Source: a virus. From it: DNA of 46,842 nt. Shown piece by piece: positions 1 to 46,842 of this stretch. The position numbers and the translations under genes are program-made. Below the pieces are notes generated by a model. The model saw only the letters and a list, made by a program, of their open reading frames with translations, did no database searches and had not been told where the DNA came from. Location: the IMG/VR virus record IMGVR_UViG_3300047378_000893, positions 1 to 46,842 of that record; one strand, 5' to 3'. Position 1 is the stretch's first letter. Each line of letters begins with the position of its first letter.

Positions 1-5
1 TATTT

Positions 6-332
6 TTAAGAAATCTTTGCCACCGATAAACAAGGATTGAATACTGTTTTATATCCCTTAGTGTAAGATGATATAATAGTATCAATAAAATCTTTTAGAA
101 GGTAAGTTCCATCTGAAGAACCAAATCCTTGGTCTTCATCCCAATCATTAGTCCATTCTTCAGCTATTTCAACTGAGGTATGAACCAATTCAGAGAATTG
201 AACTTGTTCGTCATTAATCATTTGTTTGAAAGAATCAATACCAAGGGCTCTTGATACGATATTTTGAGGATGTACTAAGTAATTCATATATTTTAAGGTT
301 TTAAGGTTTATATCTTGGGGATAATTCCCCAC
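6..332 (-). CDS. Hypothetical protein, 108 aa, GTG start
   Basis: I do not recognise this protein. It is acidic in the middle (a WTNDWDEDQGFGSSDG segment near residues 60-75) and has no signal peptide, membrane segment or catalytic motif that I can identify. The reading frame opens with GTG at 330-332. The nearest ATG upstream is out of frame, and an in-frame ATG at codon 16 is an alternative start. No Shine-Dalgarno sequence is visible for either. A variant of the late promoter-like motif (TATATTTACA on the coding strand, 343-352) lies about 10 bases upstream, which favours the GTG start. It is the last gene in the window, downstream of the glycosyltransferase at 384-1178. It is complete, stopping at TAA 6-8. 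Confidence 0.55.
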   Translation of the reverse strand: MGNYPQDINLKTLKYMNYLVHPQNIVSRALGIDSFKQMINDEQVQFSELVHTSVEIAEEWTNDWDEDQGFGSSDGTYLLKDFIDTIISSYTKGYKTVFNPCLSVAKIS

Positions 333-342
333 TCATTTACTA

Positions 343-352
343 TGTAAATATA
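343..352 (-). promoter_or_regulatory. Late promoter-like motif, variant
   Basis: The coding strand reads TATATTTACA, one mismatch from TATATTTATA. It lies in the 51-base gap between the genes at 6-332 and 384-1178, just upstream of the GTG start. Promoter function is inferred from recurrence of the motif in the window. Confidence 0.4.
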
Positions 353-383
353 CGAAAAAAAATTGGAATAAACAAGCTTTTTC

Positions 384-1178
384 TTACTTATTTTTATATT
401 TTTTCCAAATAGGGTAAAATCTTAAATTGTTCTTATCCCAAGGTGCTACAAAATGAAAAAAGTGTAGTGCTATTGTGTTACTATAATCATTAGTATCTGT
501 ATAGGGATTATTCAATTTATCCCAATTCCATTCAATATCATGCATCATAGGATTTATTGCTATGAACGCATCACCAATATCTAACCACTTTTTATAAAAC
601 ACAATATTAAATATCGTTTGGTCCCAATATGGTTTTTTGTTTAGGTTGTGTTCACAATAGTAATACAAGTATGCATCGTATAATTTTTTAAAGTAATTAG
701 AATCAATCATATCACTATGATATAATAAGAAACAACTTTGCAATGCATCCCCATCACCATACTTCTGATATATCACATCTTTCTCTTTAGATTCATTATC
801 TGAGAAATGTTCCATAAATGATAAATCATCTTTTTTGGTATAAATGAAGTTCTTGTCTTTTTCTGATAAATTAAGTTCTATTGGATTTAAGAATAAAACA
901 TCTAAATCACAATATAATACCCAATCCCATTTTTTAAAGTACCCATCAAACAAATATATTTTATGCCAATGGATTGTTGGGTTTTCTGGTAGTTGAGGTG
1001 TTTTAAATATATGAACTCCTTTTTGTATTAGTTTATTAGCTAACTCCGATTCAATATCTTCATTTACGATTAAACAGAAATCACCATCCCACTTTCCTTC
1101 ATCAATTGAACTTTGAATCATAGGAAGAAAGTATTGTATATAATCAGGACTTGCTACTGAAACTATTACATTCTTCAT
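384..1178 (-). CDS. Glycosyltransferase with DxD motif (GT-A type)
   Basis: A 264-aa protein with the layout of a nucleotide-sugar-dependent GT-A transferase. A short beta-strand N-terminus (MKNVIVSVAS) is followed by the segment WVLYCDLDVLFLNP, in which D91-L-D93 is the metal and nucleotide-sugar binding DxD motif. Further on there is a YWDQTIFN segment and a C-terminal HFFHF motif, as in GT8-like enzymes. There is no signal peptide or membrane helix, so it should act in the host cytoplasm. It starts directly after the stop of the 2-oxoglutarate oxygenase gene at 1179, with no spacer and no clear ribosome site, which suggests translational coupling. Its likely targets are a phage structural protein or a host glycan. 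Family assignment rests on motifs only and the sugar is unknown. Confidence 0.75.
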   Translation of the reverse strand: MKNVIVSVASPDYIQYFLPMIQSSIDEGKWDGDFCLIVNEDIESELANKLIQKGVHIFKTPQLPENPTIHWHKIYLFDGYFKKWDWVLYCDLDVLFLNPIELNLSEKDKNFIYTKKDDLSFMEHFSDNESKEKDVIYQKYGDGDALQSCFLLYHSDMIDSNYFKKLYDAYLYYYCEHNLNKKPYWDQTIFNIVFYKKWLDIGDAFIAINPMMHDIEWNWDKLNNPYTDTNDYSNTIALHFFHFVAPWDKNNLRFYPIWKKYKNK

Positions 1179-1811
1179 TTATAATTTTTGAAAATAACCA
1201 CCAATATCAAAAGAAGTATTTGTGTTTATAGAACCCTTAGTTGATGGGATAAATTCTGTGGGGTTTACTATTCTAAAATCAACAGATACTCTAGTATCAT
1301 GTTCTATATTTGTTTTATTACCATGTATAAGATTTGCTCCATTAAATACAAGAACTTCACCATAACTTACATTATATGGTTTGAAATCATTTTTATCTTC
1401 TTCAGACTCAATCCATATAGTATTTGTATCATATGCATCAGTAAATGGTAACCAAATATTTATTTCACTCTTACCATGGTTATAATCCCTATCCCTATGC
1501 CATTCACCAACTGCTTGATTGTCTTTTAAATGAACTCTAAACGTTGGTATTTTTTGGTATATAATTTCATCCAATTCAAACTCATATTTAATAAAATTTT
1601 TTATAAATGTATTATATAGTTTTTGAAATCTATTTAAATCATCACGATAAAATCTTTTGTGCCAAGTAGTTGATTGGTCTTTTTCTCTTACAAGAGTATC
1701 ATATTTTTCAACTTCATGTAAGTTTTCAAGAGTATTTGTTTTTAGATTAGTTTTAACTATTTCTCTAAACGGATATAATGAAGTATCGTATTTTAACTTA
1801 TATGTTTTCAT
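1179..1811 (-). CDS. 2-oxoglutarate/Fe(II)-dependent oxygenase
   Basis: About 210 aa. The complete iron and cosubstrate set is visible: H105-R-D107 in WHRDRDY, the distal His at about 163 in NLIHGN, and Arg174 and Arg180 in DTRVSVDFR, one of which would bind 2-oxoglutarate. This is the double-stranded beta-helix signature of Fe(II)/2OG oxygenases, similar to the StrG-like enzymes seen in marine phages (family recalled, not searched). I chose the ATG at 1809-1811, which overlaps the TGA stop of the preceding gene as ATGA. The longer frame would need a TTG at 1820. Such enzymes hydroxylate proteins or small molecules. The neighbouring oxygenase and glycosyltransferase suggest a modification cassette. 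The substrate is unknown. Confidence 0.8.
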   Translation of the reverse strand: MKTYKLKYDTSLYPFREIVKTNLKTNTLENLHEVEKYDTLVREKDQSTTWHKRFYRDDLNRFQKLYNTFIKNFIKYEFELDEIIYQKIPTFRVHLKDNQAVGEWHRDRDYNHGKSEINIWLPFTDAYDTNTIWIESEEDKNDFKPYNVSYGEVLVFNGANLIHGNKTNIEHDTRVSVDFRIVNPTEFIPSTKGSINTNTSFDIGGYFQKL

Positions 1812-2578
1812 ATATTCCAATGTTTTTCTCTAAGAGAATATACATCGATTGGTTCTCGTTTCATATGCCCACCTGTTTCAAACTTTGATGATTGTAATGC
1901 ATATCCTGCTAAAAAGTTTCTTCTGAACCTATTTGATTCGTTTGGTTCTGAACCATGTACTGTGTGTGAATGAAGTAAAACCATTTCTCCCTTACGAGTA
2001 TATCCTTCAATCTTTTTAAAATCATGACCAATTGGTAATACACATGGTTTACCTCTCTCATTTGACCAGTTTTTTGGGTTTGTTTTTGCTCTCTCATCAT
2101 CAACTTCAATTGGAAGTATTGGTAATCGATGTGTACCCTCTAAATTCCAAACAGCACCATTTTCTTTATCATGATTATCCAAAGCTAGTGCAACATTAAC
2201 ATACTCATTATGTTTGCATTTTGTATAGAACGAGTTTTGATGCATATCCCTACCTAATTGACCAGGTGGTTTAAAATATGCCCAAGTCTGAGTACCACTT
2301 ACACTACCACCCATTAAAAATTCACAAGACTCTATTATTTTTGGATGTGAAAAAAGTTTTGCAAGTTTATCAGATAGTTTATGTGGATACATAAATGGGT
2401 CATACTCTCCCCATTCATTGCCAGTATCTTTATTGTAGAATCTATTTGTTCTAAGTTGTTCTAACTCAGTATTGATTTCTTCACATTCTTCTTCAGTAAG
2501 TAATTGTATTGTTGAGAATCCTCTGTACCTCCAATCGAAGGTAAGTTGTTGTTTCTCTTCATCAGTAAGATAACTCAT
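1808..2578 (-). CDS. Phytanoyl-CoA dioxygenase (PhyH)-like oxygenase
   Basis: A 256-aa protein of the PhyH branch of Fe(II)/2OG oxygenases. Visible landmarks are TWAYFKPPGQLGRDMHQNSFY (first metal motif region), NGAVWNLEGTHRLPILPIE and HSHTVHGSEPNESNRFRR, giving H113 and H208 as metal ligands and an Arg at 217-220 for 2-oxoglutarate. The usual second ligand of the HxD motif is Asn here (H113-Q-N115). It is therefore either a subfamily trait or a catalytically altered enzyme. It begins about 30 bases after the small gene at 2611, with an AGGTT sequence upstream of ATG, and its stop overlaps the start of the next oxygenase. Substrate unknown. A role in modifying fibre or baseplate proteins, or a metabolite, is inference. 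Confidence 0.8.
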   Translation of the reverse strand: MSYLTDEEKQQLTFDWRYRGFSTIQLLTEEECEEINTELEQLRTNRFYNKDTGNEWGEYDPFMYPHKLSDKLAKLFSHPKIIESCEFLMGGSVSGTQTWAYFKPPGQLGRDMHQNSFYTKCKHNEYVNVALALDNHDKENGAVWNLEGTHRLPILPIEVDDERAKTNPKNWSNERGKPCVLPIGHDFKKIEGYTRKGEMVLLHSHTVHGSEPNESNRFRRNFLAGYALQSSKFETGGHMKREPIDVYSLREKHWNI

Positions 2579-2610
2579 ATAACCTAATTTAGTTTTTATA
2601 TGTATATATA

Positions 2611-2997
2611 TTAACTTTTATAAAATTGTAGTAAATTTGGTAAGTATAATTTTAAATTTGGAATTAAATGAGAAACTAATTTTATAGCAATCGCATTAGA
2701 ACCAGAAACCGATTTATCTCGTATTAATCCATTATCACCATATACAACTTCTCTAGGTCCTCGTATTCTCCACTTAATATCAACAACTGTATATAATGGG
2801 TTACTTAGAAATTGTCCTTTTTTAGATTGTGATAGTTCAAATATAGGAGAACCTTTATCATTTGTTTTTTGAAGAAAGTATCTTCTTATATATCCTCGTG
2901 TATAATCTTTTTCATTTGGATTAGGTATATATGCCTTTACATCCTTTTCTATAATAGGAGTTTTAATTATTTCGTTATATCTATTTTTAATACTCAT
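2611..2997 (-). CDS. Small probable baseplate-associated protein, 128 aa
   Basis: I do not recognise the family. The protein has an N-terminal polar segment, a central basic stretch (YTRGYIRRYFLQK) and a WRIRGPREVVYG segment, and no membrane helix. Its ATG overlaps the stop of the large hub gene (TAATG), so the two are translationally coupled, and it is probably a baseplate component or assembly factor. It does not match T4 gp25 or a spike protein by eye. Confidence 0.6.
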   Translation of the reverse strand: MSIKNRYNEIIKTPIIEKDVKAYIPNPNEKDYTRGYIRRYFLQKTNDKGSPIFELSQSKKGQFLSNPLYTVVDIKWRIRGPREVVYGDNGLIRDKSVSGSNAIAIKLVSHLIPNLKLYLPNLLQFYKS

Positions 2998-5519
2998 TAT
3001 TCTTCACCCCCTACCATTCTAAAATCACACTTTATATTTGTTGTCCAAGTCATACCACCCATTGTTTGACTAACTCCTGTAATTTGATAAAAACTAGGAG
3101 GTCCAAATTTAAATGGAGTTCCTTCGAATTGTATCATATCACCTACTTTAAATCCACTTAATCCCTGAATGGTAAAGTCTATACTCGCAAGACCTGGTAT
3201 TGGATTAACTCGTTTTGTATATTCTAAATCAACGCTTCCTTTTATACCCGCTTCTTCTTTTAAACCCCTATCTATTAACTCAACAGATTTAAGTGCTCCC
3301 ACATCACTCCATGTACCTACACATAATAATGATTCAATAACACCATTTGATTTTTTTGCAAGTTCTTTATCAGTTAAATTTTCTACTATATCTATTTTAC
3401 CTTTTCTATCTTGTACTCGTGAAAATACACCAGCTTTTTGAGCAAATAAAGCAAACGATTTAGCATTTGATGGTACTTCTTCTTTTTCTTGTTTTTCTTG
3501 AGTTGCTTCAGAATCACCTCCACTACCCACAGTTGCTCTATTTAATATAGTCCCAGCTTGATTTTCAAAACTATTTGGGTCTGAATAAACTCCTCCGTAA
3601 TGTATATAAGGAGTATCCCCACTACCATCAACTGTATTTGAAGATAGATTTTTTATTACAACACTAGATTGCATTGCTCCAGGTACACTCATTTTCCATG
3701 AAATGGATGTAAACGGAGAACGAACTCCCCTTGCTTCGTATGTTGCGATTCCTTCTACTGTTTCCTTTTCAATATGACCTCTGAAATTTATATCTTCAAA
3801 TGCTAAAATATTTGGTCCTTTATCATCATTTTGTTTAGGTCCTTCTCTTACTTGAAAATTCCATAATCCATTAACTGCACCACTCATACCATTTAATAAT
3901 TCAAACATAACATCGATTGAATTTAAATTCTTCTTATCAATACATTGACAGAAGAAATCAAAGTTGATGTATAAATCATTTAACCATCCCCAAAATCCAG
4001 CCTTCTCCTTAGTTGCCTCTATTGTTTCATCACAATCATAATTTAATACAGTTTCATCTAAATCATATGTACATGGAAATGCAAAAGGAACAGGTCTACT
4101 CTGACCAGTTGATGGGTCATTTGCCGAACCATTCTTTTCTGCTCTTTCATTACCAGAAGGTGCTTCTTCTACTAATGGATGTAGGTTTGAAAGATTTTTC
4201 TCATTATCGAGTTCTTCAAAGTTTATAAATTTTACTGGCTCTGCGTTATCAGAATCAGTTAATGCTTCCTTTAAACCAAAACTAGGAGCAGTTGTATTTG
4301 GAATATATAATACCGAGGAATCCGTACTCCACATATGTGGAAATCCTTTAATTACAGTATTACTAGTATCTATTGTTAATAGTTGACTTTTTACATCTTT
4401 ACAATCTGTATCTTCTTGATTTAAATCAACTACATAATCATTTAAAATAGCAACCGCTAATTCAAATCTAATAAATCTTTGATTTGAAAACATATTTGTA
4501 TCACTTGGGATTGCTAATTTATCTCCACTTTTATTTCTAATAGTTGCACCCTTTGTAAGTGTTTTTTGTAAATAATCTCTTACATTCTCATCAAAATTAA
4601 CATAATTACCAGGATATGCCCACTCTATTCCATTTTTATCAGCTCCCTTTACCCATGCTCTAATATTTTTTGTTTGTTTTTGTTCTGGCAATGCATTAAA
4701 CATTTGTTTGAATAACGCACTTCCTGGTGTACTTTTACCGATTTTCTCAGGTTCAAATGGTGCAGGATTATTATCATCAGATTCGTTAGTTCTGTTTCCA
4801 CCAGTTTGTACTTGCATATATTCTGCTACTTGACCAGTACCTGATACTTGTACTTCTATATCATAGGTTTCACCTTCACCAAAATTTACTCCTCCACCTG
4901 ATACAATACCCAATGATGCATCATATTGGTACTTTGAGTCTTTTCTTTTTTCTTTAATATGAGCCCAATTAGAATATGCTACTACATCACATACATCAAA
5001 CGCACCCCCATTTCCAACTCTTTGTGAAAATGAATCATTAACGTTCCATCCCCATTCAAGAAGAACATGAAATCCTGGTTCTAAGAAATATTTAGCTACC
5101 TCATCAGTTTGTTCTTTAGTAAAACATTTAATTACAAATTTAGTTATCTTAAGAGCTCCTGCTTGTCTTTCTTCAACACTAAATGATGTTACAACGGGAG
5201 ATGGTCTCAATCCTCTACCTGTTACACCAACAGGAGTTTTCATATCCATTTCATAACCAAGTATACCTGGTTTATCTAAATTACCATATGAGTTTTCAAA
5301 ACGTTCTTGTGGATTTGAACCACCATTATGAATACTTTGCATTACTAAACCACCAGGACCATCATTATCAGCTGATTTACCAGTTGAAATAATGCGTATC
5401 CAAGTAGATAATCCACTAACACCACCCTCACTCCATGGTTTGTTTGTGTTTTCAGCTCTACTATCTAGTATCTCTCGTAGTTCGGGATATAAATTTGAAT
5501 ATTTTGGATATGTTCCCAT
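2997..5519 (-). CDS. Baseplate hub-like structural protein
   Basis: An 840-aa protein placed where contractile-tailed phages encode the baseplate hub, that is after tape measure, tube-junction and LysM proteins. The N-terminal third has an MDMKTPVGVTGRG segment and then PSPVVTSFSVEER with a following beta-rich stretch ending LLEWGWN, around residues 90-155. The C-terminal end (SGFKVGDMIQFEGTPF, then YQITGVSQTMGGMTW) resembles the beta-barrel modules of T4 gp27 or Mu gp44-type hubs that bind the spike. There are several Cys residues near the middle (CTYD, YDCDETIE, FFCQCIDKK). Its length far exceeds T4 gp27 (about 390 aa), so extra domains are inserted or fused. The hub role is inferred from position and the C-terminal pattern. 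It starts 3 bases after the gp53-like gene. Confidence 0.6.
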   Translation of the reverse strand: MGTYPKYSNLYPELREILDSRAENTNKPWSEGGVSGLSTWIRIISTGKSADNDGPGGLVMQSIHNGGSNPQERFENSYGNLDKPGILGYEMDMKTPVGVTGRGLRPSPVVTSFSVEERQAGALKITKFVIKCFTKEQTDEVAKYFLEPGFHVLLEWGWNVNDSFSQRVGNGGAFDVCDVVAYSNWAHIKEKRKDSKYQYDASLGIVSGGGVNFGEGETYDIEVQVSGTGQVAEYMQVQTGGNRTNESDDNNPAPFEPEKIGKSTPGSALFKQMFNALPEQKQTKNIRAWVKGADKNGIEWAYPGNYVNFDENVRDYLQKTLTKGATIRNKSGDKLAIPSDTNMFSNQRFIRFELAVAILNDYVVDLNQEDTDCKDVKSQLLTIDTSNTVIKGFPHMWSTDSSVLYIPNTTAPSFGLKEALTDSDNAEPVKFINFEELDNEKNLSNLHPLVEEAPSGNERAEKNGSANDPSTGQSRPVPFAFPCTYDLDETVLNYDCDETIEATKEKAGFWGWLNDLYINFDFFCQCIDKKNLNSIDVMFELLNGMSGAVNGLWNFQVREGPKQNDDKGPNILAFEDINFRGHIEKETVEGIATYEARGVRSPFTSISWKMSVPGAMQSSVVIKNLSSNTVDGSGDTPYIHYGGVYSDPNSFENQAGTILNRATVGSGGDSEATQEKQEKEEVPSNAKSFALFAQKAGVFSRVQDRKGKIDIVENLTDKELAKKSNGVIESLLCVGTWSDVGALKSVELIDRGLKEEAGIKGSVDLEYTKRVNPIPGLASIDFTIQGLSGFKVGDMIQFEGTPFKFGPPSFYQITGVSQTMGGMTWTTNIKCDFRMVGGEE

Positions 5520-5522
5520 GCA

Positions 5523-5819
5523 TTATAATTTTCTAAAATCGTTTACTATCTTATTGTATTGTTGTGGTATTCTTAATTGAGTTCCATCGGGTAATGCAAA
5601 TGTTGCATCATGTATATTGTTTGCAGTTGCAATAATCCACCATAAACTAGAATCTTTATAAAATTCATTTGCTAGAGTGTCTAATCTATCATCTGTTTGT
5701 GTTACAATATATATATCATTATCAGATTTAGGTATATTAGGATATACTCTTGACCTAAAGACAGTTCTACCATCATTAAGTTTTTGTGTTTTATTATTAT
5801 CGTATCTACTATTTGCCAT
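5523..5819 (-). CDS. 53: Baseplate protein, gp53-like with LysM-type fold
   Basis: A 98-aa protein with a LysM-like core: YIVTQTDDRLDTLANEFY, then SLWWIIATANNI and LPDGTQLRIP. This pattern is typical of the small LysM-type tail proteins and of the T4 gp53 baseplate wedge family, which contact the tube-hub junction. T4 gp53 is about twice as long, so this is a minimal version. The gene lies 4 bases after the 470-aa gene and 3 bases before the hub gene, in the conserved order tape measure, tube junction, LysM, hub. It is cytoplasmic and assembled into the baseplate. Confidence 0.72.
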   Translation of the reverse strand: MANSRYDNNKTQKLNDGRTVFRSRVYPNIPKSDNDIYIVTQTDDRLDTLANEFYKDSSLWWIIATANNIHDATFALPDGTQLRIPQQYNKIVNDFRKL

Positions 5820-5823
5820 TTTA

Positions 5824-7236
5824 TTAAAGTCCAGTTCTTGGGGATTCGTTAACAGGTCGAGTTAGGGATTTCACCGCTGAACCTGCTATTTCACCATTAA
5901 AGTCATATAATTGTAATTCTGCTCCAGGTGTTTCTAATAATTTTATAGTTGCTGAAACATCTATAAATTTGGGTAAACGTAATCCATCTTTATACACTTC
6001 CCAAGTACCCATATCTGGCATTGTGTATGTAAGTGATTCTATAAATCCATGCCTTTCCTTATATAAATCTCCTAATTGGAATATTATAAAAGGAGGATTT
6101 ACAATACCTCCATCAGTAATTTTAGGATATGTTTTTGATGTAAGATATTTTAATCTATCCCAACACATAATTAATTCTGGTTGATTCATACAATATAAGT
6201 TTAGATTAAATGTTATTGCCCTTTCTACACCATCATATGTGTAATAATTGTATGGATTACCTATAAATTTATTTCCACTCCATGCTGGTGTTGATGATTC
6301 TGATAATCCGGTTACAGTAGCTCTAAAGAATTGTCTATCAGATTCTTCTTCCTCAACTCCTTGTATCCAAAATGGTATTTCTGGAGAATCTGTGGTTGGG
6401 ACTGTAGTTGGTACTTGGTAAAGAGAAGTAGCAGATGTATTAGAACCAATTGTATCTGTTGGTGCATTCATACCAATACCTAATCTAGCATTTACATCAC
6501 CGGTATCAAAGTCACTTTTAAGACCTGGAGTTTTTGAATAATTACCTTCTGTTGCATCTTCATTAACATCCTTTGGGTTATCAGAATAACTTCTATATAT
6601 TGGTATTGAACCTAAATTATTAGGAAGTTTTCCAGGTTTACCAAATATTGCTCCTCGTAATGCATCTTTTCCTGCATTAAGAGCTCCACCAACTGCTTGT
6701 TTTGCCATTGTTGATGGGTTACCACCAGATGCTTTTAATAAAGCTCCTAGTCCTGTTCCGTTTTTACCCCAAGTTTCTCTTGTATAGGCTTGATTTGATG
6801 GAACATCTGCTATGGCTTTTGGTTTACCTGCACCTCGACTTTTTCCAACTTCATCACCCTTTTCAAGACCCATTCTCGATGGTAGTAATGTTACTGGTAT
6901 ACCAAGAAATGAATTTACAGCATCTCTTGCCTTACCAATGGCTTTGTTTAATCCTAAACCCCCACCTCCATCAGTTAATAACCCCTCGGTCATTGCATCC
7001 TTATCTGATGTAGTTCTTTGTGCTATACGAACTGCTTGATTACCATATATTAGAGGATTGTTTATATCAACTAAGGATTTTACTCTAATACCAGTTGTTT
7101 CTTGTTCAACATAGTTTGAAATAGATGCACCTACACCTCCTCTATTTTCTTGAGATTTAGAATCCACCAATCCATCTGCAGTTGTACCTGAAAATGTTAG
7201 TTCTTTGTTTTTAAATAATTCTAATATTGTTGGCAT
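5824..7236 (-). CDS. Candidate tail tube-baseplate junction protein
   Basis: A 470-aa protein between the tape measure and the gp53-like gene. The N-terminal half (to about residue 270) is Gly/Ser/Asn rich and looks poorly ordered. The C-terminal half (about 285-450) is a compact domain with FFRATVTGLSESSTP, AITFNLNLYCMNQP and GFIESLTYTMPDMGTWE segments. That alternation of beta strands resembles tube-initiator proteins (T4 gp48/gp54, or Mu gp43-like). The position supports the role but the sequence evidence is modest. The start is ATG with AAGGGAAA about 7 bases upstream, 12 bases after the tape measure stop. Confidence 0.5.
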   Translation of the reverse strand: MPTILELFKNKELTFSGTTADGLVDSKSQENRGGVGASISNYVEQETTGIRVKSLVDINNPLIYGNQAVRIAQRTTSDKDAMTEGLLTDGGGGLGLNKAIGKARDAVNSFLGIPVTLLPSRMGLEKGDEVGKSRGAGKPKAIADVPSNQAYTRETWGKNGTGLGALLKASGGNPSTMAKQAVGGALNAGKDALRGAIFGKPGKLPNNLGSIPIYRSYSDNPKDVNEDATEGNYSKTPGLKSDFDTGDVNARLGIGMNAPTDTIGSNTSATSLYQVPTTVPTTDSPEIPFWIQGVEEEESDRQFFRATVTGLSESSTPAWSGNKFIGNPYNYYTYDGVERAITFNLNLYCMNQPELIMCWDRLKYLTSKTYPKITDGGIVNPPFIIFQLGDLYKERHGFIESLTYTMPDMGTWEVYKDGLRLPKFIDVSATIKLLETPGAELQLYDFNGEIAGSAVKSLTRPVNESPRTGL

Positions 7237-7248
7237 ATATTTTTCCCT

Positions 7249-10200
7249 TTATGATATAAATCTACTCGCCATATTTACTCTACCTTGAGCTTCGGTGTAT
7301 TTACTTATTTGTCCTGCTACTGAAACTCCATCCATCTCAATTACAGTTCCTACTATTATTGCTTTTCTAATTGATTCTAGTTTATCTAACATATCTTTAT
7401 TATCACCACCACTCATTTCAATTTGTGCAACTGCTGCTGCTAATTGTGTGATAGTATCAGGTAAAGTTGTTTTTCCTGATTTTAAGAATCCTTTTCCTGT
7501 CGTTGCTCCTGCCATTCCAGTAACATCACCTACATTTGATTCTGCTAAAGCTGCAGCTGAACTTACAACTAAATTCATTGAAGTTGCAAAATCATTCATT
7601 GCTTGTGTTAATATTGTAATAGGAGAAGCCATTGATTCTATTCTTGTTGTGAATAAATCAAAATTCTCTATACTCGTAACTAACTCAGATGAGAATGTAC
7701 CAATTTGAGGTCCAAACTCCATTAATCTACTTAGTATTGCCATAGGACCAGTTGGTTCTGCTTTTTCTCCACTAATAAATCCTGCAATACCATTTCCTAT
7801 CGAACCAAGCATATTTCCCATACCACTAGCGGCTGCTCCTACTCCTGCTCCTACACCGAATCCTGCAAGTGCAGCTCCAAGTGAACCAATTGCAAATGAC
7901 ATTTTCAGTATCTCACCTGATTTACCTGAATTCTCTACTATCATTCTAAGTGTTTCACCAACAGAATCAAATATACCTAGAATGGTATCTCCAATGACAC
8001 TGGCAATACTTACAAATGTTTCTCCAAGTGTTGCAACAATACCTCCAAATTCTCGCATTATACCAAGTATAACACCACCAATAACATCTGCTAATGTAGT
8101 AAATCCGTTTACAAGTATTTGAATAACAGGAACTACAATTGATGCAATTCCCTCAAATATTGATTTAAACATTTTACCTAATGGTTCAAGAGCAGGTGCC
8201 ATAATTCGTAAAGCTGCAGCCATTCCAATAAATGCTAATGTGATTGCTGCTAATCCAATTAGAGCTGCTGGATTTGCTAATGCAGATAATCCTCCTGATA
8301 TTCCTCGTAAGAATGCACCCATTCCTTTTCCAAGACCACCCAATGCACTACCAATACCTTTTGATATAGAAGATATCAAACCTCCAATACCACTACCAAT
8401 AGATTTCATTGCACCACCCATACCAGCTGCGATAGATTTAATTGCTCCACCTAATCCCTGACCGATTGATTTGATACCATTACCCATTGTTTTTAAGAAA
8501 CCACCACTTGAACTAGCGGTTTGAGTTACAGTTTTTGCCACACCACCAAACGCACCCCTCATTAATCCAATTCCCTTAACAAGACCCATGATTAATCCTA
8601 TTGCGAATTTTAGTGCAACAAATCCACCAACTACATATACAAGAGTTTTACCAAATTTAGATGCCTTTGTTTCAATTTCAGATATCTTGTTACCAGCTTC
8701 ATCTACTTTTGTAGCATTATCTCCACCAAACATATCACCGAAGAATTCTGTAATTTTTAAGAATATTGGCTTTAAAGTAGAATATACTGATTTGAATCCA
8801 GAAATAATACCATTAACAAGTGCCATTATCATTTTTTTGTTAACAGGGTCTGTTAAGAAACCAACTGCTGATTGAGCCATTGGTACAAATAATTTACCTA
8901 TTGATAAACTTATAGATTCTAAACTTCGTTTTAATCCTTCCATTGCGGTAGTACGTTGATTTTCTACCTTTTTCTGTTCAAGAGCAGCTTTGATATCTTT
9001 TTTACTCATTTTAGAGATATCTTTACCCTTGTTAATCATCTCTTGAGCTGCTGCTAATTCTTCACCCTTTAAGCTACCAAACTTTTTCTGTAATCTTTGT
9101 TGGTTAATCATATCACCAATTGGCATACCAGCTGCTTTTGCTAGAGCTTCTTGTTGATAATAATTCATTTTCGATAAATCACCAAGTTTACTTACTTCTT
9201 TTATCGTAGCTTGTTGAGCTCCAACGATATCACCTTGTGCTGCAAGTTGCCTTGCTTGATTAAAGTTTATATTAGTACCTAAAATTGCACTTGCTTCTAA
9301 TTCGTTATTAATAGATGATTCGAAGTCAAGTAATCCCTTAGAAACACCCGCTGCTTGTTTAATAGATGTACCTAGTTTAGCTGCTTGTATTGCTGCTTTT
9401 TGTAATGTTTGAGGTGAACCTTTGAAGAATGTATAAACTTCTTCAGAACTCTCAGCCATATCCTTTAAAACTTTATTTGCAGGTACACCTGCTAAAGTTG
9501 CAGCTTCAACGGTTGTATTAACCATCATTTGTGCTAAATCTTCTGAATGTCCGAATGCATTTTGGAATAGTTTATTTACACCCCCAATAGCATCCATACT
9601 TAATCCAAGACCAGCCGCTAATTTAGTTGCATTAACTAATACTCCCTTACTAAGATTTTCAACTCCACCAAACGCATTCATCATTTGTCCTGCTAACTTA
9701 GCTCCTTCTGCTAAATCACCCGTCATACCAAATGTAGCTCCGGCAGCTGAATTTACCTTAGATTCCAATCCATCCATTGAACCTCTAAGTAATCCTGTTT
9801 CTTCTCGGAATGCGATTGTGGCTTTACCCATCTTCTCCATAGCGGAGATTCCCATGGCTAATGCACCAAGAATTCCAACAATAGCACCCATTGCAATAAC
9901 TTTCATTATTCCAAATCCACTTCCAGATTTTTTAAGTGCATTTTGTAATCCACCCAATGATGTTCCTGTTTCTTTTAATCCCGCTCTGAAGTTTACAGTA
10001 AAGTTAGTGGCTGCTTTTCCTAATTTATCCTTTATACTAGAAGATGCTTTACTTGCCATACTACTAATCAGACCACCTAAAACAGGTACACTACCCATTT
10101 TACTTACCATATTATCTAATCCAGAACCAATTGATTTTGCAAATTCTTGAGCTTTTGAATTTACTTGTTCCGTTGCTTGAAGATGAGATTCCTCTACTCT

Positions 10201-10530
10201 AAGTGCCTCAATTGCAGTATCTAATGAATCTTGTTTCGCATCACCAATTGCTTTATTTTTACCGAAATATGAAGAAGCTATTTTATCCTTCTCATATTCC
10301 ATCATTTGGATTTGCTTTGTGATATCAGCTGATGAAGATAATCCACTTATCTGTGATGATAAGTCATTATTAAACTCTTTCATTTTCTGCCCAAGTTCAG
10401 TACGATAATCTACTTGAGAGTTTATATCATCAGTAATCTGAGACGATAAAGATGCAGTCATCTTTAAGGCAGCTTGATATTCCTGTTCAAGTTTAATTCG
10501 TGCTTTTTGTGCTTTTAATGATTCAGCCAT
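7249..10530 (-). CDS. Tail tape measure protein
   Basis: A 1093-aa protein that sets tail length and is likely ejected with the DNA. The N-terminal 130 residues are charged and coiled-coil-like (KAQKARIKLEQEYQAALK onward). Long Gly/Ala/Ser-rich helical stretches follow, with three hydrophobic segments near residues 205-235 (MGAIVGILGALAMGISAM), 630-660 (VVGGFVALKFAIGLIMGLVK) and 760-790 (LIGLAAITLAFIGMAAAL), as is common for tape measures. A run of Gly-Ala-Ile-Lys-Ser-type repeats lies around residues 680-760 (SIGQGLGGAIKSIAAGMGGA and similar). I see no lytic transglycosylase or peptidase motif. Start: ATG with AGGGGA upstream, 13 bases after the small gene at 10544. Confidence 0.9.
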   Translation of the reverse strand: MAESLKAQKARIKLEQEYQAALKMTASLSSQITDDINSQVDYRTELGQKMKEFNNDLSSQISGLSSSADITKQIQMMEYEKDKIASSYFGKNKAIGDAKQDSLDTAIEALRVEESHLQATEQVNSKAQEFAKSIGSGLDNMVSKMGSVPVLGGLISSMASKASSSIKDKLGKAATNFTVNFRAGLKETGTSLGGLQNALKKSGSGFGIMKVIAMGAIVGILGALAMGISAMEKMGKATIAFREETGLLRGSMDGLESKVNSAAGATFGMTGDLAEGAKLAGQMMNAFGGVENLSKGVLVNATKLAAGLGLSMDAIGGVNKLFQNAFGHSEDLAQMMVNTTVEAATLAGVPANKVLKDMAESSEEVYTFFKGSPQTLQKAAIQAAKLGTSIKQAAGVSKGLLDFESSINNELEASAILGTNINFNQARQLAAQGDIVGAQQATIKEVSKLGDLSKMNYYQQEALAKAAGMPIGDMINQQRLQKKFGSLKGEELAAAQEMINKGKDISKMSKKDIKAALEQKKVENQRTTAMEGLKRSLESISLSIGKLFVPMAQSAVGFLTDPVNKKMIMALVNGIISGFKSVYSTLKPIFLKITEFFGDMFGGDNATKVDEAGNKISEIETKASKFGKTLVYVVGGFVALKFAIGLIMGLVKGIGLMRGAFGGVAKTVTQTASSSGGFLKTMGNGIKSIGQGLGGAIKSIAAGMGGAMKSIGSGIGGLISSISKGIGSALGGLGKGMGAFLRGISGGLSALANPAALIGLAAITLAFIGMAAALRIMAPALEPLGKMFKSIFEGIASIVVPVIQILVNGFTTLADVIGGVILGIMREFGGIVATLGETFVSIASVIGDTILGIFDSVGETLRMIVENSGKSGEILKMSFAIGSLGAALAGFGVGAGVGAAASGMGNMLGSIGNGIAGFISGEKAEPTGPMAILSRLMEFGPQIGTFSSELVTSIENFDLFTTRIESMASPITILTQAMNDFATSMNLVVSSAAALAESNVGDVTGMAGATTGKGFLKSGKTTLPDTITQLAAAVAQIEMSGGDNKDMLDKLESIRKAIIVGTVIEMDGVSVAGQISKYTEAQGRVNMASRFIS

Positions 10531-10543
10531 CTAATATCCCCTA

Positions 10544-10799
10544 TTATTTTTTAGCATCCAAGAATTGTTGCCAACTCTTTGGAACTGGCTTTCCTTGTTT
10601 TTTTCTTTCTTCGGCTTTCTTCTGTAATCTTAGAAATGCATCATCTACATTTTTAGCTAATCTTTGGAATTCTTTATCCCCTTTTAAGCTTTTAGCTAAT
10701 CCTTTTGCAAACAATCTTTCTATAAATCCTTCAGATATATTCCATTTTTTAGATATGGCTTTTTTAACCTGTTGTTTTTGTTCGTTTGTGAGTTTCATA
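10544..10799 (-). CDS. Small basic protein before the tape measure, about 84 aa
   Basis: The frame extends to 10837, but the promoter-like motif at 10822-10831 and the terminator at 10838-10866 lie in that extension. I therefore place the start at ATG 10797-10799 (MKLTNEQKQQ), preceded by TGGGAAC. The protein is Lys/Gln rich and helical, and ends PVPKSWQQFLDAKK. No family recognised. It is the first gene of a unit that continues with the tape measure, so it may help tape measure folding. That is a positional inference only. Confidence 0.65.
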
Positions 10800-10821
10800 T
10801 GTTTGTTCCCATTTATACTCT

Positions 10822-10831
10822 TATAAATATA
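10822..10831 (-). promoter_or_regulatory. Late promoter-like motif upstream of the tape measure unit
   Basis: Exact TATATTTATA on the coding strand, 22 bases before the ATG at 10799 and just downstream of a terminator. It forms part of the inverted repeat CTTATATTTATAAG. Confidence 0.6.
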
Positions 10832-10837
10832 AGACAT

Positions 10838-10866
10838 AAAAAAAGTGAGGAATTTTACTTCCTCAC
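10838..10866 (-). terminator. Intrinsic terminator after the tail chaperone genes
   Basis: On the minus strand, an 8-bp stem GTGAGGAA / TTCCTCAC with a 6-base loop is followed by seven T. The stem begins inside the last codons of the gene at 10855-11097. It separates the chaperone unit from the tape measure unit. Confidence 0.88.
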
Positions 10867-11097
10867 ATTTACATTTGGTCCTTGTGGTGATGAACTCTGA
10901 GATTTATTACTATTCTTCATTTGTTTAGCTTCTTCCTCTTTTGCCTTAGAAAGCTCATTATAATAGAAATTTCTTATGTGTATTGGTAACCTATAAACTC
11001 CTTCTTGAGTAAATCCATTTCCATAGTAACATAATTCAAAAATCTGTTTATGAAGAATCGAAGAGTAATTAATCGGTAGGCCAAAAAAACCCCACAC
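10855..11097 (-). CDS. Downstream part of tail assembly chaperone (GT-like), probably frameshift-expressed
   Basis: This 80-aa frame has an N-terminal FFGLPINYSSILHKQIFELC segment, a YYGNGFTQEGVYRLPIHIRNF core and a charged tail. That pattern is typical of the small frame following the tail chaperone in T4-like marine phages. As a free gene it would start at GTG 11095-11097, with no Shine-Dalgarno sequence, inside the end of the upstream gene. The 29-base overlap contains TTT TTT TGG in the upstream frame. A +1 slip on the T7 run moves ribosomes exactly into this frame (GTG TGG GGT TTT TTT GGC), yielding a fusion of about 322 aa. Position between tail tube and tape measure matches the classical G/GT arrangement. 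Expression as an independent protein remains possible. Confidence 0.65.
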   Translation of the reverse strand: MWGFFGLPINYSSILHKQIFELCYYGNGFTQEGVYRLPIHIRNFYYNELSKAKEEEAKQMKNSNKSQSSSPQGPNVNVRK

Positions 11098-11824
11098 CCA
11101 TTGGAATGGGTTTCACCTCTCTCTCACCAGAATTTGGGTTAATCCAATCGAATTCCATATTAATATCAGGTTGATGTTCCCTAACAGTTTCTCGGAATGC
11201 TCTTGTATCTCTCGTTAAGAAAGCATTATTTATAAATTTATTGATTGTTTTAACATCAGTTTCTCCATCAACTGAAGTAATCATATATCGATACCTCGTT
11301 GTTAATTCAGAGGATGCACCATCTTTGTTTAGTCTTGCAATTGCTCTAATATCAGCTTCTACTGCCTTTTCATCTCCATGTGTAAGTAATTTCCATTCAA
11401 GATTTACACCAGTTGAAGTAGTAAATGTATAATTATTTTCTACATTTATATTATCAAGATTTGTTTCTTTAGTTTGTACTTTTGATAAATCAACTTCTGT
11501 TTCATGTGCTTCACCCATTTCATCTTGAATTTGAACCCTATATTTAGAACCATATCCTAAGATACGAGCTGCTAACATTATAGCGTTTTTATCCCCTAGT
11601 ATAATATCATCGATATTAACCTTCTTATCTACTATAATTGATTCAAATAACTTATCAAGTACCACCCCCTTTCGAATAAGATTCTGTGAAGCAAGAATTT
11701 CTTCTTCTTTCGCAGTCATGTATTTAATTTCAAGTTCTCCTGAAGAAAGGGGATTATCTTCTGGGTAACATTTACCTTGTGATGGTAATGATATCACTTC
11801 GGTAGGAAAATCGTAATTTGCCAT
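11069..11824 (-). CDS. Tail assembly chaperone / gp26-like protein
   Basis: A 251-aa protein. Landmarks are LPSQGKCYPEDNPLSSGELE near residues 13-32, then IKYMTAKEEEILASQNLIRKG, the conserved start of T4 gp26-like baseplate or tail assembly proteins in T4-like phages. An AARILGYGSKY segment lies near residue 90. T4 gp26 is about 208 aa. Located between tail tube and tape measure, it is the likely upstream (G-type) tail chaperone that coats the tape measure during assembly, and its 3' end overlaps the next frame at a slippery T7. It has its own promoter-like motif 26 bases before ATG. Confidence 0.65.
   Translation of the reverse strand: MANYDFPTEVISLPSQGKCYPEDNPLSSGELEIKYMTAKEEEILASQNLIRKGVVLDKLFESIIVDKKVNIDDIILGDKNAIMLAARILGYGSKYRVQIQDEMGEAHETEVDLSKVQTKETNLDNINVENNYTFTTSTGVNLEWKLLTHGDEKAVEADIRAIARLNKDGASSELTTRYRYMITSVDGETDVKTINKFINNAFLTRDTRAFRETVREHQPDINMEFDWINPNSGEREVKPIPMGVGFFWPTD
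11081..11089 (-). promoter_or_regulatory. Putative programmed +1 frameshift (or slippage) site
   Basis: On the minus strand GGG TTT TTT TGG is read in the frame of the 251-aa gene, and the run of seven T allows a Phe-tRNA to re-pair one base forward and continue as GGC CTA CCG in the downstream frame. RNA polymerase slippage on T7 could give the same result. Confidence 0.55.
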
Positions 11825-11849
11825 ATAACTTTTATTTTAATTGTTCGTA

Positions 11850-11859
11850 TATAAATATA
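11850..11859 (-). promoter_or_regulatory. Late promoter-like motif upstream of the tail chaperone
   Basis: Exact TATATTTATA on the coding strand, preceded by AAAAGTTA, 25 bases before the ATG at 11824 and downstream of the terminator at 11888-11919. Confidence 0.6.
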
Positions 11860-11887
11860 TAACTTTTAAAAAATTAGAAATAAGACA

Positions 11888-11919
11888 CAAAAAAAGTTCT
11901 CACTAAGAGAACTTTTTTC
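11888..11919 (-). terminator. Intrinsic terminator after the tail tube gene
   Basis: A 7-bp stem (AGTTCTC with GAGAACT, 5-base loop) is flanked by seven T on the minus strand and by six T on the plus strand, so it could work in both directions. It lies 30 bases after the tail tube stop. Confidence 0.9.
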
Positions 11920-11948
11920 TTCATTATAAAAATATTTTGGAGGTAATA

Positions 11949-12437
11949 TTAGAATTCTAAAATTGCGTAATCATACGATAGTGTCAATGTGATTTCGGCA
12001 GGGTCATTAGAAGACCAATCTAAATCATTAAACACAGCGTTGTTGATAAATGCACCCTTAAGAGTCCATTGTTCAATTTTATCACCTACTGGTCCTAACA
12101 TATAAACTTGGAGGTCTTTCTTATAGAAATCCGCATACCCATCTCTACCTGTTATTGATTCGTGTGATGTTCTAACCCATTCCATTACAGCTTGTGCTCC
12201 ACTTGGAACAATTGGGTCATATAGAGTAATCTCTACATCTTGCCATTCACCTTTACCTTTTAATTTTCTCTTGACGTTTATGTGGTCAAGTGTAACAGTT
12301 TCAAATGATATTGAAGGTCTGTTTGCTGTTTTTATCAGATATGAAGGAATACCATCTATCTCCATGATGAATCTGTTCTTCATCTTTGGTTCAAAGTTGG
12401 TGTAGAACATATCGTTAAATTCTAATACTTCTGCCAT
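11949..12437 (-). CDS. 19: Tail tube protein, gp19-like
   Basis: 162 aa, essentially the T4 gp19 length (163 aa). The typical tube-protein segments are present: NRFIMEIDGIPSYLIKTANR near residues 22-41, VTLDHINVKRKLKGKGEW, and the C-terminal WSSNDPAEITLTLSYDYAI that packs between subunits. It polymerises into hexameric rings around the tape measure, inside the sheath. It follows the sheath gene by 58 bases but has its own promoter-like motif and a strong AGGAG 9 bases before ATG, and it ends at a terminator. This fits a very highly expressed structural gene. Confidence 0.92.
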   Translation of the reverse strand: MAEVLEFNDMFYTNFEPKMKNRFIMEIDGIPSYLIKTANRPSISFETVTLDHINVKRKLKGKGEWQDVEITLYDPIVPSGAQAVMEWVRTSHESITGRDGYADFYKKDLQVYMLGPVGDKIEQWTLKGAFINNAVFNDLDWSSNDPAEITLTLSYDYAILEF

Positions 12438-12463
12438 TTTGTTTTTCTCCTATTATATTCTAT

Positions 12464-12473
12464 TATAAATATA
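12464..12473 (-). promoter_or_regulatory. Late promoter-like motif upstream of the tail tube gene
   Basis: Exact TATATTTATA on the coding strand, preceded by AAAAGTAAAC, between the sheath stop and the tube start. Confidence 0.6.
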
Positions 12474-12495
12474 GTTTACTTTTATTTTTAATTAA

Positions 12496-14886
12496 TTATG
12501 CCGAGAACGATGCTCCTGTCGGTAAGATGTTGAAATCTAACACGATGAATTCAGCAGTTTTTGTTGGTTGTAAGAAAATCTGTCCAGCCAATATATTTCT
12601 GTCGATAACATCTGGTGTGTTATTACTTTCGTCCATCACTACTCTAAAAGCGTAAAGTCCTTGTCTTTGTTGTATTCCTTCTAAATAAGGATTAACAGTG
12701 TTTAAGAATCTACCTCTTGTTGAAGCGGTGTTCTGTTCGAATACTAAGTATCTTGAAGTTGAAGCAATATACTTCTTAACTTTAATCATTAATCTTCTTA
12801 CGTTAATTCTATCTAAAGCAGATGCTCTATCTTGTAAAGTTTTCTGTCCAAATGCTACAATACCTTCTCCAGGGAAAGATGCGATTGGATTTACTTTTCC
12901 TTCATATAAAGTATCTCTTTCAGCGTGTGTTAATCTATTCAATACAGATATTGCTCCTACAATACCACCTCTGTTTAAACCAGCTGGTGCAAACCACTCA
13001 GCGGCAACAGCATCATTGGCTGCATATATTCCAGGCATCAATACTGATGGTGGAACAGATGTTAATCTATTCGTTCTTGAATCGATTGTTTTAACCCATG
13101 GGTAGTAAGTACCTACATAGTTACTATCTAAGTTACCTGCTTGTTCAATTGCTTGTGAAATAGTATCTGATGTTACGTTTCCATTAGATGAATTGTAAGT
13201 TACCCCTACAACATCTCCAATGAAGAATGCATCTTCTCTAGCTTCACACATATCAACTACTTTATCAAATACATATGAGTGATGTCTTCTTACAATACCA
13301 GGTACTGATACTAAGTTGATATCAAAATCATCTGGATTAGATACTGAGTTAATTGCTTTTATATAAGCAACCGAACCACTTGCAGCTGAAGTTGAACAAT
13401 TAAATCCTTGTTGGTTACCACTACCATAGTTTGCAGATGAACCAGCAAGTGCTATTTCAGTAGTTGGTGATACACCATCAAATCCACCTTGGAATCCAAC
13501 GATGAATTGTCTTTTATTAATATCAACAGCGGCTGAACCAGTCAATTCGAAACCGAATGAGTGTTCGCTACCATCTGCGATTGTTACACTATCATCAAAT
13601 GCAAATACAGTATTTGAACCATTACCGGCTCCAACTGGAATTGGTGATAAGAAATGTGCGTTCTGAATTTTAACAGTACCAGTCTCTAAATCAATTCCAC
13701 TAAATTGTACACCATTTGATGCACTATTATCTTTAGAATCAATTGAGAATATTACACCAGGTGTAATACTATCTGAACCACTTAGTGGTGATGAGTATTT
13801 TGCGTGTCCAAATGGTCCTGCAGTTACAGGGAATGAACCTTCAACTTTACAGTCTACTCTTACATACTTAGAACGATTTACATAATCTCCGTTTTCTGTT
13901 TGTTTTCCGTTTGCATCAATTACAACGTTTCTATCACCTATTACTTTCTTAATGTAATTTGGTGATGCAGGGTCTAAATTAAGATTACTAAACGTTTCTA
14001 AAATTACTGGTCTCTTATTTGTATCAGAGTATCCTCTAATTGCAATTGAGAAAGTTGCGTAATCAGTAGAATTGTTTGAACCAGCTGCTTTTACGTTGAA
14101 TACTGCTATTTTAAATTCTTTGTTATAGTTTCCACCATCTCCAATAGTATGAAATCTAAATAAATCACTTCTTTCACCGGAAATCAACTGAGATTGTATC
14201 CAAGGAGTGGAAGCGTGTTGAATATCTTGTGTGAATTCTTGATTACCTAATTCAATTAATGTTACTGATGAACCACTTAGGAAGTTGTTTGTACAATCTC
14301 CAGCTGCTTTTTCAAAGTATTTGTTTACATATACATTCTTATTTCCTCTAGCAGATTCACCAAATACGTCAGATATATCATTTCCTGCACTTGGTAGTAC
14401 AGATGCTGATATACCAGTTCCGATTTCCGAACCGCTGATTGAGAATGCTGATGCTGATGCTTCTGATTCTATTAGTAAAGATGATGCTTCACCATCGCCA
14501 ATTACTCCATCTCCATCTAGTACTCCGATTGCAGTAGAGTGTAAAACTCCAATTAGTTTTTGTCCTCCTTCTGCAGAAGAACCACTAACTACGATACCAG
14601 CTGCTCTAGTCTGTGTATAACCACCTACTTGACCAACTCTTACGATTGTTACTGTTCCTGCTTCTCTTAAATAATTTTGTACGGTATATCCTGTATAGTA
14701 TGAACCATTAGGTGTGCCGAATATTTCTTCAAATTCTGATTGTGTACTAACAACGGTTGGTACGAATGCAGGCCCTTTTTGGAAAGGTCCAATTACAGCT
14801 GCTCCGATTTCTCCAATCCCTTGTGCTAGGAAAGAAAGGTCATTTTCTCTCGTAAATACACCAGGTGATACAATTTTTTCTGCCAT
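12496..14886 (-). CDS. 18: Contractile tail sheath protein, gp18-like
   Basis: A 796-aa protein, longer than T4 gp18 (659 aa), the extra length being in the variable middle. The N-terminus (EKIVSPGVFTRENDLSFL, then GEIGAAVIGPFQKGPAFVPT) and the C-terminal domain (NRGGIVGAISVLNRLTHAERDTLY, INVRRLMIKVKKYI, DRNILAGQIFLQPTKTAEFI) are classical sheath segments. The C-terminal domain forms the inner contact with the tube. The middle (about 120-560) is beta-rich and Ser/Gly-rich and likely surface exposed. AGGAG lies 10 bases before ATG, and a promoter-like motif with a 5' hairpin lies upstream. Confidence 0.95.
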   Translation of the reverse strand: MAEKIVSPGVFTRENDLSFLAQGIGEIGAAVIGPFQKGPAFVPTVVSTQSEFEEIFGTPNGSYYTGYTVQNYLREAGTVTIVRVGQVGGYTQTRAAGIVVSGSSAEGGQKLIGVLHSTAIGVLDGDGVIGDGEASSLLIESEASASAFSISGSEIGTGISASVLPSAGNDISDVFGESARGNKNVYVNKYFEKAAGDCTNNFLSGSSVTLIELGNQEFTQDIQHASTPWIQSQLISGERSDLFRFHTIGDGGNYNKEFKIAVFNVKAAGSNNSTDYATFSIAIRGYSDTNKRPVILETFSNLNLDPASPNYIKKVIGDRNVVIDANGKQTENGDYVNRSKYVRVDCKVEGSFPVTAGPFGHAKYSSPLSGSDSITPGVIFSIDSKDNSASNGVQFSGIDLETGTVKIQNAHFLSPIPVGAGNGSNTVFAFDDSVTIADGSEHSFGFELTGSAAVDINKRQFIVGFQGGFDGVSPTTEIALAGSSANYGSGNQQGFNCSTSAASGSVAYIKAINSVSNPDDFDINLVSVPGIVRRHHSYVFDKVVDMCEAREDAFFIGDVVGVTYNSSNGNVTSDTISQAIEQAGNLDSNYVGTYYPWVKTIDSRTNRLTSVPPSVLMPGIYAANDAVAAEWFAPAGLNRGGIVGAISVLNRLTHAERDTLYEGKVNPIASFPGEGIVAFGQKTLQDRASALDRINVRRLMIKVKKYIASTSRYLVFEQNTASTRGRFLNTVNPYLEGIQQRQGLYAFRVVMDESNNTPDVIDRNILAGQIFLQPTKTAEFIVLDFNILPTGASFSA

Positions 14887-14912
14887 TTTTTATTACTCCT
14901 TGTTATGTTATT

Positions 14913-14928
14913 TGTGTAATGATACACA
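14913..14928 (-). promoter_or_regulatory. 5' leader hairpin of the sheath mRNA
   Basis: On the coding strand TGTGTA-TCAT-TACACA forms a perfect 6-bp stem immediately downstream of the promoter-like motif. It would lie at the extreme 5' end of the transcript and may stabilise it (inferred). Confidence 0.45.
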
Positions 14929-14938
14929 TATAAATATA
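14929..14938 (-). promoter_or_regulatory. Late promoter-like motif upstream of the sheath gene
   Basis: Exact TATATTTATA on the coding strand, preceded by AAAAGTTAAT, 42 bases before ATG 14886. Confidence 0.6.
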
Positions 14939-14957
14939 AATTAACTTTTCAAAAGAA

Positions 14958-15254
14958 CTATTTTTGTTCTTTATCTTTTTTCTTTGGTTGTTCATTGGGT
15001 GTGAAAACGTTAGTTGTTGGTTCATAATTACCATCACCATACTTTTCATTTAACCCTTTAAACATATTCTGTTCTTCTAATTGTAAATTTGAATGTTGAT
15101 TTAATAATTCTCCTTCAAGTGTTTCTATTTCATCAACTCTTCTTTTCTTTTCAATTGATAGTTGTCCCAATTTTGTAAAAATGTTTGCAACATCTTGTCT
15201 TAATTGTTCTAATGATGCTACCTCATCGTTTGTAAACTTAATTTCTTTTGCCAT
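14958..15254 (-). CDS. Small coiled-coil protein, 98 aa
   Basis: No family recognised. Residues 10-68 form a strong heptad-like helix (VASLEQLRQDVANIFTKLGQ onward, rich in Leu/Glu/Lys), followed by a polar tail ending in PKKKDKEQK. It stands alone between the Hint-containing protein and the sheath gene, with its own exact promoter-like motif but no Shine-Dalgarno sequence (AT-rich leader). A helical accessory tail protein or chaperone is plausible. It could not be identified from sequence. Confidence 0.65.
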   Translation of the reverse strand: MAKEIKFTNDEVASLEQLRQDVANIFTKLGQLSIEKKRRVDEIETLEGELLNQHSNLQLEEQNMFKGLNEKYGDGNYEPTTNVFTPNEQPKKKDKEQK

Positions 15255-15286
15255 TTTGTTATTTTTAATAAAACTATTTCGATATA

Positions 15287-15296
15287 TATAAATATA
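15287..15296 (-). promoter_or_regulatory. Late promoter-like motif upstream of the coiled-coil gene
   Basis: Exact TATATTTATA on the coding strand, 32 bases before ATG 15254. Confidence 0.55.
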
Positions 15297-15319
15297 AAGT
15301 TTTTACTAAAACGTATTTT

Positions 15320-16627
15320 TTATGCAGTAAATGTTAGAGTTTTGTAACCAGATTTTAAACCATGGTCAATTGCTCTTACTCTTGCATAATATGTAGTACC
15401 ACTTGTAGTTGCATTTACAACATTTAGTGAAGTACCACTATATTCGGTAAAATTAAATACCATAGTACCAGTGAAACCAGAGTTTGTATTTACTTGTACA
15501 TCATACGCAGTAATACCACCTGTACCACTTTCACTACCCTCAGTCCAATTTAACATTTTTTCTGTACTATTATCGATACTATATGTTAATGTAGCTGGAG
15601 TTCCAGGATTACCTAAATCTGAATGAGAATTTCCTCCCTTGTTGTGAGATATAAATCCATTAGCTAAATAGGTATCAGGTGAACTTACATCAAGTGATAC
15701 TATTTCAGTAATTTCATTGTTTACATTTACACTTGTTATTTCTACTTCAGAACCATCATGTCTTATTAATAAATCACCTTCTGTTATAGTACCAAGTGTT
15801 TTAAATAATAAATTATTATTTCTTTTAACTAACATTGGGTGTTCTGATGTACCTACTATCGTTCCTTCGTTAATATCATACGTTCTTTCAGAAAATGAGA
15901 AAACTACATCTTGTACAATTACTTCTGTTTCATCGATGGTATCATCACCATCATATTGATATTCTAATAAGTTTACATCATCATTATATTCTGGTAAACT
16001 ATATCCTTTTAATCTATCACCCTCTTCTAAGTCTCCAATTTCAACATCAGTTCCATCACTCATTTTAACCAAAGTATCGGATACTAAACATAATGCAGTT
16101 GAATTTCCATCATAAGAATCTACTGAGTAAACAGTTTTAGTTCTTGCACTACCGTAATTACCTGCATGATGATTAAACCCATCCGCAAAAGTTACTGATA
16201 ATGTATGTGATACAGTACCCAATAAATCTGTTTGTGAATTTGTACCTTGTGGATTCATTCCACCAACTGTAATTACACCAGTATAATCTTGATTTGAATT
16301 GATTGATAAAAATCCTGATGTTTGTGGTGCTGAATTATATCCTGGACTTACTGCCCAAGTAAAGTTTTGATATCTACCTTTTATTTGTCCAAAGTTAGAA
16401 CCCTCTCCACCAAATGCTAATGTATATGTTTCGTTTGTAGATTCAACAGCATAAGTATATCCAGATAATGAACCAACTGAATCTATTCCAAATGAAGATA
16501 GTGAAATATTATCACCAGCTGATGGCGAACCTTTTATACCACCCAATGATACATTTGAACCTTCGGTATTACCAGTTGCTAATGCTAAATTATTTAAACT
16601 AAGTGTTTCTTCTGCTGAAATTGCCAT
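15320..16627 (-). CDS. Tail/fibre protein with an internal Hint (intein-like) domain and FN3-like C-terminus
   Basis: A 435-aa protein in three parts. Residues 1-179 are a Gly/Ser-rich structural domain. Residues 180-329 are a Hint domain: Cys180 in CLVSDTLVKMSDGTDVEIGD (block A), T260-S-E-H263 (block B TxxH) and a C-terminal ISHN ending at Asn329. Residues from about 340 are a fibronectin-III-like domain (ATLTYSIDN, YDVQVNTNSGF, YYARVRAID). The residue after HN is Lys330, followed by GG, not Cys/Ser/Thr, so canonical intein splicing is not expected. This resembles bacterial intein-like (BIL) and phage HNKGG Hint domains, which can cleave themselves or splice inefficiently. AGGAAAG precedes the ATG. 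Its placement next to the fibre genes suggests a tail decoration or adhesin. Confidence 0.8.
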   Translation of the reverse strand: MAISAEETLSLNNLALATGNTEGSNVSLGGIKGSPSAGDNISLSSFGIDSVGSLSGYTYAVESTNETYTLAFGGEGSNFGQIKGRYQNFTWAVSPGYNSAPQTSGFLSINSNQDYTGVITVGGMNPQGTNSQTDLLGTVSHTLSVTFADGFNHHAGNYGSARTKTVYSVDSYDGNSTALCLVSDTLVKMSDGTDVEIGDLEEGDRLKGYSLPEYNDDVNLLEYQYDGDDTIDETEVIVQDVVFSFSERTYDINEGTIVGTSEHPMLVKRNNNLLFKTLGTITEGDLLIRHDGSEVEITSVNVNNEITEIVSLDVSSPDTYLANGFISHNKGGNSHSDLGNPGTPATLTYSIDNSTEKMLNWTEGSESGTGGITAYDVQVNTNSGFTGTMVFNFTEYSGTSLNVVNATTSGTTYYARVRAIDHGLKSGYKTLTFTA

Positions 16628-16639
16628 ATATATTCTTTC

Positions 16640-17635
16640 CTATATATTATAAATATTAAGTAATTCGTTTACCCACTTATCTTTACTAGTATAATTGTTA
16701 ATCATGTATTCTTTTAACAAATTAAACCATTTATTTTTTTCTGAATATGTGGTTTCGTTTAACCTACTATAAATATGATTAAATTCTTTTTTAGATGAAG
16801 CTCTATATGGATACTCAAAATCGGTACACCAAGATGTATGTAATATTGGTAGTTTACCATAATCTACTGCTTCAAATATACCATACCCAAATGGTTCATT
16901 TGTAAAAGATGAGTGAGAAATTCCCCAATCCATATTATAAAAGATATCTTTATGTTTAGAATTATAATGATATATTTTCATTTTAGATGTATCTAATTTT
17001 GAACCATGTTTCCAAATAACATTAAATTCCTTGGAATCCGTAAATAAGTAACTAGATAATCCATCTAAATAGTGTGGATTTTTTCTACCCTCACATCTTG
17101 AAGCAAAACCTAAATTATTTGAATCGGATAATTTTAAATTATGTTTAAATTCGTAAAAATTATGTATAGTTTTATTTGGTATTCCAATATCGAATAAACC
17201 AACCCATATAGAATGTTTTGAAATTTTATTAATTTTACTTTCCCACTCGGAATCTAAATATGGATGAACACCAAGTGATGCATCAGTAAATGTTTGTGAT
17301 TTTAAAATATGGTCTACTGAATTGTGTAAAATATTTGAATGAATTTTATCTAAATTATCATCAATTACTTTCATTGGAGTATAATGACCATGTAATATAT
17401 TGATTCTTCTTGCTCCTTTACATAATTCTTCAAACTTTTCTATATCATCCCCATGCCAATATGCTTCTATTGGAAATTCATAATCATCATGTCCTTTTGG
17501 TTTGTTTCTATGTAAAAGAAGAATAGGAGTTACATTTAATTTAGGAGCAATTAACTCCATCCATAAATTTACCCAAGTATCAGTACCAGCATTGACCCAT
17601 GGACCTCCACCAGTTGTATAATACACATCATACAT
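16640..17635 (-). CDS. Glycosyltransferase, GT-B type
   Basis: A 331-aa protein. The N-terminal YYTTGGGPWVNAGTDTWV resembles the Gly-rich donor-side loop of GT-B enzymes. The C-terminal segment EPFGYGIFEAVDYGKLPIL contains an EX7E pattern (E247 to E255), the hallmark of the GT4-type nucleotide-sugar binding site. There is no membrane segment. It sits between two fibre/adhesin genes (17639-18733 and 15320-16627), only a few bases from the upstream fibre gene. A role in glycosylating fibres, or in altering the host surface glycan, is therefore plausible but unproven. Very AT-rich coding sequence, without the repeats of its neighbours. Confidence 0.72.
   Translation of the reverse strand: MYDVYYTTGGGPWVNAGTDTWVNLWMELIAPKLNVTPILLLHRNKPKGHDDYEFPIEAYWHGDDIEKFEELCKGARRINILHGHYTPMKVIDDNLDKIHSNILHNSVDHILKSQTFTDASLGVHPYLDSEWESKINKISKHSIWVGLFDIGIPNKTIHNFYEFKHNLKLSDSNNLGFASRCEGRKNPHYLDGLSSYLFTDSKEFNVIWKHGSKLDTSKMKIYHYNSKHKDIFYNMDWGISHSSFTNEPFGYGIFEAVDYGKLPILHTSWCTDFEYPYRASSKKEFNHIYSRLNETTYSEKNKWFNLLKEYMINNYTSKDKWVNELLNIYNI
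16648..16657 (-). promoter_or_regulatory. Late promoter-like motif upstream of the Hint protein
   Basis: The coding strand reads AATATTTATA, one mismatch from the consensus. It lies inside the last codons of the glycosyltransferase gene, 20 bases before ATG 16627. Confidence 0.4.
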
Positions 17636-17638
17636 ATT

Positions 17639-18733
17639 TTATTTTTTTACAATTATAATTCCTGCAAATGTAGTTGAAAATACAACAGTTACTCTGTTTA
17701 CTGAGTTTGTTGTTATTGTGTTTGCTATTTCTTGTTGTGAAGTTGCAGTATTCCAACATTGTACTATTGGATATTGTTCATTTAAGTTGTGGTCTACTAT
17801 ATATGAAGATGCTCCACTAACCGTTTCTTTATGTGTAGTATGGTCTGTTATTTGAACCGAACCACTAATTACACCACTTGGTAAAATTGAATTTACATTA
17901 CCACTTGTTACAGTACCTAATGTTGTAATATTTCCTTGTGTAAAGTGTTCGTTTGCGTTATATCCACTAACTGAAGAAAGTGTTACTTGTGAAGAACCTG
18001 ATATTACTCCATCTCCACTTGTATTTATGTATCTTGAATCAAAAGTAGATGTTAATTGTGCAGAACTTGAAATTACATTATCACCATCTGTATTTAGATA
18101 TCGTGTATCAAACGTAGATGTTAATTGTGCAGAACCAGATACTATTCCTGCAGGTATATTATTAAAATTATTCCAATTTAGATAATACGAACCCACTTGA
18201 CTATTAAGTTTATTAGCATTATCTGCAATTTGCGAACCACTAATTAAATGTCCACCTTTTGCAACTACCACAAATCCACTCTGAGTATCGGAAAGAGTTA
18301 CTCTAGCAGTATTTACGGTTGGTAGTGAAGTTGTTGCTGGTATTAGTACATTTCTGCTATTATCATAAACAGATACCAATACATTATAAGAATTAAAGTT
18401 GTGAGTTACTGTAATATCATCTACGCTATCATATGATGCAGTTACAGTTGTTGCTTCTGCAATTGAAATATCGGTTGGTAGGTTTGTTAATTGTGAACCA
18501 TCTCCTTTGAAGTGTGAAGCGGTTACGGCACCATTTAAGTAAATCGAACCCGTTACTGCATATGGATGTGAATTTGTTGTAAGTATTTCTTGTATCGATT
18601 CTTCTGATGAAGATTTTTCGAAAAATATCCTACCATCGTAGGTATTCATTGCCAATTCACCTAATTCAAGATTAGATATACTTGGTATCTTACCACTTAT
18701 CGCAGTTCTTTTTAATTTAACTATCTGTGCCAT
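17639..18733 (-). CDS. Tail fibre-type protein, 364 aa
   Basis: The N-terminal module KLKRTAISGKIPS plus LELGELAMNTYDGRIFFEK is of the kind found at the virion-attachment end of phage receptor-binding proteins (Mtd_N-like, recalled). It is followed by the VSGSAQLTSTFDTRYLNTDG-type repeats shared with the other fibres here (about residues 195-300). The C-terminus (residues 305-364) is a compact beta domain (YIVDHNLNEQYPIVQCWN and later VNRVTVVFSTTFAGIIIVKK) that also appears in other marine phage fibres. It lacks an S74 chaperone. AAAGGCAAG lies upstream of the ATG. It is much shorter than its upstream neighbours and may be a short fibre or cap. Confidence 0.75.
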   Translation of the reverse strand: MAQIVKLKRTAISGKIPSISNLELGELAMNTYDGRIFFEKSSSEESIQEILTTNSHPYAVTGSIYLNGAVTASHFKGDGSQLTNLPTDISIAEATTVTASYDSVDDITVTHNFNSYNVLVSVYDNSRNVLIPATTSLPTVNTARVTLSDTQSGFVVVAKGGHLISGSQIADNANKLNSQVGSYYLNWNNFNNIPAGIVSGSAQLTSTFDTRYLNTDGDNVISSSAQLTSTFDSRYINTSGDGVISGSSQVTLSSVSGYNANEHFTQGNITTLGTVTSGNVNSILPSGVISGSVQITDHTTHKETVSGASSYIVDHNLNEQYPIVQCWNTATSQQEIANTITTNSVNRVTVVFSTTFAGIIIVKK

Positions 18734-18778
18734 ATTTATGACTTGCCTTTTTCAATTATATAATTAATAAATAAGAAA

Positions 18779-18796
18779 ATCTCTTATATAAGAGAT
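18779..18796 (-). terminator. Perfect 18-bp palindrome, weak terminator candidate
   Basis: ATCTCTTATATAAGAGAT lies in the 74-base gap after the 2368-aa fibre gene and is followed on the minus strand by TTTTCTTATTT. It could be a weak terminator or a processing site. The U tract is interrupted. Confidence 0.35.
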
Positions 18797-18807
18797 AAAC
18801 TTCCTTC

Positions 18808-21800
18808 TTACTTTATCTTAGATTTTAAATCATTTATTTCTTTTTGCTGTTCTTTAATAGCCTCTATTAAGAGACCAGTAAGTTTAGCATAATCTACTCC
18901 TTTGTATCCATTATCTCTATCAGTTACCAATTCTGGTAATACTTTTTCAACATCTTGTGCAATCACACCAACATTTGGTAATGATTGTTGTAACTCATCT
19001 GCATTATCATTCCAATCCCAAGTAACACCTTTAAGTGATTGTACTTTTTCTATTGGATTAGAAATAAGTTCAATATTATCTTTTAATCTTTCATCTGAAG
19101 AAGCATATGCAACAACATCACCAGCAACATTTAATGCTCCACCTATACCTACACCACCAACTACTACAAGAGCTCCAACATCAGTTGCATTTGTTGCGGT
19201 AGTGTTTGTGATTGTTATAACACCACTTGCAGAATCATCAGCATTTGAACGAAGGAAGTTACTCGAAGTTAAACCATCAAGTTTATCTGCGTTTAGATTA
19301 GTAACTTTTGTTGTTGAGGTTACTGCGAATGGTGCAGTACCAGTTGCAACTGAAGAAACTAATTGTGAACTAAATGTTTTAGCTCCACTAAATGTTTGTG
19401 TTCCACTTAGGTGTGCAGTATCTGAATCTAAGTAAGCTGATGCGATTGCAGTACCATTCCATGTACCACTATCGATTGTACCAACAGTTGTGATACCTAA
19501 CCCATTTATACTTGTTAGTGTTTCATCACCGGTATTAGTTCCACTCTGTCCACTTAAGTATGTAGTTGAAATTGCACTACCATTCCAAACACCACTTGAT
19601 ATTGTTCCAACCTCTGTGATATCTAAAGCATTTATACTTGATTTAGTTTCATCACCGGTATTAGTTCCACTTTGTCCACTTAAGTATGTAGTTGATATTG
19701 CTGAACCTTGCCATACACCACTTGATATTGTTCCAACCTCTGTGATATCTAAAGCATTTATACTTGATTTAGTTTCATCACCAGTGTTAGTTCCACTATT
19801 CGTACCAGTAATATCGGATGTCATTGCAACAGTACCCGTCTTATTTGGTAGAGTATATGTCACATCTGCACCTGCAACTACTGATAAAAGAGTAGCATCA
19901 TGTCCATCTGCGGTAGTACCTTCAAATACAACACCATTAGATGTTGAAATTGTTGTTACGTTGTTTGTAGTTGTTGTTCCAGTTACTACTAAATCACCAG
20001 GAATAGTTACTGTATCTGTTGAATCACCAATTGATACTGCGTTTGAACCAAAACCTCCGGCTAATCTAGTTTTTAAATTTGCAACAGAAACATCATCATT
20101 ATCGTTAGCAGTCATATCATTAACTACTACACTAACTTTTCCGTTGGTATCATCATATGTAGTTGTTACTCTAGTATCAGTATTAGAAGTAAACATTCCA
20201 CCTACTATATCTTGAACTGCTTCTGTTGATAGATTTGTATTAGTAGTATAAGAAGGTAATCCAAATGTACCATCATGTTTTAAGAAGTGTCCATCTGTTC
20301 CAGTTGCTGGTACGAACTTTTCATTACCAGTTCCAATAGAACTTTGAATTTCTGAATCTGTTCTGTTCTGGTCTGCAGATGCTTCAATTCCATCTAATTT
20401 ATCAAACATCTCATCTGACATCAATCCCCAATTATCCGTATCTGCTAATGTTAATGCTACATTATTACCATCTGATGAATTAATTGAGAATCCAGTACCA
20501 CTAACTGTCTTAGATAAATTAGTTGATACGTTATGGTTAATATCACTTACTTTAGCAGTATTCGCTGCTATCTCATCAAATAAAGTTGGAGATAATAAAC
20601 CAGATACACTTGTTGTACCTATTGGGATTACTGCATTAGTACCATCTGAAGAAACTATTGTTCTAGCCCCAGTCGTACCTGTGATACTTAAATCAGTTGA
20701 TACGTTATGGTTAATATCACTTACTTTTAAAGTATTCGCTGTTATCTCATCAAATTTTGCTTTTGTTAATAAACCAGCTCTAGTCGTAGATGCCGATGCT
20801 AATGTTGCATTAGTACCATCACTTGAATTTACGTCAACAGTTGTTTCAGTTGCAGTTCCTTCTGATAAATCGGTTGATACGTTATGATTAATATCACTTA
20901 CTTTAGCAGTATTGGCATCAATCTCATCAAATAAACCAGGTGATAATAAACCAGATACAGATGTTGTTGCAAGTGGAATAACAGCATTAGTACCATCTGA
21001 AGAAACTATTGTTCTAGCTCCAGTTGTACCCGTAATACTTAAATCGGTTGATACGTTGTGATTAATATCACTTACTTTTAAAGTATTTGCTACAATTTCA
21101 TCAAATTTTGCTTTTGTTAATAAACCAGCTCTTGTGGTTGAAGCAGATACTAAAGTAGCATTACTACCATCACTTGAATTTACATCAACAGTTGTTGTAG
21201 TTGAAGTTCCTTCACTAAGGTTAGTTGATACGTTGTGATTGATATCACTTACTTTAGCAGTATTGGCAGCAACTGCGGAGTTATTACCAACTTCTGTATC
21301 GAAATCCGATATATCAGATGCCGCTAAAGAACCACTAAATACTGCATTATCATTTAAAACAGTTAGTACATCAGAATCTCCATATTGTGCAGTACCAGTA
21401 ATTGTGATAACATTTCCACTTTCAGAAATTGTAATACCAGTTCCACCACTTAAAGTAACATCATCATTTGTGGAATCTGAACCAGCTAATCTGATTATAG
21501 ATGTATTGGATGCACCTGCTTGTACATTTAAATCATATGATGTATCATCTGTTGATGGTAGTGTTACAGTTTTAACATTTAACGCAGTAACGTGTCCTCT
21601 AGCCGAAGTTGTAACTGAGTCAATTGCAGTAAATGTTCCTCCATATGAAGGTGAACTAGTTGATGTTGTATCAGTTCTTGAAATATCACTATGATTTATT
21701 GTAATAGTTTCATTTGAACTTTGATTCGTAGTAAAATTACCACCAGTTCCTAAATCAGTACCTGCAGTAAGTGTAATTGTTGCATTACTTGCTGCTGATG

Positions 21801-24800
21801 GAATTGTTGGTTGATTTTGTATTGAGTTATAATTAACTTGTGATGAACCACTAATTACAGTATCTGCATCTAATTTAAGTTTTACTCTTGCATCTGTATA
21901 ATAAAGATTTGTTGAACCTTCGGTTATTTCATCTGTATTATCTTGTGATTGTGCTTTAGAATCTACATATGCTTTTACAGATTGTTGAGTTGGTACTTTG
22001 GTTGCTGAATTGGATGAGAAGTTATCTTCATCAACAGATACTAAATCTAATATTTGTGATGAACCACTAATTACAGTATCTGCATCTAATTTAAGTTTTA
22101 CAAGTGCATCTGTATATCCTACTTTAGAAGTATTTGCTACAATTTCATCAAATTTTGCTTTTGTTAATACACCTGCTCTACTAGTAGATGCAGATGCTAA
22201 TGTTGCATTATTACCATCACTTGAATTTACATCAACAGTTGTTTCAGTTGTAGTACCTTCTGATAAATTAGTTGATACGTTATGATTAACATCGGTTGAT
22301 TTAGCAGTATTCGCTGCTATCTCATCAAATAAAGTTGGAGATAATAAACCAGATACGCTTGTTGTAGCGATTGGAATAACGGCGTTGTTACCATCTGAAG
22401 AAACTATTGTTCTAGCTCCAGTTGTACCTGTGATACTTAAATCAGTTGATACGTTAGTTACCTTATCGTTGTTATCTGAGATATTACTAATTTCGGTAGA
22501 ACTAATAGTTCTAGTATTTCCTGCGAGTGCAGTTGAACTTGTACTTCCTAATGTTAATAAAGTTGGTAAGTTTGATATATCCGAAGAATAATCCACTTGT
22601 CCTAATGTTATTGCCTGTCCACTAATTGATAAATAATCATGTGAGGTTGTTACAAGTGTTACATCTGTTGAATTATCAGTTCCAGCTGCATCTACACCTA
22701 AGTTAGTTCTAGCAGTTCCAGTATTTGCTAAATCAGATAAGTTACTCCCTTTTGATAATTTTGTTCCTACGGTTGTTACTAAACTTGCAAGTGAACCAGA
22801 ATCTGCTGCTAATGAAGCAGATAGTTCACCTAGTGTATCTAATGTTGAACCAGCATTTCCTATTATTGTATCTACTCTATCTTGTACGAACGCAGTTGTT
22901 GCTATTTTAGTAGAATCATCTGTACCACCTTGAGTTGGTGCAGTTGGGTCATTTGTTAATGCAGCTCCTGCAAACATCGTTGCTTTTGATTCGTTTGTTA
23001 CATTTGCTAAACCAACATCACCAGCAGTAGTTGCTTGTGCTCTTAAATTTGCGTAAGTTCCACTTTGTGAGAACGCTGCAACATCAGAAATATCTGATGA
23101 GGATATACCTAAGAATGATTTTATTTCTGAAGCAGAACCACTTGATACCGCATCTGCATCTAATTTTGTTTTTACTCTTGCATCTGTATAACCAACTTTA
23201 CTAGAGTTAGTTGAGATTGATGTTATTTCACCAGAAGAAATAGTTCTAGTATTTCCAGCAAGTGCAGTTTCACTACTCGTACCTAATTGTAAAGTTGTTA
23301 CTGAACCACCAAGTGAGATAGCAGAACCATCTATTGAAATTGAATTTGAACCACTTAATAAAGTACTTCCATTAGTAATTTGTGATGAACCACTTATTAC
23401 TGTATTATCATTTAAAACAGTTATTACATTAGCATCAGTATAGTGAGATAAATCAGAAATCTGAGATTCTGTTATTGTTATTTGTGATGAACCACTTATT
23501 ACAGTTTCTGCATTTAATTTTGTTTTTACTTTTGCATCACTATATTGATTAATACTAGAGTAGTTTGTAGTTGAAGCAACATCTACTTGAGATGAACCAC
23601 TTATTACAGTTTCTGCATTTAATTTTGTTTTTACTCTTGCATCTGTGTAATATAAGTTACTACTTCCTTCAGATACATCATCAGTATTTCCACTTAATTC
23701 ACTTAAAGCATCTTTAGTATCAATTTGTGCATCTACATATGCTTTAACAGATTGTTGAGATGGAAATTTAGTTGCTGAGTTAGAATTCATGTTATCTTCA
23801 TCAACACCAACTAAACTAATAATTTGTGATGAACCACTAACAACGTTTTCAGTATTTATTTTTGCTTTTACGTTTGAATCGAAATTGATTATTGAATCTG
23901 CATTTACTTGTCCCGAACCACTAATTACAGTTTCTGCATTTAATTTTGTTTTAACAAGTGCATCCGTATATCCAACTTTGGCGTTGTTTGTAGTAATGTT
24001 TCCTGCTTGAGTAGAAGTAATTGTTGTTGGAGTATTTGATATATCCGTACTATAATCTACTTGTCCTACTGATATTTCTTGTCCACTAATAGAAATGTAA
24101 TCAAGAGTACTAGATAAAGTAACATCTGTTGAATTATCAGTTCCAGCGGCATCAACTCCAAGTGCGGTTCTTGCATTTTCAGCTGAAGTTGCACCTGTAC
24201 CACCACTTGAGAGTGGAATTGTACCACCAGTTATTGCTTGTCCACTTATTGTTAAGTAATTAGTATTTCCTAAAGTTACATCTGTTGAATTATCAGTTCC
24301 AGCGGCATCAACTCCGATTGTAGTTCTAACTGCTCCTGCATCTGCATCATCTAATATTGTTTGTGCAAATGTTGAAGCGATTTGGTCTGAACCAGATACT
24401 ATTCCATCACCTACCTTAAATGATACGGATTCATCTGAACTTTGGTTTAGTGTTATTGTACCACCACCACTTAATCCATCACCTGCAGTAAATGTTATTG
24501 TATTATTGTTAATACCCAACTGAGCTGATGATGAAAACGCTCCTTCTGCATTTAATTTTGTTTTTACTCTTGCATCTGTGTAATATAAGTTACTTGAATG
24601 TTCCGAAACATCGGCAGTATCAAATCCTGTCTTAATAGCATCATTTAATACTACTTGAGAAGAACCACTAATTACAGTTTCTGCATTTAATTTTGTTTTT
24701 ACATCAGAATCAGTATATTTGTCTAAATCACTAATTTGTGATTCTGTTACTGTTACTTGAGATGAACCACTTATAGTTCCACTTGGTAGTTTTGATACAA

Positions 24801-25914
24801 GGTTTGAAGTTGTAAGAACTTCTGATTCACTTCCTAGTTTACCAGCTTTCCAATAATCTTTACCATCAGTAGCATCCCAAACAAATGAACCACTTGTTTG
24901 TGATACACCAGTTCCATCTGTTACATAGATACCACTAGTTGTTTGTGAACCACCATAGTTAAGTTCTAATATATTATCACCAATGTTTACAGTAGTTGAA
25001 TCAATTGTAGTTGTATTACCTTGAACAGATAAATTACCAGTTAGTGTTAAATTTGCAAATTGAACATTATCACCAGTTTGTAATCCGGTATCAACATCAG
25101 TATTTGCCCCATTTATTGTAGCTCTAACAGTACCTTGACTTGGTGAACTAAATGTTGAACCACTAATTACACCATCTGTATTTAATTTTGTTTTTACTCT
25201 TGCATCTGTATAATAAAGGTTTGTATTTTCAGATAATTGTGAAGTATTGAATCCACTAAGTGATATTTGTGAAGAACCCGATATTACACCATCTCCCTCT
25301 GTATTTAAGTAGCGTGTATCAAATGTAGTTGTTAATTGAGATGAACCAGATATTACTCCATCTTGGTTCATTTTTAATTTTGCTCTATCTACTGTATAAT
25401 ATAAATTAGAGCCTTCGGTTAGATTGGTAGTTGTTTTACTTGCTAATCTTGTATCGAAATCAGAATCATTATATTTGTCTAAATCACTAATTTGTGATTC
25501 TGTTATTGTTACTTGAGATGAACCACTAATTACAGTTTCTGCATTTAACTTAGCTTTTACATTTGTATCAAAGTTTGTGATTGTATCAGCATTCACTTGA
25601 ATCGATGATGAAAATACACTATCTCCGTTAATTTCTAAGAAGGTTGTAGCTAATTGTGAAGAACCACTAATTACACCATCTGCATTTAATTTTGTTTTTA
25701 CTCGTGTATCTGTATAGTATAAGTTTGAAGAACCTTCAGATAGGTTATCCGTATCAAAACCATTTAAACTTACTTGAGATGAACCCGATACCACTCCCGA
25801 TGGCAATAAACTTATTATTTGTCCAGAACCAGAAACAGAACCATTATTTGCAGTAAAAGTTGCATTTGATGATAGGGTTAATGAACCTGAAACGATGGGG
25901 TTATGTAAAATCAT
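18808..25914 (-). CDS. Giant tail fibre with C-terminal S74 self-cleaving chaperone
   Basis: A 2368-aa protein. From the start it consists of short repeats built on VISGSSQV and SNLYYTDARVKTKLNAE. Around residues 960-1040 it carries motifs common in phage tail fibres (DDSTKIATTAFVQDRV, NLSDLANTGTARTNLGVDAA). Two longer modules beginning HNVSTDLS alternate around residues 1560-1800, and there is a 42-aa tandem repeat around residues 2040-2140. The last 96 residues are a peptidase S74 intramolecular chaperone: SDERLKDN (Ser2273, Lys2278 dyad), GVIAQDVEKVLPELV and a C-terminal helix. In this family the chaperone drives trimerisation and is then cut off at the Ser. There is no attachment module at the N-terminus, so it may be a distal fibre segment joined to the product of the gene just upstream (3-base gap, AAGGAA upstream of ATG). 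No enzymatic domain seen. Confidence 0.88.
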   Translation of the reverse strand: MILHNPIVSGSLTLSSNATFTANNGSVSGSGQIISLLPSGVVSGSSQVSLNGFDTDNLSEGSSNLYYTDTRVKTKLNADGVISGSSQLATTFLEINGDSVFSSSIQVNADTITNFDTNVKAKLNAETVISGSSQVTITESQISDLDKYNDSDFDTRLASKTTTNLTEGSNLYYTVDRAKLKMNQDGVISGSSQLTTTFDTRYLNTEGDGVISGSSQISLSGFNTSQLSENTNLYYTDARVKTKLNTDGVISGSTFSSPSQGTVRATINGANTDVDTGLQTGDNVQFANLTLTGNLSVQGNTTTIDSTTVNIGDNILELNYGGSQTTSGIYVTDGTGVSQTSGSFVWDATDGKDYWKAGKLGSESEVLTTSNLVSKLPSGTISGSSQVTVTESQISDLDKYTDSDVKTKLNAETVISGSSQVVLNDAIKTGFDTADVSEHSSNLYYTDARVKTKLNAEGAFSSSAQLGINNNTITFTAGDGLSGGGTITLNQSSDESVSFKVGDGIVSGSDQIASTFAQTILDDADAGAVRTTIGVDAAGTDNSTDVTLGNTNYLTISGQAITGGTIPLSSGGTGATSAENARTALGVDAAGTDNSTDVTLSSTLDYISISGQEISVGQVDYSTDISNTPTTITSTQAGNITTNNAKVGYTDALVKTKLNAETVISGSGQVNADSIINFDSNVKAKINTENVVSGSSQIISLVGVDEDNMNSNSATKFPSQQSVKAYVDAQIDTKDALSELSGNTDDVSEGSSNLYYTDARVKTKLNAETVISGSSQVDVASTTNYSSINQYSDAKVKTKLNAETVISGSSQITITESQISDLSHYTDANVITVLNDNTVISGSSQITNGSTLLSGSNSISIDGSAISLGGSVTTLQLGTSSETALAGNTRTISSGEITSISTNSSKVGYTDARVKTKLDADAVSSGSASEIKSFLGISSSDISDVAAFSQSGTYANLRAQATTAGDVGLANVTNESKATMFAGAALTNDPTAPTQGGTDDSTKIATTAFVQDRVDTIIGNAGSTLDTLGELSASLAADSGSLASLVTTVGTKLSKGSNLSDLANTGTARTNLGVDAAGTDNSTDVTLVTTSHDYLSISGQAITLGQVDYSSDISNLPTLLTLGSTSSTALAGNTRTISSTEISNISDNNDKVTNVSTDLSITGTTGARTIVSSDGNNAVIPIATTSVSGLLSPTLFDEIAANTAKSTDVNHNVSTNLSEGTTTETTVDVNSSDGNNATLASASTSRAGVLTKAKFDEIVANTSKVGYTDALVKLKLDADTVISGSSQILDLVSVDEDNFSSNSATKVPTQQSVKAYVDSKAQSQDNTDEITEGSTNLYYTDARVKLKLDADTVISGSSQVNYNSIQNQPTIPSAASNATITLTAGTDLGTGGNFTTNQSSNETITINHSDISRTDTTSTSSPSYGGTFTAIDSVTTSARGHVTALNVKTVTLPSTDDTSYDLNVQAGASNTSIIRLAGSDSTNDDVTLSGGTGITISESGNVITITGTAQYGDSDVLTVLNDNAVFSGSLAASDISDFDTEVGNNSAVAANTAKVSDINHNVSTNLSEGTSTTTTVDVNSSDGSNATLVSASTTRAGLLTKAKFDEIVANTLKVSDINHNVSTDLSITGTTGARTIVSSDGTNAVIPLATTSVSGLLSPGLFDEIDANTAKVSDINHNVSTDLSEGTATETTVDVNSSDGTNATLASASTTRAGLLTKAKFDEITANTLKVSDINHNVSTDLSITGTTGARTIVSSDGTNAVIPIGTTSVSGLLSPTLFDEIAANTAKVSDINHNVSTNLSKTVSGTGFSINSSDGNNVALTLADTDNWGLMSDEMFDKLDGIEASADQNRTDSEIQSSIGTGNEKFVPATGTDGHFLKHDGTFGLPSYTTNTNLSTEAVQDIVGGMFTSNTDTRVTTTYDDTNGKVSVVVNDMTANDNDDVSVANLKTRLAGGFGSNAVSIGDSTDTVTIPGDLVVTGTTTTNNVTTISTSNGVVFEGTTADGHDATLLSVVAGADVTYTLPNKTGTVAMTSDITGTNSGTNTGDETKSSINALDITEVGTISSGVWQGSAISTTYLSGQSGTNTGDETKSSINALDITEVGTISSGVWNGSAISTTYLSGQSGTNTGDETLTSINGLGITTVGTIDSGTWNGTAIASAYLDSDTAHLSGTQTFSGAKTFSSQLVSSVATGTAPFAVTSTTKVTNLNADKLDGLTSSNFLRSNADDSASGVITITNTTATNATDVGALVVVGGVGIGGALNVAGDVVAYASSDERLKDNIELISNPIEKVQSLKGVTWDWNDNADELQQSLPNVGVIAQDVEKVLPELVTDRDNGYKGVDYAKLTGLLIEAIKEQQKEINDLKSKIK
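19081..19098 (-). other. S74 autocleavage motif of the giant fibre
   Basis: These bases encode S-D-E-R-L-K. By family precedent the chain is cut just before this Ser, releasing the last 96 residues. Confidence 0.7.
19495..19790 (-). repeat. 126-bp tandem repeat in the giant fibre gene
   Basis: A 36-base segment starting at 19621 recurs at 19747, an exact 126-bp (42-aa) period. Two nearly identical protein units containing ITEVGTISSGVW and a third, diverged unit are encoded, which indicates recent in-frame duplication. Confidence 0.8.
20510..21260 (-). repeat. Alternating module array in the giant fibre gene
   Basis: Two modules of about 50 aa, each opening with DINHNVSTDLS or a close variant, alternate here: one continues ITGTTGARTIVSSDG, the other EGT-TTVDVNSSDG. 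Another copy lies at about 22140-22450. Confidence 0.75.
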
Positions 25915-25917
25915 ATC

Positions 25918-28900
25918 TTATTCCTTGTTAATTTGTTGTTTGAGTTGATTAACTTCATTTGATAACTCTTTAATTCCTTCTATTAGTAGAGATACTAGTT
26001 TATCATATTTAACTGCCTTATATCCATCTTCTCTCTCCACTACCAATTCAGGCAATACTGATTCGATTTCTTGAGCAATTACTCCGTAATCTTTACCTTT
26101 ATAAATATCTTGCTTATTTTCGTTCCAATTAAAACTATTACCAGAAATTTGATTTATTTTTTCTATTGGGTTTTTGATTGGTGAAATATTATCTTTTAAT
26201 CTTTCATCTGAAGATGCATATGCTACAATATCACCAGTCGCACTAAGTGTACCACTAACATAGAAATCATCATTAGTTTGTAATCTACTATCACTATGAT
26301 TCCAAGTTAATGTTATATTAGAATCACTTCCTCTATCAATTTCAATACCAGCTCCGTTTGCTGCTAATGAATTTGCTGAACCACTTGCAATTGTTATTAA
26401 TTTATCTTCAACTCTTAATTCCGATACTTGTAATTCTGTTGCTGAACCTTGTACTATTAAGTTTCCGTTTATTTCAACATTACCAGTGAAATCCCCATCT
26501 GCAAATGTTACACTAGTTCCATTCATTGCGGATGTTACACCACCAACAAAGTGAGAAGAACCCGTAGCAATAGCAACAACTGCTTCTCCACTATCGGTTG
26601 AACCACTCATACCTGCTCCCGCAGTTACTTTTGTAATATCACCCGCACCAACTGCTATTAAAGCTTCATCAATATAATCCTTTACTGCTCCTGCATTACC
26701 AAGTACAGCAGTATTACCATCCGAAATAGATGATGATACATGATAGAAAGCAGCAGTAGCTAAAGTTCTTTTTCCAACTACTCCACCAGAACCACTCATG
26801 AAAACATTATAATGAGTACTATCTAATCCGGAAACATCTTGAAGTGTTAACCCTTGGAATGTAGGTGAATCACCAGTTTGTAATCCAGTATCAACATTAG
26901 TATTTGCTCCATTTATTGTAGCTCTTACCGTACCTTGAGATGGTGATGAGAATGTTGAACCACTAATTACGTTTTCATCATTTATTATTTTCTTTATACC
27001 ATCATCAAAATGAGCAGAACCAGTATCTAATGATAAACTTCTATTTGTATCAATAGTACCACCACCACTCATACCTTTTCCACTACCAATTGTAATACTT
27101 GAGTGGTCAATATGTTCGTTTGCTACAAAGTTTGTAGTTGCATCATGGTCAACTTGTATTGAACCACTAACTACATCATCTCCTGTTATTTCTAAGTACC
27201 TTAAATCTAAATCAGTATGTAATTGTATAGAACCACTAAATACACCATCAGAATTCATCTTATCTTTTACATTGGTATCAAAGTTGGTTATTGTATCAGC
27301 GTTTACTTGAACAGAACCAGAAACTACTCCATTTACAGCATTTATCTCACCAACTATTGGTAAAGAACTACTAATTTCTGTTTCAGTTATGGTTAACCTT
27401 CGTGTACTTCCAACTGAAAAGTTTAATTCATCACCACTTTCAGTTCCCGCTATATGAACTGCATCAGAAGTCCATTTTATCTTATCATTATCACCTAATT
27501 TTATACCACCATTGTGAGTTGTTTCATTAGTAAAGGTTTTTGTTCCACTAAATGTTTGTGTACCACTTAAGTGTGCAGTATTTGATGATAAATATGCATC
27601 TGCGATAGCAGTACCTTGCCATACACCAGTTCCAATCGTTCCGACTGTTGTTATATTTGCTTGAGTGTAGTGTTCATCTGCACTAAAGTTTGTAGTTGCA
27701 TCATGGTCAACTTGAGATGAACCACTAATTACAGTTTCGGTATTTAATTTATCCTTTACATTGGTATCAAAGTTGGTTATTGTATCTGCATTTACTTGAG
27801 ATGAACCACTAAATACAGTTTCTGTGTTTAATTTTGTTTTTACTCTTGCATCAGTATAATATAAATTTGTAGAACCTTCTGATAAATCATCTGTATCTAA
27901 ATGATTTATATTGATTTGAGTTGAACCACTAATTACATCTTCTGCATTTAATTTTGTTTTTACTCTTGAATCAGTATAATAAAGATTACTACCCTCAGTA
28001 ACTTGGTCGGTATCAATACCGGTTAGTTCCCCACCTTCTCCTTTAAATCCTACTGATGAACTTACTTTTGCATCTAATACGAATGAAGTTGTATTATGGT
28101 CCCACTTTAATGATTTATCTGCTCCTGCTATTTCAATACCAGCACCATCAGCTGCCGCTGAATTTAATGAACCACTTGCAACGGTTATTAATTTATCTTC
28201 GATTCTTAATTCTGAAGTTTGAATTTCAGTTGCTGAACCTAAAACTGTTAAATTACCAGTTACCTCTACATTACCTGTGAAATCTCCATTATTGAAAACA
28301 ACATTATCAGTTGTTGCAATTCCTTGATTAGATGCTCCTAAATATCCCCATTGAGTTGATGATATAGTAGATGTTCCAATATTTGATAATTGAGTAGCTT
28401 CTGCACTTGTTAATGCAACACCTTGTACTTTTATAACAGTTGTATTGTTAGCATTACCACTTATATCTCCACCCATTGGTACTTGAGAAGAACCACTAAC
28501 TACTGTTTCAGTATTTAATTTAGTTTTTACCCTTGTATTGGTGTAGTAAAGATTAGTTGAACCTTCTGCTAAATCATCTGTATCTAAATGGTTTAGATTA
28601 ATTTGAGTTGAACCACTAACTACTGTTTCAGTATTTAATTTAGTTTTTACTCGTGTATCAGTATAATAAAGATTCGATGAACCTTCTGTTAAATCATCAG
28701 TATCAACCGATGGTAGTGAGGTAATTTGTGCCGAACCACTAACTACATCTTCTACATTTAATTTATCTTTAACATTAGAATCGAAATTGGTTATTGTATT
28801 TGCATTTACTTGAACAGAGCCACTAATTACGGTTTCAGCATTTAGTTTTGTTTTTACTCTCGCATCAGTATAATATAGATTTGATGAACCTTCTGCAATA

Positions 28901-29979
28901 TCATTTGTATCGAATCCTGTATAATCGGCATCGTTTAATATTACTTGAGATGAACCACTAATTACATCTTCTACATTTAATTTATCTTTAACATTGGAAT
29001 CAAAGTTAGTTACATTATCTGCATTTACTTGAGATGAACCACTAATTACGGTTTCTGTGTTTAATTTTGCTTTTACACCATCGGTGAATGTGGATGAATC
29101 ATTAATTAATTCAATATTATCAGTATTTACAACAATACCATTGTTTGCAGATTCAACATTAAATGTTCTTGTTGATGCAATTGTACCACCACCAGTTAAA
29201 CCAGCTCCTGCTGTCATTGTTACTGAAGTGTGGTTTATGTGTTCATTAGAAACAAAGTTTGTAGTTGCATCATGGTCAACTTGTATTGAACCACTAACTA
29301 CTGTTTCTGTATTTAGTTTTTTCTTTACTCCATCTAAGAAATGTACTGAACCGGTTGATAGGGTTATTGTTCTATTACCCGCAATGTTACCACCACCACT
29401 CATACCACTTCCAGCAAAAATACTAACTTGTGTGTGATTAATGTGTTCGTTAGAAACAAAGTTTGTAGTTGAATCGTGGTCTATTTGAATCGAACCACTA
29501 ACTACATCATCTCCGTCTATTTCTAAAAATTTAGTGTAATCTGAGATTTGTTGAGATGAAGATACTATATTACTACCTGGTAATGTTACATCATCAATCG
29601 ATGCAGAAACAACGAATAAATTTCTCCATTTTTTTGTACTTGAACCTAAATCATAATCATTAGATGAAGATGGTATTAATGAACCACTAAATTGTCCTTG
29701 TACTGTAATATTATCTTGTATCTCATCACCAATAATAATATTACCACTTAAACTAACATTCCTTGCAGATAAATCTCCTGTCAATGTTATATTTGATGCG
29801 GTTATATCACCTGTTAATTCTACTGAACCCGTATTACCACCGAGATTTACTAGAGTAATTTGTTCACCATCTTCAGTACCATATCCAACCAACACCGTAT
29901 TGTTAGATGTGTTAAAAAAAGGTTCTGATATCTGTGGTGAGGTGAAAGAACTACCTCTTCTTAGTTTTAATGTTGCCAT
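25918..29979 (-). CDS. Large tail fibre with N-terminal attachment module and C-terminal S74 chaperone
   Basis: A 1353-aa protein. Residues 1-50 (LKLRRGSSFTSPQISEPFFN, NTVLVGYGTEDGEQITLVNL) form an attachment-type module. Next come many copies of the roughly 33-aa unit with NLYYTDARVKTKLN and VVSGSSQV. A longer module (GSATEIQTSELRIEDKLI) occurs twice, near residues 575-620 and 1165-1210. The C-terminal 97 residues are an S74 chaperone: SDERLKDN with Ser1257, YGVIAQEIESVLPELVVERE, and a final coiled coil. It ends 3 bases before the next fibre starts. Together the two genes look like successive segments of one long fibre, or two alternative fibres. Promoter-like motif and terminator of the previous unit lie directly upstream. 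Confidence 0.87.
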   Translation of the reverse strand: MATLKLRRGSSFTSPQISEPFFNTSNNTVLVGYGTEDGEQITLVNLGGNTGSVELTGDITASNITLTGDLSARNVSLSGNIIIGDEIQDNITVQGQFSGSLIPSSSNDYDLGSSTKKWRNLFVVSASIDDVTLPGSNIVSSSQQISDYTKFLEIDGDDVVSGSIQIDHDSTTNFVSNEHINHTQVSIFAGSGMSGGGNIAGNRTITLSTGSVHFLDGVKKKLNTETVVSGSIQVDHDATTNFVSNEHINHTSVTMTAGAGLTGGGTIASTRTFNVESANNGIVVNTDNIELINDSSTFTDGVKAKLNTETVISGSSQVNADNVTNFDSNVKDKLNVEDVISGSSQVILNDADYTGFDTNDIAEGSSNLYYTDARVKTKLNAETVISGSVQVNANTITNFDSNVKDKLNVEDVVSGSAQITSLPSVDTDDLTEGSSNLYYTDTRVKTKLNTETVVSGSTQINLNHLDTDDLAEGSTNLYYTNTRVKTKLNTETVVSGSSQVPMGGDISGNANNTTVIKVQGVALTSAEATQLSNIGTSTISSTQWGYLGASNQGIATTDNVVFNNGDFTGNVEVTGNLTVLGSATEIQTSELRIEDKLITVASGSLNSAAADGAGIEIAGADKSLKWDHNTTSFVLDAKVSSSVGFKGEGGELTGIDTDQVTEGSNLYYTDSRVKTKLNAEDVISGSTQININHLDTDDLSEGSTNLYYTDARVKTKLNTETVFSGSSQVNADTITNFDTNVKDKLNTETVISGSSQVDHDATTNFSADEHYTQANITTVGTIGTGVWQGTAIADAYLSSNTAHLSGTQTFSGTKTFTNETTHNGGIKLGDNDKIKWTSDAVHIAGTESGDELNFSVGSTRRLTITETEISSSLPIVGEINAVNGVVSGSVQVNADTITNFDTNVKDKMNSDGVFSGSIQLHTDLDLRYLEITGDDVVSGSIQVDHDATTNFVANEHIDHSSITIGSGKGMSGGGTIDTNRSLSLDTGSAHFDDGIKKIINDENVISGSTFSSPSQGTVRATINGANTNVDTGLQTGDSPTFQGLTLQDVSGLDSTHYNVFMSGSGGVVGKRTLATAAFYHVSSSISDGNTAVLGNAGAVKDYIDEALIAVGAGDITKVTAGAGMSGSTDSGEAVVAIATGSSHFVGGVTSAMNGTSVTFADGDFTGNVEINGNLIVQGSATELQVSELRVEDKLITIASGSANSLAANGAGIEIDRGSDSNITLTWNHSDSRLQTNDDFYVSGTLSATGDIVAYASSDERLKDNISPIKNPIEKINQISGNSFNWNENKQDIYKGKDYGVIAQEIESVLPELVVEREDGYKAVKYDKLVSLLIEGIKELSNEVNQLKQQINKE
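26194..26211 (-). other. S74 autocleavage motif of the large fibre
   Basis: Encodes S-D-E-R-L-K, and the predicted cut removes the last 97 residues. The same 18 bases occur at 19081-19098. Confidence 0.7.
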
Positions 29980-30004
29980 TTAATGTCTTTTCCCATTTAT
30001 TTTA

Positions 30005-30014
30005 TATAAATATA
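30005..30014 (-). promoter_or_regulatory. Late promoter-like motif upstream of the paired S74 fibres
   Basis: Exact TATATTTATA on the coding strand, preceded by TAGATAGGG, 25 bases before ATG 29979. Confidence 0.6.
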
Positions 30015-30084
30015 CCCTATCTATGCTTTTCTGTTTATTGATAGTATAACTTCACTTATATAAGTATAAGAAATTAAAAAGTAT

Positions 30085-30117
30085 AAAAAAATCCCACACC
30101 TTTTGAGTGTGGGATTT
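30085..30117 (-). terminator. Intrinsic terminator after the 636-aa fibre gene
   Basis: On the minus strand a 10-bp stem (AATCCCACAC with GTGTGGGATT, 7-base loop) runs into TTTTTTT. A strong canonical terminator. Confidence 0.92.
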
Positions 30118-30145
30118 GTAATTAAATCAATATTAGTACAAATTA

Positions 30146-32056
30146 TTAAAATGTACCACCATCGATAGTATTTGTTGCTGAATATGTCCCACTTCCATTT
30201 GAAACTAAGAAATCACCATCAGTACTTGAAGCAATTGATACTAATTGTTTAGAACCATTTGAAACTAAGAATGAAGATGCAGTTAAACCACTAAGAATTA
30301 AATCATTTGAAATTGTTACAGTTGTACCACTTTCAGAAATAATAGAATCAGTAATTACACCATCAGCTGAGAATTTAGTTATTTTCCCTGCAGTATCAGT
30401 TCCGTTACCAACAATTACCCTAGCTTCAGAATCTTTCGCTCCAGCTTTCCAATAATCATTAGTACCATCCCAAAGAATAGAACCACTTGTTAAGTTACCA
30501 CCAGTTACATCAGAAACATAAAGTCCACCATCGGTAGCAGAACCACCATAGTTAACGTTGATGATATTATCTTCAACATTTAATGTAGTAGTGTTAGTTT
30601 GAACAGTATCTCCACTTACAGTTAAGTTACCACTAATTATCATGTTACCACCAACTGTTACGTTATCAGGTAATCCAATTTGTACTTGATTATTAGTTAC
30701 TGCAGTTGTTATTTCATTTGCAGTACCTGCGAATACTAAAGTATTTACACCAACATTTACTGTATCAGTAGCAGAACCATCTCCTATAACCAATCCTAAT
30801 GAACCAGATGTTAATTCTGAACCACCAAAATCAATTTTTGAATGATTTACTCCACTAATTTGTGTGTTAGTAAGTCCAGTTACTTGAGATGAACCACTAA
30901 TTACATCAGTTGCTCTTAAGAAAGCTTGTACATTGGTATCAAAGTTTGTGATTGAATCTGCATTTACTTGAGATGAACCACTAATTACAGTATCTGCATC
31001 TAATTTAAGTTTTACAAGTGCATCAGTATAACCAACTTTGGCGTTGTTTGTAGTAATGTTTCCTGCTTGAGTAGAAGTAATTGTTGTTGTATTACCTGCA
31101 AGTGCATCTCCAGCTCCTGTTCCTACAACTACTAAAGTTGGTAAGTTTGATATATCTGAAGAATAATCTACTTGTCCTAGTGTAATTGCTTGACCAGAAA
31201 TTGATAAATAATCTAATGAACCAGCTAATGTTACGTTAGTTGAGTTATCAGTTCCAGCTGCATCTACACCAATTGTAGTTCTAACTGCTCCTGCATCTGC
31301 ATCATCTAAAATAGTTTGAGCGAATGTTGAAGCAACTTGGTCTGAACCAGAAATTACACCATCTGCATCTATTTTAAGTTTTACTCTTGCATCTGTATAA
31401 AAAAGATTACTTGAACCTTCTGTTAGTTCATCTGTATTATCTTGAGCTGCTGCTTTAGAATCTACATATGCTTTTATAGATTGTTGAGTTGGTACTTTAG
31501 TTGCTGAATTGGATGAGAAGTTATCTTCATCGATAGAAACTAAATCTAATATTTGTTGTGCTCCTGAAACGAATCCACTTGCATCAGTATCTAAATTAAG
31601 AGTTACCGCTGAATTAGATGATTGGTTACTAGTAAATGTACCACCACCACTTAGGTTTGTTCCTGCAGTTATAGTAAGTGTTGAATCGTTTACACCACCC
31701 AAACTTTGTACTTGTGCAGAAGAAGATACTAAACCTGTACCATCTAAATCTAACGAAGTTTTCTTAAGAACGATATCAATATTTCCATCATTTCTTAAAA
31801 TTTGTAATTTTTTATCGGTTGTGTTGTAAAATGGTAACCCATTTACACCCACATCATAAGAAGTCATATTTGGTGAAGAAGAACCTGTTAAGATTTTGTT
31901 CACCGAGGTTAAATCAGAATGGTTTCCAACAAAGACCAAACCATCCGCTAATGCAGATATCGTTGAACCCGTTACAACTAGTAATTCACCTTTATTGGCG
32001 GTTACTCCACTCAAATCTTCTAATACACCTCTTTTGTGCTGAATAATTTGTGCCAT
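30146..32056 (-). CDS. Tail fibre-type protein, 636 aa
   Basis: The N-terminal module IIQHKRGVLEDLSGVTANKGE plus ADGLVFVGNHSDL is an attachment-type domain like those of the genes at 17639 and 25918. The centre repeats VISGSSQV, NLFYTDARVKLK and AGSLDYLSISGQAITLGQVD, which are shared with the 2368-aa fibre. A module NTTTLNVEDNIINVNYGG (residues about 495-570) also has a counterpart in the 2368-aa fibre. The C-terminus (LVSNGSKQLVSIASSTDGDF, GTYSATNTIDGGTF) is short, with no S74 chaperone. AAGGAAA precedes the ATG, and the leader is about 95 bases from the promoter-like motif. Confidence 0.8.
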   Translation of the reverse strand: MAQIIQHKRGVLEDLSGVTANKGELLVVTGSTISALADGLVFVGNHSDLTSVNKILTGSSSPNMTSYDVGVNGLPFYNTTDKKLQILRNDGNIDIVLKKTSLDLDGTGLVSSSAQVQSLGGVNDSTLTITAGTNLSGGGTFTSNQSSNSAVTLNLDTDASGFVSGAQQILDLVSIDEDNFSSNSATKVPTQQSIKAYVDSKAAAQDNTDELTEGSSNLFYTDARVKLKIDADGVISGSDQVASTFAQTILDDADAGAVRTTIGVDAAGTDNSTNVTLAGSLDYLSISGQAITLGQVDYSSDISNLPTLVVVGTGAGDALAGNTTTITSTQAGNITTNNAKVGYTDALVKLKLDADTVISGSSQVNADSITNFDTNVQAFLRATDVISGSSQVTGLTNTQISGVNHSKIDFGGSELTSGSLGLVIGDGSATDTVNVGVNTLVFAGTANEITTAVTNNQVQIGLPDNVTVGGNMIISGNLTVSGDTVQTNTTTLNVEDNIINVNYGGSATDGGLYVSDVTGGNLTSGSILWDGTNDYWKAGAKDSEARVIVGNGTDTAGKITKFSADGVITDSIISESGTTVTISNDLILSGLTASSFLVSNGSKQLVSIASSTDGDFLVSNGSGTYSATNTIDGGTF

Positions 32057-32131
32057 TGTTTTTTTTTTCCTTTTGTTATATTAATTAATAAATGTTAACC
32101 TTTATTTTTTCGGGTCATTTGCCCTAGTTGC

Positions 32132-32143
32132 AACTATATAGTT
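32132..32143 (-). promoter_or_regulatory. Leader palindrome near the 5' end of the 636-aa fibre mRNA
   Basis: AACTATATAGTT is a perfect 12-bp palindrome about 7 bases downstream of the promoter-like motif. A second small stem, GGGCAAATGACCC, follows in the leader. Function unknown. Confidence 0.3.
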
Positions 32144-32150
32144 TTCTTAG

Positions 32151-32160
32151 TATAAATATC
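32151..32160 (-). promoter_or_regulatory. Late promoter-like motif upstream of the 636-aa fibre
   Basis: The coding strand reads GATATTTATA, one mismatch from the consensus, 95 bases before ATG 32056. Confidence 0.45.
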
Positions 32161-32168
32161 TATCTTTA

Positions 32169-32759
32169 TTATATTAAACCACCGTCTAAGTTTATTTTTT
32201 GTACACCCTCTTGAAAATGAGTAGAACCAGTACTTACATTAATACCAGTTGAGTTTAAAAGAACACCATCACCTGCAGTTAGTTCTAATACAACATTTCC
32301 ACTCGATGCTCCACCAGTAATACCTTCATCAGATGTAAATACAGCGGTGATATCACCACCTCCACCTCCACCTCCTCCTCCTTCGAGAGAAGATAAATCT
32401 ATTGATTGAGATACTCTTGTTGAACCAGCTAAGTCTTCACCAAATAAAGTTAACGCACTTGTTGAACTATTAAATGATGCAGATACAAACGAACCACTAT
32501 TAAATGAGAAAGGAGAAAACGTTACTGAATCTACGAATGTATTTGGTGGGTCTGCTGGTGATACATTTGCTTTATATAATGAACCACTATCTTCTACATA
32601 TACAATTTGACCATCTGCAAAATAGTTTACTGATTCAGCATTTAAAGCAGTTGAAGTGTAAACTTTAAACGCGCCTTTAATTTTGTCAATATCTGCTAGT
32701 ACAATATTATTGCTTTGGGCAGTTGATGATAATTGTAATTTTGAACTATACGATGGCAT
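32169..32759 (-). CDS. Fibre-related protein with polyglycine hinge, 196 aa
   Basis: The N-terminus (SYSSKLQLSSTAQSNNIVLA, then FADGQIVYVEDSGSLYKA) looks like a small virion-binding beta domain. Residues about 127-136 are nine consecutive Gly, preceded by SIDLSSLE. The C-terminal third (DITAVFTSDEGITGGASSGN, ELTAGDGVLLNSTGINVS, STHFQEGVQKINLDGG) is the start of a fibre repeat of the type seen in the 1353-aa fibre, and it stops abruptly. It therefore looks like a short or truncated fibre gene, or the separate base segment of the following fibre. AAAGGAAA upstream of ATG. Confidence 0.7.
   Translation of the reverse strand: MPSYSSKLQLSSTAQSNNIVLADIDKIKGAFKVYTSTALNAESVNYFADGQIVYVEDSGSLYKANVSPADPPNTFVDSVTFSPFSFNSGSFVSASFNSSTSALTLFGEDLAGSTRVSQSIDLSSLEGGGGGGGGGDITAVFTSDEGITGGASSGNVVLELTAGDGVLLNSTGINVSTGSTHFQEGVQKINLDGGLI
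32355..32381 (-). repeat. Polyglycine (CCA/CCT) triplet tract
   Basis: Nine consecutive Gly codons on the minus strand. Changes in unit number would alter hinge length without changing the frame. Confidence 0.7.
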
Positions 32760-32774
32760 TTTTCTTTTCCTTTA

Positions 32775-32785
32775 TATTAAATATA
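32775..32785 (-). promoter_or_regulatory. Weak promoter-like motif
   Basis: The coding strand reads TATATTTAATA upstream of the gene at 32169-32759, a degenerate version of the consensus. Confidence 0.25.
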
Positions 32786-32795
32786 TTATTTTTCA

Positions 32796-35700
32796 TTATA
32801 CACCCCCACTTCCACTTTCCGCATTTAATCCTAAATTAAAATTAGTTGAACTTGCAACTTGGTTTGTTGCTCCAACTACATACCAATTTGTATATCCAAG
32901 GTGTGCAGTTGCTAGTGTTATTTGATTGATATCTGATGATTCTAATGTGTTTGAACCATCAATTGTTGTTCCATCAGTTCCAACTTCCAAAACATACCTT
33001 CCAGTCGTAGAACCACCATATGAATCGGTTGTAGTTGTTGGTATTCCACCCATATCACTTGTAGATGGGAATATTATAATAAAGTGATTACTATTGGTTC
33101 TACTTATTACACCACTACTTCCCATTGCTCTTAATACATCATGTACATTTGCTCCTGTACCTTCTGCTAATTTAGATGCAGTTTGTGTACCACCAAATGA
33201 ATAGGTAAATGAACTATCACCTAGTACATCATCATTTATTATTTGGTCAATAAATCCAATATCACTATATGGTGTTGCTACTGGTGGAGTTGAACCATCT
33301 TCACTACTAATACCAATTGAAGTATTATATGTTGAGTTGTTATATCCACTATCGTACACATAAACCTTTCCGTAATCTGCAGATGTTGCAACTGTGAAAC
33401 TTCTACTATTATAATCGGTACTCTTACCAAAGTTATCAGTTACTCTTACATTATAATTGTAAGTTGCAGCTGATAAATTACCAGATGCTTGTATTCCAAC
33501 CGAAGAAGAGTTTGCATTTGTGTACACCAATTGTAATGAACTTGCATCCGTACCACTTAGTGATGCTGAGAATGGAGTATCTGATTCTGTATCAGAAATA
33601 CTCATACTAACCATAGTAGTACCCGTTGTTGCATTATCGGTTTCAAAGTTTGAAGTTTGATTTGTAAATGTAGCAGTTGGTGCTAGATTAGCAAATACAT
33701 TCGCAGTTACAGTTCCACTTCCAGCATTACCATATTGGTCTTGGAATCCGATTGTTGAAACAATATCATCACCACTTGAAGTAGTTGAACCACTAATATC
33801 CAATGCAAGTGATAATTGTCCACTTGTATTTATTGATATTGCCGGATTTGATGAAGTCCATGATGAACCTTGTACTACTTGTGAACCATAGTTTGGTGAA
33901 TAAGATACACTCATTTGTGATTGGTTACCTGCACCAAATCCACTTGCATCTCTAATTGCTTCTCCATTTTCTCCTGATTCTATGATGTAAGAAGTTGTAT
34001 CTCCACCAAGTGTACCATCATTCGCTGATGCGATTGTTATTGTTTTACTACTATATGTTGTTGATTTATCATAGTTATCAGTAACTTTAAGATTGTAATT
34101 TAAAGTTCCAGCAGATAAATCTTCATTTGCTCTTATATAAACAGATGATGAATTAGAGTTTTGATAATCTAAATTAAGTTTAGATGCATCCGTTCCACTC
34201 AATGAAGCAGAATATGGTGTATCCCCTTCTGTATCTGTAATTCCTACAAGAACTAAGTTTGTATTTGTTGTTGCTAAATTAGCATTTAAGTTTGATGTTT
34301 GATTTGTAAATGTTGCAGTTGGTGCATCATTTTCTAAAATAGTTACACTTAAACTATCAGTAGTTTGAGTACCGAATGTATTTGTAAATGTAATTGTTGA
34401 TGTTAATGAATCTCCACTTTGTTTAGCAGAACCACTTATATCAAATCCTATTGATAAATTACCATTTGAATTTATTGCAATTTCTGAATTAGATGATGCC
34501 CATGTACCACTTTGATTTGAATTGTAATCTGCTTGTGTTGAACCATAATTTGTTGTCTTTATAGTTGTACCACTTTGTTCTGATTCTTTTATATAAGGAC
34601 CAGCAGACCAATTATCTGATATAGTTGCTGCAATATCATCTGAAACTGGTACACTAACAACTGAAGCTGATGAGATTGTTTCATTAAACGTATCTCGTAT
34701 TGTTACTCTATATTGATATTCATTTATTAAATCAGAATTTAAATGAACTCCTGTTTTTCTTGTTACATTACCACTTGAATCCATGTTGAATGGATTTTCA
34801 TGTGGGTCAGTTGCTTGTGATGTTCCACCATATGAACCACTAGCTACAACTGAACCATCTAGTATTAGTTTATGTAAATTAAAAGATACAAATGATATTG
34901 AATCACTTTCATTATCAGTTGCAGATATATTACCAGCTGATGCTCCATTTGATGAATTTTCATTTAGTCCAGTTACTTGTTGATTACTTAACGTTGGTGC
35001 TAAGTTATCAGTTACATTTATGGTAATTGGTAAGAAAGTTCTTGAATCGGAATCTTCACCACTTTCATAATGTGCATCCGAAGCAGTTATACTAAATGTA
35101 TAAGTTGTTTGTTGTTCATAATCTAATGAACCAGTATTTTGTCTAATATCAACATAAGTTGAATATTTTGTTATATCGAAATGATTATTATCAATCGATG
35201 ATGAGGTGATAGTGATTGCATCACCTTCCGTATCTGTAAAGAATACTCTTTTTACCAAAGTATTATTTGTAGAGTTTTCATTTAAGTTAGATGTTACAGA
35301 AGTAATAACATTTCCACCAGTTGAACCTTCTCTAAATTTAGGTGATTCATTTGGTGTTACAAATATCGTAATATCCTTTTCAACAATTGCATTAAATGTA
35401 TCTGTTGCAGTTGCAGTAAATGTATGTCCATGTACTCCACCTACTGAATCAGTATTGAATGATGATGATACTGCTAAAGCATTTAAAGTTAGAACACCAT
35501 TTGATGCTACTCTAACTAAATCATCAGTATAAGATGAAGCAGTTCCGAATGTGAGTGATTGTCCTTCAGCATCTGTTCCTGCAATAGTTACAATTGTTGA
35601 ACCATTTGATGTATATTCTTCTATTGTTTGATTACCTGTTGTTATAGTTGGAGTAGTGTTAGGGAAGAATACTTTAGTTATAAATTCTTCAACTGAACCA

Positions 35701-37940
35701 CTTGTACCAAAGTTATTATTATAAACACCACTTGGTAAATCTGTATTCGATACTACTCTATTTCCATTATATGTTAATTGAGCTGAACTACTTACAATTC
35801 CACTACCATCAGTAACTTGAGATGAACCACTAATTACGCTAGTTCCATCAAGTGTTCTCAATACTGAACCACTAATTACTCCACTACCATCTAAGTTTCT
35901 TAATACAGAACCACTAACTACACCTGTTCCATCTAAGTTTCTTAATACACTTCCACTAATTACACCAGTCCCATCTAAAGTTGTGAGTACAGAACCACTA
36001 ACTATGTTAGTTCCATCCGTTGAGAATGATTCTGATATAAATCCTAGTGCAGTAATTTGAGATGAACCACTAATTACATCAGTTCCACCTAAAGTTGTGA
36101 GTACACTTCCACTAACTATATTACTACCATCAGTAACTTGTGCTGAACTAGATACTAACCCACTTGGTACATTTGTTAGTTGAGTAAAATCACTTGTTCC
36201 ACCACCACTACCAAATCCACTTGAAGCGGCTGAAGCTGAAATATAAGAATCAGTAATTATTGAGGTTATCTGTGTTGAACCACTTACTACTCCTGCTGGT
36301 AAACCCGTTGATATATCAGTTGATATTACCCAATATCCATCATAATAGATATAAAGATTGCCATCATTAGATTTCCACCATAAATCTCCTTGTGATGGAG
36401 AACTAGGTGCTGAATCAGAAACAGTTACACTTGCACTACCACCACTTGCTGAAGAAGATATTTCAAAATTATCTCCAACTTGGTTTATTGTAATGTTTGT
36501 ACCTGCAACTAATGAACCACTAAATATACCTGTTTCATCAAATGTTCTAATTACAGAACCACTAACTATATCAGTACCATCAAATGTTCTAATAACAGAA
36601 CCACTAACTACATTAGTTCCATCTAAGTTTCTTAATACACTTCCACTAACTATATCAGTACCATCAAATGTTCTAATAACAGAACCACTAACTATACTAC
36701 TACCATCTGTTATTTGAGATGAACCACTAATTGTTCCACTTGGTAAAGAACCAATAACTTGTGCAGAACCACTAATTGTTCCTGCTGGTACTGAACCTCC
36801 TCCTCCACTTGGTAATGTAATTGTATTACCAGTTGATATTGTTAATTGGTCTCCATCAATAGAAAGTGTTTGAGAATCTGTTTCAGATGTTAAATAAGAA
36901 CCGGTTGCTGCTTCTATACTAGATAATCTACTATCAGTTGATGATGTATATGAATTTAATGAGGTTATATTAGTTTTAGAACCACTTAAAACGTTAGTTC
37001 CATCTAAAGTTCTTAATACTGAACCACTAACTACACCAGTTCCATCTAAAGTTCTTAATACTGAACCACTAATTACGTTAGTTCCATCTAAATTTCGTAA
37101 TACCGAACCACTTATTACACCAGTTCCATCAAGTGTTCTTAAAACACTTCCACTAACTACATTAGTTCCATCTAAAGTTGTGATTACTGAACCACTAACT
37201 ACACCAGTTCCATCGAGTGTTCTTAATACCGAACCACTAACGATTCCACTTGGTTTATTTGTAAGATTTGAGTAATCTAATGAACCTACGAATGAAGTTG
37301 CAGTAATAGAACCAGTTACATCTAAATCTGCACTTACTTTATACTTACCATCTTCAGTAGTCCATATAGAAGAACCTCCACCTCCACCACCTCCTCCGAG
37401 GGATGATAGGTCAATAGTATTTCCTTCTGATATGGTTAATTCTTTAGAAGCTTGATTAAATGTAAGAGTTTGGTCATCTGTATCGGTGATATTTCCGATT
37501 GATGTAGCAATTGATGAACTAAACGCAGAGAATCCACTTGTTTGAGTTATGGAAACTTGAGAAGAACCACTAACATTTCCACTTGGTAAATAATTTAATA
37601 TTGAGCCACTTAAAACACTAGTTCCATCCAAATTCCTTAACACAGAACCACTAATTACACCTGTTCCGTCTAAAGTTCTTAGTACAGAACCACTTACGAT
37701 ATTACTACCATCTGTAATTTGTGTTGAACCACTTATTATAGTTGGTAATGATACGAGTGAACTAAATGGTATATTAGTAAGTGAGTTTCCATCTCCTTGA
37801 AATGAACCAGTAAATGAACCACTAACACCAGATGCTTCAGATAGGTTAACTAACCCACCACCTGCTACTGTAAAATCTCCTTCGATTACCGATGCAGTTA
37901 CTACACCTTGTATCTGTTTACTTTGAATTAATGTTGCCAT
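32796..37940 (-). CDS. Giant repeat adhesin with cadherin-like domains, 1714 aa
   Basis: Domain order: an N-terminal segment (ATLIQSKQIQGVVTASVIEG); SLGGGGGGGG hinge near residues 180-190; many copies of the 14-aa unit SGSVLRTLDGTGV to about residue 735. Then come tandem cadherin-like or bacterial Ig-like domains to about residue 1520, with recurring TDTEGDAITI, LNENSSNGASAG, ATFTNQTSN and DTESDTPFSASLSGTDAS. Last is a 190-aa C-terminal beta domain (VYVYDSGYNNSTYNTSIGIS, FTYSFGGTQTASKLAEGTGA) that could be the receptor-binding head. Asp/Asn-rich DxD-type motifs in the cadherin-like domains suggest Ca2+ binding. No S74 domain. It directly follows the small collar-type gene (1-base gap), so it may be a long side or collar fibre. 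Confidence 0.82.
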   Translation of the reverse strand: MATLIQSKQIQGVVTASVIEGDFTVAGGGLVNLSEASGVSGSFTGSFQGDGNSLTNIPFSSLVSLPTIISGSTQITDGSNIVSGSVLRTLDGTGVISGSVLRNLDGTSVLSGSILNYLPSGNVSGSSQVSITQTSGFSAFSSSIATSIGNITDTDDQTLTFNQASKELTISEGNTIDLSSLGGGGGGGGSSIWTTEDGKYKVSADLDVTGSITATSFVGSLDYSNLTNKPSGIVSGSVLRTLDGTGVVSGSVITTLDGTNVVSGSVLRTLDGTGVISGSVLRNLDGTNVISGSVLRTLDGTGVVSGSVLRTLDGTNVLSGSKTNITSLNSYTSSTDSRLSSIEAATGSYLTSETDSQTLSIDGDQLTISTGNTITLPSGGGGSVPAGTISGSAQVIGSLPSGTISGSSQITDGSSIVSGSVIRTFDGTDIVSGSVLRNLDGTNVVSGSVIRTFDGTDIVSGSVIRTFDETGIFSGSLVAGTNITINQVGDNFEISSSASGGSASVTVSDSAPSSPSQGDLWWKSNDGNLYIYYDGYWVISTDISTGLPAGVVSGSTQITSIITDSYISASAASSGFGSGGGTSDFTQLTNVPSGLVSSSAQVTDGSNIVSGSVLTTLGGTDVISGSSQITALGFISESFSTDGTNIVSGSVLTTLDGTGVISGSVLRNLDGTGVVSGSVLRNLDGSGVISGSVLRTLDGTSVISGSSQVTDGSGIVSSSAQLTYNGNRVVSNTDLPSGVYNNNFGTSGSVEEFITKVFFPNTTPTITTGNQTIEEYTSNGSTIVTIAGTDAEGQSLTFGTASSYTDDLVRVASNGVLTLNALAVSSSFNTDSVGGVHGHTFTATATDTFNAIVEKDITIFVTPNESPKFREGSTGGNVITSVTSNLNENSTNNTLVKRVFFTDTEGDAITITSSSIDNNHFDITKYSTYVDIRQNTGSLDYEQQTTYTFSITASDAHYESGEDSDSRTFLPITINVTDNLAPTLSNQQVTGLNENSSNGASAGNISATDNESDSISFVSFNLHKLILDGSVVASGSYGGTSQATDPHENPFNMDSSGNVTRKTGVHLNSDLINEYQYRVTIRDTFNETISSASVVSVPVSDDIAATISDNWSAGPYIKESEQSGTTIKTTNYGSTQADYNSNQSGTWASSNSEIAINSNGNLSIGFDISGSAKQSGDSLTSTITFTNTFGTQTTDSLSVTILENDAPTATFTNQTSNLNANLATTNTNLVLVGITDTEGDTPYSASLSGTDASKLNLDYQNSNSSSVYIRANEDLSAGTLNYNLKVTDNYDKSTTYSSKTITIASANDGTLGGDTTSYIIESGENGEAIRDASGFGAGNQSQMSVSYSPNYGSQVVQGSSWTSSNPAISINTSGQLSLALDISGSTTSSGDDIVSTIGFQDQYGNAGSGTVTANVFANLAPTATFTNQTSNFETDNATTGTTMVSMSISDTESDTPFSASLSGTDASSLQLVYTNANSSSVGIQASGNLSAATYNYNVRVTDNFGKSTDYNSRSFTVATSADYGKVYVYDSGYNNSTYNTSIGISSEDGSTPPVATPYSDIGFIDQIINDDVLGDSSFTYSFGGTQTASKLAEGTGANVHDVLRAMGSSGVISRTNSNHFIIIFPSTSDMGGIPTTTTDSYGGSTTGRYVLEVGTDGTTIDGSNTLESSDINQITLATAHLGYTNWYVVGATNQVASSTNFNLGLNAESGSGGV
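35800..36720 (-). repeat. 42-bp (14-aa) repeat array, first block
   Basis: The unit encodes SGSVLRTLDGT(G/N)V, or SGSVIRTFDGTDIV in one sub-block, with an exact 42-base spacing between successive copies in the 36560-36700 stretch. Some copies differ by only a few bases. Confidence 0.8.
36960..37240 (-). repeat. 42-bp repeat array, second block
   Basis: Six or more head-to-tail copies of the SGSVLRTLDGTGV unit, and a third short block at 37580-37740. Confidence 0.75.
37374..37397 (-). repeat. Polyglycine triplet tract in the giant adhesin
   Basis: Eight consecutive Gly codons following IDLSSL, the same context as the tract at 32355-32381, so the two genes share this hinge module. Confidence 0.65.
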
Positions 37941-37941
37941 A

Positions 37942-38307
37942 TTATCTGCTCACTATCTTTCCTTTTACTGAGAAATCTGTATATACAACTAGCTCTGGTG
38001 CTAATGTAATATTTTCAGTAAAATTAATTACTATATCTGTTTCATTTTGTGTAACTGAGTAACTACTTGATGGTTTTTTAATTCCAGTCAAATAAACATC
38101 AACATAATCTGCTGATGAATCTACTTTTATCTCTTCAAAAACAAATCTTTTATTAGAAAGAGTAACGGTAAATAAATTACCACTCAAACTAATAGAATCT
38201 GGAATGTGGGTAAAAATAGATGTATCACTTATTACCTCGTTTACCAATTCTCTAAATCTTTGTTTATCATCAAAGGGAGTTACAATATTTGGTTTCTTTT
38301 TACTCAT
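37942..38307 (-). CDS. Small neck/collar-region protein with beta-hairpin module, 121 aa
   Basis: The N-terminus (FDDKQRFRELVNEVISDTSI) is helical. The remainder is beta-rich and includes VDVYLTGIKKPSSSYSVTQ followed by DIVINF, a hairpin module of the form hydrophobic-(N/T)G-...-Y-...-I-x-F that also occurs in the next two genes upstream. ATGA overlap with the stop of the preceding gene indicates coupling. No known family recognised. A connector between collar and fibre, or a fibre chaperone, is a guess from position. Confidence 0.6.
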   Translation of the reverse strand: MSKKKPNIVTPFDDKQRFRELVNEVISDTSIFTHIPDSISLSGNLFTVTLSNKRFVFEEIKVDSSADYVDVYLTGIKKPSSSYSVTQNETDIVINFTENITLAPELVVYTDFSVKGKIVSR

Positions 38308-38633
38308 ACTGATTCAATATCTCCTTCAACTTTAATATCATCATCACTTTCCAAATTAAATGGAAAATTTTCTTTTATAAATTTAACTAAAAAGTCATTA
38401 TCTTTCTGCTCACTTATATAATCTCGTTCCAATATAAACTGACCATTTATAAATATATCAAACCTTGAGTGTTCTTTCCTATTTTTGTGTAATTTTATAT
38501 TTAAATCTTTCATTTTTACATTAGGGACTTTCCATATAAAATATTTTGGATGACGAGAATTAACTTCTTCAAGTTTAAATTCATTAAACTCGTGTACTTG
38601 TTCTAATATTTTTTTTAAATCCTTGATAGCCAT
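38304..38633 (-). CDS. Small neck/collar-region protein, 109 aa
   Basis: The N-terminal half is helical and charged (IKDLKKILEQVHEFNEFKLE). Then KYFIWKVPNVKMKDLNIKLH is followed by the hairpin module FDIFINGQFILERDYIS with a following FLVKF. It starts within the TAATG that ends the gp15-like gene and overlaps the next start by 4 bases. Acidic C-terminus. Family unknown, but the shared hairpin module links it to its neighbours. Confidence 0.6.
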   Translation of the reverse strand: MAIKDLKKILEQVHEFNEFKLEEVNSRHPKYFIWKVPNVKMKDLNIKLHKNRKEHSRFDIFINGQFILERDYISEQKDNDFLVKFIKENFPFNLESDDDIKVEGDIESV

Positions 38634-39766
38634 TATAGTTCTAAAAATTTACCAGTTATACCAAATTCATCACCACTTTCGAGTATATAACCCAATTCAG
38701 TTGCAGTTGCAACTAGTCTGCCATCACCATCTAGGGAACCTGTTCCAAAGTTAAACGTAATTTCATTTGAAGTTTTCTGAGATGTATAATTATACTTGTT
38801 ATATGGTATAAGCACACCATTAATATAAACTCTAAACCAATCATCTACATCAAATACCCCAACAAGTTGAGGTGGAAGTACTGGTAATTCTACATTAGTT
38901 AATTTTACGGAATCTGCATCTATAAAAGTTGCATCTTGACTTCCTCTGATTGACATGAAATCAATTACATCAGCATATTCAGAATCTAATGATTGTTGTC
39001 CCATATTTAGAGATTTTCCTGTTAAATCAGTTTCCGTACCGAAAACAACCTTTTTAGGTCCTATTACTTTTTTATGAGTACTTTCATTATCAAATTGTTC
39101 TGGTAAAAGATATGCATTAACCATCATTGTGAATGTTGTACGAACAATTCGTTGTGTTCCTTCACCAACTTCAGTTGTATTATCAAATGAATCTATTTTT
39201 GTTCTAAATTTAAATCCACCCTTATCTCCCCAATACTCATCTGTTGCATATTGAAATGCTTCAACGATTTTATTCATGTGTTCTGTAAAATCAGTCCATA
39301 TTATTACTTCATATGATACAGTAACATAATCAGGCATTACTATATCGTAGAAATTAACTGGTTTTTCAGTTCGAGTTATTGCAGAAAATCTATCATATCT
39401 ATGTTTCTTTGAATATCGAGATACTGCTGAATAAGATACATGGCGATTCATTGTAGATGCCAAAGTATCATCTCTTGCAACAGAGTTTCTTTTAAACATT
39501 ACTAATGGAATTTGAATCATTCCATTCTTATCTCTAAGATATCCATCCTTTTGTACAGATTTCCATCTTTCGGGATTACCATATACAACAGGTATCTTTT
39601 GTTTCTCTTCAAATATTTCAACAGTAGGTAAAATAGTATCTATCATGTGTTCAGCTATTGCCATATCCACATCATATAACTTTACACCTCTCCCAGTCTC
39701 AATACTTTCTGTTTTATATTGAGTTGCTCTGTTCTTATTGATATTTTTTAATGGGTCTATTGCCAT
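38633..39766 (-). CDS. 15: Tail terminator / sheath-stabilising neck protein, gp15-like
   Basis: A 377-aa protein following the gp14-like gene. The central segment (NFYDIVMPDYVTVSYEVIIW, TDFTEHMNKIVEAFQY, YWGDKGGFKFRTKIDSF, TFTMMVNAYLLPE, about residues 135-225) matches my recollection of gp15-type proteins in T4-like marine phages, which cap the tail tube and sheath. T4 gp15 is about 272 aa. Here roughly 100 extra C-terminal residues carry a beta-hairpin module (DDWFRVYINGVLIPYNKY) also found in the next two genes. It starts 2 bases after the gp14-like gene. Confidence 0.65.
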   Translation of the reverse strand: MAIDPLKNINKNRATQYKTESIETGRGVKLYDVDMAIAEHMIDTILPTVEIFEEKQKIPVVYGNPERWKSVQKDGYLRDKNGMIQIPLVMFKRNSVARDDTLASTMNRHVSYSAVSRYSKKHRYDRFSAITRTEKPVNFYDIVMPDYVTVSYEVIIWTDFTEHMNKIVEAFQYATDEYWGDKGGFKFRTKIDSFDNTTEVGEGTQRIVRTTFTMMVNAYLLPEQFDNESTHKKVIGPKKVVFGTETDLTGKSLNMGQQSLDSEYADVIDFMSIRGSQDATFIDADSVKLTNVELPVLPPQLVGVFDVDDWFRVYINGVLIPYNKYNYTSQKTSNEITFNFGTGSLDGDGRLVATATELGYILESGDEFGITGKFLEL

Positions 39767-39768
39767 AA

Positions 39769-40332
39769 TTAACTATATATCCTATCATCTATTTGTATTT
39801 GACTTCTTCTCACCATTAATGCAGATGCAATCAATACATTACTAGCATCTTCAAATGTATTTGAATTTTTATCGTATATTTCCGGTGAACCACCAATCCA
39901 TTGAGGTTCTTTTACATTATCTATTTCATAATAGATAGTATCATATAAAATTACATCACCAATCTCTGGATATCCAACATTTGTGTTTTGAATTGCTTCT
40001 GTTGGTACTAATGTACCATTTACATCCCTAACTTTTGGAACTGCATAAGAAGTATCTCTAATTCTCTGTCTATTGAATCTAAATTCAACTAAACCTTGTT
40101 TATCTGGTCCGAATCCTTCATAAGTAACATTAATTGGCTCTCTATCTACGATTGCCATCATAGTTGCAGGTGCTCTCCATACCTTACCTAAAGATTCTCC
40201 GTATAGATTTGTTTTAGTTTCACCAACAGATACCTTAAACAAGGTTACCGCTTGCTCTACAACATAATCCACCACTTCTTCTGAAATAGTTTTTATGAAA
40301 TCCAAATCTCGTGAGTTAAAAAACTTTGGCAT
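39769..40332 (-). CDS. 14: Head closure / neck protein, gp14-like
   Basis: A 187-aa protein between gp13-like and gp15-like genes, as in T4. Landmarks are MPKFFNSRDLDFIKTISEEV, GKVWRAPATMMAIVDREP, and GDVILYDTIYYEIDNVKE, a beta-barrel pattern typical of head-closure proteins (LYGESLGKVW near residue 43). T4 gp14 is 256 aa, so this version is shorter. It joins the gp13-like adaptor and helps seal the head after DNA packaging. Confidence 0.7.
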   Translation of the reverse strand: MPKFFNSRDLDFIKTISEEVVDYVVEQAVTLFKVSVGETKTNLYGESLGKVWRAPATMMAIVDREPINVTYEGFGPDKQGLVEFRFNRQRIRDTSYAVPKVRDVNGTLVPTEAIQNTNVGYPEIGDVILYDTIYYEIDNVKEPQWIGGSPEIYDKNSNTFEDASNVLIASALMVRRSQIQIDDRIYS

Positions 40333-40336
40333 AACG

Positions 40337-41488
40337 TTATCCTACATAAATATTTAAAGGAACACGAGTCATTACTTGTTGTTGTTGTTCAACCATAGCT
40401 GCTTCGTTCTCCATTCGTACTTTTTTACTAACCGCATCAAGATTTTCTCTTAATTGTTCAATTAATGCATCTTTTTCTGTTTGAGCTTCAGCTCTAAGTG
40501 CTGCACCATCTAAAGAAACTTCAGAACCAGGAATAGGAACTGTATTATATTTCTCTCTAACTGCACCTAATATCTCTTTTGCTAAAGCAAGTGTATATTT
40601 TCTAATCCATTGTCTACCAACATCATTAATTTTAGTGTATTTAGCAAAATCATATCCTACATTTGAATAATCAGATACTACATCAGGTAATATAATAGTA
40701 TTGTTTTCTCTTCTATCTTTTACAACTTGATATTCAAACCATAACTTGTATTCGGATGCTGGTTTTGGTAAAATTGTTATCTTATTATTTACGATATTAA
40801 AAGAGTGTGCAGATTTTCTAATCTGGTCATTGAATTCAATCTGTTGAATTCTTAACATATCTTCATAAATCGGCATCATAATAAATTGTGCTGCTGGTGA
40901 GAATGAACCAAATCCAAATTCATCAACTAAGTTAAGAGTTCCTTGTCCACTTACTGAATAAGGGTCAAAGAATCTTTGTATAGCTGGTGAAGATTCGTAA
41001 TAAACTGTTGTTACATCAATTCTTTCATTACTTTCAGAAGCATCACCCCATAAAGATTGTAAATCATATGATTGTGTACCAGGACCTACATCTATATATC
41101 CTTTTTTGATATCTGCTCTACCACCAACGTTAGCAAGGTTACCATATCCTTCTGCTATTGTTACGATATTATTTATTTCCGAACCATTTACTGATTTACC
41201 TTGGTAGTTGGAACCCGTTGTTTGTCCTTCAAGAGCTCCTAAGTTATTTCTTATATTAAATTGATTTACTTGTGCAGAATACTCAGATACTGCTTCTTCA
41301 AATACAGCAAAAAAGTTTTCTCCTTGTAATTCTATATCAATAATAGGATATCCTAATCTTTTTGCACACCATGATGCAACTTTAGGTGCATCTGATTGAA
41401 ATGCAGCATCTGTATCATAAATTCCAAATGGAGTTGATGAACCTGATGTAAAGGTGGATGTTCCTGTCCAAATTCTTGCTTGAGACAT
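40337..41488 (-). CDS. 13: Neck protein, gp13-like head-tail adaptor
   Basis: A 383-aa protein. The segment YDTDAAFQSDAPKVASWCAK, then RLGYPIIDIELQGENFFAVF and EEAVSEYSAQVNQFNI (residues 25-85), is the signature of gp13-type neck proteins in T4-like phages. The C-terminal half is helical (ALAKEILGAVREKYNTVPIP and a following Glu/Arg-rich helix). T4 gp13 is 309 aa. AAGGAA lies 11 bases before ATG. It opens the neck unit behind the capsid terminator, with its own promoter-like motif. Confidence 0.85.
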   Translation of the reverse strand: MSQARIWTGTSTFTSGSSTPFGIYDTDAAFQSDAPKVASWCAKRLGYPIIDIELQGENFFAVFEEAVSEYSAQVNQFNIRNNLGALEGQTTGSNYQGKSVNGSEINNIVTIAEGYGNLANVGGRADIKKGYIDVGPGTQSYDLQSLWGDASESNERIDVTTVYYESSPAIQRFFDPYSVSGQGTLNLVDEFGFGSFSPAAQFIMMPIYEDMLRIQQIEFNDQIRKSAHSFNIVNNKITILPKPASEYKLWFEYQVVKDRRENNTIILPDVVSDYSNVGYDFAKYTKINDVGRQWIRKYTLALAKEILGAVREKYNTVPIPGSEVSLDGAALRAEAQTEKDALIEQLRENLDAVSKKVRMENEAAMVEQQQQVMTRVPLNIYVG

Positions 41489-41521
41489 ATATTTTATTCC
41501 TTAGTTATACAATTATACTCT

Positions 41522-41531
41522 TATAAATATA
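41522..41531 (-). promoter_or_regulatory. Late promoter-like motif upstream of the neck operon
   Basis: Exact TATATTTATA on the coding strand, 33 bases before ATG 41488 and just downstream of the capsid terminator. Confidence 0.6.
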
Positions 41532-41558
41532 AAATAAACGAAAAGGAGGGTATAATAT

Positions 41559-41593
41559 AAAAAAAGAGGGAAACCTTTTCAGGAATCCCTCTT
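41559..41593 (-). terminator. Intrinsic terminator after the major capsid gene
   Basis: On the minus strand AAGAGGGA pairs with TCCCTCTT (8 bp), with an inner CCT/AGG step, followed by TTTTTTT. It lies 50 bases after the capsid stop. Confidence 0.9.
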
Positions 41594-41643
41594 AAATTAT
41601 TGATACTCTATTAGAATATCTAAGTTTAAAACTTAATTAACGA

Positions 41644-43236
41644 TTATACGTTAGCTAAATCTTTTACATAGATTTTTCCGTAGAATTCAGGTCTAACCAT
41701 TTTCTTAGCGTATCTCGTCATAACTCCTCTTCTTGGAGTGAAGTTAGTCGGGTCATACACTAAAGGTGTCATGATTAATGGTACATACGGTGCATAAACA
41801 GCTCCAGTTTCAAGGAAATTACTTCCTTTAAATCCTAACAAGATTTCGTTTGAAGTCATGTAAGGGTTTTTGTAAACTGTGTATCTGTTTGCAATAGAAC
41901 CAACAGTAGTTACACCAGCTGCGAAAGATGAAGCATCTTTATCAGCAGATACAGTAAATCCTGGGATAGATTCTAAAATAGTACATACGTCTGGAGAAGC
42001 AACAACGAAGTTTGCTCCACCTCTAAGTGTTAATTGGTGAATCTTGTTAGAAACTTTGTTAAGTTTCGCTCCAAGAGTCTGGAACCAAGAGTTCTTAGTA
42101 TAAGCAGCTGAATTAGTTCCAGCAACCCATGCACCAGTTGAAGAGTTATACTCCTCACCTAAAGATACAGACCAGTATTCAGTAGTTAAAGCGTTAGCTT
42201 TTAACATATCAAGGATTTCAAGGTCAATCTCTAATGAGATGTACTCTGATAACATTGAAGTTAATTCAGCTTCAGCATCAATACTGTGGTATGCATTTAA
42301 ATCTTGTGCTAATTCAGGTGTCCATACAGCCTTTAGTTTTCTAGTCTTAGCAACAATTGCTTCAGACTTTAATTCTAAATCAACTTCAGGAATACCAACA
42401 TCAGCTCCAGTTTTATCTTCAAAATCACCTCTGTTTTCAGCAATTGGCTGTTGAGAATGTTTTACAGTAAGAGCATCTACGAAATCCTTACCATCTCCAC
42501 CTTTTGCGAAAAATTCGATGTTTGCACCATTTACTTTAGAGTAAGCTGGGTAAAAAGCATCTGCCGCTGAGAAATCAGAAGCTGAAATATAGAAACTTCT
42601 TACAGCATCTAAATCAGGTCTTACTAATCCTGCATGAGCGATTACAACTTTTTGAATCTCGTTATCAGCAACTGATGCAGATAATGCAGAATCATATTGT
42701 ACGTCTGCCCATGAAGCAGTTGTAGCAGTTACAGAACCAGCAGCGATATCAATAGATACATCGTTTGCAGAGTATCCAAATCTACCTTCACCATATAAAC
42801 CATTTACAGCTGAATCAGTTGAACCTAAGTCAGCTCCAGTACCACCAAAAAGTGAATTACCACTAAATCCAGGATTACCTGGTTGAGCAGTACCATACTT
42901 AAAGTCTAAATAAAAGATTAGACCAGAAGGAAGGTTCATTGGTTGTACACTAACGAATTCTTTCGATGCAATTTCACCGAAGATACGTCTTACTAATGGA
43001 AGGGCTACCCCACTCCATTCTTCACTACCAGCTGATGTACCAGTTGCAGTGGATTCGTCAAGCAATTGTTTTGCTTGGTTTTCTAACAATACAGAAATCT
43101 GTGATTGTTCTCTTTCTCCTAAACCTTCTAAAAGTCCAGTTTGTTCCCATTTTCCTTTAAGCTCTCTTGTTTCAGCAAGCATAACTGATTGTGGGTTCTT
43201 TCCTTCCATTAGTTTAGATAAATCAAAATTTGCCAT
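41644..43236 (-). CDS. 23: Major capsid protein, gp23-like
   Basis: A 530-aa protein (T4 gp23: 521 aa). The N-terminal 60-odd residues form the helical delta region expected to be removed by the prohead protease. It contains several (L/I)xE sites (L9-M-E11, L20-A-E22, LLE in TGLLEGLGE). The mature part opens with the conserved GVALPLVRRIFGEIASKEF and VSVQPMNLPSGLIFYLDFKYGT, with HK97-fold landmarks ahead (RKLKAVWTPELAQDLNAYHS; E-loop and P-domain order by position). The end, RYAKKMVRPEFYGKIYVKDL, is typical. Strong AAGGAG 9 bases before ATG, directly behind the scaffold gene and ahead of a terminator: consistent with the most abundant virion protein. Confidence 0.95.
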   Translation of the reverse strand: MANFDLSKLMEGKNPQSVMLAETRELKGKWEQTGLLEGLGEREQSQISVLLENQAKQLLDESTATGTSAGSEEWSGVALPLVRRIFGEIASKEFVSVQPMNLPSGLIFYLDFKYGTAQPGNPGFSGNSLFGGTGADLGSTDSAVNGLYGEGRFGYSANDVSIDIAAGSVTATTASWADVQYDSALSASVADNEIQKVVIAHAGLVRPDLDAVRSFYISASDFSAADAFYPAYSKVNGANIEFFAKGGDGKDFVDALTVKHSQQPIAENRGDFEDKTGADVGIPEVDLELKSEAIVAKTRKLKAVWTPELAQDLNAYHSIDAEAELTSMLSEYISLEIDLEILDMLKANALTTEYWSVSLGEEYNSSTGAWVAGTNSAAYTKNSWFQTLGAKLNKVSNKIHQLTLRGGANFVVASPDVCTILESIPGFTVSADKDASSFAAGVTTVGSIANRYTVYKNPYMTSNEILLGFKGSNFLETGAVYAPYVPLIMTPLVYDPTNFTPRRGVMTRYAKKMVRPEFYGKIYVKDLANV

Positions 43237-43264
43237 TTTTATTTTCTCCTTAAATGTTTGTTAA

Positions 43265-44410
43265 TTAATTAATGTTAGCAAGTTTCTTAAATCTATCCGC
43301 CATCGTGTTAGTTGATTCAGCTATTACTTCTTTCGAAGGAGCAGTTGATGCAACTGATTTAGATGCGAATGATTCATTAATCTTACTTGATTTTACTTTT
43401 TTCTTAGTTCCATTAAACTTAAATGATTCAGCTAATGTGCTAAATACAAGTTTAACTTCTCTAACGTTACCTGTTCTATCTAATGTTTCAACAACTTTCA
43501 TTTTCTGGTCGTTAGTTAAATCATAAGAACGGAACAATTTGTTTGTATAAAGTAATTTTGCGTTAAGCAAGTTTACTTCATTGATAGTAGATTTAAGTTC
43601 CTTGATTGTACTCATTGCTTCTTCTAGTTCAGCTTGAGCTTCTTCAAGTTCGTTAGTTTCCTCTACAACTTCTTCAGAAACTTCTTCATCAGATTCATCT
43701 TCTTCACCATATCCCATTTCTTTTAGGATTTCGTTTAAGTCGATGTCTTCATCTAAGTCTTCTTCTTCAGTTTCTTCAACTGCTTCAGCTTCTTCTTCAC
43801 CTTCTTCTGCAATTTCCTCTTCTTCAGATTCTTCACCTTCATTGTGGTGTTCTTCTTCGTGAGATTCGATTTCATCAGATGCGATATCAGATACTTCTTC
43901 AGCTTCTTCATCATCAAGTTCTTCTTCAAGTTCTTTAATGATTGATTCTAAATCAAGTTCATCTTCATCAGATTCTTCTTCAGATTCCATAGTTTCTTCT
44001 ACTTCTTCTTCTTCAGCTTCTTCTTCAGATTCTTCTTCTTCAGATACTTCTTCAGCTTCTTCAGATTCTTCTTCTTCAGATACTTCTTCAGCTTCTTCAG
44101 ATTCTTCTTCTTCTGTTACAGTTTCTTCTACTTCAGATACTTCTTCTTCAGATACAGTTTCAGTTGATTCTTCAACTTCTTCTTTATCTTCGTTTTCAGT
44201 TACTTCAGCTTCTTCTACTACTTCGTTTTCTTCAACCTGCTCAGCATCTTCTTCACCTTCTTCAATTTCTTGTTGAAGTTTCTGAGATAGAATAGATTGT
44301 AAACGAGGTGTAAAAGCTTCTTCTAAAGCTATTTTAGCATTTGCAATTGCAGTTTCTCTAACCATTTTTGCATCAGCGATAGCTTCTTTTAACAAATTTG
44401 AGTTTGCCAT
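43265..44410 (-). CDS. 22: Prohead core scaffold protein, gp22-like
   Basis: A 381-aa protein (T4 gp22 is 269 aa). The N-terminus is helical (LLKEAIADAKMVRETAIANA). Residues about 48-265 are extremely Glu-rich, including a 12-aa tandem repeat with VSEEEESEEAEE. The C-terminal third is a helical scaffold domain: TINEVNLLNAKLLYTNKLFR, YDLTNDQKMKVVETLDRTGN, VREVKLVFSTLAESF. These are hallmark segments of gp22-type scaffolds in T4-like marine phages. It is expected to form the prohead core and then be degraded by the phage protease. It directly precedes the capsid gene, and a 178-base leader with promoter-like motif and 5' hairpin precedes it. AAAGG lies 9 bases before ATG. Confidence 0.88.
   Translation of the reverse strand: MANSNLLKEAIADAKMVRETAIANAKIALEEAFTPRLQSILSQKLQQEIEEGEEDAEQVEENEVVEEAEVTENEDKEEVEESTETVSEEEVSEVEETVTEEEESEEAEEVSEEEESEEAEEVSEEEESEEEAEEEEVEETMESEEESDEDELDLESIIKELEEELDDEEAEEVSDIASDEIESHEEEHHNEGEESEEEEIAEEGEEEAEAVEETEEEDLDEDIDLNEILKEMGYGEEDESDEEVSEEVVEETNELEEAQAELEEAMSTIKELKSTINEVNLLNAKLLYTNKLFRSYDLTNDQKMKVVETLDRTGNVREVKLVFSTLAESFKFNGTKKKVKSSKINESFASKSVASTAPSKEVIAESTNTMADRFKKLANIN
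43990..44115 (-). repeat. 36-bp tandem repeat in the scaffold gene
   Basis: CAGATACTTCTTCAGC recurs 36 bases apart (44041, 44077) with near-identical flanks, giving 12-aa acidic repeats. The plus-strand Ser-rich reading frame here is a shadow. Confidence 0.7.
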
Positions 44411-44533
44411 AATAGTTACCTTTCGTTTTGTGTTCGTGAAAATATTTAAGGATTTTCAATAAGATTATTGTAAAACGGTTTGTTTGGTCACCCTACATAA
44501 GATAATCGTGGGTATTCATAAACCTAAGATAAG

Positions 44534-44552
44534 AACCTACATTAAGTAGGTT
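44534..44552 (-). promoter_or_regulatory. 5' leader hairpin of the scaffold-capsid mRNA
   Basis: AACCTAC-TTAAT-GTAGGTT, a perfect 7-bp stem, begins 8 bases downstream of the promoter-like motif on the coding strand. No U tract follows, so it is a leader element rather than a terminator. mRNA stabilisation is inferred. Confidence 0.5.
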
Positions 44553-44560
44553 ATTCAGTA

Positions 44561-44570
44561 TATAAATATA
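44561..44570 (-). promoter_or_regulatory. Late promoter-like motif upstream of the scaffold-capsid operon
   Basis: Exact TATATTTATA on the coding strand, 150 bases before ATG 44410 and 18 bases after the stop of the bS21-like gene. Confidence 0.62.
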
Positions 44571-44588
44571 CAATCTATAACAAAAACG

Positions 44589-44891
44589 TTATTTTTTTGT
44601 ATCTTTATTTTCTTTTTTTGGATTGTTGGGCTTTTTCTTTCGTTTTTTAGTAAACATTTTAACAGTTGTATCACCTCCCTCTATCTTTTCTAAGATAGTT
44701 TGTTTTTGTTGTTCTCTAACTGCTAATTGTTTTTCTCTTCTACGAACTGTTGTTGGTTTTTTGTAGTATCTTCTTTCTCGAAGTTCTAAAAGATGTTCAG
44801 AGTCATTTACTAATCTTTTATATTTTTTAAGTGCTCTGTTGATATCTCCTTTGATTACCTTAACAGAAACAATTGCTTTCTTTTTGCTCAT
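44589..44891 (-). CDS. rpsU: Ribosomal protein bS21 homologue (viral)
   Basis: A 100-aa protein. Residues 7-57 align by eye with bacterial bS21: VSVKVIKGDINRALKKYKR (bS21 has an ALRRFKR-type helix start) and ELRERRYYKKPTTVRRREK, close to the diagnostic EVRRREFYEKPTTERKR. The last 25-30 residues are a Lys/Asn-rich tail beyond the usual length (E. coli bS21 is 71 aa). bS21 sits by the anti-Shine-Dalgarno end of 16S rRNA in the 30S subunit and assists initiation. Phage copies are known and have been linked to late infection. It lies within the head operon. AGGAG is only 1 base from the ATG, an unusually tight spacing. A one-mismatch promoter-like motif is 37 bases upstream. Confidence 0.85.
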   Translation of the reverse strand: MSKKKAIVSVKVIKGDINRALKKYKRLVNDSEHLLELRERRYYKKPTTVRRREKQLAVREQQKQTILEKIEGGDTTVKMFTKKRKKKPNNPKKENKDTKK

Positions 44892-44928
44892 TCTCCTAAT
44901 TTTAATTGTAACAATGTTTTTTACTTTA

Positions 44929-44938
44929 TATAAGTATA
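44929..44938 (-). promoter_or_regulatory. Late promoter-like motif upstream of bS21, variant
   Basis: The coding strand reads TATACTTATA, one mismatch from the consensus, in the 59-base gap before the bS21 gene. Confidence 0.45.
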
Positions 44939-44950
44939 TATAATTTTAAT

Positions 44951-45295
44951 TTAAGAACCTTTACCAGTTCCTGATTTTCTTCCTTTTGTGTGTGTAGAAA
45001 CGTTTATGGGTTTTTTACCTTGTCCTGCTGATTGAGAACCACCACGATTAGATTTGTTTTGAGCTGCTCTTTTTCTACGAGTTGCAGATTCTTTTTCTTT
45101 CTTACTCATAGATGCGGCTTTCTTGGCAGGAACACATTTAGCATATCCTTTTTTCTTACCACTTGTACCACATGGAGGATGTTTACCACTTTTATCTTTC
45201 TTACCGATGTTAACCCACTTGGATTTAAACCAGTTTCGCAAATCTTCATTTGTGGTTTCTTCAAATATCTCGTCTATGATATCTTGTAATCTCAT
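44951..45295 (-). CDS. Basic DUF5872-like protein, 114 aa
   Basis: Residues 1-25 are an acidic helix (LQDIIDEIFEETTNEDLRNW), followed by FKSKWVNIGKKDKSGKHPPC, GYAKCVPAKKAASMSKKEKE and a Lys/Arg/Gly-rich tail. The W-x-G-K, PCG and CVPAKKA pattern with two conserved Cys is that of a small protein (recalled as DUF5872) common in T4-like marine phages, of unknown function. The high positive charge suggests nucleic acid binding, perhaps packaged in the head. Its ATG overlaps the preceding stop (TAATG) with AGGTAAG upstream. Confidence 0.7.
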   Translation of the reverse strand: MRLQDIIDEIFEETTNEDLRNWFKSKWVNIGKKDKSGKHPPCGTSGKKKGYAKCVPAKKAASMSKKEKESATRRKRAAQNKSNRGGSQSAGQGKKPINVSTHTKGRKSGTGKGS

Positions 45296-46428
45296 TACTT
45301 ACCTAATTGGAATAATTTTTCTTCAACAGCTGCATTAGTTCTGTAATCGTAATGTTTTGGATTTACTCCAAAATCTTTTAGGGATTTTTCTAACCAAATT
45401 CTATATTTGTTTTTTCCATACTTTTTTTCCATTACAGAAAGTACATCATAAAATTTAGTTTCACTGTTATTTACTTTTTTTACTAATTTAGTTATTTCAG
45501 ATTTATCTTCTACCATTGGATTATATCCTTGTGGTGTTGATTCACTAAATTGTTTAGTAATCATTTTAAACATCTTGTTATTAGGTTTACCAGCAATTGC
45601 TGATACGAATGCCATTCTATCTTTTAGATTTCCTTTTTTTACAAAGTTAAAAAGTTTTTTTGCATCAATCTTATGTGAATCGATAAAAGCATCAACAGCA
45701 GAACCACGAGTACCAGTGAATCCAGCAATACCCATAGCTAATTTACTAGCTTCGTTTACTGATTCTCTTGTTAGTTTGTATCCTTGTTTTGCAAGTGTTC
45801 CAACGAAATCACTTAAATCTTTTTTGTTTTTGAAAATTTTGATATCAAAGAAATCACTACCATCTTTATGTTTCTTTTTTCCATCATGGAAAGAGATTGT
45901 GTATTTTGCTTTACCAATACCATCTTGTCTTTTGAATCTTTTCTTACCTTCGTTTACTGATTCGTTCTTAGAAACCAATTCATCTACATCTTTATGAACA
46001 TCTTTATAGTTGTTAAATTTTTGTTTACGAATTGCACTATACAATGCGATTGTATATTTTTGTGAGTTGTTGTGGATTCTTCTTTTAATAAATTCTGCAG
46101 GTTTTTGTTTTAGATTTGGTTTAGTACTCATTTCTAATGCATTTACCATTGATGAGAATTCTTGAAATGATTCAAATGATTTTCTTTTATTACCATCTGA
46201 AATGAACTCCTCTATATACGATATAGCCGAATCCATGTTTCCTTTATGTGCATCAAGTAATTTCTGTGCACCTTTATCATTTTTTTCTAAAGCTCTTTTG
46301 AAGTTTCCAATTTGAGTTTTAGCTAATCCTTTATTATTAAAGTAATCTCTTTTATCGAAAATCGCATATACTTTTTCGAATTCTTTGTTTGGAGATTTGA
46401 ATCTTTCGTTGATTAACATTTTTTCCAT
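45295..46428 (-). CDS. Probable internal/head structural protein, 377 aa
   Basis: A Lys-rich protein with three recognisable parts: a helical N-terminal domain (1-155); a compact domain (about 165-220; KYTISFHDGKKKHKDGSDFF, DIKIFKNKKDLSDFVGTLAK); and a helical domain (225-300; ASKLAMGIAGFTGTRGSAVD) with a C-terminal KNKYRIWLEKSLKDFG segment. ESVNE separates the parts twice (KNESVNEGKK, TRESVNEASK), and may be protease-cleavage punctuation. The FHDGKKKHKDGS module recurs in marine phage genomes as I recall, function unknown. Overlaps the preceding gene by 16 bases, and the start is ATG 46428 behind GGTGGGGG. A capsid-internal or prohead role is inferred from position upstream of scaffold and capsid genes. 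Confidence 0.6.
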   Translation of the reverse strand: MEKMLINERFKSPNKEFEKVYAIFDKRDYFNNKGLAKTQIGNFKRALEKNDKGAQKLLDAHKGNMDSAISYIEEFISDGNKRKSFESFQEFSSMVNALEMSTKPNLKQKPAEFIKRRIHNNSQKYTIALYSAIRKQKFNNYKDVHKDVDELVSKNESVNEGKKRFKRQDGIGKAKYTISFHDGKKKHKDGSDFFDIKIFKNKKDLSDFVGTLAKQGYKLTRESVNEASKLAMGIAGFTGTRGSAVDAFIDSHKIDAKKLFNFVKKGNLKDRMAFVSAIAGKPNNKMFKMITKQFSESTPQGYNPMVEDKSEITKLVKKVNNSETKFYDVLSVMEKKYGKNKYRIWLEKSLKDFGVNPKHYDYRTNAAVEEKLFQLGK

Positions 46429-46842
46429 CCCCCACCTGCTGCTTTATATTTCTTAGCTGCCCAACCATTAGCATATGCTGATGGATAAACATCGAATTTC
46501 TTTTTAGCTTGTGATTTGTAAGAACTCCATTTACCTGAATCGGTTGGACAATTTTTCTCCATTAGAGTTTCAACCTTCTGACCGAACTCATATAATGCAG
46601 TTTCTTGTTCATTTAAATCAGTTACTTCTTTTATTGTAGTAGTGATAGAACCATCATCGTTTCTCATTGATATAGATACAGGTTCTTCGTTTAAAGATTC
46701 ATTACATCCACCCTCTGTTGTTCCATTACATCCACAACCACAATCTTCTTTAGATTCTAAAATACTATCCAATTTTTTACTAACATGGATTTCTAGTCCT
46801 TTAGGTTTACTTGATATAATATACTCTTTAGATGTTTCGAAC
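46413..46842 (-). CDS. Partial gene (5' end outside window), Cys-containing protein
   Basis: The frame is open to the edge of the window: in-frame codons from 46841 read FETSKEYIISSKPKGLEIHV and continue without an ATG. A start at TTG 46772 is possible but unlikely, so I treat this as the C-terminal 143 residues of a longer protein. It contains CGCGCNGTTEGGC, an ESLNE motif like the ESVNE of the next gene, and a C-terminal segment KKKFDVYPSAYANGWAAKKY and GGGWKKC that recurs in T4-like marine phage proteins as I recall. The Cys cluster could bind metal. Possibly a prohead-core or protease-related protein by position, but unidentified. Confidence 0.6.
   Translation of the reverse strand, partial: FETSKEYIISSKPKGLEIHVSKKLDSILESKEDCGCGCNGTTEGGCNESLNEEPVSISMRNDDGSITTTIKEVTDLNEQETALYEFGQKVETLMEKNCPTDSGKWSSYKSQAKKKFDVYPSAYANGWAAKKYKAAGGGWKKC

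Follow-up and report, generated by a model that had tools for sequence, protein, structure and literature searches.

A predicted programmed +1 ribosomal frameshift at Phe codons in a T4 gp26/gp51-family tail assembly chaperone gene

A 46.8-kb virus fragment (IMG/VR record IMGVR_UViG_3300047378_000893; the whole 46,842-nt stretch is referred to here as the window, and positions are those of the whole stretch) carries a tail assembly chaperone gene whose 251-aa product is very probably extended to a 322-aa long form by a programmed +1 ribosomal frameshift at a pair of Phe codons. The +1 arrangement, the slip site, and the extension are all conserved among relatives. Other T4-like phages shift in the -1 direction at the same Phe-Phe codons, and we consider it likely that the direction of frameshifting has switched in evolution while the product has stayed the same.

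Results

Organization of the locus

The short form is encoded on the minus strand at 11069..11824, and its reading frame ends ATG GGT GTG GGG TTT TTT TGG CCT ACC GAT TAA. Overlapping this end in the +1 frame is an 80-aa ORF (11097-10855, minus strand) that reads GTG TGG GGT TTT TTT GGC CTA CCG ATT AAT TAC; an initial sequence-only reading of this DNA had described the same sequence, frames, and ORF lengths (251 and 80 aa), and all are confirmed. The sole possible start of the 80-aa ORF is the GTG at 11097, and inspection of the window reveals no properly spaced SD for it, as that reading had also claimed; an AGAGAGG lies ~18-24 nt upstream. Translation of the whole recoded gene (10855..11824, minus strand) with one four-base step yields the predicted 322-aa fusion, reproducing the length of about 322 aa proposed earlier. 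The 75-aa +1-frame extension (GLPINYSS..., 10858..11082, minus strand) is a gp51-C-terminus-like domain, recognized by a profile match and by homologous +1 extensions in relatives. The slip site, G TTT TTT TGG CCT (0-frame codons, the G being the last base of GGG), occupies 11078..11090 on the minus strand, and its two Phe codons TTT TTT (11084..11089, minus strand) are the most likely P-site slip codons, with the second (11086-11084) favoured. The 71 codons that are open downstream in the +1 frame have P ~0.0015 by shuffling. Runs of seven or more Ts are not rare in the window (15, together with seven such runs of A), and the evidence is therefore carried by the conserved context rather than by the run itself.

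The gene has the genomic position expected of a tail assembly chaperone. A gp19-like tail tube gene (12437-11949) lies upstream, as does that for a contractile sheath, and the tape measure gene (10530-7249) lies downstream; the placement between tail tube and tape measure given in the sequence-only reading holds, with one extra 97-aa ORF (10837-10544) before the tape measure. Elsewhere in the window, a 435-aa structural-looking protein (15320-16627, minus strand) has, by eye, an intein/Hint-like stretch (CLVSDTLVKMSDG...GFISHNKGG) and no Pfam match, and a 2368-aa repetitive fibre-like protein (18808-25914, minus strand) has an end that by eye resembles an S74-type chaperone domain (SSDERLKDNIE...). 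Close to one edge of the window, next to further ORFs that look non-structural, a Phytanoyl-CoA dioxygenase-like protein is encoded (PhyH, E=1e-18; 1808-2578, minus strand).

Family identity and likely hosts

A PHROGs profile search assigns the 251-aa protein to phrog_150 (baseplate hub) with E=5e-9. A Pfam search gave it no PF12322 match of its own; its relatives L083, L084, and SP-15 match PF12322 (T4_baseplate) with E values of 4e-15 to 1e-28. T4 gp26 matches the phrog_150 profile as far as position 235 of 282, and T4 gp51 matches it almost end to end, which fits the published view of a short and long gene pair; as relayed by the citing paper PMC10885494, T4-like phages that lack frameshifting carry separate short and long chaperone genes. 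For the AlphaFold model of the short form (pLDDT 93), Foldseek matches among viral proteins include T4-like hub assembly proteins and, with E=3e-17 and a TM of 0.85, the baseplate hub subunit of SP-15. A search of the PDB with the short form returned no significant match, the HK97 gp13 chaperone (2OB9) appearing at E=2.5 only, with a TM by target of 0.44. In a profile comparison, the +1 extension matches the -1 extensions and the T4 gp51 C-terminus with a probability of 93 and E=3e-7; nothing in PHROGs matched the window extension alone, and its predicted fold gave no significant match in BFVD. The phrog_150 match, the fold, and the T4 gp26/gp51 profile comparison bear out the tail assembly chaperone identity and support the assignment of the locus to one gene of the T4 gp26/gp51 family in a T4-superfamily myophage.

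We found relatives of this chaperone in the cultured Flavobacterium phage immuto and in contigs that had been binned into genomes of Saprospiraceae and Flavobacteriaceae. At least some members of the +1 clade thus likely infect Bacteroidota, as the window phage probably does too; the clade also includes a Microcystis phage.

Conservation of the +1 arrangement

Junctions with a determinable frame numbered 262 (a first set of 181 and a later batch of 81) and came from IMG/VR, GTDB contigs, and named phages; further distant named phages were considered beside them. Of these 262 junctions, 259 have the homologous extension in +1 (177/181 in the first set and 81/82 in the later one), and the arrangement is kept in hundreds of divergent relatives. 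In 95 of the 259, the interval from the preceding +1-frame stop to 45 nt beyond the first base of the slip site lacks any ATG, GTG, or TTG that could start the extension. Both counts lend comparative support to the +1 direction and the fusion that had been proposed from the window.

Three junctions (L096, L101, and L106) are not +1. L096 and L101 are closely related and encode the extension in an ATG-started ORF in the -1 frame (~3175-3600 and ~3170-3511, respectively); they are the only cases of a downstream gene with its own start, which the sequence-only reading had named as evidence against a fusion. Their slip sites are decayed (TTC TTG TAT CCT; TTC CTT TGG CCA) and in the tree they are nested within the +1 clade, and the separate-ORF state looks like a secondary loss of the +1 shift. 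Phage immuto (L081, MW353176.1) is a +1 member with the site AGC TTT CTT TGG CCT; its chaperone extension at 6704-6943 goes unrecognized in the annotation, which has only a 36-aa hypothetical protein there.

Codon usage and constraint at the slip site

Synonymous conservation was tested on 70 representatives, and the same-codon rates at Phe1, Phe2, Trp/Tyr, and Pro are 0.94, 1.00, 1.00, and 0.97 versus expected values of 0.63, 0.63, 0.62, and 0.37; these sequences are related, and the rates are not those of independent trials. The constraint sets in abruptly: the codon just before the Phe pair has a rate of 0.72 versus 0.44 expected, and there is no excess further upstream. The pattern persists at 60% identity clustering. 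The second Phe codon is never TTC (0/172, against a background of 25%), the Tyr codon is always TAC (24/24, against 25%), and the Pro codon is CCT in 176/178 (against 30%), with a conserved Pro upstream using all four codons. This bias at Phe, Tyr, and Pro fits a shift at the Phe codons, with +1-frame coding from there onward.

All 259 sites contain a YTT codon followed by T or C. Both codons of the pair qualify in 240, only the second in 16 (mostly TTC TTT), and only the first in three (TTT CTA); with both kinds of exception in existence, the slip cannot always fall on the same codon of the pair. Variants include TTC TTT TGG, CTT TTT TGG, TTT CTT TGG, TTT CTA TGG, and TTT CTA TTC, and the Streptococcus phage GXN1 has TTT CGT. 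A run of seven Ts is present in 164/259, and in 91/259 the longest run is of only three or four. Of the two features whose conservation the sequence-only reading had proposed to check, the +1 relation is conserved among homologues and the T run is not.

Possible stimulators

We found no conserved RNA structure upstream or downstream of the site and no stem common to relatives, and local RNA folds are hardly more stable than those obtained by synonymous resampling. There is also no SD-like element at the correct spacing near the slip site in relatives. Across the family, GC3 in the 36 nt before the site is 0.42-0.61 versus 0.22-0.29 further upstream, GGAG-like 4-mers occur ~30 nt before the site at many times background, and Glu codons in the region before the site are GAG in 228 cases and GAA in 155, against 1030 to 3782 gene-wide. 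The corresponding segment of the window (11090..11126, minus strand), which includes a GAGAGG word, is a possible stimulator on the basis of this composition. An SD role for the GGAG-like words was considered and rejected, ~30 nt upstream being too far for known SD spacings.

Direction of the shift in T4-like relatives

S-SM2, C48C1, Melnitz, KVP40, XacN1, and the L106 group have a -1-frame extension, and in them the same Phe-Phe codons lie within a heptamer T_TTT_TTC or T_TTT_TTT. The distant group of L106 and L188-L193 is an example: its site reads GAT TTT TTC TCA, which places a -1 heptamer on the homologous Phe-Phe codons, and its extension is in the -1 frame. None of the +1-clade sites with TTT TTT has a T immediately before it (0/165, against a third-position background of 38%); in the window this base is G, the site does not form the canonical -1 heptamer X_XXY_YYZ, and the extension is not in the -1 frame. 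A T precedes the site in 25 +1 loci, all of which have TTC TTT or TTT CTT and are not -1 heptamers. The missing T before TTT TTT looks like avoidance of -1 slipping, but much the same absence would be seen if longer T runs were disfavoured for other reasons.

A tree places the window clade and the SP-15/LIS04/GXN1 group on the +1 side, and the Kyanoviridae/KVP40/T4 side is -1 or split; the deep branches of the tree are long, which makes any order of events read from it tentative. A very large clade of the T4 superfamily, partly linked to Bacteroidota, probably uses +1 rather than -1 at the same Phe-Phe codons, with a few bases seeming to set the direction (T_TTT_TTY for -1; YTT_Y without a T before TTT TTT for +1) and with a switch of direction in evolution that left the product unchanged. 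PMC12846349 credits Vladimirov, Gautam & Davidson (2022, Virology 566:9) with reporting poly-T -1 signals in the chaperone genes of T4-like phages. Neither the +1 clade nor the switch of direction appears to be described in the literature searched, in which the coverage of Vladimirov et al. 2022 is second-hand.

Discussion

A model for the two forms

We infer the occurrence of the shift, its exact codon and efficiency, and the roles of the proteins as follows. Most ribosomes would terminate at the TAA, giving the 251-aa short form, and a minority would shift +1 near the gene end. The P-site Phe tRNA on TTT (in some relatives, Leu tRNA on CTT) would re-pair one base ahead on TTT or TTC, passing over the initial T of the TGG or TAC codon that follows, and reading would continue as ...FF-GLPINY... 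into the 322-aa long form. If the two proteins act as lambda G/GT and T4 gp26/gp51 do, the short form would coat the tape measure and the extension would recruit the tail tube.

Alternatives to a shift at the Phe codons

The improbable but closest competitor places the +1 shift two codons later, at the conserved Pro codon CCT, where tRNA-Pro would re-pair on CTN and the T run would merely encode Phe-Phe. CCT is the most biased codon of the site (176/178), GXN1 has CCC C, and the cps site of phage PSA, ACA_CCC_(UCC_GAA) (PMC5009743), is close to the UAC CCU UCC GAA of some relatives, and for a time we favoured this explanation. We dropped it on the synonymous pattern at Phe and Tyr, since a slip at CCT leaves the missing TTC at the second Phe and the preference for TAC over TAT unaccounted for, and on the sites of three relatives: L065 has CCA G, where re-pairing of tRNA-Pro is impossible, and yet keeps the +1 relation, and neither SP-15 nor LIS04 has a Pro codon in the corresponding place. 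Moreover, the T of CCT doubles as the middle base of a conserved +1-frame Leu codon. The variation of the T run among relatives makes it very improbable that transcriptional slippage on the T7 run, raised in the sequence-only reading, generates mRNAs lacking one base and hence the fusion without any ribosomal shift. The run is there in the window and, at seven Ts, in most relatives, but the 91 with a longest run of three or four (TTC TTT TGG, TTT CTT TGG) are still +1, and the exceptional sites keep tRNA re-pairing and not the run; with the run variable and YTT_Y universal, slippage by the polymerase fails as the shared mechanism.

Two further possibilities are, in our estimation, scarcely credible, and to about the same degree. 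A -2 ribosomal shift would enter the same frame and add one residue (GFFFGL), phage Mu provides a precedent for -2 frameshifting (PMC5009743), and the T7 run of the window would allow -2 re-pairing; in the TTC TTT TGG relatives, however, tRNA-Phe would land on TCT, and all sites fit +1. Alternatively, the 80-aa ORF could be an independent gene, translated through coupling or from its GTG at 11097 without any fusion being made. Such a start exists in the window, and L096 and L101 have ATG-started extensions, but the GTG has no SD, a possible start codon is absent from 95/259 relatives, and the synonymous constraint on the slip codons would be unexplained. A programmed +1 shift at the Phe codons accordingly stands as our preferred explanation.

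Significance

These phages provide a natural series in which the same two proteins are made by a -1 shift, by a +1 shift, from separate genes (T4), or from an apparent separate start (L096/L101). With the shift at homologous codons, the long-standing question of what decides the direction of slippage should be testable by one or two base changes. Programmed +1 sites on sense codons are known in only small number from bacteria, and a family of hundreds is a useful data set; annotation is also corrected, as the long form is missing from many such phages or is labelled as a stray hypothetical protein.

Comparison with known systems

The locus shares with frameshifted chaperone genes of the lambda G/GT type its overlapping ORFs at the expected place and a conserved slip site and frame relation. 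Like G/GT, it lies between tail tube and tape measure and is predicted to give a short and an extended form, fused near the end of the short gene. Lambda uses a -1 shift and another slippery site, GGGAAAG, and no sequence similarity between G/GT and the window was detected. The +1 site of prfB (RF2), CUU_UGA, is similar in that a P-site YUU can re-pair on UUU, and many relatives have CTT TGG C; in contrast to prfB, the A-site codon in the window family is a sense codon, TGG or TAC, rather than a stop, and there is no SD at the prfB spacing.

Among viruses, +1 shifts have been proposed in the tail chaperone genes of HF1-group haloviruses and HSTV-2, at TTT-CGC in the HF1 group (PMC7230728, PMC5009743), recalling the TTT CGT of GXN1; these are archaeal viruses, and the likeness to the T4 gp26 family noted here is one of slip site. 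The Listeria phages PSA, A118, and A500 also have +1 shifts in structural genes, at CCC_U, and a CCU is conserved just downstream of the slip site in the window family, but the Listeria genes encode capsid and tail shaft proteins, and there the slip is on a Pro codon. The closest counterparts are the T4-like chaperones, both T4 gp26/gp51 and those with -1 shifts, which have the same family (phrog_150/PF12322), the same short and long forms, and the same extension as the window clade, with the -1 users shifting at the same Phe-Phe codons. T4 encodes the two forms in separate genes; cyanophages, KVP40, and others combine T_TTT_TTY with a -1 extension, and the window clade combines YTT_Y with a +1 extension.
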